Shown: piece by piece, positions 1 to 64,000 of the stretch | Numbering within the stretch: the first letter of the stretch is position 1 | Layout of the letters: every line of letters begins with the position of its first letter | From: Xanthomonas sp. F10 | GTDB lineage: Bacteria > Pseudomonadota > Gammaproteobacteria > Xanthomonadales > Xanthomonadaceae | Length of the DNA stretch: 64,000 bases | NCBI RefSeq assembly: GCF_014206815.1 | Contig: NZ_JACHNP010000004.1 | Span: 124,001-188,000 of the forward strand | Direction: 5' to 3' | Made by a program: the position numbers and the translations under genes | The notes under the pieces: model-generated | What the model saw: the letters and a program-made list of their open reading frames with translations, nothing else | Databases searched by the model: none | What the model was told of the DNA's origin: nothing

Positions 1-57
1 TTTGAGCCGGTCGGATTTGTAAGGAAATCGAGGGGTTGCAGCGCTGCCCGTGGCCAT
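1..57 (-). CDS. LysR-family transcriptional regulator, N-terminal fragment (cut by window edge)
   Basis: Reading the minus strand from an ATG at 57 gives 19 open codons to the edge, ending in the residues KSDRLK. No stop is met. The position, divergent from aceB across a compact intergenic region with a perfect inverted repeat, fits a LysR-type regulator, and I recall a LysR gene in this place in Xanthomonas with a similar N-terminus. Only the extreme N-terminus is visible and the helix-turn-helix lies outside the window, so the family call rests mainly on context and memory. Confidence 0.5.
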   Translation of the reverse strand, partial: MATGSAATPRFPYKSDRLK

Positions 58-83
58 GACGTGACGGATATAAGGCTGACTTA

Positions 84-120
84 TATAAAGCATTGACAAA
101 ACTGCTTTGTCAAATACATG
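84..120. promoter_or_regulatory. Divergent promoter/operator region between the LysR-like gene and aceB
   Basis: A perfect inverted repeat, TTGACAAA-N5-TTTGTCAA, lies at 93-113, between the divergent start codons at 57 and 166. Each arm contains TTGACA, so each can act as a -35 box. On the plus strand TTGACA (93-98) is followed after 16 bases by TACATG. On the minus strand TTGACA (113-108) is followed by the AT-rich TTTATA near 90-85. A regulator bound to the repeat could control both directions. The repeat is directly seen; its regulatory role is inferred. Confidence 0.5.
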
Positions 121-165
121 CGGTGGCAGCACGGTGGAGCCCCGGAAACATCGAGGAATCCCCAC

Positions 166-1809
166 ATGTCCGCCCCCGCTTTTGCTGCCGTTCCCGACAC
201 GTCCACGCGCTCCACGCCGGGCATCGCGCTCACCGCCTCGCTGGCCGGCCAGGACGCCCTGCTGCCGCCGCCGCTGCTCGGCCTGCTGGTGTCGCTGCAC
301 CGGGCGATCGAGCCGGAACGCCAGGCGCGGCTGGCGGCGCGGCGCGAGCGCCAGGCGTTCTTCGACGCGGGCGGCCTGCCGGACTTCCGCGACGACACCC
401 GCGCGATCCGCGAGGGCGACTGGCAGGTGGCGCCGCTGCCCGAGGCGCTGCAGGACCGCCGGGTCGAGATCACCGGCCCGACCGATCCAAAGATGGTCAT
501 CAACGCGCTGAACTCCGGCGCCAAGGTGTACATGGCCGACTTCGAGGACTCGACCGCGCCGACCTGGCGCAACCTGGTCGCCGGCCAGCGCGCGCTGGCC
601 GAGGCGGTCGCCGGGACCCTGACCTTCACCGCGCCGGCTGCGCGCGACGGCACCCCGGGCAAGCGCTACGCGCTGCGCCCCTATGAGGAACAGGCGGTGC
701 TGATCGTGCGCCCGCGCGGCTGGCACCTGGACGAGAAGCACGTGCTGGTCGACGGGCAGCCGCTGGCCGGCGGCCTGTTCGACGCGGCGCTGTTCGCCTT
801 CCACAACGGCCGCGCGCTGCAGGCCAAGGACCGCGGCCCGTACCTGTACCTGCCCAAGCTGCAGTCGATGGAGGAAGCGGCGCTGTGGGAAACCGCGCTG
901 GCCCACATCGAGGACATGCTCGGCCTGCCGCAGGGCCAGATCAAGGTCACCGTGCTGATCGAGACGCTGCCGGCGGTGTTCGAGATGGACGAGATCCTGC
1001 ACGCGCTGCGCGGGCGCATCGTCGGCCTGAACTGCGGCCGCTGGGACTACATCTTTTCCTACCTGAAGACCTTCCGCCGGCATCCGGACCGGGTGCTGCC
1101 CGAGCGCGGCCAGGTGACCATGACCCAGCCGTTCCTGAAGGCCTACTCGGAACTGCTGATCCGCACCTGCCACCGCCGCGGCGCGCACGCGATGGGCGGC
1201 ATGGCCGCGCAGATCCCGATCAGCCACGACGAGGCGGCCAACGAGCAGGCGATGGCGCGGGTGCGCGCGGACAAGCTGCGCGAAGTCACCGCCGGCCACG
1301 ACGGCACCTGGGTGGCGCACCCGGCGCTGATCCCGATCGCCCGCGCGGTGTTCGACGAGCACATGCGCACGCCCAACCAGCACGCGGTGCGCCGCGAGGA
1401 CGTGCAGGCCGACCGCGACACGCTGATCGCCCCGTCCGCCGGCACCATCACCCGCGCCGGCTTCGAGGGCAACATCGAAGTGTGCGTGCGCTACCTGGCG
1501 GCGTGGCTGGACGGCAACGGCTGCGTGCCGATCCACCACCTGATGGAGGACGCCGCCACCGCCGAGATCAGCCGCAGCCAGCTGTGGCAGTGGCTGCACG
1601 TGGGCGGCCTGCACCTGGACGACGGCACCGCCATCGACTTCGCCCTGTTCGACGCCTGCCTGCGGCAACTGCCGGCGCGGCTGGGCGAGCGCGCGCTGCT
1701 GCCGGGCGGGGCGCGCGTGGACGAGGCCATCGCGCTGCTCGACCGGCTGACCCGTGACGAAGAACTGGCCGACTTCCTGACCTTGCCGGCCTATCAGTTG
1801 ATTGATTGA
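166..1809 (+). CDS. aceB: Malate synthase A (glyoxylate shunt)
   Basis: Condenses glyoxylate with acetyl-CoA to give malate, the second step of the glyoxylate bypass, in the cytoplasm. The protein has 547 residues, normal for the A isoform. The family signature [11 protein letters not shown] is visible at about residues 287-297, in the TIM-barrel core. The ATG at 166 was preferred over one at 118 because it follows a GAGGAA ribosome-binding site and because the upstream extension would begin close to the promoter inverted repeat. aceA follows 119 bases downstream in the same direction, so the two shunt enzymes probably form one operon. A LysR-type regulator is likely divergent. Confidence 0.97.
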
Positions 1810-1811
1810 AC

Positions 1812-1842
1812 GCGGGGATTGGGGAGTCGGGATTGGGGATTC
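1812..1842 (+). repeat. GGGGATT-type intergenic repeat, copy 1
   Basis: A G-rich repeat built from GGGGATT and GGGAGTC units starts three bases after the aceB stop codon. About 30 identical bases recur at 27160-27189, just after the pobA stop, with an inverted relative at 27250-27270. This is a dispersed non-coding repeat found at gene ends. Its presence inside the aceB-aceA gap may affect the transcript, but no function is known to me. Confidence 0.8.
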
Positions 1843-1928
1843 GCAAGCGCGGATTCCCGTCCTCCCCGAAGCCGACCGCGACACCCCCACCGTTTCATCG
1901 CTGCATCCATTTTCGAGGAGAACGCCAG

Positions 1929-3224
<1,296 letters not shown>

Positions 3225-3272
3225 CCTGCAGCCAGCCGCCTTCGATCGCCCCTCCCTGGCAGGAGGTGGGAA

Positions 3273-3299
3273 GCCCGGGTTCGCCCGGGCTTTTTTTTT
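3273..3299 (+). terminator. Rho-independent terminator after aceA
   Basis: A GCCCGGG stem (3273-3279), TTCG tetraloop and CCCGGGC stem (3284-3290) are followed by nine T residues at 3291-3299. This is a textbook intrinsic terminator closing the aceBA unit. Confidence 0.95.
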
Positions 3300-3457
3300 A
3301 CGCGCTTTGCTGCCAAGGCGAGGCGGTGTCTACCGCGTGCGACAGCTTGCGTTCTCGTCTCTCCGGGCATGAGATTGGCTGTGAAGCGTATCGTGAGTGC
3401 CGCGTGTAGGTGCTATGCTCCGCGGACAGGGGCAGCGACGTCACATGAGGGGGCCGG

Positions 3458-4501
3458 ATGAGCTGCGACAGCGCCGCATCCACCGCACGCGGCACAATTT
3501 CCAACGCTGCGGTCTCTCCGAAGCCGAACGAGCTGGCGGTGCTGACCGCGGCGGAATTGCGCCTGTTTTCCGAATTCGGCCGCGCCCGTACGGTGCGCGC
3601 CGGCGAGGTGCTGTTCCGCCGCGGCGACGGCGGCAGCGCCATGTTCGTGATCACCAGTGGCGTGATCGATCTGGATTTCGGCGAGGACCTGGTGGTGAAG
3701 CATCTCGGCCATGGCGAATTCTTCGGCGAACTGGGCCTGTTGATCGGCAACCACATGCGCAGCGCCGATGCCATCGCCGCCAGCGACGGCGCGCTGGTGG
3801 AACTGGACCACGACGATTTCCAGCGCCTGGTCGAGCGCGACCCGGGCGTGGTCGCCTACTTCCTCCGCCGCACCATCGTGCGCATGGTGATGAACGAGCA
3901 GACCCTGATCCGCCAACTGCGCCGGCGCAATCGCGACCTGGAAGCGGCGCTGGACAACCTCTACGCCACCACCCACCAGTTGACCCAGACCGAAGAGCTG
4001 GTGCGCACCGACGAACTCACCGGCCTGCACAACCGCCGCGGGCTGATCCTGCGCCTGCAGGAGTGTCGCCGCGACGGCCGCTCGCCCGGCCCGGGCCTGC
4101 TGCTGATCGACTGCGACCGCTTCAAGCACATCAACGATGCGCACGGCCACCTGGTTGGGGACCGCGTGCTGCAGAACGTCGCCAACATCCTGCGTTCGGT
4201 GGCCGGGCCGGACGACATCGCCTGCCGCCTGGGCGGCGACGAGTTCTGCCTGCTGGTGGCCGCCGGCAACGTCGAAGACCTGCGCCGCATCGGCGAGTTC
4301 GTACTCGCCACCGTGCAGAACCTGCTGGGCGTGCCGCACCCGGCGCCGCACATCTGCCCGGTCAGCATCGGCATCAGCCGGGTCGACCCGCATTCGGACT
4401 GGAACGACTGGTACGCCAACGCCGACGCGGCGTTGTACGAGGCCAAACGCCAGGGCGGCAACCGGCTGTACTGGCACGACCTCGCCTCCGCCAACTGCTG
4501 A
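3458..4501 (+). CDS. Diguanylate cyclase with N-terminal cyclic-nucleotide-binding domain
   Basis: Predicted to make c-di-GMP from two GTP. Residues about 25-145 form a Crp-like cyclic-nucleotide-binding fold (the region GDGGSAMFVITSG and the glycine-rich FFGELGLLIG stretch). A short linker then leads to a GGDEF domain at about 185-345. The active-site GGDEF is intact at residues 259-263. The upstream inhibitory site, normally RxxD, reads GPDD here, so product feedback is probably lost. No membrane segment is seen. An extended -10 element (TGCTATGCT, 3411-3419) precedes the gene. A second cyclase gene starts 29 bases downstream, suggesting a linked nucleotide-signalling pair. Confidence 0.9.
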   Translation: MSCDSAASTARGTISNAAVSPKPNELAVLTAAELRLFSEFGRARTVRAGEVLFRRGDGGSAMFVITSGVIDLDFGEDLVVKHLGHGEFFGELGLLIGNHMRSADAIAASDGALVELDHDDFQRLVERDPGVVAYFLRRTIVRMVMNEQTLIRQLRRRNRDLEAALDNLYATTHQLTQTEELVRTDELTGLHNRRGLILRLQECRRDGRSPGPGLLLIDCDRFKHINDAHGHLVGDRVLQNVANILRSVAGPDDIACRLGGDEFCLLVAAGNVEDLRRIGEFVLATVQNLLGVPHPAPHICPVSIGISRVDPHSDWNDWYANADAALYEAKRQGGNRLYWHDLASANC

Positions 4502-4530
4502 GCCACGCCCGCGTCCGCCGAGCCGCCGCC

Positions 4531-7059
4531 ATGACCGACGTCCCCGCACCGCCGTCCGAGGTCCCGCAGCTCCGCACCCTGCTGCTGACCGACCTGTGCG
4601 ACTCGGTGGCGCTGGTGGAAAAGCTCGGCGACGCCAACGCGGCCGAACTCTTCAAGCGCCACGACTCGCTGGTGCTGGAACTGCAGCAACGCTGGCACGG
4701 GCGCCTGATCGATCGCTCCGACGGCCTGCTGCTGCTGTTCGAACGGCCCATCGACGGCCTCGGCTTCGCCCTGGACTACAGCCGCGGCCTGCACGCACTG
4801 GGCGCGCCGCGCGGGCTGGAGCTGAAGGTGCGCGCCGGCCTGCACGTCGGCGAGGTGCTGACCTGGCGCAACAGCGACGCCGCGGTGCAGGTGGGCGCCA
4901 AGCCGCTGGAAGTGGAAGGCCTGGCCAAGCCGACCGCGGCGCGGCTGATGACCCTGGCCCGGCCCGGACAGATCCTGCTCTCGGCAGTGGCCGAATCGCT
5001 GACCCACCGCGCCGCGCGCGAACTGGGCGAGCGCGGCGAACGCCTGCTGTGGAAATCGCATGGCCGCTGGCGCTTCAAGGGCGTGCCCACCCCGCTGGAG
5101 ATCTACGAAGTCGGCGAGATCGGCAACACCCCGCTGCGCGCGCCCAAGCCCACGCCCAAGGCCTGGCGCGACATCCCGCTGTGGCGCCGGCCGGCGGCGC
5201 TGGCGGCGGAAGCGGCGCTGATCGCCGCGTTCGCGGTCGGCGCCTGGTTCGTCACCCGCCCGCAGCCGGCCATCGCCTTCGCCGAGCGCGACTGGGTCGT
5301 GGTGGGGGATTTGCGGAATCTCACTGGCAATCAGGTACTTGACGAATCGCTGGACCAAGCGTTCCGGATCAGCCTTGAACAGTCCCGTTACGTGAATCTG
5401 CTGAGTGACCTCAAGGTACGGGACACCTTGGTGCGGATGCAGCGTAGCCCCGACAGTCGCATTGATCGCGCCACCGCGTCGGAAATTGCTCAGCGCGACG
5501 GAGCAAAAGCCGTCCTCTTGCCGACGGTCGCTGAGGTAGGGGGGCGATTGAGGGTAAGCGTCGACGTCGTCGATCCTACAAGCGGTGCAACGGTCCTCGC
5601 GCTGTCGAAAGACGGAAAAGGGTTGGATTCAGCCTTGGCGTCGATCGACGACGTCACCGCCCAGTTGCGCGACCAGTTGGGCGAAGCCATGGATTCCATT
5701 GCCCAGAGCGCACAGCCCTTGCCACAGGTCACCACCGCCAGCATCGATGCGCTGCGAGCGTACTCACTGGGTGTCGAGGCCTACGCCCGAAAAGAAAACG
5801 ACTCGGCGCTTGAATATTTTAATCGGGCTTTGGAGCTGGACAAAGATTTTGCCCTGGCTCATGCCGCTATCATGCGGATATATGTGAGCCGTGCTGCACC
5901 CGCGTTAGCCGAATCGCACCTTTCTGCGGCATTGAACCACTTGGAACGGCTCCCAAAGCGAGATCAGCTCTATCTCTTGGCGTGGAAATCTCAATACTTT
6001 CCACAGAAGGGAGATGATCCCGCACGCAGGTGGAAGCTCCTGGCGCAGCTGTATCCAGATTATTATGCGGGCGCTGCTAATTACGCCTGGATTTCAATGG
6101 AGAATGGCGACTATCCAGAGGCCATTAAATATTTGAAATCGGCTGTCGTGGCAAACAATCCACTACGAGGCTATGCTCTCGATCAATTGGCGAGAGCGGA
6201 GCTTGCGCAGGGCAGATACCAAGAGTCCTTCGAGTACTTTCGACAATCGGAGGAGGAGTTCGGCGCATCCCCTGGTCTGGGAAGCGCGCTCGCACTGGCT
6301 GCATCCGGCGATCTTCTGGCGGCTCAACGTCTCATCGATCATCGTGTGGAAGGCAACGGGTATCAAGCTAGGCCGGCGGACATCATTACACGCATTGCCG
6401 TTCTTGCTCAGAGCGGCAATCTGGTGGAAGCCGCGTCCCTGGCGGATCAGGAGGCCAGGCAGGCCAAGCCAGAGTCTGAACTGCTGTACCATGACTTCAA
6501 GTTGATCGCCTTGTCTTTGCGCGCAACGGAAATGCAAGATGCCGATTTGCAGAGTGAGCTTCTAAAGTGCGCGAGCGAGCTATCAAAAAGTGTATCTGCA
6601 AAGCCAAGTGTTGAAAGGTCTGACTACGCGGCCTTGGCACTTGCTTCAGTGTATCTGCTGCAACGTGCCGGTCTAAAAAAGCTTCCAAATGAATTGCAAG
6701 GCCTCGTTCGCATGGCTGAGCGTTCTAGCGATGCGACAGCCAGTAGAATGGCTGGTCTGATCAGGGCAAAGCAACTGTTGCAAGAGGGAAATCCCCGATT
6801 GGCCGTCACTTTGCTTCAATCGCAAATGAATGGAAAAGAGCTGTTCCAGTCCAGGATTGTCATGAGAGATGCATTGGATCGTATTGGAGATTCTGAGGCG
6901 GTTCTTGCGCAGGATCGTGCGATCGCGGCCGCCCGTGGGCAGGGGTACGCGGAAGTTGCGGGTAGCTCTATTTTTCAGCCCCTTAATGTCGCAGATGCTG
7001 CTGCAGCAATGCGAAGAATTAAGGGGCTGAACCTCGATCGGTCAACTGCTCGTCTTTAG
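4531..7059 (+). CDS. Class III nucleotide cyclase with TPR-like C-terminal region (putative peptide-modification-system cyclase)
   Basis: 842 residues. The N-terminus resembles a class III adenylate/guanylate cyclase catalytic domain (about 10-190), with TDLCDS containing the probable metal ligand Asp21 and a second Asp in DRSDGLLLLF. A likely membrane helix follows at about 222-243, then a long helical, tetratricopeptide-like region from about 400 (AYSLGVEAYARKEN, then ALEYFNRALELD). This architecture, beside a small leader-like peptide gene and a SagB-like dehydrogenase, matches the family I know as putative peptide modification system cyclase (TIGR04510). Composition changes abruptly inside the gene: 83 percent GC at 5161-5220 against 45 percent at 6121-6180, the break lying just after the membrane helix near 5300. 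The 3' end overlaps the convergent peptide gene by 18 bases. Substrate and activity are unknown. Confidence 0.78.
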   Translation: MTDVPAPPSEVPQLRTLLLTDLCDSVALVEKLGDANAAELFKRHDSLVLELQQRWHGRLIDRSDGLLLLFERPIDGLGFALDYSRGLHALGAPRGLELKVRAGLHVGEVLTWRNSDAAVQVGAKPLEVEGLAKPTAARLMTLARPGQILLSAVAESLTHRAARELGERGERLLWKSHGRWRFKGVPTPLEIYEVGEIGNTPLRAPKPTPKAWRDIPLWRRPAALAAEAALIAAFAVGAWFVTRPQPAIAFAERDWVVVGDLRNLTGNQVLDESLDQAFRISLEQSRYVNLLSDLKVRDTLVRMQRSPDSRIDRATASEIAQRDGAKAVLLPTVAEVGGRLRVSVDVVDPTSGATVLALSKDGKGLDSALASIDDVTAQLRDQLGEAMDSIAQSAQPLPQVTTASIDALRAYSLGVEAYARKENDSALEYFNRALELDKDFALAHAAIMRIYVSRAAPALAESHLSAALNHLERLPKRDQLYLLAWKSQYFPQKGDDPARRWKLLAQLYPDYYAGAANYAWISMENGDYPEAIKYLKSAVVANNPLRGYALDQLARAELAQGRYQESFEYFRQSEEEFGASPGLGSALALAASGDLLAAQRLIDHRVEGNGYQARPADIITRIAVLAQSGNLVEAASLADQEARQAKPESELLYHDFKLIALSLRATEMQDADLQSELLKCASELSKSVSAKPSVERSDYAALALASVYLLQRAGLKKLPNELQGLVRMAERSSDATASRMAGLIRAKQLLQEGNPRLAVTLLQSQMNGKELFQSRIVMRDALDRIGDSEAVLAQDRAIAAARGQGYAEVAGSSIFQPLNVADAAAAMRRIKGLNLDRSTARL

Positions 7060-7359
7060 GTAGTTTTCAACCTTGTTTGCTTCGAAGCAATGCGGGTTGT
7101 GGAACGCCGTGTCGGAAACGAGGTAGGACAGAAGTTGCTCTCTTGCAGCGATCAGCTCCTCCTTGGATGCCATTATTCCGACTTCCAGGCAGCTTGTGTC
7201 GGCATCGGCGTCCAAAATGATGCCGATGGACGCGAGTGCAGCGACAGGGTCGCTTTGGAATGCGGCGCGGAAGGCGTCGTCGTTAATAAGAGCGTCAAGT
7301 AGCGCTGCTGCACTAACCGGATCCAGGGGAGAGGGGTGCGGGGGCTGATTATTTGCCAT
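7042..7359 (-). CDS. Putative modified peptide precursor (nitrile-hydratase-leader-like)
   Basis: 105 residues. The N-terminal half (about 15-50) has the helical ALLDALINDDAFRAAF and DPVAALASIGI pattern of nitrile-hydratase-type leader peptides. The C-terminal half would be the core and holds the only two cysteines, Cys57 in TSCLEV and Cys91 in NPHCFEANK. This fits the small family I know as putative modified peptide (TIGR04509), always found with a cyclase and a SagB-like dehydrogenase as here. It is convergent with the cyclase (18-base tail overlap) and divergent from the dehydrogenase. It is AT-rich compared with the genome. No good ribosome-binding site is seen before the ATG. The mature product, if any, is unknown. 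Confidence 0.75.
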   Translation of the reverse strand: MANNQPPHPSPLDPVSAAALLDALINDDAFRAAFQSDPVAALASIGIILDADADTSCLEVGIMASKEELIAAREQLLSYLVSDTAFHNPHCFEANKVENYLKTSS

Positions 7360-7477
7360 GACCAGTTTGCTCTGATTGTGAGATTAGGGCTTGGATTTGA
7401 CCAGGTTTGCGGTGCAACGGAGTGCATATCGGCAGAAAGCCGGTAAAGTTTAGCCCCGAGGTTGCAATGAGGATGGT
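7360..7477. promoter_or_regulatory. Divergent intergenic region between precursor peptide and dehydrogenase
   Basis: 118 bases, AT-richer than the flanking genome, separating the start codons of the peptide (minus) and the SagB-like gene (plus). A possible plus-strand -35 TTGACC lies at 7397-7402, but no convincing -10 at normal spacing was found. A GAGGA ribosome-binding site lies at about 7469-7473. Both genes probably start transcription here. No clear operator palindrome was noticed. Confidence 0.4.
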
Positions 7478-8650
7478 ATGAAGCTGCGTCGCTGCGGAGT
7501 TGTATTTTTTGAGCCAAGGGAATCGGTTGGCTTCGACTTGATGTCACTGCTTGCTGGCGCAGCTGGCCTTAGTCGTCAAACCCGTTGGCTCGCGCTGGCT
7601 CCTCATCTGGACGATGAGGTCGAAGTGGATCAGGGCGAGCGGGAGGTCTTGGGCGCTGTCAGCCCAAGCAACTGGATCGACATGGCATCCGTTGTTGGGT
7701 ACGGCGTAAGCTTAATTGATGGACTTTTGGAAAAAGGTCTACTGATAGGCGATACAAGCGCGCACAGCGCAATGCGCGAGCGCGATGACACTGTGCGCTC
7801 GGCGTATTGGTGGCCTGCAGCGGCGATGCTACACAAGTTTTGTCGCTGGAAGGATCTTGATAGCGTTGCTTCCATGGAGGCCAACAAGTTGACCACGGCG
7901 CCTGAGCTGCGCGACAAACTCGGTCCGCCGCCTCCCGAGGTCATCTCAAGATCGCGCTTGGGAGACGATATTGAGCTCCCCAGGCTCGCGGTCGACGAGT
8001 ACGAAAAGCTGATGGCGTCGAGGACGACGTGCAGAAATTTCGATCAAGAGCGACATCTTCCGGTCGATCTCTTTTCGCGAATGATGCAGCGAGTGGTGAT
8101 GGCGCAATCCGTTGTCCGCCTACAGGACGATACGGCGTTTCTAAAAAAGAATGTTCCTTCGGCCGGTGGACTGCATCCGACAGAGGTATATCTGGTAGTC
8201 CAACGGGTGGAGGGCATTGCGCCCGGTCTCTATCATTATCACCCCGTGAACCATGCCTTGGAACTGATTTCTGTCCCGTCGGCCGGTTTGGCTGACTTGG
8301 CGAGGAAGATGTTGGCGGGCCAGCATTGGTTTGCGGATGCGCATGTGCAACTCATTCTGGCCCCGCGCTATGCGCGTAGCTTTTGGAAGTACCGGCTTCA
8401 TTCGAAAGCCTACCGCGCGGTGACGCTCGACGTCGGCCATATCTCCCAGGCGATTTATTCAAGTGCTACCCAACTCGGGCTCGGTGCTTTTGTCACGTCG
8501 GCCATAAACGACGTCAATGTTGAGAATGCCTTTGGTCTCGACCCTTTGCTGGAGGGGCCGCTCGCCATCTGCGGCTTTGGTTGGAGGTCGAAATCGATGG
8601 TGACGACAGAGTTTGACCCCCTCAATGAGGTGTGGTCGGGCCAACAGTAA
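7478..8650 (+). CDS. SagB-like putative peptide maturation dehydrogenase
   Basis: 390 residues. The C-terminal part (about 175-385) is a SagB/nitroreductase-type FMN-dependent dehydrogenase domain, recognised from SRTTCRNF, the PSAGGLHPTEVYLVVQRVEG stretch and LYHYHPVNHALE, all typical of this fold. In azol(in)e peptide systems SagB oxidises azoline rings to azoles. The N-terminal 170 residues are not recognised. I assign it to the family called putative peptide maturation dehydrogenase (TIGR04511), known from the same three-gene neighbourhood. No cyclodehydratase (YcaO) or transporter gene is next to it. Codon use is AT-rich like the peptide and unlike the cupin gene that follows, which points to lateral transfer of the set. 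Confidence 0.78.
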   Translation: MKLRRCGVVFFEPRESVGFDLMSLLAGAAGLSRQTRWLALAPHLDDEVEVDQGEREVLGAVSPSNWIDMASVVGYGVSLIDGLLEKGLLIGDTSAHSAMRERDDTVRSAYWWPAAAMLHKFCRWKDLDSVASMEANKLTTAPELRDKLGPPPPEVISRSRLGDDIELPRLAVDEYEKLMASRTTCRNFDQERHLPVDLFSRMMQRVVMAQSVVRLQDDTAFLKKNVPSAGGLHPTEVYLVVQRVEGIAPGLYHYHPVNHALELISVPSAGLADLARKMLAGQHWFADAHVQLILAPRYARSFWKYRLHSKAYRAVTLDVGHISQAIYSSATQLGLGAFVTSAINDVNVENAFGLDPLLEGPLAICGFGWRSKSMVTTEFDPLNEVWSGQQ

Positions 8651-8652
8651 GC

Positions 8653-9174
8653 TTAGCCATGGCGACCAGTTTGCGGATCTGCCTGCTTCTGCCAATACGT
8701 CAGCAACGGCCCCTCCGCCCCGAGCAGCGGATCGCTCTGCGGAAACGGCACGTTGGCGATCCGTTGCAGTCTCTCGGCGCTGGGCAGTTCCCGGCAGATA
8801 TCCCAGTCCTGCCCGTCGGGATAAGCGCCGACCACCAGGAAGTCGGCGCTGGCCGATAGCCGGCAATGGCCGCTACCGGCCGGCAGCAGCAGGGCGTCGC
8901 CGGCCGCGAGCGCAACCTCGATGCCGCCCGGGCCGCCGAGCAGCACGCGGGCGCTGCCGCAGGCGACGCCCAGCACCTCGTGCGCGGTGGAATGGTAGTG
9001 GTGATAGTCATAGATGCCGTCGCGCCATTGCGGCGGCCAGCCGTGCGCCGCGAAGCGGCGTTCGAACCCGTCGGCGTCCAGGGCGCCGGCAGACTGCCGG
9101 TAGTGCAGCACCGGCAGGAACGGGTGGTTGGGTACCCAACCGTGTGGCGGCAGTTGCCAGTGGTCCAGTGACAT
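8653..9174 (-). CDS. Cupin-domain protein (YjlB-like)
   Basis: 173 residues, a single small beta-barrel cupin. The metal-binding motif region is visible around residues 55-75 (YDYHHYHSTAHEVLGV), followed by the second cupin motif near GDALLLPAGSGHCRL. YjlB-type cupins have no established reaction; the fold usually binds a divalent metal and a small ligand. The gene is convergent with the dehydrogenase with only two bases between their stop codons, and is transcribed in the same direction as the SulP transporter upstream. GC-rich and normal for the genome, so it marks the right boundary of the AT-rich island. Confidence 0.8.
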   Translation of the reverse strand: MSLDHWQLPPHGWVPNHPFLPVLHYRQSAGALDADGFERRFAAHGWPPQWRDGIYDYHHYHSTAHEVLGVACGSARVLLGGPGGIEVALAAGDALLLPAGSGHCRLSASADFLVVGAYPDGQDWDICRELPSAERLQRIANVPFPQSDPLLGAEGPLLTYWQKQADPQTGRHG

Positions 9175-9342
9175 CGGCGGATCTCCTGCATGGCCGTAGC
9201 AGTTCGATGCTAATCGGCCGATGTCGTCGCCGTGTCACCGAGGGGAGGCGAGCGGCGGCGATCGCGCGGCGGCCTACGGATCGCGTGGTGGCCAATGCCA
9301 TGCGCGGTGTCGCCGCAGCGTCGAGACTATCCCGCCCATGCC

Positions 9343-10965
9343 TCAGTGCAGAGGCACGTGCTCCACGTCGCCCCGATGATGGGTGCCCAGCCGACCGACC
9401 ATCGCCGCACTGCCCACGTTCAGTCCCACCACGTGGACCTGGGCGCCGTGGCGGCGGAATTTCAGCACCACCTGGTCCAGCGCGCCGATGGCGCTGATGT
9501 CCCAGACATGCGCATGGCTCAGATCCACGGTGACCCGCGCTGGCGCATGGGCGAAGTCGAAGGCGCCGGCGAAGCTGCCGGCCGAGGCGAAGAACAACTG
9601 GCCGCGGATGCGGTAGGTGTGGCCGCCGTCCGCGTCCTCGCTCCGCTCGATGTCGAGCATGCGCCCGACCTTGCGCGCGAAGAACAGCGCCGACAGCAGC
9701 ACGCCGGTGAGGACGCCGCGCGCCAGATCGTGGGTGGCCACGGTCACCGCGACGGTGCCGAGCATCACCACGCTGGAGCTGGCCGGGTGGGTGCGCAACT
9801 GCGCCAGCGAGCGCCAGCTGAAGGTGCCGACCGAGACCATGATCATCACCGCCACCAGCGCAGCCATCGGGATCTGCCGCACCCAGGCGCCGGCAAACAC
9901 CACCAGCAGCAACAGCACGCTGCCGGCGACCAGTGCGGACAGGCGGCCGCGCCCGCCGGACTTCACGTTGATCACCGACTGCCCGATCATCGCGCAGCCG
10001 GCCATGCCGCCGAACAGGCCGCTGACGATGTTGGCCACGCCCTGGCCCACGCATTCGCGGTTCTTGTCGCTGGGCGTGTCGGTCATGTCGTCGACGATCT
10101 GCGCGGTCATCATCGACTCTAGCAGGCCGACCACCGCCATCGTCGCCGCGACCGGGAACACGATCCGCAGCGTCTCCAGCGTCCACGGCACCGCCGGCAA
10201 CAGCAGGCTGGGCAGGCGGTCGGGCAGTTGCCCCTTGTCGCCGACAGTGGGCACATGGATGCCGAAGTACAGCGCCAGCCCGGTCAGCAGCACGATCGTC
10301 ACCAACGGTGGCGGCACGGCCACGCCGCGCGTCCAGCGGTGCCCGAGCACCAACGCCAGCGCGCCACCCACGGCCACCGGCAGCAGCGTCCATGGCGCCA
10401 TGCTGCCCGCGGTCAATGCCGCGCCCAGCACCAGCAGCCACAGGCCGATACCGGGGAAGCTGCGCCGCGACAGCCAGGGCAGGCCGTAGATCAGCAGCAA
10501 GCCCAGCGCCACCAACGGATACACCGGCGCCGGCACGCCGATCAGTTCGGGCAGTTGCGCCATGAAGATCAGGATCGCCAGGGCGTTGACGAAACCGGTG
10601 ATCACCGAGCGCGAAACGAAGCGCATCAGCGCGCCGAGCTTGAACAGCCCGGCCAGGATCTGCAGCACGCCGGTCAGCAGCGTGGCCGCCAGCAGGTAGT
10701 GCAGGCCGTGCTGCTTGACCAGGCCGATCATCAGCAACGCCATCGCGCCGGTGGCGGCGGAGATCATGCCGGGGCGTCCACCGGCGAAGGCGATGGTCAC
10801 GCAGATGCAGAAGGCGGCATAGAGGCCGATCTTGGGGTCGACCCCGGCGATGATCGAGAACGCGATCGCCTCGGGAATCAGCGCCAGTGCCACGACCAGG
10901 CCGGCGAGCACGTCGCCACGGAGATTGCCGCACCATGACTGGCGCAGGGAAGAGGAAAACTTCAA
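9343..10965 (-). CDS. SulP-family inorganic anion transporter with STAS domain
   Basis: 540 residues. Multiple hydrophobic segments from about residue 20 ([20 protein letters not shown] is the classic SulP start) to about 400, followed by a C-terminal STAS domain (about 430-535, [20 protein letters not shown]). SulP carriers move sulfate, bicarbonate or related anions across the inner membrane; the substrate here is unknown. The start is probably the TTG at 10965, because AGGAG lies 8 bases upstream of it. A GTG at 10983 would place that AGGAG inside the coding region. No sulfur-assimilation genes are adjacent, so bicarbonate or another anion is equally possible. Confidence 0.92.
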
Positions 10966-11277
10966 GGTAAACGCTCCTGACACCGCCCTGTCGCAGGGCA
11001 GTGCTCGCTAGATGCAAGGGAAAACCAGCAACCTGCGGCCTGCCGTCGAGGGCGGACCGATGCATGTCGCGGGTGTCAGGGTGGCGTCATGGGAGAGCGT
11101 GGGGAGCAGGCGCGCGCCGGCGGGGCGCGGTGCGCAAGTATACGCGATGCCTCTCCAGGGACCCAGCCGCGTCGCGCGCCGTGTGATTGGGTGCATGTCG
11201 AGGCCGCCGCCCGACTCACGTTGCGCTCACTTTCGCCGCGCAGAATGTGCGGATCGCAACGCCGTATGGAGCCGGCC
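10966..11277. other. Intergenic region between SulP gene and hypothetical gene
   Basis: About 310 bases with the leader of the SulP gene (minus) on the left and that of a small hypothetical gene (plus) on the right. It is likely to hold divergent promoters, but I found no convincing -35/-10 pair, palindrome or RNA structure. Confidence 0.4.
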
Positions 11278-11700
11278 ATGCAGGATCTCCGCATCGATCA
11301 TGTCGATGGCGCCTTGTCCGCCCTGGACCAGGACGACCCGCAGTACAAGGCGGCGTTGTGGCAATGGGCATGCCTGGAAATGCTGCACGAGACGCTCAGC
11401 GCCATGCATCAACTCTCGCACCGCGTCGGCGTGGCCGAATTGGTCGCCGATGCCTGGCTGGCGCCGGTCGACGTCATCGCGCCGGAGCAGCCGTTCCTGG
11501 AGCGCGCCATGCTGGCCGATCCGCGTGTGCCGGCCTTCGCGCTGGCGCTGAATGCGGCCGCGTCGCGGCAATCGCGCGCCGACCTGTGGCGCAGTGGCTA
11601 CGCCAGTGCGGTGCAGGCCACCTTGCAGGGGATGCAGGCGCTGGCCGGCAAGCACCGCATCGACGCGCGGCTGCCCGCACATGCCGTGGCGACTGCCTGA
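11278..11700 (+). CDS. Hypothetical protein, 140 aa
   Basis: Not recognised. 140 residues, mostly helical in appearance, soluble, with no signal peptide or membrane segment. It begins MQDLRIDHVDGAL. An alternative in-frame ATG lies four codons upstream at 11266; neither has a strong ribosome-binding site. It stands alone, with 220 bases before the next gene. The ordered codon use and the lack of credible alternatives in other frames support it as real. Confidence 0.6.
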   Translation: MQDLRIDHVDGALSALDQDDPQYKAALWQWACLEMLHETLSAMHQLSHRVGVAELVADAWLAPVDVIAPEQPFLERAMLADPRVPAFALALNAAASRQSRADLWRSGYASAVQATLQGMQALAGKHRIDARLPAHAVATA

Positions 11701-11921
11701 GCACTGTGCACAGCGCCCCCTGAGCGCGTTGCTGCGCGTCCGGTCGGCAGTGATCCCGCCACGGGCGTTCTGCGCACGCAGTGATGCGTCCCACCGCAAG
11801 CGTCGGCCGCGGGCAGCGGACCGTAGTGCCCCTTCGGCTTCGTGATGCCGGTCGTCGCGCATGACGCGCGCACGACATTGCGTTCACCCCCGTGCGACGG
11901 TCTGCGCGACAGCCTGGGTCC

Positions 11922-12122
11922 ATGCGCCACGACGACCGCCATCCTGCGGCTCCCCCTTCCGGCTCTGCGCCGCCGCGCCGCCGCGCCCGCGATGCCAGCG
12001 GCACCTCAGAAGCCGCGGCCTGGTGGCGGCAACTGCGCGGCAGCCGCTGGCTCGGTGCGATTGCGGTGGTGGTGTTGCTGGCGTTGGTGGTCGTGCTGCT
12101 GCTGCGCTGGTACGGGACATGA
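11922..12122 (+). CDS. Small single-pass membrane protein, 66 aa
   Basis: Starts MRHDDRHP, has a proline/serine/arginine-rich N-terminus of about 40 residues and one strong hydrophobic helix at about 44-62 (AIAVVVLLALVVVLLL), ending RWYGT. The arginine-rich N-terminus suggests an N-in orientation in the inner membrane. Its stop codon overlaps the ATG of the DUF3182 gene (ATGA), so the two are probably translationally coupled. Function unknown. Confidence 0.6.
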   Translation: MRHDDRHPAAPPSGSAPPRRRARDASGTSEAAAWWRQLRGSRWLGAIAVVVLLALVVVLLLRWYGT

Positions 12123-13264
12123 GCGAGGCGGCGCGTCATCCGGCCCCGCACGGAGCCTCGCGCATGGCCGGACCTGCCGCTTATGCCAATGTGCGCGCCT
12201 GCCACGTACGCGACGCGGCGTCCGGCGGTCACGAGGTGGCCACGCATGCCTGGGTCGTCGCGGAAGTGGCGCGGCTGATGCGCCTGCCGCTGCACGAGGA
12301 TCCCTGCGCCGCCGGGACGTGCGCGTTCTGCGTGCCCGATGACACCCTCACGGCCGCCCAGGCCCAGCAGCTCGGCGTGCACGCGGTGGACGATCTGCTT
12401 GGCGGCGTGGTGCCGTATGCCTTCGTCGCCACCAAGGCGATCAGCCATCCGCTGGTCGATGCCGATGCGCAGGCACCGGACGGGTGGCAGCCGGACCTGG
12501 GGATGGCGCTGGCGGACATGACGCTGCCCGGCTACACCGCCTTCAGCGCAGGCGACGCGCGGCGCGCGTTTGCGCGCCTGCATGCCGGTGGCCCGGTGCG
12601 GCTGAAGCTGCCGCATGGCGTCGGTGGGCTGGGGCAGGTGCTGCTTGGCGACGCGCAGACGCTGGACGCGGCATTGGCGACCCTGCCCGCGCACGAGCTG
12701 CGCCAGCATGGCGTGGTGCTGGAACGGCATGTGCACCAGCCAACCACCTTCAGCGTCGGCGAAACCCACTGCGCCGGCGTGACCATCGCCTACTGGGGCA
12801 TGCAATCGGTCACCCGCGACGGCAGCGGCCGCGAGGCGTATGGCGGCTCGGAACTGCACGTGATCCGCGGCACCCTCGATACCCTGCTGGAGCAACCATT
12901 GCCGCCACGCCAACGCACCGCGGTGATGAAGGCGCGCGACTACGACCGGCTGGTGGCCGCGGCCTATTCCGGGTTCTATGCGTCGCGGCGCAACTACGAC
13001 GTGATCGAGGGCCTCTTGGCGGACGGCAGCGTTGCCTGCGGCGTGCTCGAGCAGTCCTGGCGTGTCGGCGGCGCCACGCCGGCCGAATTGGCCGCGGTCG
13101 CCGCGTTCCAGCAATCGCCGACGCTGCAGCGCGTGATCGCCGCCACGGTCGAGCGCTACGGCGCACATCCGCCGCCGCCGTCCGGGGCGCAGGTCTACTA
13201 CGTCGGCGAGCAGCCGCGCACCGGCCTGTTGACCAAGTACCGCTACATGCGCAGTGTGGCCTGA
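12119..13264 (+). CDS. DUF3182 family protein
   Basis: 381 residues. The segments [21 protein letters not shown] and [14 protein letters not shown] resemble the conserved core of DUF3182 proteins, whose layout recalls ATP-grasp ligases, but no function is established. The N-terminal third has [13 protein letters not shown], a Cys-x4-Cys-x2-Cys cluster that could bind metal. No signal peptide. It overlaps the upstream small membrane gene by four bases and is followed after two bases by an alpha/beta hydrolase, so the three form a tight operon. Confidence 0.72.
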
Positions 13265-13266
13265 CC

Positions 13267-14157
13267 ATGGAAGCGGAACTGTCCAGCATCGACATCGCGG
13301 TCGACGGCGCGGCGCTCAGCGGCACCTTGCTGACGCCGACCAGCCGCCTGCCCGGCGTGCTGTTCGTGCACGGTTGGGGCGGCAACCAGCACCACAACCT
13401 GGTGCGCGCGCGCGAGGCGGCGGGCCTGGGCTGCGTGTGTCTGACCTTCGACCTGCGTGGGCACGAAGGCCTGGCCTCGATGCGCGAGACGGTCACGCGC
13501 GCGCAGAACCTGGACGACATCAAGGCCGCCTACGATCGCCTGGCGGCGTCGCCGCAGGTGGATCCGGAGGCGATCGCGGTGGTCGGGCTGAGCTACGGCG
13601 GCTACCTGGCCGCGTTGCTGACCCTGGAGCGGCCGGTGGAATGGCTGGCGCTGCGCTCGCCGGCACTGTACAAGGACGCGCACTGGGACGGGCCGAAGGT
13701 CGCGCTGAACCGCGATCCGGACCTGATGCCCTATCGCAACCGCGTGGTGGCGCCGGCGGACAACTGCGCCCTGGCGGCCTGCCAGCGTTACCGTGGCGAC
13801 GTGCTGCTGGTGGAGGCCGAACGCGACGTGATCGTGCCACGGCAGGTGTTGCGCAACTATGCGGCCGCCTTCTCCAACGCGCGCTCGCTGACCACGCGTA
13901 CGATCGCCGGTGCCGATCATGCGCTGACCGAAAAGGCGCATCAGGCCGCGTACACGCGCTACCTGATCGACTGGCTGACCGACATGGTGATCGGGCGTCG
14001 CGTGGCGCTGGCCAGCAGCGTGGTCGAACAGCGCAAGCAGCGGCTCAAGCGCAGCGAGGGCGAGGCGGCGACGGCGCCGGGCAAGGGCTCGAACGCGTTC
14101 CACGGGCGCCTGGAGGCGAAGGAGCACAGCGCGTCGCCGCCCACGTCGTCGCGTTGA
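13267..14157 (+). CDS. Alpha/beta hydrolase
   Basis: 296 residues. The full catalytic set of the fold is visible: the oxyanion region FVHGWGGNQ, nucleophile elbow GLSYGGY (Ser), the acid in EAERDVIVP, and the histidine in AGADHALT. The last 40 residues are charged and low in complexity and probably disordered. The fold resembles acyl-peptidase/dienelactone-type hydrolases; the substrate is unknown. It starts two bases after the DUF3182 stop and is the last gene of the small operon starting at 11922. Confidence 0.85.
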
Positions 14158-14291
14158 GCCGCATGCAGCGTAGGGGAGCGCGCGACAGCAAACCCGCGGC
14201 GCAGGCCGCGGTGTGCCATGCACACGATGGGGTGCTGTCCTGTTGTCGCCGCGACGCCGGCATGCGGCGCCTTGTGGGCGCCTTCAGTAAC

Positions 14292-14310
14292 GACTGAAGC
14301 CGCTCCTACG
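14292..14310. repeat. Half copy of the GGCTTCAGCC-type repeat
   Basis: A single arm (GACTGAAGCCGCTCCTACG) of the palindromic repeat found complete at 24820, 39295, 43047 and 47505. It lies in the 190-base gap between the alpha/beta hydrolase and the convergent 105-residue hypothetical gene. Confidence 0.75.
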
Positions 14311-14348
14311 CGGGCCACGACGAGATGCCCCGCTGCGCGAGGTGCTCC

Positions 14349-14666
14349 TCAGTGACAACGCGCCGAATGCGCCAGGTGCTGCCACGCATGCCGCACCAGC
14401 CAGCGCGCCTCGTCCCATGGCACCGACAGCATCGGCGCGCACTGGTGATAGGCGTCCTGCAGCACCCGGTAGAGTTGCGCCTCGCTGGCGCGCGGGTAGG
14501 CCAGGTACACGTCGTAGCCGATCTTCAGCAACTGCGCGTAGTCGGCGAAGCCTTGGTGACCGAGGCGGCCCTCGGCATGGGCCTGGCGCCAATACGCCAT
14601 CTCGGCGTCCAGATCGACAGTGCGGTGCGGCTGGACAGGCTGGGCAAGTGCGGAGGCGGTGTGCAT
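14349..14666 (-). CDS. Hypothetical protein, 105 aa
   Basis: Not recognised. 105 residues, soluble, with an aromatic-rich middle (AEMAYWRQAHAEGRLG, then FADYAQLLKIGYDVYLAYP) and no signal peptide. The ATG at 14666 was preferred to 14672 because GGAG lies eight bases before it. It is convergent with the hydrolase and divergent from the ferulate operon. The pattern suggests a small helical conserved protein of Xanthomonadaceae. Confidence 0.6.
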   Translation of the reverse strand: MHTASALAQPVQPHRTVDLDAEMAYWRQAHAEGRLGHQGFADYAQLLKIGYDVYLAYPRASEAQLYRVLQDAYHQCAPMLSVPWDEARWLVRHAWQHLAHSARCH

Positions 14667-14672
14667 GGACAT

Positions 14673-14977
14673 CACTCCGGTGGTGGCGATCCCCTGTGCC
14701 GCCGATCCTAGCCGATGAACCCGGGCTGACCGTGAGGGCTCCGTTTGCCGGGCGTGAAGCGCGGCCACGTTGGCTTGCCGCGTGCAGAGTATTGGAATCG
14801 CCCGCACGCCAGATCGCAGAATCGTGTGATTGCAGATGCGGCCCGCGGTGGCCGACACGGACCTGTCACGGCGTCCGAGCATGCTGCAGTGCAGCTTGCG
14901 CCGAAATAATGATGATCTATAACTATTATCAGTTCTAAGTGATCCGCTCCTTCCCCCCTCCCCATGCAGGCCTATCC
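14673..14977. promoter_or_regulatory. Intergenic region with AT-rich promoter/operator of the hydroxycinnamate operon
   Basis: 305 bases. Most is featureless, but 14905-14935 is a sharp AT-rich block with an imperfect inverted repeat whose outer arms are ATAAT (14906-14910) and ATTAT (14925-14929). A weak sigma-70 pair, TTGCGC (14897-14902) and TATAAC (14918-14923) 15 bases apart, overlaps it. An operator of the MarR type fits, and a MarR gene lies in the same cluster. The sequence features are seen; regulator assignment is inferred. Confidence 0.45.
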
Positions 14978-15808
14978 ATGAGCAGCTACCAAGACCGCTG
15001 GCAGACCGTCCAGGTCGAGATCGACGCAGGCATCGCCTGGGTCACCCTGAATCGTCCGGACAAGCGCAACGCGATGAGCCCCACGCTCAACCGCGAGATG
15101 ATCGACGTGCTGGAAACGCTGGAACTGGACAGCGACGCCGAGGTGCTGGTGCTGACCGGCGCAGGCGAATCCTGGTCGGCCGGCATGGATCTGAAGGAAT
15201 ACTTCCGCGAGACCGACGGCAAGGAAGAGATCGTGCAGGAGCGCATGCGCCGGGACTGCTCGCAGTGGCAGTGGCGCCTGCTGCGCTTCTACAGCAAGCC
15301 GACCATCGCCGCGGTCAATGGCTGGTGCTTCGGCGGCGCATTCTCGCCGCTGGTGGCCTGCGACCTGGCCATCGCCGCCGACGAGGCGGTATTCGGGCTG
15401 TCGGAGATCAACTGGGGCATCCCGCCGGGCAACCTGGTCAGCAAGGCGGTCGCCGACACCATGGGCCACCGCAACGCCATGCTGTACATCATGACCGGGC
15501 GTACCTTCACCGGCACCGAGGCGGCGCAGATGGGCCTGGTCAACGCCAGCGTGCCGCGCGCGCAACTGCGCGCCGAAGTGACCAAGCTGGCGCAGGAACT
15601 GCAGCAGAAGAACCCGGTGGTGCTGCGCTTCGCCAAGCACGGCTTCAAGCGCTGCCGCGAGCTGACCTGGGAGCAGAACGAGGACTACCTGTACGCCAAG
15701 GTCGACCAGTCCAATCACCGCGATCCCGAGAAGGGCCGGCAACAAGGCCTGAAGCAATTCCTGGACGACAAAACCATCAAGCCCGGTCTGCAGACCTACA
15801 AGCGCTGA
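14978..15808 (+). CDS. ech: p-Hydroxycinnamoyl-CoA hydratase/lyase (feruloyl-CoA hydratase/lyase)
   Basis: Hydrates feruloyl-, coumaroyl- or caffeoyl-CoA and cleaves it to the aromatic aldehyde (vanillin, 4-hydroxybenzaldehyde) and acetyl-CoA. 276 residues, crotonase fold, with the oxyanion segments SAGMDLKEY and NGWCFGGAF and the acidic LSEINWGIPPG stretch. The closeness to bacterial HCHL/Ech enzymes is clear across the whole length. The ATG at 14978 lies 13 codons into a longer GTG-started frame and matches the family N-terminus (MSSYQDRWQTV). It leads the hydroxycinnamate operon, with feruloyl-CoA synthetase next. The acetyl-CoA made can enter the glyoxylate shunt. Confidence 0.96.
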   Translation: MSSYQDRWQTVQVEIDAGIAWVTLNRPDKRNAMSPTLNREMIDVLETLELDSDAEVLVLTGAGESWSAGMDLKEYFRETDGKEEIVQERMRRDCSQWQWRLLRFYSKPTIAAVNGWCFGGAFSPLVACDLAIAADEAVFGLSEINWGIPPGNLVSKAVADTMGHRNAMLYIMTGRTFTGTEAAQMGLVNASVPRAQLRAEVTKLAQELQQKNPVVLRFAKHGFKRCRELTWEQNEDYLYAKVDQSNHRDPEKGRQQGLKQFLDDKTIKPGLQTYKR

Positions 15809-15889
15809 CCCGTCGCGTCGCCTGCGGCCCGCGGGGGCCGCGGCGGCGCTGCCGCACGCCGTGCCGTCTCTCTCCTCCGGATGGTTCCG

Positions 15890-17755
15890 ATGAATGCCGC
15901 TGAGTCCGTTGCCACCGCCGTGCGCTACCGTCCTGTCGGACTGAGCCACGCCGATACCGAGGTCCACCGCGATGCCGACGGCGTGCTGCGCCTGCGCGCA
16001 CGCGAACCGCTGGCGCCGCTGCCACGGCACCTGCTGCAACGCCTGCAGCACTGGGCGCTGCACACCCCCGATGCGACCTTCGTGGCGCAGCGCGACGAAG
16101 AGGGGCAGTGGCGGCGCCTGAGCTACGCGCAGATGCTCGAGCGCACCCGCCGCATCGCCGCGCACCTGCTGGACATGGGCCTGTCGGCGCAACGGCCGCT
16201 GGCGATCCTGTCCGGCAACGATCTGGAGCACTTGCAGGTGGCGTTCGCGGCGATGTATGCCGGCATCCCGTACTGCCCGGTGTCGCCGGGCTATGCCCTG
16301 CTGTCGCGCGATTACGCCAAGCTGCGGCATGTGGCCGAGGTGCTGCGCCCGGGGCTGTTGTTGGCCAGCGACGGCGACGCGTTCGCCCCGGCGATCGCTG
16401 CCGTGTTCTCCGCCGATGTACCGGCAGTGTGCGTGCGCGGCACCCTGCGCGATCGCGCCTGCCTGCGCTTCGAGGAGTTGCTGGCGCCGCGCGCGCTGGA
16501 CGCCGCCGATGCCGCCTTCGCCGCCTGCGGCCCGGACAGCATCGCCAAGTTCCTGTTCACCTCCGGCTCCACCCTGCTGCCCAAGGCGGTGATCACCACC
16601 CAGCGCATGTTGTGCGCGAACCAGCAGATGCTGCTGCAGACCTTCCCGGTGCTCGGGCAGACGCCGGTGCTGGTCGACTGGCTGCCGTGGAACCACACCT
16701 TCGGCGGCAGCCACAACATCGGCATCGCCCTGTACAACGGCGGCAGCTTCTATCTGGACGACGGCAAGCCGACCCCGGCGCTGTTCCAGCAGACCCTGCG
16801 CAACCTGCGCGAGATCGCGCCCACCGTGTACCTGAGCGTGCCGCGCGGCTGGGAACAGCTGGCGCAGGCGCTGGAACAGGATGCGGCGCTGCGCGAGACC
16901 TTCCTGTCGCGCATGCGCATGTTCTTCTTCGCCGCCGCGGCATTGTCGCAGGAGGTCTGGGACCGCCTGGAGCGCATCGCCGAGGCGCATTGCGGCGAGC
17001 GCATCCGCATGCTCGCCGGCCTGGGCATGACCGAGTGCGCGCCCTCGTGCACCTTCACCCACGGTACCAGCAACACGCCTGGCGACGTCGGCGTGCCGGC
17101 ACCGGGCTGCGAGGTCAAGCTGGTGCCGGTCGGCGACAAGCTGGAAGCGCGCTTCCGCGGGCCGCACGTGATGCCGGGCTACTGGAACGCGCCGCAGCAG
17201 ACCGCCGAGGCCTTCGACGAGGAGGGCTTCTACCGCTCCGGCGATGCGCTCAAGCCGATCGATCCGCAGCACCCCGAGCACGGGCTGTTGTTCGACGGGC
17301 GCCTGGCCGAGGATTTCAAGCTGTCCTCCGGCGTGTTCGTCAGCGTCGGCCCGCTGCGCACGCGCGTGCTGATGGAAGGCGCCGCCTACGTGCAGGACGT
17401 GGTGGTGACCGGCGCCGACCGCGACGCCATCGGCCTGCTGCTGTTCCCGCGGCTGGACGCGCTACAGGCGTTGTCGGGGCTGCCGGCGCAGGCCGAGGCG
17501 GCGCAGGTGCTGCAGGCGCCGCCGGTGCGCGCCTGGCTGCAGCGCCTGCTCGATACGCTCAACCGCAGCGCCACCGGCAGCGCCAGCCATGTCGCATGCG
17601 CAGCCTGGCTGGAACAGCCGCCGAGCCTGGAGACCGGCGAGATCACCGACAAGGGCTCGATCAACCAGCGCAACGTGCTGCGTGCGCGTGCGGCGCTGGT
17701 CGAACAGCTCTACGCCGGGACCGCGCCGGGCGCGGTGGCGGCGTCGCCGTCATGA
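15890..17755 (+). CDS. fcs: Feruloyl-CoA synthetase
   Basis: Activates ferulate, 4-coumarate or caffeate to the CoA thioester using ATP. 621 residues, ANL superfamily, with the phosphate-binding motif FTSGSTLLPK at about 223-232, the adenylate-binding segment LAGLGMTECAP, and YRSGDALK near the C-terminal hinge. Two in-frame ATGs exist (15881 and 15890); neither has a strong ribosome-binding site. It follows ech by 81 bases and supplies its substrate. The two steps turn plant hydroxycinnamates, which are toxic to the bacterium, into aldehydes. Confidence 0.95.
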   Translation: MNAAESVATAVRYRPVGLSHADTEVHRDADGVLRLRAREPLAPLPRHLLQRLQHWALHTPDATFVAQRDEEGQWRRLSYAQMLERTRRIAAHLLDMGLSAQRPLAILSGNDLEHLQVAFAAMYAGIPYCPVSPGYALLSRDYAKLRHVAEVLRPGLLLASDGDAFAPAIAAVFSADVPAVCVRGTLRDRACLRFEELLAPRALDAADAAFAACGPDSIAKFLFTSGSTLLPKAVITTQRMLCANQQMLLQTFPVLGQTPVLVDWLPWNHTFGGSHNIGIALYNGGSFYLDDGKPTPALFQQTLRNLREIAPTVYLSVPRGWEQLAQALEQDAALRETFLSRMRMFFFAAAALSQEVWDRLERIAEAHCGERIRMLAGLGMTECAPSCTFTHGTSNTPGDVGVPAPGCEVKLVPVGDKLEARFRGPHVMPGYWNAPQQTAEAFDEEGFYRSGDALKPIDPQHPEHGLLFDGRLAEDFKLSSGVFVSVGPLRTRVLMEGAAYVQDVVVTGADRDAIGLLLFPRLDALQALSGLPAQAEAAQVLQAPPVRAWLQRLLDTLNRSATGSASHVACAAWLEQPPSLETGEITDKGSINQRNVLRARAALVEQLYAGTAPGAVAASPS

Positions 17756-17834
17756 CCGGGCCACCCGACCGCGCCACCGGCTAGCCGGATCGCGCTTCTT
17801 CGCACCACTGGCTTCGAGACTTGGGAGGGAATCG

Positions 17835-19241
17835 ATGACTGTGCCTCTTGCGCGCGCGCGGCGTGCGCCCCGTGCCGTGTGCCTGGCAATGTTGTGCAGC
17901 GTCGGCTGCGGCCAGGCCGATGCAGAAAACAACGGCCCGCAGGGCAAGTTGCTGGCCGATCAGGAAGACTATTCGGCGTTGGCCGCGCAGCCGCGCCAGG
18001 GCTGGGAGCAGTGGAAGTACATCCCGCTCGGCGATGGCTGGCTCAGCCTCGGCGGCGAGAGCCGCACGCTGTACGACTATCGCGAGCACGCCGGCTTCGG
18101 CCGCTTCGCCACCGATCCGCACGGCTACGCGCAGCAACGCCTGCGGCTTTGGGCCGACTACCGGCCCTCGGCGTATGTGCGTCTGTTCGGCGAACTGGCC
18201 GACAGCCGCGTGGCCGGCCTGCAGACGCGGCCGGTGCAGGCCACCGACCGCAACCCGCTGGACCTGGCGCAGGGTTTCGTCGAACTGTCCGACGGGCAGA
18301 AGGAACCCGCCTGGCGCCTGCGCGCCGGCCGCCAGCAGATCGCCTACGGCTGGCAGCGCCTGCTCGACCCGCGCGATCCGGCCAATTCGCGCATGCCGTT
18401 CGATGCGGTGCGCCTGCTGACCCGGCAGCCGCGCTGGAGCGGCGGCCTGCTGTGGGGGCGCCCGGTGCTGACCCGTACCGGCAGTTTCGACGACCGCACC
18501 AACCGCGACCAGCGCCTGTGGGGCGCACATGCCGAAGTGCCGTTGTCGCCCAGCCAGCCGAAGGCGGCGCTGCTGGAGACGCTGTACCTGGACACCGTGC
18601 AGGACGGGCGCCGCTATGGCGAGGTGGTCGGCGAGGAGCATCGGCACACCCTGTCCACGCGCCTGAGCGGCGCGGTGCAGGGCTGGGACTACGACCTGGA
18701 ACTGATCGGCCAGCGCGGCCATTTCGCCGGCCAGCGCGTGCGCGCCTGGCAGGGCACGCTGTTCGGCGGCTACACCTTCGCCAAGACCGCGTGGACGCCG
18801 CGCCTGGGCTGGCGCATGGAGGCGTCCTCCGGCGACCGCGATCCGCGCGATGGCGAACTGAACACCTTCAACGGCCTGTACGCGCGCGCCTCGGTGTTCG
18901 ACGGCAGCATGATCAGCAGCAACGTGCGCGCCATCGGCCCGGAGCTGGTGCTGCGTCCCAGCGAACGGCTGTGGATCGACATGTACGTGCTCAAGCTGCA
19001 ACGGCAGAGCCTGCACGACGGCGTGTACGCCGCCGGCTGGCGGGTGCTGCAGCCGGGCGATGCCAACGATGCGCGCGACATCGGCACGCGCTCGGTGCTG
19101 TGGGTGAAGTACCGCTTCAACGCCTTCGCCAGCCTGGACGTGTACGCCCACTACACCCAGGCCGGGCCGTTCCTGCGCGAGGGACCGGTCCGTGGCCGCG
19201 ACTACTTCTACATCGCCCCCTTCCTGACCCTGCGCTTCTGA
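17835..19241 (+). CDS. Outer-membrane porin-like protein, alginate-export domain family
   Basis: 468 residues with an N-terminal export signal (about 1-32: arginine-rich start, hydrophobic core, then DAENN). The rest alternates aromatic and glycine residues as in an outer-membrane beta barrel and ends with the typical terminal FLTLRF. The central region (WKYIPLGDGWLSLGGESR, YGWQRLLDPRDPANSRMPFDAVR) matches the alginate-export barrel family. A GGGAGGG ribosome-binding site precedes the ATG at 17835. Set between fcs and an MFS carrier inside the hydroxycinnamate operon, it is more likely a channel for aromatic acids than an alginate exporter. Confidence 0.85.
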   Translation: MTVPLARARRAPRAVCLAMLCSVGCGQADAENNGPQGKLLADQEDYSALAAQPRQGWEQWKYIPLGDGWLSLGGESRTLYDYREHAGFGRFATDPHGYAQQRLRLWADYRPSAYVRLFGELADSRVAGLQTRPVQATDRNPLDLAQGFVELSDGQKEPAWRLRAGRQQIAYGWQRLLDPRDPANSRMPFDAVRLLTRQPRWSGGLLWGRPVLTRTGSFDDRTNRDQRLWGAHAEVPLSPSQPKAALLETLYLDTVQDGRRYGEVVGEEHRHTLSTRLSGAVQGWDYDLELIGQRGHFAGQRVRAWQGTLFGGYTFAKTAWTPRLGWRMEASSGDRDPRDGELNTFNGLYARASVFDGSMISSNVRAIGPELVLRPSERLWIDMYVLKLQRQSLHDGVYAAGWRVLQPGDANDARDIGTRSVLWVKYRFNAFASLDVYAHYTQAGPFLREGPVRGRDYFYIAPFLTLRF

Positions 19242-19255
19242 GCCGGAGCCTTCCC

Positions 19256-20578
19256 ATGCGCGATCCGCTGCCATCGTCTGCGCCGTACCGCCCGCTGTAT
19301 GCGTGGTACGTCACCATCGTGCTGTTGCTGGCCTACACGCTGTCCTTCGTCGACCGGCAGATCCTCGGTCTGCTGGTGCAGCCGATCAAACGCGACCTGC
19401 AGCTGTCCGACTCGGCCTTCAGCCTGGTCCACGGCTTCGCCTTCGCGGTGTTCTACACGCTGATCGGGGTGATGCTGGGCCGCGTCGCCGACCGCCGCAA
19501 CCGCCGCAACCTGATCGTGCTGGGCGTGGTGGTGTGGATCGCGGCGACCGCGGCCGGCGCCTACGTCACCAGCTTCTTCACCCTGTTCCTGGCGCGGGTG
19601 TTCGTCGGCGTCGGCGAGGCCTCGCTGTCGCCGGCGGCGTACTCGATGCTGGCCGACTACTTCCCGCCGGAAAAGCGCGCGCGGGCGATGAGCGTGTACA
19701 CCTCCGGCGTCTACATCGGCTCGGCGGCGGCGTTCATCGTCGGCGGCCTGGTGATCGCGGCCACCAGCAAGGAGAGCACGGTGGTGTTGCCGCTGCTGGG
19801 CAGCTTCCGGCCCTGGCAGGCGGCCTTCATCCTGGTCGCGCTGCCCGGCCTGGCGGTGATCGCGCTGATGGCCACGGTGCGCGAGCCGGCGCGGCGCGAG
19901 CAGGCCGCGGCGGTGCCGAGCGTGCGCCCGGACCTGCGCCACCTGCGCGACAACGCGCGGGTGTACGTGGCGCTGTTCCTGGCCAACGGGGTGATCGCGA
20001 TGATCACCTTCGGCATCACCGCCTGGCTGCCGGCCACCTTCATCCGCCGCTGGCAATGGACGCCGGGCGAGATCGGCCCGGCCTACGGCATCATCATCCT
20101 CACCTTCGGCATCGCCGGCATGCTGTTCAGCGGCTTCCTCGCCGACCGCCTGGCGGCGCGCGGCAGCCGCGACGCGGCGCTGAAGATCTCGCTGGTCGGG
20201 GCCTTGCTGCTGGTGGTCAGCAGTGCGCTGTTCGCGGTGGCATCGGGGCCGTGGCCGGCGCTGGCGGCGATCGCGCTGACCACGTTCGTGCTGGGCATGC
20301 CGGTGGCGCTGGCGCCGGCGATCCTGCAGGCGGTCACCCCCAATCGCCTGCGCGGCCAGGTCACCTCGATCTACCTGCTGCTGGTCAACCTGATCGGGCT
20401 GGGCCTGGGGCCGTACCTGGTGGCGCTGGGCACCGACCACGTGCTCGCCGACGAGCGCCAGGTCGGCCTGTCGCTGGGCGTGGTGTGCATGGGCGCGGCG
20501 CTGCTCGGCGCGCTGTGCCTGTGGACTGCGGCCGCGCCGTACCGGGCGCTGCTGCGGCGCGTGGACGCGGCGTTGTGA
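19256..20578 (+). CDS. MFS transporter, probable aromatic-acid uptake
   Basis: 440 residues with about 12 hydrophobic segments. The motif region LGRVADRRNRRNLIV between helices 2 and 3 is the MFS A-motif variant, and SFVDRQILGLLVQPIKRDL is typical of the spinster-like/AAHS-related branch. Starts 14 bases after the porin stop with GGAG upstream. Given its place between the porin and the MarR regulator it probably takes up ferulate, coumarate or related acids across the inner membrane. The direction and substrate are inferred. Confidence 0.88.
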   Translation: MRDPLPSSAPYRPLYAWYVTIVLLLAYTLSFVDRQILGLLVQPIKRDLQLSDSAFSLVHGFAFAVFYTLIGVMLGRVADRRNRRNLIVLGVVVWIAATAAGAYVTSFFTLFLARVFVGVGEASLSPAAYSMLADYFPPEKRARAMSVYTSGVYIGSAAAFIVGGLVIAATSKESTVVLPLLGSFRPWQAAFILVALPGLAVIALMATVREPARREQAAAVPSVRPDLRHLRDNARVYVALFLANGVIAMITFGITAWLPATFIRRWQWTPGEIGPAYGIIILTFGIAGMLFSGFLADRLAARGSRDAALKISLVGALLLVVSSALFAVASGPWPALAAIALTTFVLGMPVALAPAILQAVTPNRLRGQVTSIYLLLVNLIGLGLGPYLVALGTDHVLADERQVGLSLGVVCMGAALLGALCLWTAAAPYRALLRRVDAAL

Positions 20579-20603
20579 CCATGCGCGGCCATGCCCCTAC
20601 AAT
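20573..20603 (+). promoter_or_regulatory. Possible sigma-70 promoter for the MarR regulator
   Basis: TTGTGA (20573-20578) and TACAAT (20598-20603) are separated by 19 bases, slightly long. The -10 is good. It would allow the regulator and downstream genes to be expressed independently of the ech operon. Confidence 0.35.
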
Positions 20604-20671
20604 GCAACGGCGACGGTGTTGCCGGCCGGCGCCGATGGATGCGTGCGCATCCGCCGTGACCTGGTCGCAGG

Positions 20672-21202
20672 ATGCCCCATGCAGGAAGCGCCGTGAGTTC
20701 GAAACCCAGTCCCGAGATGTCCAGCAGCGCGTTGCCCGCCGATCCGCACACGGCGGACAGCGTGGACCAGCGGCGCCTGACCAGCCTGATCGGCTATCGC
20801 ATCACCCGCACCGAACTGCAGGTGCGGCGCCTGTTCCAGGAGTGCGTGCGCGCCTTCGAGTTGAAGCCGGTGGAGTATTCGCTGCTGGTGCTGGTGGACG
20901 CCAACCCGGGCATCAACCAGCGCCAGCTGGGCGAGGTGCTCAGCGTGTCGCCGCCGAACCTGGCGATCGTGGTCGCGCGCCTGGTCAAGCGCAAACTGCT
21001 GCGCCAGGTGCGCGGGCGCCAGGATCGGCGCATGCAGCACCTGCATCTGACGGCGCCCGGCACGGCGCTGCTGGCGCAGGCCGAAGCCGAAGTGGTGCGC
21101 ATGGAGCAACAGCTCAGCACCGCCCTCGGCGTGACCTCGGCACGCGCATTGCTGCAGGCGTTGGACCGGCTGGACCGGGTGGACGCGCTCGAGCGTCTGT
21201 AG
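20672..21202 (+). CDS. MarR-family transcriptional regulator of hydroxycinnamate genes
   Basis: 176 residues from the ATG at 20672. The winged helix is visible at about 75-130 (INQRQLGEVLSVSPPNLAIVVARLVKRKL, then the wing QDRRMQHLHLT). MarR proteins of this kind commonly repress hydroxycinnamate operons and release DNA on binding the CoA thioester; this role is inferred from position. A GTG at 20693 with AGGAAG just upstream, or the ATG at 20717, are alternative starts that would trim a non-conserved N-terminus. The AT-rich inverted repeat upstream of ech is the best candidate operator. Confidence 0.85.
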   Translation: MPHAGSAVSSKPSPEMSSSALPADPHTADSVDQRRLTSLIGYRITRTELQVRRLFQECVRAFELKPVEYSLLVLVDANPGINQRQLGEVLSVSPPNLAIVVARLVKRKLLRQVRGRQDRRMQHLHLTAPGTALLAQAEAEVVRMEQQLSTALGVTSARALLQALDRLDRVDALERL

Positions 21203-21386
21203 CGGTCCTTGTTGCCGCGGCCGGTCAGCGCCGTCCGCCCGTCTTCCTTGTTGATTCCCGACCCGCCGCCAGCGTCCCGCTGACGGCGCGCGTCGCCACG
21301 TGGCCGTGCCCTGTGCGCGGCGCCGCCTGTCCGCGTTCCTTTCCCCCCGCACCCCGTCGTTCTCCTTTCGCTTGGAGTGCTTGCCT

Positions 21387-22400
21387 GTGACCCGTGTCTG
21401 CCACCGTGCTCCCTCGTCGCCGCGTGCCGACGCGCGCGTGTCCCTGCTTGCCTTGCTGACCATCGCCTGCGTCGCCCCGGCGGCCGCGCAATCGGTGCCG
21501 CAGAGCGCCACCCTGCCGACCGGCATCAACACCGGCGGTACCAGTTTCTTCGACGGTTTCAGCAAACCCGATCCGGGCTGGACGGCGATCCAGTATCTGC
21601 GCCGCTACGACTTCGACGCGATCAAGGACGCGCACGGCGACGACGTGCCGGTGTTCCGGGATCCGCACATCGGCTCCTCGGTGTGGGTCACCCAGGTCGC
21701 CTACCTCAGCGACTACAAGCTGTTCGGCGGCTCGCTCGGCATCACTGCGCTGGCCGCGCTGGTCGATCTGGACACGTCGTTCGCCTACGACAGCCCGGTG
21801 GCGCTGCGCGACAACGGCCTCGGCCTGGGCGACCTGACCATCGGCCCATACCTGCAGATGGCGCCGGTGATCCGCGACGGCCGCCCGGTGTTCTCGCAGC
21901 GCTTCGAACTGGACGTGTTGGCGCCGATCGGCAAGTTCGACCGCAATCGCGACGTCAACCAGGGCTCGGGCTACTGGTCGGTGCTGCCGAACTGGGCCTT
22001 CAGCATCCTGCCCACGCCGCGCTGGGAGATCAGCGGACGCCTGAACTACCTCTACAACTTTCGCGCCGACAAGGCCTCCAACGTGCCGCAGGGCGATGGC
22101 TTCGTGTTCCGCAACGGCCAGGCCGGCGACGCCGCCTGGCTCAACTTCGCCAGCTCGCTGGAAGTGGTGAAGGATCTGCACGTGGGCATCAACGGCTACT
22201 ACCTCAAGCAGTTGCGCGACAACCGCACCAATGGCGAACGCGTCGCCGACAGCAAGCAGACCCAGTTCTATCTCGGCCCCGGCCTGTCGTGGCGGATCGA
22301 TCGGAAGAACATCTTCAACGCCAATTTCTACATGCCGGTGGAGGTCAAGAACGCGCCTTCCGGCCACAACGTCAACGTCCAGTACGTCCACGTCTTCTGA
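21387..22400 (+). CDS. Outer-membrane protein of the phenol-degradation MetA/SphA family
   Basis: 337 residues. Starts at a GTG (21387) with GGAG nine bases upstream, giving a clear signal peptide (ALLTIACVAPAAAQS). The mature part is a predicted beta barrel with GLGDLTIGPYLQM and an FLGP-like end, matching the family of putative outer-membrane transporters linked to phenol and aromatic degradation (MetA-pathway phenol degradation domain). It leads a second transcription segment with calA and an aldehyde dehydrogenase, so it may admit coniferyl alcohol or similar neutral lignin monomers. The longer frame from 21300 is rejected because it would bury the signal peptide. Confidence 0.85.
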   Translation: MTRVCHRAPSSPRADARVSLLALLTIACVAPAAAQSVPQSATLPTGINTGGTSFFDGFSKPDPGWTAIQYLRRYDFDAIKDAHGDDVPVFRDPHIGSSVWVTQVAYLSDYKLFGGSLGITALAALVDLDTSFAYDSPVALRDNGLGLGDLTIGPYLQMAPVIRDGRPVFSQRFELDVLAPIGKFDRNRDVNQGSGYWSVLPNWAFSILPTPRWEISGRLNYLYNFRADKASNVPQGDGFVFRNGQAGDAAWLNFASSLEVVKDLHVGINGYYLKQLRDNRTNGERVADSKQTQFYLGPGLSWRIDRKNIFNANFYMPVEVKNAPSGHNVNVQYVHVF

Positions 22401-22430
22401 CGCCCAACCCCGCAACGGACACGCGCTGCC

Positions 22431-23198
22431 ATGAACCTGCACAACAAGACCCTCCTCGTCACCGGCGTGGCCTCCGGCATCGGCGCCGAGGTCGCGCGCC
22501 TGGCGCGCTTCCACGGCGCCACGGTGATCGGCATCGACCGCCAGCCGGTCAACATGACCCTGCACGGCTTCCACCAGGCCGATCTCGGCGACCCGGCCTC
22601 GATCGATGCGCTGGTGGCGCAGTTGCCCGAGCGCATCGACGCGCTGGCCAACATCGCCGGCGTGCCCGGCACCGCGCCGGTGGACGTGGTGGCGAAGGTC
22701 AACTACCTGGGCCTGCGCCACCTCAGCCAGGCGCTGCTGCCGCGCATCGTGCCCGGCGGCAGCATCATCAACATCGCCTCCATCCTCGGCGCGGAGTGGC
22801 CGCAGCGGCTGGACCTGCACAAGCAGCTGGCCGCCGCCGACAGCTACGCCGCCGGCCACGACTGGCTGGCGGCGCATCCGGTGCCGCAGGACACCTGCTA
22901 CCAGTACTTCAAGGAAGCGCTGATCGTGTGGACGCTGCTGCGCTCGCGCGACTGGTTCGCCACGCATTCGGTGCGCGTCAACAGCGTCGCGCCGGGCCCG
23001 GTGTTCACGCCGATCCTGGGCGATTTCGTCACCATGCTCGGGCCCGAGCGGGTCCAGGCCGACGCCGGCAAGATGAAGCGCCCGGCCTATGCCGACGAAG
23101 TCGCCGAGGCGGTGGTGTTCCTGGCCTCCGATGCGGCGCGCTGGATCAACGGCGTCAACCTGCCGGTGGACGGCGGCCTGGCGGCCACCGCCCTCTGA
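22431..23198 (+). CDS. calA: Coniferyl-alcohol dehydrogenase (short-chain dehydrogenase)
   Basis: Oxidises coniferyl alcohol to coniferyl aldehyde with NAD(P). 255 residues, equal to the known CalA enzymes. The cofactor motif TGVASGIG is near residues 10-18, NIAGVPG follows strand 4, and the catalytic YxxxK is YQYFK at about 157-161. The C-terminal WINGVNLPVDGG is standard for the fold. It is downstream of the outer-membrane protein by 30 bases and upstream of the aldehyde dehydrogenase, which could take the product on to ferulate. Confidence 0.9.
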   Translation: MNLHNKTLLVTGVASGIGAEVARLARFHGATVIGIDRQPVNMTLHGFHQADLGDPASIDALVAQLPERIDALANIAGVPGTAPVDVVAKVNYLGLRHLSQALLPRIVPGGSIINIASILGAEWPQRLDLHKQLAAADSYAAGHDWLAAHPVPQDTCYQYFKEALIVWTLLRSRDWFATHSVRVNSVAPGPVFTPILGDFVTMLGPERVQADAGKMKRPAYADEVAEAVVFLASDAARWINGVNLPVDGGLAATAL

Positions 23199-23235
23199 AC
23201 GACTTCTTCTTCCTCTTTCCACGAGAGCACACAGC

Positions 23236-24705
23236 ATGCACAGCACCGAACCCCTGGCCGCCGCGTCCACCTGGAGCGAGCGCATTTTCAATGGCGAGTG
23301 GATCGCCGCCCAGGGCGGCGTCCTCGAGGTGATCGAACCGGGCAGCGGCACGCCGCTGCATCGCGTCGGCCAGGCCAACGCCGCCGACGTGACCGCGGCG
23401 GTGGCGCAGGCGCGCGCCGCGCAACGCGCCTGGGCCGCCACGCCGCCGCGTGAGCGTGCGGCCGTGTTCCATCGCGCCGCGCAGGTGCTGCAGCAGCATG
23501 CGGCCGCGGCCGCGGCGCTGATCGCGCGCGAGACCGGCGGCATCTTGCCCAAGGGCGAGCACGAGGTCCGTGAGGCGATCGTGCTGCTGCAGCAGGCCGC
23601 GGCGATGCCGCTGCAGGCGCAGGGCCAGGTGCTGCCGACCGCGCCGGGCCGGCTGAGCCTGGCACGGCGCCTGCCGCTGGGCGTGGTCGGGGTGATCTCG
23701 CCGTTCAACTTCCCGCTGGTGTTGTCGCTGCGCTCGGTGGCGCCGGCGCTGGCGGTCGGCAATGCGGTGGTGCTCAAGCCCGATCCGCGCACGCCGTACG
23801 CCGGCGGCTTCGTCATCGCCGAGTTGCTGCAGCAGGCCGGCCTGCCGAAGGGCCTGCTGCACGTGCTGCCGGGCGGCGCGGATGCTGGCCAGGCCCTGGT
23901 CGAGGCGCCGGGCGTGCCGATGATCGCGTTCACCGGCTCCACTGCCGCCGGCCGCCGCATCGGCGAGCTGGCCGGCAAGCACCTGAAGAAGACCGCGCTG
24001 GAACTGGGCGGCAAGAATTCGCTGATCGTGCTCGACGATGCCGACCTGGACAAGGCGGTGTCGGCGATCGCCTTCGGCGCCTACTTCCACCAGGGACAGA
24101 TCTGCATGGCCACCGGCCGCGTGCTGGTCCAGCGCAGTATCGCCGCCGAACTGACCCGGCGCCTGGCGGAGAAGGCGCGGCACCTGCCGGTCGGCGACCC
24201 GGCCACCGCACACGTGGCGCTCGGCCCGATCATCGACCAGCGCCAGCTGCAGCACGTCAAGGACGTGGTCGATGCCTCGGTGGCGGCGGGCGCCGTGATC
24301 GAGGCCGGCGGCACCCACGATGGCCTGTTCTACGCGGCCACGGTGCTGTCGAACGTGCAGCCGGGCATGCCGGCGTTCGAGGAAGAAGTATTCGGCCCGG
24401 TCGCCAACGTGATCGCCTTCGACAGCGACGACGACGCGGTGGCGCTGGCCAACCAGACCGAATACGGCCTGTCGGCCGGCATCCTCTCGGCCTCGGTCGG
24501 CCGCGCGATGGCGCTGGGCGAACGCCTGCACACCGGCCTGCTGCACATCAACGACCAGACCGTGGCCGACGAAGTCACCAACCCGTTCGGCGGCACCGGC
24601 GCCTCCGGCAACGGCACCAGCATGGGCGGCCCGGCCGACTGGGGCCAGTACACGCACTGGCAGTGGGTGACGATCCAGGACAGCGCGCCGCAGTATCCGT
24701 TCTGA
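23236..24705 (+). CDS. vdh: Aromatic aldehyde dehydrogenase (vanillin / coniferyl-aldehyde dehydrogenase)
   Basis: 489 residues, ALDH superfamily, with the cofactor region ISPFNFPLV, catalytic Glu256 in LELGGKN and nucleophile Cys290 in GQICMATGR. The benzaldehyde/vanillin-dehydrogenase branch is suggested by the GTGASGNGTSMGGPADW end. It is the only ALDH in the cluster, so it probably handles vanillin, 4-hydroxybenzaldehyde and perhaps coniferyl aldehyde, joining ech and calA to vanA and pobA. The gene symbol is by pathway position; the exact substrate range cannot be read from sequence. Confidence 0.85.
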   Translation: MHSTEPLAAASTWSERIFNGEWIAAQGGVLEVIEPGSGTPLHRVGQANAADVTAAVAQARAAQRAWAATPPRERAAVFHRAAQVLQQHAAAAAALIARETGGILPKGEHEVREAIVLLQQAAAMPLQAQGQVLPTAPGRLSLARRLPLGVVGVISPFNFPLVLSLRSVAPALAVGNAVVLKPDPRTPYAGGFVIAELLQQAGLPKGLLHVLPGGADAGQALVEAPGVPMIAFTGSTAAGRRIGELAGKHLKKTALELGGKNSLIVLDDADLDKAVSAIAFGAYFHQGQICMATGRVLVQRSIAAELTRRLAEKARHLPVGDPATAHVALGPIIDQRQLQHVKDVVDASVAAGAVIEAGGTHDGLFYAATVLSNVQPGMPAFEEEVFGPVANVIAFDSDDDAVALANQTEYGLSAGILSASVGRAMALGERLHTGLLHINDQTVADEVTNPFGGTGASGNGTSMGGPADWGQYTHWQWVTIQDSAPQYPF

Positions 24706-24714
24706 GTGTGGTTC

Positions 24715-24739
24715 GCCGGGCGTCGGTGTGGCGCCCGGC
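24715..24739 (+). terminator. Possible terminator hairpin after vdh
   Basis: GCCGGGCG (24715-24722) pairs with CGCCCGGC (24732-24739) around a nine-base loop, ten bases after the vdh stop. No T-run follows, so termination would be weak or Rho-assisted. Confidence 0.4.
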
Positions 24740-24819
24740 GATGCGTCTTGCCGATCAGCACAGCACTCGCGTGCGGGAGTCGTGCTTGATCCGTTAGCGT
24801 GGGGGGTTGGAACATCTTG

Positions 24820-24884
24820 TCGCGGCTGAAGCCGCTCCTACGACGGACGCGCAGCCCAGTCGTAGGAGCGGCTTCAGCCGCGAC
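24820..24884. repeat. Palindromic GGCTTCAGCC-type repeat, complete copy
   Basis: Two perfectly complementary 26-base arms (24820-24845 and 24859-24884) around 13 bases. Each arm holds GGCTGAAGCCGCTCC or its complement. The same arms recur at 39295-39365, 43047-43117 and 47505-47574 and singly at 14292. This is a REP-like intergenic element able to form a long hairpin, here between the convergent vdh and pobR genes, where it can also limit read-through. Confidence 0.9.
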
Positions 24885-24918
24885 GAACGAAGCGGGACTG
24901 GTCGATCATCGATCCCGC

Positions 24919-24942
24919 GTCGGGACTGAAGTCCCTCCCACA
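24919..24942. repeat. Second short repeat type (GGGACTGAAGTCCC)
   Basis: Contains the palindrome GGGACTTCAGTCCC-like core (GGGACTGAAGTCCC) with a CTCCCACA tail. It resembles the preceding repeat in layout but has a different arm sequence and is known to me as a common intergenic repeat of Xanthomonas and Pseudomonas-like genomes. Only one copy is seen here. Confidence 0.6.
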
Positions 24943-24986
24943 GGAGAGCGACGGCACCGCGATCGTCGTGCTGGCCGCGGATCCTG

Positions 24987-27158
<2,172 letters not shown>

Positions 27159-27159
27159 A

Positions 27160-27270
27160 GCGGGGATTGGGGAGTCGGGATTGGGGATTTGCCACGTGGC
27201 GCCCCAGTCCCTCTTCGCATGTTGATCGCGCCCGTCTCCGCTTTCTTCCAATCCCCAATCCCGAATCCCC
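27160..27270. repeat. GGGGATT-type repeat, direct and inverted copies
   Basis: A copy at 27160-27189, identical over about 30 bases to the one after aceB, begins two bases after the pobA stop. A shorter inverted copy is at 27250-27270, so the pair can form a long imperfect stem around about 60 bases. Confidence 0.8.
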
Positions 27271-27604
27271 ACTCTCGACAGAAGAGTCGTCGAGCATCGC
27301 GATCGATGATGGCGATCAAACGAGCCGGTGGATGACGGAGCAGACCGCCAATGCGTCGCTGCGCCATGCGTTGCATACGCACATTTAGGTGCGTGCGACC
27401 TTGCCATTTCTGAGGTCGAGGTAATTGTGGCGATTCTCCCAGACTAGGAAAAAAGCCGGTAAATCCGCGTGTTTTCGCGGTCTCCTGCGTTGCGCAGGCC
27501 GTGCGCGTTGCTACGCTGCAGTCGCGCCGGTGCCATCGCTGCCGCGCATCGCGGCAGCGCGTCGTCATCGCGCATCCCCCTGTTCCCCCATCGGAGAGTC
27601 TTCC
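27271..27604. other. Intergenic remainder before the NTF2-like gene
   Basis: About 330 bases after the repeat pair. It contains a short AT-richer patch at about 27395-27475 that may hold the promoter of the downstream exported protein. I see no credible gene; the open frames here are not supported by composition. Confidence 0.4.
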
Positions 27605-28093
27605 ATGAAGATCCGTTTTCAGGCCTGCCTGCTGGCGCTGCTGCTTGCGCTCCCCGCCGCGTCCGCGTTCGCGCAGACCGCGGTCACCGCCAATCCCAAC
27701 CACGCGCAGCTGCTGCACGGCGAGGACTGGCGCACCACCGCCAACAAGCGCCTGGTCTACGATTTCTGGCGCATCGTGTTCGAAGCGGGGCACACCGAAT
27801 ATGCGCCGCTGTACATGGCCAAGGACTACATCCAGCACAACCCCAACGTGGCCAACGGCCGCGATGCGTTCCTGGCGTTCCTGACCTCCTTCGTCAAGCC
27901 GACGCCGATCCAGCCGCGCGTGCAGTTGCCGCTGGTGGCGATCCTGGCCGAGGGCGACTACGTGACCCTGGTGTCGGTGCGCACGCTGCCCGATCCCAAG
28001 GACGCCAGCAAGACCTACACCACCACCTGGTTCGACATGTTCCGCATCCAGAACGGCAAGATCCAGGAGCATTGGGACGCGGCGACCAAGTGA
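27605..28093 (+). CDS. Exported NTF2/SnoaL-like protein
   Basis: 162 residues with a clear signal peptide (LLALLLALPAASAFAQ). The mature domain is a SnoaL-like cone fold, recognised from LVYDFWRIVFEAG, YIQHNPNVANGRDAFLAFL and the terminal KIQEHWDAATK. Members often bind or isomerise small hydrophobic or cyclic molecules, sometimes without known activity. It is placed between pobA and the van genes and convergent with vanB, but nothing shows that it acts in the pathway. Periplasmic location is predicted. Confidence 0.82.
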   Translation: MKIRFQACLLALLLALPAASAFAQTAVTANPNHAQLLHGEDWRTTANKRLVYDFWRIVFEAGHTEYAPLYMAKDYIQHNPNVANGRDAFLAFLTSFVKPTPIQPRVQLPLVAILAEGDYVTLVSVRTLPDPKDASKTYTTTWFDMFRIQNGKIQEHWDAATK

Positions 28094-28117
28094 TCCCGCA
28101 CGGATGATGTTGAAAAC

Positions 28118-28155
28118 CCGCAGGCGCCACCCACTGCGGCGGACGGCGCCTGCGG
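28118..28155. terminator. Bidirectional hairpin between the SnoaL-like gene and vanB
   Basis: CCGCAGGCGCC (28118-28128) pairs perfectly with GGCGCCTGCGG (28145-28155) around a 16-base loop, in the gap between two convergent genes. An AAAA run on the left would give a short U tail on the minus strand. Confidence 0.6.
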
Positions 28156-28183
28156 TGTGTGTGGGTGGCGCCGCGCCTGCGCG

Positions 28184-29167
28184 TCAGAACGCGTCGGCGC
28201 GGTAGCCGGTGTCGATGCTGAGGCTGCCGCCGAGCGCGCGCGAGACGCAGGCGCACAGCTTGCGGTTGCTGTGGCGCTGCTCGTCGCTGAGGAACACGTC
28301 GCGATGGTCCAGCGGTGCGGCGGCTTCCAGCACCTCGACCACGCACAGGCCGCATTCGCCGCGGCGGCAGTCGGCCATGACTTCCACGCCGGCCGCGCTC
28401 AGCGCATCCAGCAGCGACTCGTTCTCGGCGACCTGCACGGTCTTGCCCAGCGCCGGCACCTGCACCACGAACGGCTGCGCCGGTGCGTTGCCGCTGTTGC
28501 CGAAGGTCTCGAAATGCAGGCGCGCGCGGGCGCGGCCGTCGTCGCGCCAGCGTTGCCGCAGTTCGTCCAGCAACGGCAGCGGGCCGCAGGCATAGACGTC
28601 GGCGTTGCGCGGCCATTGCGCGATCTGCGCGGCCAGCTCGAGTTGGCCCAGATGCTCCGGGCAGAACAGCTGCAGGCGCTCGCCAAGCAGCTCCTGCAGA
28701 TGCTCCAGGTAGGCCATGCTGGCGCGGCTGCGGCCGGCGTAGAGCAGTTGGAACGGGATGCGCCCGCGCGCCAGCCGTTGCGCCATGCCCAGGATCGGGG
28801 TGATGCCGATGCCGCCGGCGACCAGCACGATGTGCTCGGCGGTCTCGTCCAGGGCGAAATGGTTGTTGGGCGAGGAGATCTCCAATTGCGCACCCGGCGC
28901 CAGCGCCCACATCGCGCGCGAACCGCCGCGGCTGTCTGGCACCGCGCGCACGGCGATGCGGTAGTGGCCATCGGCGGCAGGCTCGCCGACCAGCGAATAG
29001 GAGCGCTCGTGCCAGGCGTCACCGATGCGCACGCGCACGTCGAGATGGCTGCCCACGGTGAAGGGGCGGCTGGCGCTGCCCGGATCGAGCACGATCTCGC
29101 GTACGTCCTGGCAGGGCGTGGCAACGGCGACGACGCGGGCGATGGTCCACTGGGTGTCTTTGCGCAT
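28184..29167 (-). CDS. vanB: Vanillate O-demethylase reductase subunit
   Basis: Passes electrons from NAD(P)H through flavin and a 2Fe-2S centre to the VanA oxygenase. 327 residues: a flavin-binding domain (RSYSLVGEP at about 55-63), a pyridine-nucleotide domain (VAGGIGITPILGM) and a C-terminal plant-type ferredoxin domain with CRRGECGLC at about 264-272 and a last cysteine near 305. It is the third gene of the minus-strand vanA-vanR-vanB group, 49 bases after vanR. Confidence 0.93.
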   Translation of the reverse strand: MRKDTQWTIARVVAVATPCQDVREIVLDPGSASRPFTVGSHLDVRVRIGDAWHERSYSLVGEPAADGHYRIAVRAVPDSRGGSRAMWALAPGAQLEISSPNNHFALDETAEHIVLVAGGIGITPILGMAQRLARGRIPFQLLYAGRSRASMAYLEHLQELLGERLQLFCPEHLGQLELAAQIAQWPRNADVYACGPLPLLDELRQRWRDDGRARARLHFETFGNSGNAPAQPFVVQVPALGKTVQVAENESLLDALSAAGVEVMADCRRGECGLCVVEVLEAAAPLDHRDVFLSDEQRHSNRKLCACVSRALGGSLSIDTGYRADAF

Positions 29168-29216
29168 GGCGGGGTCCGGCAGGCGGGAAGGGGGGCGGGT
29201 ACGGGATGTTCCGCGA

Positions 29217-29966
29217 TCAGGCGGGCGGGCGGCGCCGCAGCAGGCGGCTGCCGGGAATCTGGCCCAGCGCGTTCTGGTCGTGCAGGGCGTGGTGGGCGTT
29301 GCGCTGCGCCAGCCGCGCGTGTTCGCGCATCAGCGCTTCGGCGCGCGCGCCTTCGCGGCGCACGATCGCGTCCAGCACCTGGCGGTGCTGGTCCTGCGCG
29401 ATCGACAGCACGGTGGCAGCCTGGGCGCGTTCGAGCACGAAGCTGCTGGGCGAGGCGAACGGCAGCTGCGTCACCCGCGCGAACTCGCGCGACAACAGCG
29501 CGCTGCCGGCCATCTCGAACAGCAGCGCGTGCAACTGCGCGTTGCAGTCGACATAGTGGGCGAAGGCCTGCTCGCTCAGCGGTCGCGGCGCCAGCACCGC
29601 GTCGATCCGGGCCAGCAGCGCCTGCGCCTGCGCCAGCAGTGCCGGATCGGCGCCACGTTCGGCGGCGCGCCGCGCCGCCAGGCCTTCCAGGGTGCCGCGC
29701 AGTTCGATGGCATCGTCCACGTCGCGCTCGTCGAATGCCTGCACCGCGTAACCGCCGCCCCGCAGCGGCTGCACCAGGCCTTCCTCGGCGAGCCGCTGCA
29801 GGGCGGCGCGCACCGGCGTGCGCGAGGCGCCCAGGCGCTCCACCAGGGCGACCTCGGACAGGCGTTCGCCGGCGGCCAGCTCGCCGGCCAGGATCAGTTC
29901 GCGCAGTTCCAGCAGCGCGCGGGTGGTCTGTGCGGCGCTGGAGCGGAACGGATGCGCGGCGGGCAT
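29217..29966 (-). CDS. vanR: GntR-family regulator of vanillate genes
   Basis: 249 residues: an N-terminal winged helix (about 20-75, LSEVALVERLGASRTPVRAAL) and a C-terminal FCD all-helical effector domain (about 95-230, with DDAIELRGTLEGLAARRAAE). GntR/FCD regulators named VanR repress vanAB in several bacteria and respond to vanillate; the name rests on location between vanA and vanB. Repeated TGTATACA boxes upstream of vanA are likely binding sites. The insertion of the regulator between the two enzyme subunits is unusual. Confidence 0.88.
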   Translation of the reverse strand: MPAAHPFRSSAAQTTRALLELRELILAGELAAGERLSEVALVERLGASRTPVRAALQRLAEEGLVQPLRGGGYAVQAFDERDVDDAIELRGTLEGLAARRAAERGADPALLAQAQALLARIDAVLAPRPLSEQAFAHYVDCNAQLHALLFEMAGSALLSREFARVTQLPFASPSSFVLERAQAATVLSIAQDQHRQVLDAIVRREGARAEALMREHARLAQRNAHHALHDQNALGQIPGSRLLRRRPPA

Positions 29967-29998
29967 GGCGGGTTCCTGTGCGACAGGGCGGGGCGGGC

Positions 29999-31075
29999 TC
30001 AGCCGACCATGCGCAGCTGCAGGTCCTGGTTGCGCTGCTCGGCGGCGACCATGCGCTCGATCAGGCGCCGCGCCCACATGCCGCCGGCATCGACGTTGAG
30101 GTTGTAGAACACGTGGTCCGGGTGCGCGTCGATGGCGCGCTGCTGCGCTTCCAGCACCAGTTCGTCCTCGCCGAACACACCGCTGACGCTGTCGCGCAGG
30201 CGCGTGGTGATCGACTGCTCGTGCAGCGAATGGTTGCGCGCGAACGCCCAGAAGTAGTGGCAGGTGCGGTCGGTTTCCGGAGTAATGGTGTTGAGCACGT
30301 AGCCGTTGACGCCGCGCGAGCGGTCGCCCTGCGGCGCGCCGCTGCCGGCCACTGCCACGCCGACATCGATGGCGATGGTGCACGGCGCCTCGAAACGGAT
30401 GATCTGCCAGCGGTCGACCTTGCCGCGGTAGCCGTGCGCGTGTTCGATCTGCCAGGCCCAGAACGGCGGCGGGTCGATGTCGAGCATCCAGCGCGAGACC
30501 ACCGTGCTGCGTTCGCCGTGGACCACGTCGAACGGCGCTTCGGCGACCTCATCCTGGCCGATGCTGGAGCCGTGCACGAAGGTCTCGTGGGTCAGATCCA
30601 TCAGGTTGTCCAGCACCAGCCGGTAGTCGCATTTGACGTGGATGGTGCGGCCGTCGCCGGCCCAGGCCGGGTCGTCGTTCCAGTGCAGGTCCGGCACCAG
30701 CGCCGGATCGGCCAGCGCCGCATCGCCCGGCCACACCCAGACGTAGCGGTGCCGCTCCACGGTGGGGAAGCGGCGCACGCAGGCGGACGGATTGATGGTG
30801 TCCTGCGAGGGCATGTGCACGCAGCGCCCGTTCGCGTCGTAGACCAGGCCGTGGTAGCCGCAGACCACGTCGTCGCCGCGCAGCCGGCCCATCGACAGCG
30901 GCACCAGGCGATGCCAACACGCGTCCTCGAGCGCGGCGACGCGGCCGCTGCTGGTGCGGTACAGCACGATGTCCAGATTGCACACCTTGCGCGGCAGCAG
31001 CGCGTGCTTGACCTCGTGATCCCAGGCGATGGCGTACCAGGCATTGAGCGGAAATGCCGGAGCGGACGACTGCAT
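29999..31075 (-). CDS. vanA: Vanillate O-demethylase oxygenase subunit
   Basis: Rieske non-haem iron oxygenase that demethylates vanillate to protocatechuate and formaldehyde. 358 residues. Rieske ligands Cys53, His55, Cys72 and His75 are visible (CWHRLVPL and CGYHG), and the mononuclear iron region is DNLMDLTHETFVH. It is the first gene of the minus-strand group and faces the pca operon across a 328-base divergent region. No formaldehyde-detoxifying gene is in the window, though the demethylation makes formaldehyde. Confidence 0.96.
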   Translation of the reverse strand: MQSSAPAFPLNAWYAIAWDHEVKHALLPRKVCNLDIVLYRTSSGRVAALEDACWHRLVPLSMGRLRGDDVVCGYHGLVYDANGRCVHMPSQDTINPSACVRRFPTVERHRYVWVWPGDAALADPALVPDLHWNDDPAWAGDGRTIHVKCDYRLVLDNLMDLTHETFVHGSSIGQDEVAEAPFDVVHGERSTVVSRWMLDIDPPPFWAWQIEHAHGYRGKVDRWQIIRFEAPCTIAIDVGVAVAGSGAPQGDRSRGVNGYVLNTITPETDRTCHYFWAFARNHSLHEQSITTRLRDSVSGVFGEDELVLEAQQRAIDAHPDHVFYNLNVDAGGMWARRLIERMVAAEQRNQDLQLRMVG

Positions 31076-31092
31076 GGCGGCGACCTCGATTG

Positions 31093-31198
31093 TGTATACA
31101 ACAGGCTGGGGAAAGATCCTTGCGTGTTGCGGGCGAATGGCGGACTTGCACTGCCATCGCACCGTCGCCCGATGCGGGGCGACGGTCGAATGTATACA
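31093..31198. promoter_or_regulatory. Two TGTATACA boxes upstream of vanA (probable VanR operators)
   Basis: An identical 13-mer TGTATACAACAGG occurs at 31093-31105 and 31191-31203, 98 bases apart, each starting with the palindrome TGTATACA. The first lies only 18 bases before the vanA start. Palindromes of this size are typical of GntR/FCD repressors, and two phased sites suggest looping or cooperative binding. The repeats are seen; the link to VanR is inferred. Confidence 0.6.
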
Positions 31199-31238
31199 AC
31201 AGGGACGAGGCGGCGCGCCGTTGCCGCATCGTTAAATT

Positions 31239-31273
31239 GTTCGTTTATCGAACTATGCATCCGATAATCGGAT
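31239..31273. promoter_or_regulatory. Tandem palindromes upstream of pcaI (probable PcaR/IclR operators)
   Basis: GTTCG-N5-CGAAC at 31239-31253 and ATCCGATAATCGGAT at 31259-31273, centred 20 bases apart, so on the same DNA face. They match the published Pseudomonas PcaR site (GTTCGATAATCGCAC) at 12 and 11 of 15 positions. An IclR gene sits at the end of the pca cluster. They lie between vanA and pcaI in an AT-rich patch. Confidence 0.7.
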
Positions 31274-31403
31274 TGACCGCCCGCCGGAGCGGGCCTAACG
31301 TGGCCTCCCGAAGCGACCTGGAGGAGGATGTCGTGGCAGACCCCGTAATGCGCCTGCGCCCCTGTGCGCTGCGCCCCCGGCCGGCGACGGCGGAGCGGCG
31401 CCG

Positions 31404-32093
31404 ATGATCGACAAGACCATGGCCTCGTGCGCCGCCGCCGTGGCCGACATCCACGATGGCGCCACGGTGATGATCGGCGGCTTCGGCACCGCGGGCATGC
31501 CCGATGCGCTGATCGACGCGCTGATCGCACAGGGCGCGCGCGAACTCACCATCGTCAACAACAATGCCGGCAACGGCGAGACCGGGCTGGCCGCGCTGAT
31601 CAAGCACAAGCGTGTGCGCAAGATCGTGTGTTCGTTCCCGCGGCAGAGCGATTCGCAGCACTTCGACGCGGCCTACCGCGCCGGCGAGCTGGAACTGGAA
31701 CTGGTGCCGCAGGGCAATCTGGCCGCGCGCATCCACGCCGCCGGCAACGGCCTGGGCGCGATCTTCACCCCCACCGGCTACGGCACCGAACTGGCCGCCG
31801 GCAAGGAGACCCGCGAGATCGACGGCCGCCACTACGTGCTGGAGTATCCGATCCGCGCCGACTTCGCGCTGATCAAGGCCTACCGCGGCGATCGCTGGGG
31901 CAACCTGGTGTACCGCAAGACCGCGCGCAACTTCGGCCCGCTGATGGCGATGGCCGCGACCTGCGCGATCGTACAGGTGGACACGGTGGTGGAGCTGGGC
32001 GCGCTGGATCCGGAAGCGGTGGTGACCCCGGGCATCTTCGTGCAACGGCTGGTGGCGGTGAGCGCCACGCGGGAGGACGCATGCACGCATTGA
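31404..32093 (+). CDS. pcaI: 3-Oxoadipate CoA-transferase subunit A
   Basis: With PcaJ moves CoA from succinyl-CoA to 3-oxoadipate. 229 residues, with the glycine-rich [18 protein letters not shown] start and the [11 protein letters not shown] segment of class I CoA-transferase alpha subunits. First gene of pcaIJFHGBDC. Its last 13 bases overlap pcaJ, which couples translation of the two subunits. Confidence 0.96.
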
Positions 32094-32748
32094 GCAGCCG
32101 CGGCATCGACCGCAATGCGCTGGCCGCGCGGGTGGCGCGCGACATCCCCGAGGGCGCCTACGTCAACCTGGGCATCGGCCTGCCGACCGCGGTGGCCAAC
32201 TTCCTGCCGGCGGACAAGGAAATCTTCCTGCACAGCGAGAACGGCCTGCTCGGCATGGGGCCGGCGCCGCCGCCGGGGCAGGAGGACCTGGACCTGATCA
32301 ACGCCGGCAAGCAACCGGTGACGCTGTTGACCGGCGGCTGCTATTTCCACCACGCCGACTCGTTCGCGATGATGCGCAGCGGGCGCCTGGACGTGTGCGT
32401 GCTCGGTGCGTTCCAGGTGTCGGTGCACGGCGACCTGGCCAACTGGAGCACCGGCGCGGCCGATGCCATCCCCGCGGTTGGCGGCGCGATGGACCTGGCG
32501 ATCGGTGCCAAGCAGGTCTACGTGATGATGGAACTGCTGACCAAGCGCGGCGAACCGAAGCTGGTGAACGCCTGCAGCTATCCGTTGACCGGGCTGCGCT
32601 GCGTGTCGCGGGTGTATACCGACCTGGGCGTGTTCGCGCTGGGGCCGGACGGCGCGCGCGTGCTCGAACTGGTCGCCGGCGTGAGCCTGGACGACCTGCG
32701 CCAGGCCACCGGGCTGGCGCTGACCCTGGCCGATTCCACGGAGGCGGC

Positions 32749-32752
<4 letters not shown>
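32081..32752 (+). CDS. pcaJ: 3-Oxoadipate CoA-transferase subunit B
   Basis: Beta subunit carrying the catalytic glutamate in SENGLLGMG. 223 residues, with [15 protein letters not shown] and [15 protein letters not shown] typical of the family. The ATG at 32081 lies inside the end of pcaI, after GGGAGGA. It overlaps the next gene, pcaF, by four bases (ATGA). Confidence 0.96.
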
Positions 32753-33957
<1,205 letters not shown>

Positions 33958-34043
33958 CCGCTCGCCCCATCGACGCTGCGCCCCGCACGCCTGCATCATC
34001 CTTCCAGCCAACCGGCTCCGCGCGGAGCCAGCGAGACCGCACG

Positions 34044-34763
34044 ATGCGCGACGACACCCCCCTCGATCCCCTGCTCGGCTATCGCCGCCCGTACCCGGGC
34101 ACGCAACCGGCTTACCTGCATCCGCCCTACGCCTCCACCGGCGCGCGCGGCCCGACCCGCGATCCGATCGCGATCCCGCTGACCCTGTCCGAGGCGACCG
34201 GCCCGACCCTGGACCGCACCACCCTGGGCGCGCATGCCGCCGATCTCACCGCCGGCTTCCCCGGCGCGCCGTTGGGCGAGCGCATCATCGTCAGCGGACG
34301 CCTGCTCGACGAGAACGGCAAGCCGGTGCGCCACAGCGTGGTCGAGGTCTGGCAATGCAACGCCGCCGGCCGCTACCTGCACGCCGGCGACCAGCACGAT
34401 GCGCCGCTGGATCCCAACTTCACCGGTACCGGCCAGGTGCTGACTGACGACCACGGTCGTTACCGCTTCACCACCATCAAGCCGGGCGCATATCCGTGGC
34501 GCAACCACTACAACGCCTGGCGCCCGGCGCACATCCATTTCTCGCTGCATGGCGACGGCATCGGCCAGCGCCTGGTCACGCAGATGTATTTCCCCGGCGA
34601 TCCGCTGCTGGCGTTCGACCCGATCTTCAACTGCGTGGAGGATGCAAAGGCGCGCGAGCGCATGGTCTCCACGTTCGACTGGGAGAACACCGCCAACGAG
34701 TTCGCGCTGGGCTACCGTTTCGACATCGTCCTGCGCGGACGCAAGCAGACCCCTTGGGAGTGA
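34044..34763 (+). CDS. pcaH: Protocatechuate 3,4-dioxygenase beta subunit
   Basis: Carries the Fe(III) site of the intradiol ring-cleaving dioxygenase that opens protocatechuate to 3-carboxy-cis,cis-muconate. 239 residues. The four ligands are Tyr111, Tyr150, His163 and His165; their spacing (39 and 13 residues) equals that of Tyr408, Tyr447, His460 and His462 of the Pseudomonas enzyme. It follows pcaF after 86 bases and is four bases before pcaG. Confidence 0.97.
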   Translation: MRDDTPLDPLLGYRRPYPGTQPAYLHPPYASTGARGPTRDPIAIPLTLSEATGPTLDRTTLGAHAADLTAGFPGAPLGERIIVSGRLLDENGKPVRHSVVEVWQCNAAGRYLHAGDQHDAPLDPNFTGTGQVLTDDHGRYRFTTIKPGAYPWRNHYNAWRPAHIHFSLHGDGIGQRLVTQMYFPGDPLLAFDPIFNCVEDAKARERMVSTFDWENTANEFALGYRFDIVLRGRKQTPWE

Positions 34764-34767
34764 GGCG

Positions 34768-35325
34768 ATGAGTTTCCAGGCAACCCCTTCGCAGACGGTC
34801 GGCCCCTACTACCGCATCGGGCTGGAGCCGCTGTACCGCACCGAGATCGCGCCGGCGCAGGCGCAGGGCACCCATGTGGAGATCGCCGGCAGCGTGTTCG
34901 ACGGCCATGGCGTGCCGGTCGGCGATGCGCTGCTGGAAATCTGGCAGGCCGATGCCGCCGGCATCTACGATCATGCCGCCGATCCGCGCCGCGGCGAACA
35001 CGATCCCGCCTTCCACGGCTGGGGCCGGGTGCCGACCGACGCGCAGGGCCGCTTCGCCTTCCGCACGGTCAAGCCCGGGCGCGTCGCCGGGCCCAAGGGC
35101 CTGCAGGCGCCGCACCTGGTGGTGCTGGTGTTCATGCGCGGCCTGCTGCGCGCCGCGCCGACGCGGCTGTACTTCGGCGACGACGACCTGAATGGCGATG
35201 CGATCCTGGCGCAGGTGCCGGCCGAGCGCCGCGCCACCCTGATCGCGCAACCGCTGGCGCCCAACCGCTACCAGTGGGACGTGCGCATGCAGGGCGAGCA
35301 CGAGACCGTGTTCTTCCGCTACTGA
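34768..35325 (+). CDS. pcaG: Protocatechuate 3,4-dioxygenase alpha subunit
   Basis: Alpha subunit, structurally like PcaH but without the iron site. 185 residues, with SQTVGPYYRIGL at the start and the beta-sandwich core EIWQADAAGIYDH. The pair forms an (alpha-beta)n oligomer in the cytoplasm. Only four bases follow the pcaH stop, so they are co-translated. Confidence 0.96.
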   Translation: MSFQATPSQTVGPYYRIGLEPLYRTEIAPAQAQGTHVEIAGSVFDGHGVPVGDALLEIWQADAAGIYDHAADPRRGEHDPAFHGWGRVPTDAQGRFAFRTVKPGRVAGPKGLQAPHLVVLVFMRGLLRAAPTRLYFGDDDLNGDAILAQVPAERRATLIAQPLAPNRYQWDVRMQGEHETVFFRY

Positions 35326-35391
35326 GCGCGGCGACATCCTGCACAGGCCGCAGCGGTTACGCTGCATGATCTCTCCACCGCATACGAACCG

Positions 35392-36744
35392 ATGAGCGTG
35401 TCCGACTCCCTGTTGCGTCCATTGTTCGGTGATCCGGCCGTCGATGCGCTGTTCGACGACCGCGCGCGCCTGCAGGCCATGCTCGACGTGGAAGCGGCGC
35501 TGGCGCGCGCGCAGGCGCGCTGCGGAGTGATCCCGGCCAGCGCAGCGGCGCCGATCGCCGCCGCCTGCGATGCCGCGCGCTACGACGTGCCCGCGCTCGC
35601 CGCCGCCACCGCGCTGGCCGGCAATCCGGCGATCCCGCTGGTCAAGGCGCTCACCGCGCAGGTCGCCGCCGCCGATGAGGACGCCGCGCGCTGGGTGCAC
35701 TGGGGCGCGACCAGCCAGGACATCATCGACAGCGGCGCGGTGCTGCAACTGCGTGCCGCGCTCGACCATGTGGAGGTGCAACTGGACGCGCTGTGCGCGG
35801 CGCTGGCGGCACTGGCGCAGCGCGAGCGCGACACCGGCCTGCCCGGACGCACCCTGTTGCAACAGGCGGTGCCGGTGACCTTCGGGCTGAAGGCCGCCGG
35901 CTGGCTGGACGCATTGCAGCGCAGTCGTCGGCGCCTGCAGGCGCTGCGCGAGGATGCGCTGGTGCTGCAGTTCGGCGGCGCTGCCGGCACCCTGGCCGCG
36001 TTGCAGTCGCAGGGCCTGGCCGTGGCCGAGGCGCTGGCGGCGGAACTGCGTCTGCCTTTGCCGGCGCTGCCCTGGCATGCGGCGCGCGACCGCATCGGCG
36101 AGATCGGCGCCGCGTTCGCGCTGCTGGCCGGCAGCCTCGGCAAGATCGGCCGCGACGTCGCCCTGCTGATGCAGTCGGAAGTGGCCGAGGCCTTCGAACC
36201 TGCCGCGGCGGGCAAGGGGGGGTCCTCGGCGATGCCGCACAAGCGCAATCCGGTGGGCTGCGTGGTCGCGATCGCCGCGGCCACGCGCGCGCCGGGCCTG
36301 CTCGCGACCCTGTTCGCGGCGCTGCCGCAGGAACACGAACGCGCGGTCGGCGGCTGGCATGCCGAATGGGAGACCCTGCCGGAACTGGTGCGCCTGAGCG
36401 CCGGCAGCCTCGCCCAGGTGCGGGTGCTGGCCGAGGGCCTGGAACTGGACCGTGCGCGCATGGCCGCGCATCTGGACAGCCACGGCGGCCTGCTCTACGC
36501 CGAGGCGGTGGCGGTGACTCTCGCCGCCCAGCTGGGCAAGGCTGCCGCGCACGCGCTGGTGGAAACGGCGGTGCGTCGTGCGCTGGCCACGCAGCAGCAC
36601 CTGCGCGCGGTGCTGGCCGAGGAGCCACAGGTGACCGCGGTGCTGGCGCCGGCGCAACTGGATGCGCTGTTCGCTAGCGATAGCTGGCGCGGCATGGCCG
36701 CGGTGTGGATCGAGCGCGTGCTCGCCGCGCAGTCGCGCGGGTGA
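35392..36744 (+). CDS. pcaB: 3-Carboxy-cis,cis-muconate cycloisomerase
   Basis: Converts carboxymuconate to 4-carboxymuconolactone. 450 residues, fumarase/aspartase superfamily, with the family signature GSSAMPHKRNP at about 277-287 and the region VHWGATSQDIIDSG near 103-116. Between pcaG and pcaD in a conserved order. 66 bases separate it from pcaG. Confidence 0.96.
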   Translation: MSVSDSLLRPLFGDPAVDALFDDRARLQAMLDVEAALARAQARCGVIPASAAAPIAAACDAARYDVPALAAATALAGNPAIPLVKALTAQVAAADEDAARWVHWGATSQDIIDSGAVLQLRAALDHVEVQLDALCAALAALAQRERDTGLPGRTLLQQAVPVTFGLKAAGWLDALQRSRRRLQALREDALVLQFGGAAGTLAALQSQGLAVAEALAAELRLPLPALPWHAARDRIGEIGAAFALLAGSLGKIGRDVALLMQSEVAEAFEPAAAGKGGSSAMPHKRNPVGCVVAIAAATRAPGLLATLFAALPQEHERAVGGWHAEWETLPELVRLSAGSLAQVRVLAEGLELDRARMAAHLDSHGGLLYAEAVAVTLAAQLGKAAAHALVETAVRRALATQQHLRAVLAEEPQVTAVLAPAQLDALFASDSWRGMAAVWIERVLAAQSRG

Positions 36745-36855
36745 GGCGCCGCGCCGTGCCTGTCTGCCGCAGTGTCGGCGACACGTTCTAGACTTGCCGG
36801 TGCCGCGCGGTTTGCTGCGCGACGGCCCAATCCCCTCTCCAAGCGAGCGCCGACC

Positions 36856-37635
36856 ATGCCGATCCTCGACCTGCCCACGCATCGTCTGCATTACCGCATC
36901 GACGGCAGCGAAGGCCGTCCGTGGCTGACCCTGTGCAATTCGCTCGGCACCGACCTGCACATGTGGGACGCGCAGATCGCGGCGCTGGCGCCGCATTTCC
37001 GCGTGCTGCGCTACGACCGCCGCGGCCACGGCGCTTCCACCGCCGCGCCCGCACCGTACGCCATGGCCGATCTCGGCGGCGACGTGGTGGCGCTCTGGGA
37101 TGCACTGTCGATCGAACGCAGCCACTTCTGCGGCCTGTCGATCGGCGGGCTGACCGGGCAGTGGCTGGGCCTGCACGCCGGCGAGCGCCTGCTCAGCCTC
37201 ACCCTGTGCGCCACCGCGGCCAGGATCGGCAGCGCCGAAAGCTGGCAGGCGCGCATCGATCAGGTCCGCGCCGAGGGCCTGGCGCCGCTGTGCGAAGGCA
37301 CCCGCACGCGCTGGTTCACCCCGGCCTTTGCCGAGGCGCAGCCGGGTACCGTCGAGGCGATCCTGGAGAGTTTCCGCGCCACCGACGCGCAGGCCTACAT
37401 CGGCTGCTGCCAGGCGCTGGCCGAGGCCGACTTCCGTGCGCGCCTGGGCGAGATCCGCGTGCCGGTGCTGGCCGTGGCCGGGCACGACGATCCGGTGTGC
37501 CCGCCGACCGAGTTGCAGGCCATCGCCGCGCAGGTGGCACAGGGCGAGTATGCCGAGGTGCATGGCCGCCACCTGTGCAACGTGGAGTCGCCGCACGCCT
37601 TCAACGACGCGCTGCTGCGCTTCCTGTTGCAGTAG
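36856..37635 (+). CDS. pcaD: 3-Oxoadipate enol-lactonase
   Basis: Hydrolyses 3-oxoadipate enol-lactone. 259 residues, alpha/beta hydrolase with the nucleophile Ser95 in GLSIGG, the acid in VAGHDDPVCP and the histidine near the C-terminus in SPHAFND. Not fused to PcaC, unlike in some bacteria. The 111-base gap from pcaB is the largest inside the operon. Confidence 0.95.
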   Translation: MPILDLPTHRLHYRIDGSEGRPWLTLCNSLGTDLHMWDAQIAALAPHFRVLRYDRRGHGASTAAPAPYAMADLGGDVVALWDALSIERSHFCGLSIGGLTGQWLGLHAGERLLSLTLCATAARIGSAESWQARIDQVRAEGLAPLCEGTRTRWFTPAFAEAQPGTVEAILESFRATDAQAYIGCCQALAEADFRARLGEIRVPVLAVAGHDDPVCPPTELQAIAAQVAQGEYAEVHGRHLCNVESPHAFNDALLRFLLQ

Positions 37636-37675
37636 ATCGCGCTCGCCTTTTCCCCACGTTCCAGGAGTTGCCCCG

Positions 37676-38068
37676 ATGCACGAGAACGAACGCTACGCCG
37701 CCGGCCTGCAGGTGCGCCGCGCGGTGCTCGGCGATGCCCACGTCGACCGCTCGCTGGCCGCGCGCACGCCGTTCACCGAGGAATTCCAGGAGTTCATCAC
37801 CCGCACCGCCTGGGGCACGGTGTGGACCCGCGAGGGCCTGCCGCGGCACACGCGCTCGCTGCTGACCCTGGCGATGATGGTGGCGCGCGGCCACGACGAG
37901 GAATTCAAGCTGCACGTGCGCGCCGCGCGCAACAACGGCGTCAGCGCCGACGAGATCAAGGAAGTGCTGCTGCAGGCCGCGATCTATTGCGGCGTGCCTG
38001 CGGCCAACCACGCCTTCGCCCTGGCCGCGCCGATCCTGGCCGAGCAGGCCGCCGAAGCGGCGGACTGA
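37676..38068 (+). CDS. pcaC: 4-Carboxymuconolactone decarboxylase
   Basis: Decarboxylates 4-carboxymuconolactone to the enol-lactone used by PcaD. 130 residues, AhpD-like helical fold, with LPRHTRSLLTLAMMVARGHDEEFKLH and the LLQAAIYCGVPAANHA segment. Last gene of the pca operon, after an AGGAG ribosome-binding site. The terminator-like repeat at 38209-38306 follows. Confidence 0.95.
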   Translation: MHENERYAAGLQVRRAVLGDAHVDRSLAARTPFTEEFQEFITRTAWGTVWTREGLPRHTRSLLTLAMMVARGHDEEFKLHVRAARNNGVSADEIKEVLLQAAIYCGVPAANHAFALAAPILAEQAAEAAD

Positions 38069-38208
38069 GCGCGGGCGCCGCTGCCGCGGCAGGATGATGG
38101 CGCCTGCGGTTTAGCGCCGACTCGTCGCAAGCGGTACGCAGTGTGCCTGCTGTCTGTCCTGCGACGGGTGCCTCGCGCAAGCCAGATCCGCGCGCGCTTC
38201 GCGCCCCG

Positions 38209-38306
38209 TACCCTCACCCCAACCCCTCTCCCGGAGGGAGAGGGGCTTTCCCTTCGCCCCACCGGGGACCACGGCCCTTCGGGGAAGCTGCCCCGCAGGG
38301 CGGATG
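38209..38306. repeat. CCCTCACCCC-type intergenic repeat with terminator hairpin
   Basis: Contains a perfect 10-base stem CCCCTCTCCC / GGGAGAGGGG (38223-38232 and 38236-38245) with a 3-base loop and ends in GGATGAGGGT. It lies between the convergent pcaC and pcaR and probably stops transcription both ways. A related element sits inside hrpB at 45754-45808. Confidence 0.7.
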
Positions 38307-38310
38307 AGGG

Positions 38311-39180
38311 TCAGTCCAGCACGCGGCTCAACTGCTGCGCCGCGTGGCGCAGTGCCGGCAACACCGTGCTCTGCAGGCTGCCCAGGGTCATCCGCGCCAC
38401 CGAGCTGCCGACATTGAGCGCGGCCACCACGCGGTCCTGGCGGTTGCGCACCGGCACCGCCACCGAGCGCAGGCCGATCTCCAGTTCCTGGTCGACGACC
38501 GCATGGCCGTCGCGCTGCACGCGCTCGAGCAGCGCCTGGAACTGCGCACGGTCGGTGACGGTACGTTCGGTGCGCGCGCGCAGCGGATTGCGGTCCAGGT
38601 AGCTGTTCAAGGTGTCGCCCGGCTGCGCGGCCAGCAGCACCCGGCCCATCGAGGTGCAGTAGGCGGGCAGGCGGCTGCCGGCGCGCAGGCCGATCGACAT
38701 GATCCGCACGGTTTCCGCGCGCGCCACGTACAGCAGGTCGTCGCCATCGAGCACGCCCAGCGAGCAGGACTCGTGCAGGTCGTCGCGCAGCGCATCCAGC
38801 ACCGGCTGCGCCGCCACCGACAGGGCGGCGGTGGACAGGTAGCCGCTGCCGATGCCCAGTGCGCGCGGCAGCAGCACATAGCCGCGGCCGTGGGTGCCGG
38901 CGTAGCCCAGCTTCTCCAGCGTGTACAGCACGCGCCGTACCGCCGCGCGCGGGATGCCGGTGTCGGCGCTGAGCTGGGCCATGCTGACATCGCGGCTGTG
39001 CTGGCCGAAGGCGCTGAGCACGGCCAGGCCGCGCGCCAGCGAGGTCATGAAGTTCGGATCGCCTTCGCACTCGCCGATGCGCCGCATCAGCTCCGCGGCC
39101 AGGCCGCGCTCGGGCGGGGTGGGAGCGGTGGCGGCACGCGCGGTGCGGCGTGCGCGAGGGGGACGCGGGGAATCGGACAT
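38311..39180 (-). CDS. pcaR: IclR-family regulator of the protocatechuate branch
   Basis: 289 residues. An arginine/proline-rich tail of about 40 residues precedes the winged helix (about 45-95, SLARGLAVLSAFGQHSRDVSMAQL; IPRAAVRRVLYTLEKLGY); the IclR effector domain follows (SCSLGVLDGDDLLYVARAE, YCTSMGRVLLA). PcaR proteins activate pca genes in response to 3-oxoadipate. The palindromes at 31239-31273 match the known PcaR site. Convergent with pcaC; the start at 39180 gives a family-like length. Confidence 0.92.
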   Translation of the reverse strand: MSDSPRPPRARRTARAATAPTPPERGLAAELMRRIGECEGDPNFMTSLARGLAVLSAFGQHSRDVSMAQLSADTGIPRAAVRRVLYTLEKLGYAGTHGRGYVLLPRALGIGSGYLSTAALSVAAQPVLDALRDDLHESCSLGVLDGDDLLYVARAETVRIMSIGLRAGSRLPAYCTSMGRVLLAAQPGDTLNSYLDRNPLRARTERTVTDRAQFQALLERVQRDGHAVVDQELEIGLRSVAVPVRNRQDRVVAALNVGSSVARMTLGSLQSTVLPALRHAAQQLSRVLD

Positions 39181-39294
39181 GGAAGCGGCGGCGGCGGCAA
39201 TGCGTCCGATGGTAGTGGCTGCATCCGCGGGCGTCGATGCCGCGGTGTGCGCGAGGGCCGCAATCCACCCTGTAGCGGATGAACCCCATGCGTC

Positions 39295-39365
39295 TCGTAG
39301 GAGCGGCTTCAGCCGCGACCGGGCTTCCATGGGAACGCCCGGCCGCGGCTGAAGCCGCTCCTACG
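39295..39365. repeat. Palindromic GGCTTCAGCC-type repeat, complete copy
   Basis: Two arms of about 24 bases, the left from 39295 and the right ending at 39365, complementary around a loop. It ends 13 bases from the stop of the quinone-oxidoreductase-like gene at 39378 and bounds the catabolic block on the right. Confidence 0.9.
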
Positions 39366-39377
39366 GGACATCTCGCC

Positions 39378-40415
39378 TCAGTCGCCCAACCGCACCACCA
39401 GCTTGCCGAAGTTGCCGCCGCTGAGCATGTCGATGAAGGCCTGCGGGGCGTTCTCCAGTCCCTCCACCACGTGTTCGCGATAGCGCACGCGGCCCTCGGC
39501 CAGCCACGCGCCCATCTCGCGCAGGAACTCCGGGTACAGCTTGACGAAGTCGCCGACGATGAAGCCGCGCAAGGTCAGGCGCTGGCGCAGCACCTGGCCC
39601 ATCAGCGCCGGCAGCCGGTCCGGCCCCGGCGGCGGGGCGCCGTTGGCGTTGTAGGTGGCGATGGTGCCGCACACCGGCACCCGCGCGAAGTCGTTGAGCA
39701 GTGGCAGCACGGCATCGAACACGTGGCCGCCGACGTTCTCGAAGTACACGTCGATGCCGTCGCTCGCGGCGGCGCGCAACTGCTCGGCGAAGTCCTTGGC
39801 GCGGTGGTCCAGGGCCACGTCCACGCCCAGTTCCTCGCGCAGGTAGCGGCATTTCTCCGCGCCCCCGGCGATGGCGATCACCTTCGCCCCACGCAGCCTG
39901 GCGATCTGCGCCACCGTCGCGCCGACCGGGCCGGTGGCCGCGGCCACCGCGACGGTCTCGCCGGGCTGCGGCTTGCCGATCTCGTGCAGGCCGGCATAGG
40001 CGGTGAAGCCCGGCATGCCGTACACGCCGAGCGCGGTGCTCGGCGGCAGCGGCGAGTCGCGATCGAGCTTGCGCCGCAGGCTGGCGCCGTCGACGACCAG
40101 ATGGGTCTGCCAGCCGCCGTTCTGCACCAGCACCAGATCGCCCGGCGCGTGGTCGGGGGAATTGGATTGCAGCACCTCGGCCACGGTGCTGCCGACCATG
40201 GTCTCGCCCAGCTGCACCGGCGGCGCGTAGGACGGCGCATCGCTCATGCGCCCGCGCATGTACGGGTCCAGCGACAGCCAGCGGTTGCGCAGCAGCACCT
40301 GGCCCGGGCCAGGTGGCGCCAGCGGCGCCTGTTCGGTGCGGAAGTTGTCGGTGCCCGGCGCGCCCTGCGGGCGCGAGGCGAGCACGATACGGGTGGTCTG
40401 GGTGGGGGCGGTCAT
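39378..40415 (-). CDS. NADP-dependent medium-chain oxidoreductase (CurA-like)
   Basis: 345 residues, zinc-independent medium-chain dehydrogenase/reductase, with SLDPYMRGRMSD near the N-terminus, the cofactor region AAATGPVGATVAQIARLRGA and EKCRYLREELGVD. This branch reduces alkenals, prostaglandin-like enones or curcumin using NADPH. The ATG overlaps the stop of the upstream-transcribed aldo/keto reductase frame (the four-base overlap at 40412-40415), so the two form an operon reading leftward. Confidence 0.9.
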   Translation of the reverse strand: MTAPTQTTRIVLASRPQGAPGTDNFRTEQAPLAPPGPGQVLLRNRWLSLDPYMRGRMSDAPSYAPPVQLGETMVGSTVAEVLQSNSPDHAPGDLVLVQNGGWQTHLVVDGASLRRKLDRDSPLPPSTALGVYGMPGFTAYAGLHEIGKPQPGETVAVAAATGPVGATVAQIARLRGAKVIAIAGGAEKCRYLREELGVDVALDHRAKDFAEQLRAAASDGIDVYFENVGGHVFDAVLPLLNDFARVPVCGTIATYNANGAPPPGPDRLPALMGQVLRQRLTLRGFIVGDFVKLYPEFLREMGAWLAEGRVRYREHVVEGLENAPQAFIDMLSGGNFGKLVVRLGD

Positions 40416-41371
40416 GCGGTTTCCTCACTTGCGGTATTCAATTGCGCGATGTCTTCGGCCGACAGCTGCAGGCGCGCGGCGGCGAGCAGGTCCTGCAACT
40501 GGTCCAGGCTGGTCGCGCTGGCGATCGGCGCGACGATGCCGGGCCGCGCCATCAACCAGGCCAGCGCCACCTGCGTGGGCGTGGCGGCATGCTTGCCGGC
40601 GATGTCGTCCAGCGCGGCGAGGATGCGCAGGCCGCGCGCGTTGAGATAGCGCGCGACCACGCTGGCGCCGCGCGCCTGGCTCTTGCCGGCGTCTTCGGCG
40701 CGGCGGTATTTGCCGCTGAGGAAGCCGCTGGCCAGCGCGTAGTAGCACAGCACGCCCAGGCCCTGTTCGCGCACCAGCGGCTCCAGTTCGGCCTCGTAGC
40801 CGGCGCGGTCGTACAGGTTGTACTCCGGCTGCAGCGTCTCGTAGCGGGGCAGGCCGTACTGCGCGGAGACGTTCAATGCCTCGCGCAGGCGCGCGGCGTT
40901 GTAGTTGGAGGCGCCGATCGCGCGCACCTTGCCCTGTTCGATCAGCCGCCCGAACGCCGCCAGCGTCGCTTCCAGCGGTACCGAATCGTCGTCTTCGTGC
41001 GCCTGGTACAGATCGATGACGTCGGTCTGCAGGCGCTGCAGCGAGTCCTCTGCGGCAGCGGCGATGTTGTCGGCGGACAGGCCCGGGCGCTCGGCCCACT
41101 TGCCGACCTTGGTCGCGATCAGCACCTTGTCGCGCTTGCCGCTGCGCTTGAGCCACTGCCCGATCAGCGTTTCCGATTCGCCGCCGTGGTTGCCGGGCAC
41201 CCAGGCCGAGTAGATGTCGGCGGTGTCGATGAGGTTGCAGCCGGCCTCGACGAAGGCGTCGAGCAGGGCGAAGGAGGTCTTGGCGTCGGCGCTCCAGCCG
41301 AACACGTTGCCGCCGAACGCCAACGGTGCCGCATGCAGGCCGGAGCGGCCGAGTTCGCGCGTGTGCAGCAT
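40412..41371 (-). CDS. Aldo/keto reductase
   Basis: 319 residues, TIM-barrel NADPH reductase. The tetrad is visible: Asp and Tyr in IDTADIYSAWVPG, Lys in ATKVGKW and His in YQAHEDDDS. Sequence GNVFGWSADAKTSFALLDAF resembles the YajO/Tas-type group acting on small carbonyls. First gene of a two-gene unit with the CurA-like enzyme. A role in handling reactive aldehydes is plausible but not shown. Confidence 0.92.
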   Translation of the reverse strand: MLHTRELGRSGLHAAPLAFGGNVFGWSADAKTSFALLDAFVEAGCNLIDTADIYSAWVPGNHGGESETLIGQWLKRSGKRDKVLIATKVGKWAERPGLSADNIAAAAEDSLQRLQTDVIDLYQAHEDDDSVPLEATLAAFGRLIEQGKVRAIGASNYNAARLREALNVSAQYGLPRYETLQPEYNLYDRAGYEAELEPLVREQGLGVLCYYALASGFLSGKYRRAEDAGKSQARGASVVARYLNARGLRILAALDDIAGKHAATPTQVALAWLMARPGIVAPIASATSLDQLQDLLAAARLQLSAEDIAQLNTASEETA

Positions 41372-41545
41372 GGAAAACGCTCCACTGTGGGGAAAGGCGA
41401 CAGGATAGTCGCCAGGGGTTTGGCAACCGTCAAATGCTCGCGAAAACAGCGTTCCGCCAGCGTGACCCGCGCTAACGGGAGTGCAACATTCGGCCTTGCC
41501 GGGTCGCATGCTAGGCTCGCGCCACCTCTCTTGCGGATGCCTGCC

Positions 41546-42403
41546 ATGACGCTTCGAACCTCGCTCGCCTGCGCCTGCACCCTGGCCATCGCCACCGCCG
41601 TGCTCGCCCCCGCGGCGCAGGCGATCAAGCCCGCCGACACCGCGACGCTGCCAGCGCCGGATGCATCGCTGCAGACGGCGATCAACGGCAGCTGGCGCGA
41701 CCGCGCCAACGTCGCCCGCGACGCCTATCGCCACCCCGGGCAGACGCTGGCGTTCTTCGGTATCAAGCCGACCCAGACGGTGATCGAGGTCACCCCGGGC
41801 AGCGGCTGGTATTCGGAGATCCTCGCGCCGTACCTGCGCGAGCGCGGCCAGTACATCGCCGCCGTGGTCGATCCGGCGGCCGTGCCGGAAGGGCGCGGCC
41901 GCGACTACCAGCAAAAGGCGCGCGCCGGCCTGGAACAGAAGTTCGCCGCGGCGCCGGCCCAGTACGATCGCGCGCGCATCGTCGCGTATGCCCCGAACGC
42001 GCCGGTGTTCGGCCCGCCCGGCTCGGCCGATCTGGTGCTGACCTTCCGCAACGTGCACAACTGGCGCATGGCCGGCCAGGCCGAGGGCATGTTCAAGGGC
42101 TTCTACCAGGTGCTCAAGCCCGGCGGCGTGCTCGGCGTGGTCGAGCACCGCGCCAAGGCCGACGTGCCGGCGGACGACAAGAGCGGTTATGTCGGCCAGG
42201 CGCAGGTGATCGCCATGGCCGAGGCGGCCGGCTTCAAGCTGGCCGGCAAGAGCGAGGTCAATGCCAATCCACGCGACAGCAAGGACTATCCTGGCGGCGT
42301 GTGGACGCTGCCGCCGAGCAACCAGCACGAGGCCGCCGACGACGCCAAGTACCAGGCGATCGGCGAGAGCGACCGGATGACTCTGAAGTTCGTCAAGCGC
42401 TGA
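41546..42403 (+). CDS. Exported class I SAM-dependent methyltransferase-like protein
   Basis: 285 residues with a convincing signal peptide ([18 protein letters not shown]). The rest is a Rossmann methyltransferase fold with motif [16 protein letters not shown], and [12 protein letters not shown] as motif III. A periplasmic methyltransferase would lack its cofactor supply, so the activity may differ or the signal may be an anchor. Such exported methyltransferase-like proteins are widespread in proteobacteria without known function. An ATG three codons upstream (41537) is an alternative start. Confidence 0.82.
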
Positions 42404-42488
42404 GCTGGCGCGCGGGCGGCGCGCCGCGGGGGCATGGGACAATGCCTGCGCCGCGCCGTGCGGCGCAGGCCCACTGCCGTTCCCGCCG

Positions 42489-43025
42489 ATGCTGATCGCC
42501 TTCAACAAGCCCTTCAATGTGCTGTGCCAGTTCACCGACCGCAGTACGCCGCCGCGGCGGACCCTGGCCGAGTTCGGCCTGCCTGCCGACGTGTATGCGG
42601 CCGGACGCCTGGACTACGACAGCGAGGGCCTGCTGCTGCTGACCGATGACGGCGCGCTGGCGCATCGCCTCACCGATCCGCGGCACAAGCAGCCCAAGAC
42701 CTATTGGGTGCAGGTGGAGGGCGCACCGCAACCGGAGCAGTTGCAGCGCCTGCGCGACGGCGTGCTGTTGAACGATGGCCCGACTGCGCGGGCCGAGGTG
42801 GCGCTGCTGGACGCACCGCCATCGCTGTGGCCACGCGATCCGCCGGTGCGCTTCCGCAAGCGCGTGCCCGATGCCTGGCTGCAGATCGTGCTGCGCGAAG
42901 GCCGCAACCGCCAGGTGCGGCGGATGACCGCGGCGGTCGGCCTGCCGACGCTGCGGCTGGTGCGCGCGGCGATGGGCGCGCACCGGCTGGACGGGTTGGC
43001 GCCGGGCGCGTGGCGTGCGCTGTAG
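42489..43025 (+). CDS. rluE: 23S rRNA pseudouridine synthase, RluE-type
   Basis: 178 residues, RsuA/RluB/E/F family, catalytic Asp in the motif [14 protein letters not shown] (about 38-51). It lacks the N-terminal S4 domain, as RluE does, which modifies U2457 in E. coli 23S rRNA. The C-terminal [10 protein letters not shown] motif is intact. Site specificity is inferred from length and similarity. Confidence 0.9.
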
Positions 43026-43046
43026 TGCGTGTTGTGCCGAGCCATG

Positions 43047-43117
43047 CGTAGGAGCGGCTTCAGCCGCGACATGGGAATCTCGGTAACGCGTCGGTCGCGG
43101 CTGAAGCCGCTCCTACG
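43047..43117. repeat. Palindromic GGCTTCAGCC-type repeat, complete copy
   Basis: Two complementary 24-base arms (43047-43070 and 43094-43117) separated by 23 bases, between rluE and a convergent hypothetical gene. Confidence 0.9.
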
Positions 43118-43144
43118 TTGGAAGAGCGGGCGCAGCGACTCCAT

Positions 43145-43177
43145 AAAAAAAAGCGACCGGGATGCCTCTCGGTCGCT
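43145..43177 (-). terminator. Rho-independent terminator of the 135-aa hypothetical gene
   Basis: On the minus strand AGCGACCG pairs with CGGTCGCT (43170-43177 with 43152-43159) and is followed by eight T residues (complement of 43145-43152). It follows the stop of the gene at 43220. Confidence 0.9.
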
Positions 43178-43219
43178 GCGTTTCATGCTACGGCTGCCGT
43201 CAGCGGCAGTGCGCGGATC

Positions 43220-43627
43220 TCACTCTTCGGTGGCGTCCTGCGCTGCTGCGTTGCGGCGCGTGCCACGAGTGCTGGCGCTGCGGCGCGCACCCACGTTGCC
43301 GCGCTTGCTGGCGGCTTCGATGCGCTGCGCATTGCCTTCGATCGGCGCGCCCTTGTCGCGCTGGCGCTTGCGGTAGATGGCGTAGCCGAGCAGGCCGACG
43401 CCCACCGCGGCGGCGGCGATGGCCACGGCCGGGTTGCGGCGCACCGCGGTGCGCGCGACCTTGGTGCCGGTCTTCACCGCACCCAGCGCGGCGCCGGCCT
43501 TGAGCGCGCTCACCGCCTTGCCCGACTGCAGCCACTTGTTCGCCTGCGGGCCGAGATGCTTGAGGCTGTCGCCGGCGTGACTGGCGAAATCCAGGGCGCG
43601 GTCGGTGATGATGGTCAGCTTGCTCAT
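43220..43627 (-). CDS. Hypothetical protein with one membrane helix, 135 aa
   Basis: Not assigned to a characterised family. It begins MSKLTIITDRALDFASHAGDSLKHLG, has an alanine-rich amphipathic middle and a hydrophobic segment at about 68-86 (AVAIAAAAVGVGLLGYAIY), then a basic tail rich in Arg, Ser and Ala. The layout resembles small ElaB/DUF883-like or stress-associated membrane proteins but this is weak. It has its own strong terminator, so it is probably a single-gene unit. Confidence 0.75.
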   Translation of the reverse strand: MSKLTIITDRALDFASHAGDSLKHLGPQANKWLQSGKAVSALKAGAALGAVKTGTKVARTAVRRNPAVAIAAAAVGVGLLGYAIYRKRQRDKGAPIEGNAQRIEAASKRGNVGARRSASTRGTRRNAAAQDATEE

Positions 43628-43974
43628 GGGCGTCCCCTACTGGCAGGAATGAAGGCCTGCAGTGTCGCCCCCGTGCCGTATACGGGGCGTTAGCGCAGCG
43701 CCGCGGATTCGTCTGCCGGCTGAATGCGGGGACGCGGGTGGCAACGCGCGATCCACCCCGGCCTGCGCAGCGTTGGATCTGCGACGCGCTGCCGGTGCTG
43801 CGTGCGCGGTCTGGCTTGTCGTCGATTCGAGCGGCGCGGCGTTGGCCTTGCGTCTGCATACTCGGCCCGATCGACCATGTTGCGTGCGTCCGCGGCCGCG
43901 TCGTCCACATCCTCTCTCTGCCCGGTACAACCGCGCTGTCACGGCGTGGCATGCCCGGGAATCGGGCATAGGCG
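43628..43974. other. Intergenic region between the 135-aa gene and hrpB
   Basis: 347 bases holding the leader of the hypothetical gene and the 3' side of hrpB. A hairpin, ATGCCCG (43951-43957) with CGGGCAT (43963-43969), lies just past the hrpB stop and may help end its transcript. No gene or tRNA was seen. Confidence 0.4.
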
Positions 43975-46584
43975 CTAGGTACCGCGTGGCTTGGCGCGAT
44001 GGCTGGCGGTGGCAGTCCAGGGATCGTCCGGCCAGGGGTGGCGCGGGTAGCGCCCCTTCATTTCCTTCTTCACTTCCGGATAGGTGCTGGACCAGAAATT
44101 GCGCAGGTCCTGGGTGACCTGCAGTGGCCGGCCGCCGGGCGAGAGCAGGTGCAGCAGCAGCGGCACGCGGCCGTCGGCGATGCGCGGGGTGTCGGCCAGG
44201 CCGAACAGTTCCTGCAGCTTGACCGCCAGCACCGGCGGCTGCGGCTGTCCGGCGTGGTCCACGCTGTAGTCGATGCGCCGCTCCATGCCCGAGGGCACGG
44301 CGATGCGCACCGGGGCATGGCGGTCGATGGCCTGGCGCCGGTCCCACGGCAGCCGCGCCTTCAGCGCCTCGCCCAGCTCGTCCTCGCCGAGCGCGTCGAG
44401 CCGGGTCTTGCCGGCGAAGGCCGGGCGCAGCCAGTCGTCGAGGCTGTCCAGCAGCGCGGCATCGCCCAGGTCCGGCAGGTCCAGTTCCGGCATCCACTGG
44501 CGCAGTCCGGCCACCCGCGCGCGCCACTGCGCCAGGCCCTCGCTCCAGGGCAGCGCCTGCAGCCCCAGTTCGCGGACCGCCTCGGTGAGCGCTGCGGCCG
44601 CCTGCGCCGGCTCGACGCGGCCGGCGGGGCGGCTGTCGAGCACGATGCGATCGAAGCGGGTCTCGCGCAGCGCGCTCAGCGCGCGCCGTTCGGGATCCCA
44701 GCGCACCACGTCTTCTTGCGCGAAGCGCTGCGGGAATTGCACGCGCAGGTAGGTCTCGTCCACCGGCGCGGCGCGCAACAGCAGTGCGTCCTTGGCTTCG
44801 TGGCGCAGTTCGGTGGCGACCAGCCAGGGCTCGCCGCGCAGGTCGCTGTTGTCGAAAAGGCGCGCGCTGCGGCCGTTGGCTAGCAGGTAGCGCAGCGGAT
44901 CGTTCGGGTGGCGGGTACCGATGCGGTCAGGAAAGGCATGGGCCAGCAGATCGCCGAGCGCATGCGCCTCTACGCTGTCCGGCGCAGCGGCATCGCTGCG
45001 CAGGCGCCGCCGCCACTGCTTGGCGGCCGCGTCGATCGCCGCCAGCGCGCCGCGGTTGGCGTCGTGCGGGACGCGGCCGCGGCGGAACGCGGCCAGGGCG
45101 CGCCAGCGTGCGGCCAGCGCATCGCCGCCCTGGCGCAGCGGGTCGCGCGCTTCGATCAGGGCGGCGAGGTCACAGGCCAGCGCCTGCGCGCGCGCATCGC
45201 CGGCGGCCAACAGCATCGCCGCCAGGCGTGGATGCGTGCCCAGCGCGAGCATGCGCCGGCCGCTGGCAGTGATGGTGCCGTTCGCGCCGAGTGCGCCCAG
45301 CCGCTGCAGCAGCTCGCGGGCGGCGGCCAGTGCGCCGGGCGGCGGCGGATCGACGAAGCGCAGGCCATCGCTGCCCCAGGCGGCCAGTTCCAGTGCCAGC
45401 CCGGCCAGTTCCACCTGCAGGATCTCGGCGCGGCGCTGCGCCTCCAGGCGCTGCGACTGCGGCCACAGCCGGTAGGCCCAGCCGCTGGCGACACGGCCGG
45501 CGCGGCCGGCGCGCTGATCGGCCGAGGCCTGGGCGATGGCGGCCACGTCCAGCCGCGAGAAGCCGCTGTTGGGATCGTAGTGCGGCTCGCGGGCCAGCCC
45601 GGCGTCGATCACCACGCGCACCCCGGGCAGCGTCACCGAGGACTCGGCGACGTTGGTCGCCAGCACCACGCGCCGCCGCCCCTGCGGATCGGGCTGCAGC
45701 ACTTTGCTCTGCTGCTCCACCGGCAACTCGCCGTGCAACGGCAACACCTCGACCCCGCTCCCTTCTCCCTCCAGGAGAAGGTGACCCGCAGCGCCGGATG
45801 AGGGGGCGCCGGAAGCGGTGTCTGCTGGGGCAACGCTCGACGCGGCGGCGGATGCCCCCTCGACGCCAACCCCCACCGCCGCCAGCGCCGCCTGCACCCG
45901 CCCGATCTCGCGCTGCCCGGGCAGGAACACCAGCACGTCGCCCGGATGCTGCTGCAGCGCATGCTCCACCGCGCGCCGGGCCTGCGCTTCCAGCGATTCC
46001 TCGCGTCGCGCCGGGAAGTGCGCGATCTCCACCGGGAAACTGCGCCCGGCGCTGGACAGCCGCGGCGCGTCGAGGAACTGCGCCAGGCGCTCGCCGTCCA
46101 GCGTGGCCGACATCACCACGATGCGCAGGTCCTCGCGTACCTGCGCCTGCACGTCCAGGGCCAGCGCCAGGCCCAGGTCCGCGGCCAGGTGGCGCTCGTG
46201 GAATTCGTCGAACAGCAGCGCGCCGACGCCCTCAAGCATCGGGTCGTCCTGCAGCATGCGGGTCAGGATGCCCTCGGTGACCACCTCGATGCGGGTGCGG
46301 GCGGAGACCTTGTTCTCGAAGCGGATGCGGTAGCCCACGGTCTCGCCCGGCGCTTCGTCGCGCTGCCGGGCCATGAAGGTGGCGGCACTGCGCGCGGCAA
46401 CCCGGCGCGGTTCCAGCATGACGATGCGCCGGCCCTGCAGCCAGGGCGCATCGAGCAGCGCCGGCGGCACCTGGGTGGTCTTGCCGGCGCCGGGCGGGGC
46501 TTCCAGCACCAGGCGCGGATGGGCGGCGAGGCTGTCGCGGATCTGCGGCAGCAGCGGATCGATCGGAAACACGGCGGACGTCAT
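43975..46584 (-). CDS. hrpB: ATP-dependent RNA helicase HrpB
   Basis: 869 residues, DEAH-box type. Walker A is APPGAGKTT, Walker B is the variant DEFHER, and motif III is SATLDG. Motif V ATNVAESSVTLPG and motif VI DQRAGRAGR are present, followed by the HrpB C-terminal domain. It is longer than the E. coli protein (about 810), partly through an Ala/Ser/Gly-rich insertion at about residues 240-280. That insertion is encoded in part by a copy of an intergenic repeat (45754-45808). The cellular role of HrpB is not firmly known. Confidence 0.94.
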   Translation of the reverse strand: MTSAVFPIDPLLPQIRDSLAAHPRLVLEAPPGAGKTTQVPPALLDAPWLQGRRIVMLEPRRVAARSAATFMARQRDEAPGETVGYRIRFENKVSARTRIEVVTEGILTRMLQDDPMLEGVGALLFDEFHERHLAADLGLALALDVQAQVREDLRIVVMSATLDGERLAQFLDAPRLSSAGRSFPVEIAHFPARREESLEAQARRAVEHALQQHPGDVLVFLPGQREIGRVQAALAAVGVGVEGASAAASSVAPADTASGAPSSGAAGHLLLEGEGSGVEVLPLHGELPVEQQSKVLQPDPQGRRRVVLATNVAESSVTLPGVRVVIDAGLAREPHYDPNSGFSRLDVAAIAQASADQRAGRAGRVASGWAYRLWPQSQRLEAQRRAEILQVELAGLALELAAWGSDGLRFVDPPPPGALAAARELLQRLGALGANGTITASGRRMLALGTHPRLAAMLLAAGDARAQALACDLAALIEARDPLRQGGDALAARWRALAAFRRGRVPHDANRGALAAIDAAAKQWRRRLRSDAAAPDSVEAHALGDLLAHAFPDRIGTRHPNDPLRYLLANGRSARLFDNSDLRGEPWLVATELRHEAKDALLLRAAPVDETYLRVQFPQRFAQEDVVRWDPERRALSALRETRFDRIVLDSRPAGRVEPAQAAAALTEAVRELGLQALPWSEGLAQWRARVAGLRQWMPELDLPDLGDAALLDSLDDWLRPAFAGKTRLDALGEDELGEALKARLPWDRRQAIDRHAPVRIAVPSGMERRIDYSVDHAGQPQPPVLAVKLQELFGLADTPRIADGRVPLLLHLLSPGGRPLQVTQDLRNFWSSTYPEVKKEMKGRYPRHPWPDDPWTATASHRAKPRGT
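45754..45808. repeat. Intergenic-type repeat inserted in frame within hrpB
   Basis: Contains a CCTTCTCC / GGAGAAGG hairpin (45761-45768 and 45774-45781) and the end GGATGAGGGG, the hallmarks of the repeat seen between pcaC and pcaR at 38209-38306. Here it is translated as part of an alanine/serine-rich insertion between the two RecA domains of the helicase, without breaking the frame. Confidence 0.6.
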
Positions 46585-46681
46585 CGGCCAAGGATACGGG
46601 GCCGCCGCGCCGCTGTAGAGCGGCGTTCTGCGCAGGCCCCGTACAATCGGCCACTTTCCCTGCTGATTCCCGCGCAACCGC

Positions 46682-47479
46682 ATGACCTTGATCGACATCG
46701 GCGCCAACCTCACCCACGAGTCCTTCGATCGCGACCGCGACGCCGTACTGCAGCGCGCCCGCGCCGCCGGCGTCGCGCAGTTGGTGGTCACCGGTGCCAG
46801 CCGCGAACACTCGCCGCTGGCGTTGCAGTTGGCGCAGCAGCATCCGGGCCTGCTGTACGCCACCGCCGGCGTGCATCCGCACCACGCGGTGGAGTACACC
46901 GCCGAGTGCGACGCCGAAATGCGCGCGCTGCACATGCACGCCGAGGTAGTGGCGGTGGGCGAGTGTGGCCTAGACTACTTCCGCGACTTCTCGCCGCGGC
47001 CGGCACAGCACCGTGCGTTCGAGCGGCAACTGCAACTGGCGGTGGACACCGGCAAGCCGCTGTTCCTGCACCAGCGCGACGCGCATGCCGACTTCATGGC
47101 ACTGATGCGCCAGTTCGACGGCAAGCTCGGCCCGGCGGTGGTGCACTGCTTCACCGGCAGCCGCGAGGAACTGTTCGACTACCTGGATCGCGACTGGTAC
47201 ATCGGCATCACCGGCTGGCTGTGCGACGAGCGCCGCGGCGCGCACCTGCGCGAGCTGGTGAAGCACATTCCCGCCAACCGGTTGATGATCGAGACCGACG
47301 CGCCGTACCTGCTGCCGCGCACGCTCAAGCCCACGCCCAAGGACCGGCGCAACGAACCGGCGTTCCTGGCGCACATCGTCGAGGAGCTGGCGCGCGATCG
47401 CGGCGAGGACGTGGCGACGGTCGCCGCCGCCAGCACTGCCGCCGCGCGGACGTTCTTCCGCCTGCCGACGCCGGCCTGA
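46682..47479 (+). CDS. tatD: TatD-family metal-dependent DNase
   Basis: 265 residues, amidohydrolase-like TIM barrel. Metal ligands are visible in DIGANLTH, GVHPHHA, VAVGECGLDY and the final ETDAPYL. TatD is a 3'-5' exonuclease linked to DNA repair and oxidative stress, despite its name. It starts divergently from hrpB with 97 bases between them. Confidence 0.93.
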   Translation: MTLIDIGANLTHESFDRDRDAVLQRARAAGVAQLVVTGASREHSPLALQLAQQHPGLLYATAGVHPHHAVEYTAECDAEMRALHMHAEVVAVGECGLDYFRDFSPRPAQHRAFERQLQLAVDTGKPLFLHQRDAHADFMALMRQFDGKLGPAVVHCFTGSREELFDYLDRDWYIGITGWLCDERRGAHLRELVKHIPANRLMIETDAPYLLPRTLKPTPKDRRNEPAFLAHIVEELARDRGEDVATVAAASTAAARTFFRLPTPA

Positions 47480-47504
47480 GGGTAGGCGCCGGCGAGTAAA
47501 CAGG

Positions 47505-47574
47505 TGTAGGAGCGGCTTCAGCCGCGACCGGGCGTTACCGGCAAGGCGTCGTCGCGGCTGAAGCCGCTCCTACG
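47505..47574. repeat. Palindromic GGCTTCAGCC-type repeat, complete copy
   Basis: Two complementary arms of about 24 bases lie in the gap between tatD and the convergent membrane-protein gene, the same setting as the other copies. Confidence 0.9.
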
Positions 47575-47613
47575 AGAAGCGCAATGCGGCCTGCCGGGCG
47601 GCAGCCGCCCGCC

Positions 47614-48117
47614 TCACTCGACCTGCGCATCCTCGCGCTTGGCTTCGGCCATGGCTTCCGGCTCCAGTTCCTCGGCGCTGCGGTTGAGCTTGACGAACAC
47701 GCCCCAGGCGACCAGCAGCAGCGCCGCGCACAGGCCGACCGCGGCGGCGTAGGGCAGCTTGGCCGGATCGTCGTGCATCAGTTCGAAGATCGACACCAGG
47801 GTCTCGATCGCCAGGGCGATGACGATGACCACGAAGAACCGCGACAGGTAGCGTCGCACCCGGGTCGGTCCGCTGACCTTGACGTCGCGCTGCACCTCTT
47901 CCTCGTAGATGGTCTGGCCCAGTTCCAGGGTCACCAGCGCCACGGTGAGCAGCCCGATCGCTTCCAGCACCACATTGAAGCGGTCGCGCACCACCAGTTC
48001 GCCGCCCGGCGTCAGGCCGTACCAGAGCTCGAGCACGGCCATGCAGATCAGCCCGGCCGCGCACAGCAGGAACAGCAGGATGATGAGGAAATGCCCGCCG
48101 CGGAACAGTTTTTCCAT
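47614..48117 (-). CDS. Four-helix membrane protein of unknown function
   Basis: 167 residues with about four hydrophobic segments: FLIILLFLLCAAGLICMAVL (about 10-29), VVLEAIGLLTVALVTLEL (about 49-66), FFVVIVIALAIETLVSIF (about 94-111) and AAVGLCAALLLVAWGVFV (about 125-142). The charged C-terminal tail faces the cytoplasm. The size and spacing resemble PsiE-like proteins, but the match is weak. Monocistronic in appearance. Confidence 0.75.
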   Translation of the reverse strand: MEKLFRGGHFLIILLFLLCAAGLICMAVLELWYGLTPGGELVVRDRFNVVLEAIGLLTVALVTLELGQTIYEEEVQRDVKVSGPTRVRRYLSRFFVVIVIALAIETLVSIFELMHDDPAKLPYAAAVGLCAALLLVAWGVFVKLNRSAEELEPEAMAEAKREDAQVE

Positions 48118-48291
48118 GCGCGTGCCCGTCGCTTGCCCCTGTGTGGTGGGCGAGCATAGGCGCCAGGCGCGTCAGCGGCACGCGAAGACGCGTGGCCGCC
48201 CCCCGGTCAGGTACACGCTTGCCTGCGGCGGCGCGCGGCGCGCCATGGGGATGCGAAGGGCGATTGCCGCGTCGACCGCGCGCGGCGCGGG

Positions 48292-49236
48292 TCAGCGCGC
48301 GGGAAGGCCGGCCTGGTAGGCCTGCAGATGGCAGTACGCGGCCATCAGCAGCGGTGCCTCGTGCCCGGCGGCGCGGGCGCGGGCGAGCATGTCGCCGACG
48401 ATCTGTTGCGCTTCCACCTGCTGCCCGGCTTCCAGGTCGCGCAGCATCGACGCCTTCATCGGCGATCCGGGGTGGGTCAGCAACTGCTGCGCACTGGCCT
48501 GCGCCGCCTCGGGCACCGGTTCGCCCGCGGCTGCGGCCACCGCCGTGCACTCGGCATACAGGCCACGCACCAGCGCCACGCCGTCGTCGCTGGCGACGAT
48601 GCGCCCGATCGGCGCTCGCATCAGGCAGGTGGCTGCGGCCAGCGCGGTGAGGAAGGTGTACTTGATCCATTGCTCCTGCGCGATCCGCGGCGTGGCCAGG
48701 TGATCCACGTCGGCTTGCGTGCATGCATCCGCCAGGGCGCGCACGCGCGCGCTGTCGGCGCCGCGGCTACCGCGCTCGCCGAAGGTCAGCGAGGCCGGCT
48801 TGGCCAGGTGCTGGATCGCGCCATCGGCATCGAGCACCGCACTGATGAAGCACAGCCCGCCGATCACCCGTTCCGCACCGAAGCGCGCATCCAGCGCCCG
48901 GTAGTGGCGCAGGCCGTTGAGGATCGGCAACACGCTGGTGCCGTCGTGCACGGCCGGCGCCACCGCGTCCAGTGCACTGTCCAGGTCGTAGGCCTTGCAA
49001 CTGAGCAGCACCAGGTCGAACGGCCGCGCCTGCGCCGCGCCGGGCAGCATTTCGGCGGTGAGCGTGTTCACCGCGATGGTCGCATCGCCGCGCGGACTGC
49101 GGATGCGCAAACCGTCGCGCTGCAGGCGTGCGGCCCGCGGCGGCCGCACCAGGAAGCTGACATCGACGCCGGCCTGGGCCAGGCGTCCGCCGAAGTAACC
49201 GCCGGTCGCGCCGGCACCGAGAATCAGGATACGCAT
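48292..49236 (-). CDS. panE: Ketopantoate reductase family protein (PanE/ApbA)
   Basis: 314 residues. N-terminal NADPH-binding motif GAGATGGYFG at residues 7-16, then VLLSCKAYDLD and the C-terminal ApbA domain with the conserved KYTFLTALAAATCL region. True PanE reduces 2-dehydropantoate in pantothenate synthesis. Several paralogues often occur and the other pan genes are not adjacent, so this could be a related 2-oxoacid reductase. Confidence 0.82.
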   Translation of the reverse strand: MRILILGAGATGGYFGGRLAQAGVDVSFLVRPPRAARLQRDGLRIRSPRGDATIAVNTLTAEMLPGAAQARPFDLVLLSCKAYDLDSALDAVAPAVHDGTSVLPILNGLRHYRALDARFGAERVIGGLCFISAVLDADGAIQHLAKPASLTFGERGSRGADSARVRALADACTQADVDHLATPRIAQEQWIKYTFLTALAAATCLMRAPIGRIVASDDGVALVRGLYAECTAVAAAAGEPVPEAAQASAQQLLTHPGSPMKASMLRDLEAGQQVEAQQIVGDMLARARAAGHEAPLLMAAYCHLQAYQAGLPAR

Positions 49237-49406
49237 GAGACGTGGATCGCCTTGGGGTGGGACACGTCCGACCGTGGGAACGCATGCCGGCAAACGAGCG
49301 CGTATGCAGTGCCATCGACGATGCGACGCAACCTGCTATGCCGTTGCGCCGCATCGCGGGCCGCACACGCCGTCAGGTGACCGCACGCAGCGGTGGCCAG
49401 TGTGGC

Positions 49407-50441
49407 TCAGCTCTTCTTCACCAACTCGACGCGGCGGTTCTGCGACTTGCCCTGCTCGGTCGCATTGTCCGCCACCGGATCGGCATCGCCGAAGCCGGCT
49501 GCGCTCAGCCGCGACGCATCGATGCCCTGCGCGACTAGTGCGGCGACGACCGCCTTGGCGCGGCCTTCGGACAGCGTCTTGTTGTGCGCGGCATCGCCGG
49601 TGCCGTCGGTATAACCGTTGACGGCCAGCTTCAACGCCGCATCCTGCTTGAGCAGCTGCACGACCTGGGCGATCTGCGGTTGCGAATCGGGCAGGATGTC
49701 GGTCTTGTCGGTGGCGAAGTTGACGTGCAGCGCCACCTTGCCGGTCTTGTCGATCTGCGTCTTCAGTTCGCTGGCCGGCAGCAGGCTGGCGGTGACCTGC
49801 AGCGGCTTGGTCTCGGCGATCAGCAGGCCGCCACCGAACTGGTAGCTGCAAAGATGGATCCAGATATCGCGATCGGCGCGATGCACCACGAACACCTGCG
49901 CCGGGTTGTTCCAGACATCGCCCAGGCCGCTGTTGTACTTGGTGGCGACATCGCGTGGCCACTCCTTGATCTTCTGCGTGGCCGCTTCGGGAATCCGGCC
50001 GTCGAAGATCTTCTTGCCGCCAAGTGCCGTGACGACCGCCTCGATGTTGCGTTCCAGTTCCAGATCCGAGAAGGTCTTGCCCTGTGCGGCATCGATGTGC
50101 GCGGACCAGACCTTGCCCTCGACCGGCTGCAGGCGATCGCCGGTCCAGAACGGCACCTGGTCGAAGTCCGCGACGTCCGGTGTGCTGCTGGTGACATAGC
50201 CCGTGGGCAGCGCGATGTAGGGGAAGTCTCCCAGCGGGACGTCGGACACCGGCAGGCTGGCCGGGTCGAATGCCGTATTGGCGGCAGCCTGCTGCTTGGG
50301 AGCGTCCTGCGTGTTGCTGGCAGTCGCCGCGGGGGCCGGCGCCTGATCGTCGGGATGCGCGGGCTGCTGCTCATGCTTCTTGCAGGCGCTCAGACTTGCG
50401 ATGACGGCCAGGGCCAAGGTCGCCACTACTGCTCTTTTCAC
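49407..50441 (-). CDS. OmpA-family lipoprotein of the Tad cluster
   Basis: 344 residues from a GTG (50441), chosen because AAGGAG lies seven bases before it. A lipoprotein signal with lipobox LSAC ends near residue 20. The C-terminal 110 residues are an OmpA-like peptidoglycan-binding domain (NGYTDGTGDAAHNKTLSEGR, ending NRRVELVKK). It is the last gene in the pilus direction, 128 bases after the preceding gene, and may anchor the assembly to the cell wall. Confidence 0.85.
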   Translation of the reverse strand: MKRAVVATLALAVIASLSACKKHEQQPAHPDDQAPAPAATASNTQDAPKQQAAANTAFDPASLPVSDVPLGDFPYIALPTGYVTSSTPDVADFDQVPFWTGDRLQPVEGKVWSAHIDAAQGKTFSDLELERNIEAVVTALGGKKIFDGRIPEAATQKIKEWPRDVATKYNSGLGDVWNNPAQVFVVHRADRDIWIHLCSYQFGGGLLIAETKPLQVTASLLPASELKTQIDKTGKVALHVNFATDKTDILPDSQPQIAQVVQLLKQDAALKLAVNGYTDGTGDAAHNKTLSEGRAKAVVAALVAQGIDASRLSAAGFGDADPVADNATEQGKSQNRRVELVKKS

Positions 50442-50569
50442 AGAGATACTCCTTGTCGGGGGACGAACCAAACTAGTGTAACGGCGAGATCGACCGATCT
50501 TGCTGCAGAACGATGAATCCGCGTCGACCAACGATGGCAACGCGTGCTTGGGTCGCAGTGGAAGCGGGA

Positions 50570-51178
50570 TCAGTGCGCGAGGTCGGGTGGCTGGAACAAC
50601 GCGTCCGGCTGCGGGCCGTAGTCGACGCGCTGGATGTCCCATTGCTGCTGCTGTTCCAGCCCGGTCTTGCCGCGATAGGCGAGTACCAGGCCGGTTTCGC
50701 GATCCAGCCACATCGTGCCTTGCCGGGTCCTGCCAGGACCGTCCGGGTTGGCCAGGCGATAGCGCCATTGCACCGCGGAGCGGCCCGCGCGCAGGCCGCT
50801 GTCGCCTCGCTGGCAGTCGGCGAACATGCCCAGGCCCGCACAGGGCTGCTCCGGGTCGAAACGCAGCGGCCAGCGCATGCCGGGAACCGGCATGGCACCG
50901 CCCTGCTGGCCGACGATCCAGCCGGTCGGCGCATCCTTCGCGAGGATCAGGGCATACGACCGACCGCCGGCATCCTGGAACTGGATGCGCAGCGCGCCGT
51001 CGCGAAAGAACACCGTCGCCGGCTGCGCCGCGCCGCGCGGCTGGATCCGGCTCAGGCCGCCAAGCTCGTTGGTGGTGACCTGCGCTACGCCAGCGAGCCC
51101 GGCGTCCTCGGCGTGTACCACGCCGGCAAACCCCTGGCACAGCGCCATCACGCACGCCAGCCGTGTCTGTCGACGCAT
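50570..51178 (-). CDS. Exported hypothetical protein of the Tad cluster
   Basis: 202 residues with a signal peptide (ACVMALCQGFAGVVHA). No characterised domain is recognised; the middle has MRWPLRFDPEQPCAGLGMFADC and a probable disulfide-forming pair of cysteines. The start codon overlaps the stop of the upstream TadE-like gene by one base (TGATG), so it belongs to the pilus operon. A periplasmic accessory role is likely but undefined. Confidence 0.7.
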   Translation of the reverse strand: MRRQTRLACVMALCQGFAGVVHAEDAGLAGVAQVTTNELGGLSRIQPRGAAQPATVFFRDGALRIQFQDAGGRSYALILAKDAPTGWIVGQQGGAMPVPGMRWPLRFDPEQPCAGLGMFADCQRGDSGLRAGRSAVQWRYRLANPDGPGRTRQGTMWLDRETGLVLAYRGKTGLEQQQQWDIQRVDYGPQPDALFQPPDLAH

Positions 51179-51846
51179 CACTTGTCCAGATTGCCCTGCG
51201 TATAGATCGGCGACTGCATGCGCACGATGGCGTAGCTCTCGATGGGCAAGCGCCTGGTGAATGGCTGCAGCGGGGACGATTCGAACGTGCCTGGCTTCAG
51301 GTACTGGGATTTTCCGCCCAACACCCAATCGACAAAAGGGACCACCAGCGGCGCGTCGTAGACCACCTTGATCTTGAGGATGTTGGCGTCCTGCACATTG
51401 ACGCCGCTGCTGCCGACCGCATCGCTGCGATACGCGAGCGTGTCGTTGGGCAACGCGTACTGGCCGTTGTACTGGCGTTCGCGGAAGTTGCTCCAGGCGG
51501 CCCGCGTCGGATTGATGACCGTGATGCGGCCATGCAGCGTGAGGTCGGCGAACGCCTTCGCGTATGCCACTTCAACCGCGGCTTGACCCGTGTCGTTGGC
51601 ATACAGCGGCATCATGCCCTTGGCGAAGCCCTTGCGCATCTCCATGCGGTCCACCCCGCTGACCGCGCCCGCGCGCGCCGCCATCAGCGCGGCATAGTCG
51701 AGCGTGGACTTCATGCGGTACAGCAGCACGGCCTGGATGACGGCAAGCAACAGGAACAGCAGCACCGGTGTGATGATCACCAGTTCCACCATGGATTGGC
51801 CGCGCATCGATGAGCGGCTGCGCACAGTGCGGACGCGTGCTTTCAT
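51178..51846 (-). CDS. TadE-like pseudopilin
   Basis: 222 residues. The N-terminus has the pseudopilin pattern MRGQSMVELVIITPVLLFLL, with a probable cleavage after the glycine and the glutamate at +5, followed by one membrane helix. The periplasmic part is beta-rich. TadE proteins are minor components of Flp pili. The start overlaps the DUF192 stop by four bases. Confidence 0.85.
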   Translation of the reverse strand: MKARVRTVRSRSSMRGQSMVELVIITPVLLFLLLAVIQAVLLYRMKSTLDYAALMAARAGAVSGVDRMEMRKGFAKGMMPLYANDTGQAAVEVAYAKAFADLTLHGRITVINPTRAAWSNFRERQYNGQYALPNDTLAYRSDAVGSSGVNVQDANILKIKVVYDAPLVVPFVDWVLGGKSQYLKPGTFESSPLQPFTRRLPIESYAIVRMQSPIYTQGNLDK

Positions 51847-52229
51847 GACCGGACTCCCGGAGAGGAAGGCGCCGGCGCGGTGGCGCGCCAGTGCCAGTGT
51901 TCGCCGCGTTGCGGCTGCAGGCGGTCCAGCGCACCGCCATGGAACTCGATGGTGGCCGCGGCGCGCCGGCACATCGCGGTGCGATACGGCCTGACGTTCT
52001 CGCGCCACTCCAGCACCACATCGTCGTGGCCCAGGAACACCAGATCCAGCGGGTAGCCCATGCCGATGGTATGCACACTGGCGCAGGGCCGGATCAGCAA
52101 AGCTTCCGATCCATCCTCGGCCAGCGCCGGGCGCGCCAGCAGCCCGCGCGCGCGCGACCACCAGGTATCCGCCGCCCACACCTGCGGGATCGGGTTGCCG
52201 GCGCTGCGCTCGATGCATCCGCGCTTCAC
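51843..52229 (-). CDS. DUF192 protein in Tad operon
   Basis: 128 residues from a GTG (52229) that overlaps the tadC stop. The DUF192 core is seen in RARGLLARPAL, the conserved CASVHTIGMGYPLDLVFL and the EWRENVRPYR segment. The family is widespread and has no established activity. Its embedding here, with overlaps at both ends, points to a pilus-linked role. Confidence 0.82.
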   Translation of the reverse strand: MKRGCIERSAGNPIPQVWAADTWWSRARGLLARPALAEDGSEALLIRPCASVHTIGMGYPLDLVFLGHDDVVLEWRENVRPYRTAMCRRAAATIEFHGGALDRLQPQRGEHWHWRATAPAPSSPGVRS

Positions 52230-53116
52230 AGGATCCCCTCCTGCAGCATCTTCAAGTAGATGAAGTAACCCAGGAACAGGAAGATCAGCGGGAAGAAGAA
52301 CATCACCAGCGGCAGCATCATCTTCACCGGTGCTTCCAGCGCCAGCTTCTCGGCGCGCAGGAAGCGCTCCTCGCGACGCTGATTGGCCTGCGCGCGCAAG
52401 GTGTCGCTCAAATTGGCGCCGACCTTGTCGGCCTGGATCAGCGCACTGGTGAAGCTGGTGATCTGCGCGATGTCCATGCGCTCGGCCATGCGCCGTAAGG
52501 CCTCGGCGCGCGGCAGGCCGGCGCGCAGATCGCGCAGCATGCGCGAGAACTCTTGCGACAGCGCCCCTGCGGGCCCCTTGGCGACCGCCTGCTCGATGCC
52601 GCCGGTGACGTTCAGGCCGGCCTCGACCGACATGGTGATGAAATCCAGGTAGACCGGCAGATCGCGCACGACGGTCTTCTGCCGGGCCTTGCGCCGCTCG
52701 CCCAGCCACAACGCGGGGTACAGCCAGCCCAGCACGCCGCCGAACAGCAGGCACATCAGGCCAGAGCCGATGCCCAGGTGGCCGAGCATCCCGGTGCACA
52801 GCAGAAAAAAAGCGATCACCACCAGCGCGCTGGCCATGCGCAAGCCGTAGAACTCTTCCGGCGTCAGCGTGTAGTCCTGGCCGGCGGCCTGCAACTGGCG
52901 ATGGGTCTGTTCCAATTGCGCCACGCTCAGGCGCGGCGCGATGCGCCGAGTCAGCACGGTCACCAACGGCCACATCAGTTGCATCAGCCGCGGTAGCGGG
53001 TCGTAGTAGGTGCGGTCTTCCAGTTCGACCTCGCGGATCACGCCGCGCGTGCCGATCACCACCAGCGCAACGGCGCCGGCAGCCAGAAGAGCGATGAGGA
53101 CGAGCATCCAGGTCAT
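52226..53116 (-). CDS. tadC: Tad pilus inner-membrane platform protein TadC
   Basis: 296 residues with a GspF/T2SF domain (about 140-270: DLPVYLDFITMSVEAGLNV) and hydrophobic segments at both ends. With TadB it forms the inner-membrane platform driven by the CpaF ATPase. The start overlaps tadB by four bases (ATGA). Confidence 0.93.
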   Translation of the reverse strand: MTWMLVLIALLAAGAVALVVIGTRGVIREVELEDRTYYDPLPRLMQLMWPLVTVLTRRIAPRLSVAQLEQTHRQLQAAGQDYTLTPEEFYGLRMASALVVIAFFLLCTGMLGHLGIGSGLMCLLFGGVLGWLYPALWLGERRKARQKTVVRDLPVYLDFITMSVEAGLNVTGGIEQAVAKGPAGALSQEFSRMLRDLRAGLPRAEALRRMAERMDIAQITSFTSALIQADKVGANLSDTLRAQANQRREERFLRAEKLALEAPVKMMLPLVMFFFPLIFLFLGYFIYLKMLQEGIL

Positions 53117-53961
53117 ACGTCGATCGTCATGATCTTCTTGCAGAGACGATAGCCCAGGTATTCCATGACCAGGCAGATGGTGATCACCACCCAGCCGTGC
53201 CAGCTATGGAACATCGGCTGCATGGTTTCGCTGTACATCAGGCTCAGATAGCCGATCAGGAACACCGGCAGCATTGCCATGACGATGCCCTGCAGGCGGC
53301 CCTGTGCGGTCAGCGACTTCACCTTCTTCTCCATGGTCAGGCGTCGACGCAGGGTCTCGGCCAGGGTCGCCAGGGTTTCCGCCAGATTGCCGCCGACTTC
53401 GCGCGAGATGTTGACCGCCGAGACGAACAGTTCGGCATCGGTAATGGGCACGCGCTTGCTGAAGTTCTCCATGGCCTCTTCGGCACGAAGCCCCATGTGC
53501 TGCTCGCGCAAGACCAACGCCAGTTCCTGCGCCAGCGGCGGTTGCCCATCGTGGACCAGCACTTCCATCGCCGGCGCGAACCCGACGCCGGCACGCAGGC
53601 TGCTGGACAGCATCTGCAGCGCGTCGGGTAGCTGCTCCTGGATCTTCTCCAGCCTGCGCTTGCGCAGGAACGCGTAGATCTTGCGGGGCGCGAAGATCAG
53701 GAAGATGCCGATCAGCACCGCGATGACCAGGCTGCCGGTCAGCATCCAGATCAGCAATGGAATGATCACCATCACGATGGCGCTGATCATGTACACCTGC
53801 GCCGGATCCAGGAACAGGAACATGTCCGCGAGGTTCATGCGGGCTTGGTCCATGAAGCTTTCGCGGTAGCGCTTCAGGAACTGCTCGCTGGAGCGCGCGA
53901 TCAGCAGGATGGCCATCGCGGTCCCGGCAAACACCAGCAGGGCGATCAGCCACAGGCCCAT
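53113..53961 (-). CDS. tadB: Tad pilus inner-membrane platform protein TadB
   Basis: 282 residues. The T2SF domain (about 110-240) is recognised from LPDALQMLSSSLRAGVGFAPA and ISREVGGNLAETLATLAETL; terminal hydrophobic helices flank it. The ATG (53961) shares one base with the cpaF stop (TGATG). It pairs with TadC. Confidence 0.93.
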   Translation of the reverse strand: MGLWLIALLVFAGTAMAILLIARSSEQFLKRYRESFMDQARMNLADMFLFLDPAQVYMISAIVMVIIPLLIWMLTGSLVIAVLIGIFLIFAPRKIYAFLRKRRLEKIQEQLPDALQMLSSSLRAGVGFAPAMEVLVHDGQPPLAQELALVLREQHMGLRAEEAMENFSKRVPITDAELFVSAVNISREVGGNLAETLATLAETLRRRLTMEKKVKSLTAQGRLQGIVMAMLPVFLIGYLSLMYSETMQPMFHSWHGWVVITICLVMEYLGYRLCKKIMTIDV

Positions 53962-55685
53962 CAGCGCGCGCCTCCCTGGTTGCGGAAGATGCCCAGGTCC
54001 ACCGACACGCCGCGCTCGGCGAGTTCCTCGTAGAACTCCGGCACCGCACCGGTCGCCACGAAATTGCCGGCGACCTTGCCGTCGGGGCCGTGGTAGGTGG
54101 TCGGCTTGAACAGGAACAGGTCCTGCATCTGGATGGTGCCGCTTTCGATGCCGGTGATTTCGGTGATGTGGCTGACCTTGCGCGAGCCGCAGGGATAACG
54201 GCGCTGGTGCACGATCAGGTTGACCGCAGACGCGATCTGTTCGCGTACCACGACCATCGGCAGCTCCATGCCGGCCATCATCACCATCACCTCCAGGCGC
54301 GACAGCGTCTCGCGAGGGTTGTTGGCGTGCGCGGTGGTCAACGAGCCTTCGTGGCCGGTATTCATCGCCTGCAGCATGTCCAGACACTCGCCGCCGCGGC
54401 ACTCGCCGACCACGATCCGATCCGGGCGCATACGCAACGCGTTCTTGACCAGGTCGCGGATAGTGATCTGGCCCTTGCCCTCCATGTTGGGCGGGCGGGC
54501 TTCCAGTGCCACCAGGTTGGGCTGCACCAGTTTGAGTTCGGCCGCATCCTCGATGGTGACCACGCGGTCGCCGTCGGGGATGAAGTTCGACAGGATGTTC
54601 AGCAGGGTGGTCTTGCCAGAGCCGGTACCGCCGGACACCACGATGTTGCGGCGCTCGCGCACCGCCATGATCAGAAACTCCAGCATCGCCTCGTTCAGTG
54701 AACCGAACTTCAGCAGATCCTCACCCATCAGCCGACGTGTGGCGAACTTGCGGATGCTGATACTGGGCCCGCGCAGAGCGACCGGCGGGATCACCGCGTT
54801 GACGCGCGAGCCGTCCTTCAGGCGTGCGTCGACCAACGGCGAGCTTTCGTCGATGCGCCGCCCCAGGGGCGTGACGATCCGCTCGATCGCCGCCAGGCAG
54901 GCGCGTTCGTTGGAGAACACCACGTCGGACTTCTGGATGCGCCCGGCACGCTCGATGAAGATGTCGTCATGGGAATTGACCATGATTTCGGTGACGGTCG
55001 GATCGTCGATCAGGTCCTCCAGCGGCCCCAGTCCGATCGCCTCGTCCAGCACCTGCTTGGCCAATCTGCGTGGGCTGATGTCCGCCGGCAGATCGCTGAA
55101 CTCGCGCTTGAGGATGTCGTCGATCAGGTTGATGGTGCTGTCGCGCAGCGCGCTGTCGTCCATGCTGCGCACGTCCATGCGCCGCAGATCCATCTGCCGC
55201 ACCAGCGCCATATGCAGCTTGGTGCGCCAGGTGGCGATGTCCGACGGCGGCGGGCCAGCCACCACCATGTCTGTTGCCGCGGGCGCGGTCGGCTGGCGGT
55301 CGGCGGCGGCCTCGCTCGCCGCCGCAGGCGCTTCTGCCGCCCTGGTCGCAGCGCCGTCGTTGGCGGCAGGCGTCTGCCGGACGATGCGCGCATCGTCGCC
55401 ACTGACCTTCAGCATGTACTGGCCGATGCGGATCTCGTCCTTGCCGTCGATCGGCCCCTGCTTGGCCAGCACCACCTTGCCGTTGAGCGTGATCGGCTCG
55501 CGCCCGCCCAGGGGCAGGATGAACACGCCCTCGTCCTCGCGCAGCAGGGTGGCGTGTTTGCCGGCGATGTTCCAGCCCTGCAGCATCACCAGATTGGCAT
55601 CGGCGCGGCCGATGCCGCACTCGCGGTGCATGCATTTGACCTGACGCGTGTCGCCTCCTGGCGTATTGATCAGCACTGTGAACAT
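53961..55685 (-). CDS. cpaF: Tad secretion ATPase CpaF/TadA with N-terminal FHA domain
   Basis: 574 residues. A forkhead-associated-like domain fills about residues 1-100 (ECGIGRADANLVML with RxxxH-like phosphothreonine-binding layout, then HATLLRE), followed by a Pro/Ala-rich linker and the secretion ATPase from about 200. Walker A is GGTGSGKTT at about 347-355; ATPase signatures GECRGGECLDMLQA and TTAHANNPRETL are present. Most CpaF proteins lack the FHA part. It powers pilus assembly. 30 bases separate it from cpaC. Confidence 0.93.
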   Translation of the reverse strand: MFTVLINTPGGDTRQVKCMHRECGIGRADANLVMLQGWNIAGKHATLLREDEGVFILPLGGREPITLNGKVVLAKQGPIDGKDEIRIGQYMLKVSGDDARIVRQTPAANDGAATRAAEAPAAASEAAADRQPTAPAATDMVVAGPPPSDIATWRTKLHMALVRQMDLRRMDVRSMDDSALRDSTINLIDDILKREFSDLPADISPRRLAKQVLDEAIGLGPLEDLIDDPTVTEIMVNSHDDIFIERAGRIQKSDVVFSNERACLAAIERIVTPLGRRIDESSPLVDARLKDGSRVNAVIPPVALRGPSISIRKFATRRLMGEDLLKFGSLNEAMLEFLIMAVRERRNIVVSGGTGSGKTTLLNILSNFIPDGDRVVTIEDAAELKLVQPNLVALEARPPNMEGKGQITIRDLVKNALRMRPDRIVVGECRGGECLDMLQAMNTGHEGSLTTAHANNPRETLSRLEVMVMMAGMELPMVVVREQIASAVNLIVHQRRYPCGSRKVSHITEITGIESGTIQMQDLFLFKPTTYHGPDGKVAGNFVATGAVPEFYEELAERGVSVDLGIFRNQGGAR

Positions 55686-55715
55686 GGCGGTGAACCTTGC
55701 GCTCCGTGGGTGGGA

Positions 55716-57314
55716 TTACTTGATCAACTTGTCTTGCCGGGGGCTGATTTCGTTCTGCAGCTCCTTCTCGATCCCTTCGGCGCGCTGCAGGTCCTGCAGG
55801 TTCTCCGGCGAGGTCGGGCTGACGATGCGCGGGGTCACGAAGATCACCAGTTCGGTCTTGTTGCCACGGAAGCCATCGGAGCGGAACAGCTTGCCCAGGA
55901 TCGGGATGTCGCCCAGCAGCGGCAGCTTGTCCACGGCCTTGGAGGCCTCCCGATCGAGCAGGCCGGAGATGACGATGGTCTGGCCGGCATTGACGTTCAG
56001 TTCGGTCTCGACGCGCCGGGTCAGGAAGCCGGGAACGCCCTGCACCGACACCGACGGATCGATCCGGCTGACCTCGGCCATGATCGAGGTATTCACCTGA
56101 TTGGACGAGTTGACCGACGGGTTGATGTTCAGGCGGATGCCGTACTCCTTGTACTCGATCTGGGTCTGGCCAAGGATCGACGGCACCACGATCGGCACTT
56201 CGCCGCCGACCAGGAAGGTCGCGTTGCTGCCGCTCTTGGCACTCAGCTTGGGCTGCGCCAGCACCCAGGCCTTGCCGCGGCTCATCAGCAGGTTGATCTT
56301 CGAGGCGATCGTGGTGGCGATGCCGAAGTAGCCCTGCGGCCCGGGCAGCTTGGTGGGCAACTGGTCCTTGATGTCCTGGAAGGTCTGGTTGTCCTGCGGC
56401 AGTACGCGGAAGTAATTGTTCGTGGTCACGTCGCGGATGAGGCCGCCGATCGGACCATCGATGGTGCTGTCCCAGCGAATGCCCAGATCCTCCACGGCGT
56501 TCTTGTTGAACTCCATGATGGACACGTCCATCTGTACCATCGGCCGCATGCCCACCGGGTCGGCCCCGGCGAAGTTCAACACCTGCGGATAGATCTTCTG
56601 CAACGCCTGGATCTTGGCCGTGGTGGCCGCGTCGACGTCGTTGCCCGAGATCACCACATTGGAGCCGATGGCCCGCACGGTAACGCCCGGCGTATTGCCC
56701 AACAGTTCGCGCACGGTCTCGGCCGCACCTTCGGACTTGCTGCCACCCACCGTCACGTTGACGTCGCGCTGGCTGCCATCGGCCATCCACAGGTGGACGT
56801 TGGTCTCACCGGGCTTGGTGCCGATCATGACCAGCTCGGACTTGCCGACCGAGAAGACGCTCAGGACTTCGCCGTCGCCGACCGCGATGCGGCGCAGTGC
56901 CCCGGGTACCCGCCGCACCACGGCCTCGCCCGCATAGATGCTTTGCGACGGCTGGATCAGCGGGGCGACCGACGGCTTCTTGTCGCCGGCCAGAGCGACG
57001 CCGCCACCGCCTGACGAGGAGCCGCCGTTGCCCAGTTCCTGGATCTGCGATTCCACTGTCTGCTTGAGCTGGTCGACCTGGCGCCCTTGCGCCATCAGTC
57101 GCGCCTGTTCCGCCGATGTGGCATCCGCTGCCTGTCCGGCCGCCGGCGCCGGTGACGGCGCCGCAGTGTGCGCGGCTGGCCGTGCGGCTGCGGCGTTGGT
57201 GGCGGCCTGTTGTGCCGATGCGTTCCATCCCCCGATGCCCGCCAGCAGCAAGCCGGCCAACCATGGCGCCGATGTCCCGGCCTTGCTCCTGCGACGGCGT
57301 GTTGCTTGCGTCAT
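55716..57314 (-). CDS. cpaC: Outer-membrane secretin CpaC/RcpA
   Basis: 532 residues with a signal peptide, an alanine-rich spacer, the pilus-secretin N-terminal domain (about 120-200, GDGEVLSVFSVGKSELVMIG), a BON-like module and a C-terminal secretin domain (about 300-510, including VNAGQTIVISGLLDREASK). It forms the outer-membrane gate of the pilus. It begins two bases after the cpaB stop. Confidence 0.93.
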   Translation of the reverse strand: MTQATRRRRSKAGTSAPWLAGLLLAGIGGWNASAQQAATNAAAARPAAHTAAPSPAPAAGQAADATSAEQARLMAQGRQVDQLKQTVESQIQELGNGGSSSGGGGVALAGDKKPSVAPLIQPSQSIYAGEAVVRRVPGALRRIAVGDGEVLSVFSVGKSELVMIGTKPGETNVHLWMADGSQRDVNVTVGGSKSEGAAETVRELLGNTPGVTVRAIGSNVVISGNDVDAATTAKIQALQKIYPQVLNFAGADPVGMRPMVQMDVSIMEFNKNAVEDLGIRWDSTIDGPIGGLIRDVTTNNYFRVLPQDNQTFQDIKDQLPTKLPGPQGYFGIATTIASKINLLMSRGKAWVLAQPKLSAKSGSNATFLVGGEVPIVVPSILGQTQIEYKEYGIRLNINPSVNSSNQVNTSIMAEVSRIDPSVSVQGVPGFLTRRVETELNVNAGQTIVISGLLDREASKAVDKLPLLGDIPILGKLFRSDGFRGNKTELVIFVTPRIVSPTSPENLQDLQRAEGIEKELQNEISPRQDKLIK

Positions 57315-57316
57315 GC

Positions 57317-58165
57317 TTAACCCTTTCCGCCAATGATGAACTCAACGCGGCTGCTTCCGCTGCCTGTGTTTGCCGGATCGCCCGATCCCAGCGATCGCAA
57401 CAACTGACTTTCGCTCATGCCCGTCGCCGCACCGGGCGAGGTGTCCTGTACTTCGCGCAGCAGCACGCGTACCGCGCCCACCTTGGAGGCAACGGCCAGC
57501 TGCTTGGCCTGGTACTGGTCCAGCTCAAGGGTGACGCTGGAGAAGCCGGTGGAGGTGTTGGATTCCTCGCCTTCCTTCGGCGTCGACACCTCGCCGATCC
57601 GGCTGCCGGCCGCGAGCACCTTGATCTTCTGCAGCAGCGGGAACACCTGTGCACCCGCTCCCTGGCCGCCAGCGCTGCCGGCACCGCCACTGCTGGTGGC
57701 GGCGTCCTTGACGAAGAAGATGTCGATCAGGTCGCCCGGCGCGATCATGCCCGAGATCGAATTGTTCTCGTCCACGCTCATCGTGTAGGCGACCTTGCCC
57801 TTGGGAATCAGCCGCGAGAACTGGTCGTACAGCGGGACCAGGGCGCTGGCGCTCAGCGGCGCACCGCCACGTGCCGGCGCCCGCAACATTCGGCCTTCGA
57901 ACTGGGTGTGGTTGTCGGGCGTGACCGCATCGGCGGGCGCGAACTCGGCCGGGACCGTGCGCAGGGCCAGATCGCTGCCCTGCAGGATCGCCCCCTGCGG
58001 CAAATCGTTCACCGGTACGGCAACGTCGACCATCGGCCGGTTGTCCTGGGTGCGCTCGGCGACGGTGGTACGGATGTAGCTGACTGCGATGAAGGCGGCC
58101 AGGCCGGCCATGACCACCGCGATCAGGATGAAAAGGACGTTCTTGCTGAGTTTGGGTTTCTGCAT
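57317..58165 (-). CDS. cpaB: Flp pilus assembly protein CpaB/RcpC
   Basis: 282 residues with an N-terminal membrane helix (VLFILIAVVMAGLAAFIAV) and an SAF-type domain (PVNDLPQGAILQGSDLALRT at about 54-73), the mark of CpaB. The C-terminus has GIQN-like beta repeats. It probably lines the periplasmic channel or fixes the secretin to the cell wall. Confidence 0.9.
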   Translation of the reverse strand: MQKPKLSKNVLFILIAVVMAGLAAFIAVSYIRTTVAERTQDNRPMVDVAVPVNDLPQGAILQGSDLALRTVPAEFAPADAVTPDNHTQFEGRMLRAPARGGAPLSASALVPLYDQFSRLIPKGKVAYTMSVDENNSISGMIAPGDLIDIFFVKDAATSSGGAGSAGGQGAGAQVFPLLQKIKVLAAGSRIGEVSTPKEGEESNTSTGFSSVTLELDQYQAKQLAVASKVGAVRVLLREVQDTSPGAATGMSESQLLRSLGSGDPANTGSGSSRVEFIIGGKG

Positions 58166-58206
58166 TGAAGAGGCGCCGTCGGCAGGTCATCGCGAGGAAA
58201 GGGGGA

Positions 58207-58401
58207 TCACCCCACCAGCACGTCCGACGCCGAGATGGCGTAGACGAAGGCGGCATAGAGATCTTTCAGGGCTGTCACCACCTCGGTGATCACGTCGGGC
58301 TTGGCGATCAGTACGATCACCAGCGCCATGACCACCACGGTGTATTCGATCGTGGACTGACCACGCTGAAGGCGTCGGTCGGGCAGGGCATGCGCGTTCA
58401 T
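58207..58401 (-). CDS. Small Flp-like prepilin (minor pilin)
   Basis: 64 residues. The motif RGQSTIEYTVVVMALVIVLI has the glycine cleavage site, glutamate at +5 and tyrosine after it (GxxxxEY), as in Flp prepilins, followed by a single helix and a short tail. A second, larger pilin gene lies at the operon start, so this may be a minor or alternative pilin. The start overlaps the gene before it by four bases. Confidence 0.78.
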   Translation of the reverse strand: MNAHALPDRRLQRGQSTIEYTVVVMALVIVLIAKPDVITEVVTALKDLYAAFVYAISASDVLVG

Positions 58402-59090
58402 TCGACCACCGCGACGATCACGGTACCGGTGTGTCCGCGACTCGAGGTCACGGTGACGCGATCGTCCTGCCGGGTGAAACGGGAAACGCAGTGCGGGCTG
58501 TTCGCCGTGCAGGCCGACGAAGACCCGTCGCGCGCATAGCCCTGCCCGGCATAGTACCGCGCGTAGTACTGCTGGTTCTGCAGCGGCGTGTAGCGGTTGA
58601 GCATGCTCAGCGTCCTGACATGACGCGGCGTGTCCATGTAGACGATGTCCTCGGCGACCTGCGTATCGGGCAGCCGGCCGAAGCCCTTGCCGATGCCATC
58701 GGCGGGGAGATCCTTCTTGGGAACTTCCATGACGCCGATCTGGCCCTGTGTGCGATTGGCATCGCCACTCAGTTCCACCGTGATGTAGTACCCGCTCTTG
58801 GTCATGTGTCCGAGCACGGTCTTGTTGCCCATCGGCGTGGTCACGACGGCGTTGCCCCACTCCTTGCGATAGAACTGCTCGACCTGCTTCGGCGATTGGT
58901 CGAGACGGAAGCGGCTGGCCCGCATGGCGATACCGTTGTAGAGCATGTGCTCGGACACGATCTCGCCCGAGGCCTGGTCGGGGACCGGAACCTCCGGCCA
59001 GTCCAGCGCATGCGCCTGCTGCGCCGCGGCCGTCGACAAGAGCGCGCCAAGCCCGCCTGCGAGCAAGCGGTGGGAGACGCGCGGACTCAT
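58398..59090 (-). CDS. Exported hypothetical protein of the Tad cluster
   Basis: 230 residues with a signal peptide (LLAGGLGALLSTAAAQQAHA). No known family is recognised. The mature part is mixed, with EQFYRKEWGNAVVTTPMGNKTVLGHM in the middle and two cysteines near the C-terminus (SACTANSPHC) that could form a disulfide. It overlaps both neighbours by four bases, so it is a component of the pilus operon, perhaps periplasmic. Confidence 0.7.
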   Translation of the reverse strand: MSPRVSHRLLAGGLGALLSTAAAQQAHALDWPEVPVPDQASGEIVSEHMLYNGIAMRASRFRLDQSPKQVEQFYRKEWGNAVVTTPMGNKTVLGHMTKSGYYITVELSGDANRTQGQIGVMEVPKKDLPADGIGKGFGRLPDTQVAEDIVYMDTPRHVRTLSMLNRYTPLQNQQYYARYYAGQGYARDGSSSACTANSPHCVSRFTRQDDRVTVTSSRGHTGTVIVAVVE

Positions 59091-59917
59091 GGCTTGCCCG
59101 GCTTGACCGGGTAGTTGGCGAGCTTGTCCGCAGGCACGACATCCGGCTCGATCGCCCCCAGCTCGAGATCGCCGAGAGAGCCGACCATGGGCAGGATCGG
59201 TGTCAAGGGCTTCAGCAGGTCGAAGACCCCGTCCAGCCCCTCGAAGTAGGAGACCGGCGCCAGAGGACGCACCGTTGCGATCACGCTGCGCGCACCACTG
59301 CGCGGTCCGGAGGCATTCCAGGCGTCGGTCAGCAGTGTCTGGTGACGCTTGTCGGACAGATCGAGGTTGTCCAGTGGCTCGAGAAAGCGCGCAGGTCGAC
59401 CATCTGCGGTCTTCAGGTCGCGATAGTTCAGCGTCACTTCCGCAGTGACGTAGCCGCTCTTGTTGGGCGGGAAGGCATTGTCGAAATAGTTCTTCGGCAG
59501 TATTTTCGCTGCGTCGTCGAGGTAGCCGGGAGAGCCGCTGTTGGCGGTACGCGTGACCGACAGGTCGCGCTTTTCCAGCAGCTTCTGGTTCGAGAAAGTG
59601 TTGAGCATCTGGTCGGAGAACGTCCCAGTGCTGACGCCGGACGTACGGCTGGTGATGGGCGCGTCTGCATCGGCGAAGTTGCGGTCAAGCGCCTTGCTCT
59701 GCAGCACGGCGCGGCTGGCCGGCTGATAGTTTTTGGCCACGCTGGCTTCCCAGGCGGCGTTGCGGGCCGCCTGCATCGCCATCTGCTTGCCATGCCCTAG
59801 CTTGGCGACGACCGGGATCAGCAGGAACAGCGGCACCAGCACAGCGGCGCACACCGCCAACTCCACCATCCCCTGTCCGCGCATCCTGCGCGCTGGTGTA
59901 AAGAGCGTCGTCTTCAT
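59087..59917 (-). CDS. TadE/TadG-like pseudopilin
   Basis: 276 residues. The N-terminus RMRGQGMVELAVCAAVLVP has the TadE pattern with a helix at about 15-40, then a long periplasmic part ending in PVKPGKP. It is one of at least five proteins here starting with the RGQ prepilin-type motif. The stop overlaps the next gene by four bases. Confidence 0.82.
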   Translation of the reverse strand: MKTTLFTPARRMRGQGMVELAVCAAVLVPLFLLIPVVAKLGHGKQMAMQAARNAAWEASVAKNYQPASRAVLQSKALDRNFADADAPITSRTSGVSTGTFSDQMLNTFSNQKLLEKRDLSVTRTANSGSPGYLDDAAKILPKNYFDNAFPPNKSGYVTAEVTLNYRDLKTADGRPARFLEPLDNLDLSDKRHQTLLTDAWNASGPRSGARSVIATVRPLAPVSYFEGLDGVFDLLKPLTPILPMVGSLGDLELGAIEPDVVPADKLANYPVKPGKP

Positions 59918-59928
59918 CCTGTGTCCTC

Positions 59929-60723
59929 CTAGTTTTCTTCCTTCTCACCTGCCACGTTGGAAGGAATCAGACCGCTGCCGAGACTGAACGACTTGACCTG
60001 CAGCACGCAGCCGTTGCCGCCCTGCAGGGGCTTGGCATCCAGCGGAATGGATTGCAGATACGCACCGGCACCATCGATCGTGCATCCGGCCGCATCGCCG
60101 GGCGATTCGGAAAAGCCCCACTTGCTGCCGCCCGACCACATGCACACTTCCTGTTTGCCGTTCTCCCAACGCGTGCAGGGCTGTCCCTTGACCTGAGCGT
60201 CGCCAGCCAGTTTCCAGCCGATGGCCTGCACGGTCTGGCGCTCCTGCGCGCGCGCACTGCTGTCGATGGCCATGTACATGCCGTTCGCGTCTTCGATGGA
60301 GTCCTTGTCCGTGTGCTCCTCGAGCTTGACCATGCACGCAGCCTGCGCGCTATCGCCATCGGCGCCGAGGGTCCAACTGACCTGATGCGCAAACTGCCGA
60401 TGCGCGTCGATCATGATCTCGACCTCGCCGGTTCCCAGTTTGGCTTCGTCCTGCGGCGAAAGCGCACGCGTGGGCATGCCGGAGCCACGGCAGGCTTCCA
60501 GCTTCGCTTGGTAGTTCTTGCGCTCCAGATTCTCGCCTCCCATGCGCGACTCCCAGGTCAGCACGACATGCAGGGCGGGCAGCGACTTGACGCCGCTTTC
60601 GGAGGAGGAATCCCCGCCGCTGCCGCTCTCGGTCGCATCGTGCGACTGGCAACCGGCGGTGGACGCCAGCGAGGCCATGCAAGCAAGTGCCAGAGCGCGG
60701 GATCGGTTGGTCAGTACCATCAT
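59929..60723 (-). CDS. Predicted lipoprotein of the Tad cluster
   Basis: 264 residues. A lipoprotein signal with cleavage before Cys in LASTAGCQSH, then a Ser/Gly-rich linker. No domain is recognised. Five or more cysteines in the mature part suggest disulfides. It is the only small lipoprotein upstream of the assembly genes, a place where TadD-like pilotins often lie, but no TPR is seen. The start at 60723 overlaps the upstream stop (ATGA). Confidence 0.65.
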   Translation of the reverse strand: MMVLTNRSRALALACMASLASTAGCQSHDATESGSGGDSSSESGVKSLPALHVVLTWESRMGGENLERKNYQAKLEACRGSGMPTRALSPQDEAKLGTGEVEIMIDAHRQFAHQVSWTLGADGDSAQAACMVKLEEHTDKDSIEDANGMYMAIDSSARAQERQTVQAIGWKLAGDAQVKGQPCTRWENGKQEVCMWSGGSKWGFSESPGDAAGCTIDGAGAYLQSIPLDAKPLQGGNGCVLQVKSFSLGSGLIPSNVAGEKEEN

Positions 60724-62231
60724 GGAGCGGCTACCAGAAGTGTGCGGTCGGAAATGGGGGTTTGCACCAGGCGCGCCTGCCAATACGGACTGAACAGACT
60801 GCCTTTTTCGAACTTGCTGTCGACTCTGCCCCAGACCGAGCGCCGGAACGCGCTGAGTTCACGGGGCCGATTGAAGTAGACCTGCGCACTGGCCATCGCG
60901 CGCAATTGGTCGCCGCGTGCCTGGTCCTTCAGTTGCATTCGGCCACTGCCGATCTTCAGCGCCGAGCTGGTGCGCGCCTTGTCGACCCGGGTGCCGACTT
61001 CGACGGTATAGATCGGCCCCGCATTCGCGCCGTCGGGCTGCTGCGAGTACGCATCCTTGACGTCCCGATAGCGTGGGCTGATGCCGTAACGGTAGCTGTT
61101 GATGAACGCGTCGTTGCGCTTGAAGTCCGGAATCACGGCCGGGTCGCCTTCGATGAATGCGCCGGCGATGTCGCTGCGTTTGGTGCCGTTGTAAGCCCGA
61201 TAGGTGCGATTGTTTTCGTAGGGCGACCGCCATCCCCGCCCGTTGTTCATGCCGGGAAAGAAGTTGGGTTTGCGATTGTTGACCGCCTGCGTTCCAGCCC
61301 AACCAATCGGAATCTTGAGGGTAGTGAAGAGCAGCGGAAGCTTGAGTTGGAAGGTATCAACGGCCGACCAGCGGTCGTACTCGACCATGTCGGTGCCGCC
61401 GTTGTTGTTGAAGATGCCGAACGCGGTGCCGTCGCGCGCGCGCGTGAACGTATCGCGCGACGCCATCACCACATTGCGGTAGCGCTCGCCACCCTGGTTG
61501 GTACTGGTCAGACCGCGGCGTTCGCCCGGGTTATAGCTTTCGAGCTGATTGCCTGCGGAAAGCACGTTCTTGGCCAGAACGCCCTTGCCGACCACGGTCA
61601 GATCGGCATCGGGCACATTGTCCTTGACCACTTTGCTGGCCATGGCGAAGACGTTGGCTTCGGACGTGAGATCGCCGACGGCCGCTTCGGCGGCCAGCGC
61701 ATAGGGATGGTCGAACGTTTGATCCAAGAGGCCGATGGTGGTGGTCGCGGCCTGCAGGAAAGTCCGGCGAAACACCTTGAGGGCGCTGTTGATCGCCGTC
61801 ATCGCGCGATCCACGCCGATCAGGACTTGACCAAGAGCCGGCACCCAGAACAGCAAGACTTCCGCGACCTCTACGACCTTCTCGAAGTGCACCGAGGAGG
61901 AGTGCACCATGGTCAGCCAGGAATTCAGACTGACCACCTGTGCGATCGCCACTTCGTTGGCGACGCGTCCACGATTCAGATACGCCGCGAAATTACGCGC
62001 GCGCGCCTGCTCGACGGCGATGCTGTACGCCGCGGCATCGGCGGCATTGGTGAGTTCGACCTTCTTGCCGACCACCTGGCCGGTGTTGAAGGTCACCAGC
62101 AAGCCCACACACAGCACCATCAGGAAGACCAGCACCATCGGCATGGCCTGTCCTCGCATCCTGGCGCGAGCGCAGGTAGGCCCTTGGGCGACCGTCCTGG
62201 TCGAGGAATCGGCAGCGGCGATGATCACCAT
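60720..62231 (-). CDS. TadG-like pilus assembly protein
   Basis: 503 residues from the ATG at 62231, chosen for AGGAAG just upstream; an extended frame from 62273 is less likely. The RMRGQAMPMVLVFLMVLCVGLL segment (from about residue 25) is a Tad_N-type prepilin-like anchor. No von Willebrand domain typical of TadG was recognised. The rest is long and periplasmic. It is separated from the pilin gene by a strong stem-loop. Confidence 0.75.
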   Translation of the reverse strand: MVIIAAADSSTRTVAQGPTCARARMRGQAMPMVLVFLMVLCVGLLVTFNTGQVVGKKVELTNAADAAAYSIAVEQARARNFAAYLNRGRVANEVAIAQVVSLNSWLTMVHSSSVHFEKVVEVAEVLLFWVPALGQVLIGVDRAMTAINSALKVFRRTFLQAATTTIGLLDQTFDHPYALAAEAAVGDLTSEANVFAMASKVVKDNVPDADLTVVGKGVLAKNVLSAGNQLESYNPGERRGLTSTNQGGERYRNVVMASRDTFTRARDGTAFGIFNNNGGTDMVEYDRWSAVDTFQLKLPLLFTTLKIPIGWAGTQAVNNRKPNFFPGMNNGRGWRSPYENNRTYRAYNGTKRSDIAGAFIEGDPAVIPDFKRNDAFINSYRYGISPRYRDVKDAYSQQPDGANAGPIYTVEVGTRVDKARTSSALKIGSGRMQLKDQARGDQLRAMASAQVYFNRPRELSAFRRSVWGRVDSKFEKGSLFSPYWQARLVQTPISDRTLLVAAP

Positions 62232-62362
62232 ACGGCTTCCTTCGGGCAACACCACGCCGAGGGCACGACGCATGCGTCGGACCCGGCTGGTTCCATGGGA
62301 TTGAAGAGCTAACTATGCGCAGAAGCCTGCGGATGGCTCCTGCCGGTACGACCAATGGCAGG

Positions 62363-62394
62363 CCACCATCTGCCCGCCGTCGGGCAGATGGTGG
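62363..62394 (-). promoter_or_regulatory. Perfect 14-base stem-loop after the pilin gene
   Basis: CCACCATCTGCCCG (62363-62376) pairs with CGGGCAGATGGTGG (62381-62394) around CCGT, nine bases after the pilin stop. There is no T-run. It probably protects the pilin mRNA or attenuates read-through, so that pilin exceeds the assembly proteins. Confidence 0.7.
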
Positions 62395-62402
62395 CAAGGG
62401 CG

Positions 62403-62681
62403 TTACTTGTTGCCGTTGTAAGCGGCCATGCCCTTGTCTTTGTCGGCCTGCGCCTGCGCCTTGCCGGCGTTGGTGCCAGCGCGGTTGATCATCTGGCTGG
62501 CATCCTGCTTGCCCGACAGCTCCTGCGCCATACCGGCGACCTGGCTGCGGACGGTGCCGCCGAAGAACGTGAACACGCCGATCGCCGCAATCGCGATCAG
62601 GGCCACGATGATGATGTACTCGGTCATGCCTTGGCCTTGCTGCTTGCGGCCGAAGCGGATGGGCTTGCGTTGGATCTTCAT
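62403..62681 (-). CDS. Flp-family type IVb pilin
   Basis: 92 residues. The prepilin motif QQGQGMTEYIIIVALIAIAA has the glycine before the cleavage site, Glu at +5 and the following Tyr of Flp pilins, then one helix and a hydrophilic tail rich in Gln, Lys and Ala. It is the main candidate for the pilus subunit. An AAGGAGAG ribosome-binding site precedes the ATG. It is the first gene of the minus-strand pilus operon. Confidence 0.92.
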   Translation of the reverse strand: MKIQRKPIRFGRKQQGQGMTEYIIIVALIAIAAIGVFTFFGGTVRSQVAGMAQELSGKQDASQMINRAGTNAGKAQAQADKDKGMAAYNGNK

Positions 62682-62767
62682 CTGATTCCTCTCCTTGGCT
62701 CGATCGCCCAATTACCGGCAACACACAAGCGTGCCCCGCGGCAACGTGTGGCGAGTGGGTTCATTAA

Positions 62768-62878
62768 GTGAAGTCGTTCACGGAGACGAAGCTGGTCTCC
62801 GGCCCGCGCTTTACGTCCAGTAAAGAGATGGTGTGTAGCGGACGTGTGCACTGTAGCGTCGGCTTATTGCCGTTACAA
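62768..62878 (-). promoter_or_regulatory. Pilin promoter and structured leader
   Basis: On the minus strand TTGTAA (62878-62873) and TACAGT (62855-62850) are 17 bases apart, a good sigma-70 pair. The predicted leader of about 160 bases holds three hairpins: CTTTAC/GTAAAG (62809-62825), CGGAGAC/GTCTCCG (62781-62801) and GTGAA/TTCAC (62768-62781). No sigma-54 motif was found. Promoter inferred, palindromes seen. Confidence 0.5.
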
Positions 62879-63358
62879 GAAAACTAGCGTTAATAAATTG
62901 GCGCTTAACTAGGTTCGCATCACATTATTGAGTCAAACTTTGGACGCGTGCGATCCCGTATGGAATATACAATTGTGAATTCGGTGCAGTTGCGGCGTGC
63001 GCACCGTCAGATTTGGGTGTGATGCGTGGCGGATATGGCGGCGTGTGGCGCGTCATGCCATCCGCGAATGCCTCTGCGCTCACTGGTTTGCGCAGGCGCG
63101 GACCAATGAGCGCAGGCGGTCGGCGACGCAAAGCGGGACAGCCGGCGATTTGTATCGACACGGTGCAAGCTGGCGACGCCTGCTTCGGCTAAGCCCGTGA
63201 AATCACGACATAGCTGGCAGACGGCGCGACGCCGCCCCAGGTTTGCCGTCAGAGATTCTGAGCCGGGCCGACGCAGGGACGGGTCCCGGTGGTGCCGCCG
63301 CCTGCGGGGCCTGGGGCGCGTGAGCCGTCTGCAACTCGGGCGCGGAGGACGCGGAACG
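62879..63358. other. Non-coding region between pilin promoter and ABC transporter gene
   Basis: About 480 bases. The left part (62880-62975) is unusually AT-rich for this genome and may hold upstream regulatory sites of the pilus operon. The right part is GC-rich with no supported gene. A 67-codon open frame at 62997 lacks a ribosome-binding site. Confidence 0.4.
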
Positions 63359-64000
63359 TCAGCTCCGCAACCCCACCCCGCGCCGCAGCAACCACAGCGC
63401 CAGCGCCGCCAGTACCGCGACGAAGCCCAGCATCAGGCTGTAGGCCACCCACACCGGCACGTCGCTGCTGCCGAGCAGACCGTAACGGAAGGCATTGACC
63501 ATGTAGAAGATCGGGTTGGCGTGGGTGGCGGCCTCGGCCCAGCCGGGCAGCAGCTTGACCGAGTAGAACACGCCGCCCAGGTAGGTCAGCGGGGTCAGGA
63601 TGAAGGTCGGCACGATCGCCACGTCGTCGAACTTCTTCGCGTAGACCGCGTTGATGAAGCCGGCCAGGGAGAAGATGGTGGCGCCCAGCAGCACCGTGGT
63701 CAGGGTCACCAGCGGGTGCGGGATGCGCACCGGGGTGAAGAACATGGCGATGATCAGCACGATCACGCCGACCATCAGTCCGCGCAGCACGGCGCCGGCG
63801 ACGTAGCCCCAGAGGATCACCCAGTTGGGCATGGGGCTGACCAGCAGTTCCTCGACGTGGCGGCCGAACTTGGCGCCGAAGAAGCTGGAGCTGATGTTGC
63901 CGTAGCTGTTCTGGATCACGCTCATCATCACCAGGCCGGGGACGATGAACTGCATGTAGCTGTAGCCGCCCATGTCGCCCACGCGCGAGCCGATCAGCCC
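63359..64000 (-). CDS. ABC-2 type transporter permease (N-terminus cut by window edge)
   Basis: 214 codons remain, open to the edge. Five or six hydrophobic segments are visible and the sequence SRVGDMGGYSYMQFIVPGLVMM, NISSSFFGAKFGRHVEELLVSP is typical of the YadH-type permease family. A matching ATPase gene probably lies just beyond the edge. The exported substrate is unknown. Confidence 0.88.
   Translation of the reverse strand, partial: GLIGSRVGDMGGYSYMQFIVPGLVMMSVIQNSYGNISSSFFGAKFGRHVEELLVSPMPNWVILWGYVAGAVLRGLMVGVIVLIIAMFFTPVRIPHPLVTLTTVLLGATIFSLAGFINAVYAKKFDDVAIVPTFILTPLTYLGGVFYSVKLLPGWAEAATHANPIFYMVNAFRYGLLGSSDVPVWVAYSLMLGFVAVLAALALWLLRRGVGLRS

What the first reader, a model, noticed from the sequence alone, without database searches (positions are those of the whole stretch)
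4531..8650. Cyclase, leader-like peptide and SagB-like dehydrogenase form a predicted peptide-modification system
Three AT-rich genes stand together: a class III cyclase with a TPR-like tail, a 105-residue nitrile-hydratase-leader-like peptide with two cysteines (57, 91), and a SagB-type dehydrogenase. This matches a family trio I know only as computational models (TIGR04509, TIGR04510, TIGR04511). The product, the role of a nucleotide cyclase in peptide maturation and the maturing chemistry appear undescribed. Notably, no YcaO cyclodehydratase, protease or exporter is adjacent.
Basis: partly seen in the sequence, partly recalled or inferred. Interest (0 to 1): 0.9.

Follow-up and report, generated by a model that had tools for sequence, protein, structure and literature searches.

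The report
Swappable peptide cassette on guanylate cyclase
In Xanthomonas and its relatives, the outer half of a membrane enzyme that makes the messenger cyclic GMP is swapped between species as one block together with a small peptide gene and a peptide-modifying enzyme gene, which suggests that cells read a self-made peptide through this enzyme, although no experiment has yet shown that the peptide is made, secreted or bound.

Summary
The trio is real: all three proteins pass the cut-offs of TIGR04510/04509/04511, and all three families pass theirs in 180 of 297 Xanthomonadaceae genomes. (2) The pair are counterparts of X. campestris XC_0249/XC_0250, the published cGMP to cyclic-di-GMP pathway with an 'uncharacterised' TPR half (PMC3770947). 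(3) The peptide is antisense between cyclase and dehydrogenase. (4) The cyclase catalytic domain is conserved, but its predicted periplasmic TPR half, the peptide and the dehydrogenase vary strongly and travel together: in 15 of 17 loci of the genus, 86-96% identity in the N-part falls to 31-53% in the C-part; trees show exchange between genera. This resembles pherotype loci (ComQXP, agr). Best reading: the dehydrogenase matures the peptide, the cyclase's outer TPR domain senses it, cGMP then c-di-GMP carry the output. The exchange is shown; modification, export and binding are not. 42 of 182 carriers have no C39 peptidase match, so the export route is open.

The parts
3458..4501 (+). cNMP-binding + GGDEF diguanylate cyclase, counterpart of XC_0249 (predicted cGMP receptor)
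   Evidence: Pfam cNMP_binding and GGDEF; best PDB sequence match 5h5o_A 'Diguanylate cyclase' over residues 27-152; guanine-reading pair N in 125 and E in 132 of 132 loci, GGDEF in 132 of 132
4531..7059 (+). membrane class III guanylate cyclase with TPR half, TIGR04510, counterpart of XC_0250
   Evidence: 1090 bits; the six residues mutated in XC_0250 are matched at offset +7 (PMC3770947)
4531..5190 (+). conserved cytosolic catalytic domain (aa 1-220)
   Evidence: mean pairwise identity 0.68-0.82 over 132 loci
5197..5253 (+). single predicted membrane segment, aa 223-241
   Evidence: hydropathy peak; more K+R before than after it in 132 of 132 loci, hence N inside, C outside
5290..5616 (+). 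alpha/beta domain at the start of the predicted periplasmic part
   Evidence: AlphaFold2 model residues 19-127; mean identity 0.66
5743..6951 (+). TPR solenoid, predicted sensing part
   Evidence: AlphaFold2 model residues 170-572, mean pLDDT of the model 92.7; TPR families
6166..6720 (+). hypervariable middle of the solenoid
   Evidence: mean identity 0.23 over 132 loci
7042..7359 (-). 105-residue NHLP-related peptide precursor, TIGR04509
   Evidence: 89.1 bits; conserved leader-like region, variable tail
7360..7477 (.). intergenic region between the divergent peptide and dehydrogenase genes
   Evidence: sequence; no promoter consensus found
7478..8650 (+). SagB-type FMN dehydrogenase, TIGR04511
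   Evidence: 547.7 bits; model pLDDT 93.3, matches BmdC, McbC and ThcOx
5403..8650 (.). exchangeable cassette; left edge inside the cyclase gene (5403-5781 in 15 of 17 comparisons), right edge in the dehydrogenase gene or just beyond it
   Evidence: against a strain of the same species 14 differences in 3250 sites inside, 1.5-5.8% in the flanking stretches

Best explanation
A peptide-signalling locus whose receptor is a membrane guanylate cyclase. The SagB-type enzyme oxidises the antisense-encoded precursor, probably in its variable tail; the product reaches the periplasm or the outside; the periplasmic TPR domain of the cyclase senses it and changes cGMP synthesis by the conserved cytosolic domain; cGMP acts on the cNMP-GGDEF protein encoded upstream and so on cyclic di-GMP and biofilm. 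Receptor half, peptide and enzyme are exchanged as one cassette, so relatives fall into signal types, as in ComQXP or agr. Shown by sequence here: the four-gene unit, the topology signature, the exchange. Shown by others for the X. campestris counterparts: cGMP synthesis, cGMP binding, activation of c-di-GMP synthesis, biofilm. Inferred: modification, export, peptide as ligand, sign of the effect.
Confidence: 0.5

Rival explanations
1. Antimicrobial peptide system: the matured peptide inhibits relatives; the cyclase's outer half serves as sensor or immunity part, and the variation comes from competition.
For: In Pseudomonas sp. Os17 an NHLP-clan small protein encoded with a SagB-type enzyme is linked to antibiotic activity (PMC7726476, passages); the window peptide also matches NF038399, the Os1348 family, at 3.4e-9, below its cut-off. 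Loci with several peptide genes occur.
Against: The Os17 cluster has transporter genes nearby; C39-type transporters are near this locus in only 1 of 178 loci. The constant partner is a cGMP/c-di-GMP module, which points to signalling. Neither point excludes killing.
Confidence: 0.22
2. Internal or membrane regulator: the peptide is not secreted and acts inside the cell or at the membrane on its own cyclase, as a private regulator that must match it.
For: No exporter found beside it and no signal peptide by eye; C39 exporters missing in 42 of 182 carriers. The co-variation with the cyclase C-part fits equally well.
Against: The variable cyclase part is predicted outside; exchange of the block between genera is easier to explain by communication or competition than by a private regulator.
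Confidence: 0.16
3. The cyclase takes part in peptide maturation (the wording of the TIGR04510 model and of the first reader).
For: Only the model name and the gene neighbourhood.
Against: XC_0250 makes cGMP and a cGMP effector is encoded next to it (PMC3770947). D21, D34, D64, R138 and A143 are kept in 132 of 132 loci, A154 in 130, L66 in 118, L150 in 107. The catalytic part follows the GGDEF gene (0.68 with dehydrogenase and C-part controlled), and hardly the dehydrogenase (0.15) or peptide (0.06) with GGDEF controlled.
Confidence: 0.04
4. Anti-phage defence of the Pycsar kind, with cyclic nucleotide signalling and a diversifying sensor.
For: The cNMP domain of the GGDEF protein matches Pycsar effector models weakly (best 5.1e-9); exchange of gene blocks is common in defence loci (recalled).
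Against: Cyclase, peptide and dehydrogenase match no PADLOC model at 1e-3; the effector is a diguanylate cyclase; the published phenotype is biofilm and virulence regulation.
Confidence: 0.04

Closest known systems
XC_0249/XC_0250 cGMP pathway of Xanthomonas campestris (An et al. 2013, PMC3770947)
   Same: Same adjacent gene pair and domains, the six tested cyclase residues, the N-E pair and the GGDEF motif
   Different: The paper, in the parts read (1-3 of 4), names no input signal and does not mention the peptide, the dehydrogenase or exchange of the TPR half
TIGR04509/TIGR04510/TIGR04511 (NCBIfam models)
   Same: All three proteins are members above cut-off
   Different: The model names speak of a peptide modification system and maturation; nothing in them ties it to cGMP, the GGDEF gene or cassette exchange
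ComQXPA pherotype locus of Bacillus (PMC4408185, passages) and agr of staphylococci (recalled)
   Same: Modifying enzyme, peptide precursor and sensor part side by side and polymorphic together, with a conserved output part
   Different: Sensor is a guanylate cyclase, not a histidine kinase; enzyme is a flavin dehydrogenase; Gram-negative; peptide gene antisense; secretion unproven
RRNPP receptors (Rap, NprR)
   Different: Those are cytosolic (recalled); here the repeat is predicted outside the membrane; sequence kinship not shown
SagB/McbC/ThcOx/BmdC dehydrogenases
   Different: No YcaO cyclodehydratase in the genome, so an azoline substrate is unlikely
Os1348-Os1351 cluster of Pseudomonas sp. 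Os17 (PMC7726476, passages)
   Same: NHLP-clan small protein encoded with a SagB-type enzyme
   Different: The word cyclase does not occur in that paper; transporter genes nearby; antibiotic-related

Membership tests
TIGR04509/04510/04511 trio | each protein above its curated cut-off | tested here: met
   89.1, 1090 and 547.7 bits against 34, 400 and 240
XC_0249/XC_0250 cGMP pathway | adjacent cNMP-GGDEF and class III cyclase-TPR genes with the residues tested in X. campestris | tested here: met
   residue list from PMC3770947
XC_0249/XC_0250 cGMP pathway | cGMP synthesis and cGMP-stimulated c-di-GMP synthesis | not testable with these tools
   needs enzyme assays of the window's proteins
Azole-forming SagB/McbC systems | FMN-dependent nitroreductase-fold dehydrogenase | tested here: met
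   TIGR03605 and PF00881; fold matches; flavin binding itself not tested
Azole-forming SagB/McbC systems | YcaO cyclodehydratase partner | tested here: not met
   no PF02624 match in the whole genome; the E. coli control rings
NHLP precursors with C39 exporter | NHLP-related leader | tested here: met
   TIGR04509; no Pfam match
NHLP precursors with C39 exporter | exporter with C39 peptidase beside the precursor | tested here: not met
   the genome's two C39 matches lie about 88 kb away and on another contig; homologues near 1 of 178 loci; 42 of 182 carriers have no C39 match
Pherotype-type quorum sensing (ComQXP/agr kind) | enzyme, peptide and sensor part adjacent and polymorphic together, output part conserved | tested here: met
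Pherotype-type quorum sensing (ComQXP/agr kind) | secreted peptide activates its own receptor and not that of other types | not testable with these tools
   needs peptide and receptor assays
RRNPP receptors | TPR-like peptide-binding solenoid of that family | tested here: inconclusive
Pycsar defence | Pycsar cyclase | tested here: not met
   the cyclase matches no PADLOC model at 1e-3

The most novel reading that the evidence does not exclude
A Gram-negative peptide pheromone system in which a self-made, oxidatively modified ribosomal peptide is read by a membrane guanylate cyclase, with signal types that spread between genera as a cassette whose edge lies inside the receptor gene. It would be the missing input of the Xanthomonas cGMP pathway and a bacterial counterpart of animal peptide-receptor guanylate cyclases (the last comparison is recalled).
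Probability: 0.45. Interest if true: 0.93.

Novelty: new variant of a known kind. Interest (0 to 1): 0.8.

Why it matters
The cGMP pathway of Xanthomonas was published in 2013 with an uncharacterised TPR half and, in the parts I read, no named input; a 2019 review repeats the 'uncharacterized' wording (PMC8042644, passages). The peptide and the enzyme next door give a concrete candidate input that simple gene deletions can test. If right, it adds a cyclase-type receptor and perhaps a new peptide chemistry to bacterial cell-cell signalling, in a group with crop pathogens and biocontrol strains, and it explains why half of this gene is so variable. XC_0249 also interacts with RpfG of the DSF quorum-sensing pathway (PMC3749722, passages), so two cell-cell signals may meet there.

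Tried and rejected
Chance neighbourhood: rejected, since the order recurs across the family and in eight of ten loci fetched from other families of the order.

C39 export as the general route: 140 of 182 dehydrogenase carriers and 67 of 115 non-carriers have a C39 match (odds ratio 2.4, Fisher p 7.7e-4, not corrected for kinship); 42 carriers, some of them single-contig genomes such as G271 and G281, have none. So it is not required. Homologues of the two C39 proteins of the own genome were found in 1 of 178 loci (L095; queries were cut at the locus ends).

Other recurring neighbours: a crude gene call (greedy longest frames) on 141 loci gave neighbour families; 14 were printed, ten representatives were scanned, four had Pfam families (malate synthase, S9 peptidase, biotin carboxylase, Mg chelatase) and six had none, probably shadow frames. 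It shows no exporter but is not exhaustive.

CRP/Clp-type site between peptide and dehydrogenase: at most two mismatches in 17 of 110 regions against 33 of 550 shuffles; weak, not used (the consensus was recalled). Promoter scan of 7000-7600: none found.

Saturation as the cause of the decoupled distances: the C-part is saturated among distant pairs, so I rely also on the antisense type, on the strain pair of one species and on trees. The Mantel permutations do not fully remove kinship, and pairs with C-part identity of 0.8 or more are all close relatives (N-part 0.93 or more), so their matching peptides are weak evidence alone.

A leader-binding domain at the start of the dehydrogenase: the model shows strands followed by three helices within residues 1-91, as in RiPP recognition elements (my reading of the secondary structure); the fold comparison spanned mainly 164-384 and did not test it. 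Not claimed.

Distribution: TIGR04509 in 3 of 229 genomes of the class sample, all of the own family; TIGR04511 above cut-off in 43 of 200 of the order sample, other families included.

Rows dropped: of 173 loci with a cyclase hit over 700 bits, 132 were kept for the main counts (all four genes found, aligned cyclase of 760 aa or more, identical cyclases once; near-identical species remain). The trees used 42 of these 132, chosen by me after I had seen the distances; the antisense group was defined by gene strand. Alignments for models used 64 and 39 rows, the peptide alignment 47.

Papers: PMC3770947 read in parts 1-3 of 4; passages only of PMC8042644, PMC11224242, PMC7726476, PMC4408185, PMC3749722, PMC6637768, PMC6341742 and PMC8939145. 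That no paper links the peptide or the enzyme to the cGMP pathway rests on the searches in the held library, mostly seen as listings; the Vibrio paper was not opened.
Full report
What is there. The three proteins are as described and pass the curated cut-offs of the model trio by wide margins: cyclase 4531-7059 (+), peptide 7042-7359 (minus strand), dehydrogenase 7478-8650 (+). The peptide gene converges on the cyclase gene with an 18-bp overlap and diverges from the dehydrogenase gene. Above the cut-offs, each family has one copy in this genome.

A four-gene unit. Twenty-nine bases upstream of the cyclase lies a gene for a cNMP-binding GGDEF protein (3458-4501). It stands upstream of the cyclase in 168 of 173 loci, or 136 of 141 once identical cyclases are counted once. 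In 143 of the 173 the order is exactly GGDEF, cyclase, antisense peptide, dehydrogenase; most of the other 30 have extra peptide genes or an antisense dehydrogenase. Of ten loci fetched from other families of the order, eight show cyclase, antisense peptide and dehydrogenase in that order, six of these with the GGDEF gene; one of the eight (L218) is followed by a second cyclase and dehydrogenase. Of the other two, one (L224) has the GGDEF gene but an antisense dehydrogenase, and one (L221) is cut by a contig end before the cyclase. Over 297 family genomes the cut-offs are passed by 184 (cyclase), 185 (peptide) and 182 (dehydrogenase). Comparing the listed handles by hand gives 180 with all three and 187 with any (set sizes of the dehydrogenase and peptide lists re-counted). 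The seven exceptions, all multi-contig assemblies, are one genome with the cyclase only (G054) and six with a partial, broken or missing member (G007, G011, G024, G120, G126, G175).

The known pathway. In X. campestris, XC_0250 is a guanylate cyclase with a TPR half described as uncharacterised; the neighbouring XC_0249 binds cGMP (KD about 0.29 uM) and its cyclic di-GMP synthesis is enhanced by cGMP; mutation of either lowers biofilm and virulence (PMC3770947). The window's pair are their counterparts: the six cyclase residues tested by mutation in that paper are all found here at a constant offset of 7 (D34, D64, L66, A143, L150, A154), and over the 132 loci they are kept in 132, 132, 118, 132, 107 and 130; the N-E pair that reads guanine is kept in 125 (N) and 132 (E), GGDEF in 132. 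The text I read does not mention the peptide or the dehydrogenase.

Topology. One membrane segment is predicted (aa 223-241), with more positive residues before than after it in 132 of 132 loci; 3 of 132 have a second hydrophobic peak elsewhere. So the catalytic domain should be inside and the TPR half outside. The outer part folds with high confidence into an alpha/beta domain and a long TPR solenoid.

The cassette. Of 17 other loci of the genus, one is the same species and one (L044) has a related cassette. In the other 15, nucleotide identity to the window is 86-96% over the first 200 aligned codons and 31-59% beyond about codon 340. Blast matches running in from upstream stop at 5403-5781 in these 15; similarity returns inside the dehydrogenase gene in 10 (mostly at 66-70%) and only beyond it in 5. 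Across 132 loci the catalytic part has mean identity 0.68-0.82, the middle of the solenoid 0.16-0.25. Of 227 pairs with N-part identity of at least 0.95, 147 have C-part identity under 0.5.

The parts travel together. Controlling for GGDEF and N-part distances, the C-part follows the dehydrogenase N-part (0.69) and the peptide (0.60), 0 of 999 permutations each, whereas N-part and C-part of one polypeptide, with GGDEF controlled, give 0.07 (99 of 999; raw 0.33). The other controls are also low: N-part with dehydrogenase 0.15 (11 of 999), N-part with peptide 0.06 (84), GGDEF with dehydrogenase 0.09 (43). The coupling leaks a little: 3 of 86 pairs with peptide identity of 0.8 or more, and 8 of 63 pairs with dehydrogenase N-part of 0.8 or more, have C-parts under 0.5. 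Eight loci have the dehydrogenase antisense; their C-parts, peptides and enzymes are nearest to each other, while GGDEF and N-part stay with their own relatives. On the GGDEF + N-part tree this type needs 8 changes and one clade is rejected (p-AU 8.7e-5), while the 14 rows of the genus form one clade; on the C-part tree the type is one clade with support 100, and the genus is rejected (p-AU 1.9e-40) (quick trees, 42 chosen rows; one long branch, L103, joins this clade on the C-part tree). Two antisense loci keep a 3' remnant of an ordinary dehydrogenase at the right edge (L053, L054), and L128 keeps older peptide genes and a whole dehydrogenase behind the new set: footprints of replacement. 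Between the window and a strain of its own species the cassette differs at 14 of 3250 sites, against 1.5% in the GGDEF gene, 4.0% in the cyclase N-part, 2.2% in the upstream aceB-aceA stretch and 5.8% downstream, as if the cassette had recently spread; single 250-base stretches of the upstream genes are as low, so this alone is suggestive only.

Chemistry and export. The enzyme has the fold of azoline dehydrogenases, but no YcaO is found in the genome, so the usual substrate is missing and the reaction is probably another oxidation. The peptide tail varies; Cys is common but not universal at the position of residue 57 (74 of 123) and less so at 91 (32 of 111). C39 transporter homologues lie near 1 of 178 loci and C39 matches are missing from 42 of 182 carriers. 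Export is the weakest link and keeps the internal-regulator rival alive.

Verdict. The association of three families was already in a model library, so the trio itself is not new. New here, as far as the searches show, are the tie to the cGMP pathway and the cassette exchange with its edge inside the receptor gene. I rate it a new variant of a known kind, with a bolder reading that stays open.

Noticed in passing
L191 (JAHREJ010000008.1): A record titled Bacillus subtilis SK7B5 carries a cyclase domain 70% identical to the window's; it looks like a mislabelled or contaminated assembly.
   Followed up: no
L116 (G022) and L117 (G067): Large arrays with several peptide genes on both strands and three or more dehydrogenase genes around one or two cyclases.
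   Followed up: partly
L218 (G618): A second cyclase and dehydrogenase follow the first set behind a single GGDEF gene, outside the family.
   Followed up: no
L126 (G011), L107 (G027), L073 (G231): Apparently broken copies: cyclase and dehydrogenase matches in several frames, a dehydrogenase in two pieces, and a dehydrogenase match that ends early.
   Followed up: no
window 8653-9174 (-) and 9343-10983 (-): A cupin-like gene (weak Pfam matches) and a SulP-type sulfate permease gene follow the cassette; similarity to relatives resumes there.
   Followed up: partly
window 118-3224: Malate synthase and isocitrate lyase genes upstream; a neighbour family represented by malate synthase stands upstream in 44 of 141 loci, so the site can stay the same while the cassette changes.
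   Followed up: partly
L098 10320-12848 (-): Represents a prolyl-oligopeptidase-type neighbour family seen in 29 of 141 loci; probably an ordinary flank, but a peptidase is worth a look.
   Followed up: no
G000:C4:219536 and G000:C1:2091214: Two C39-peptidase genes elsewhere in the window's genome, candidate exporters.
   Followed up: partly
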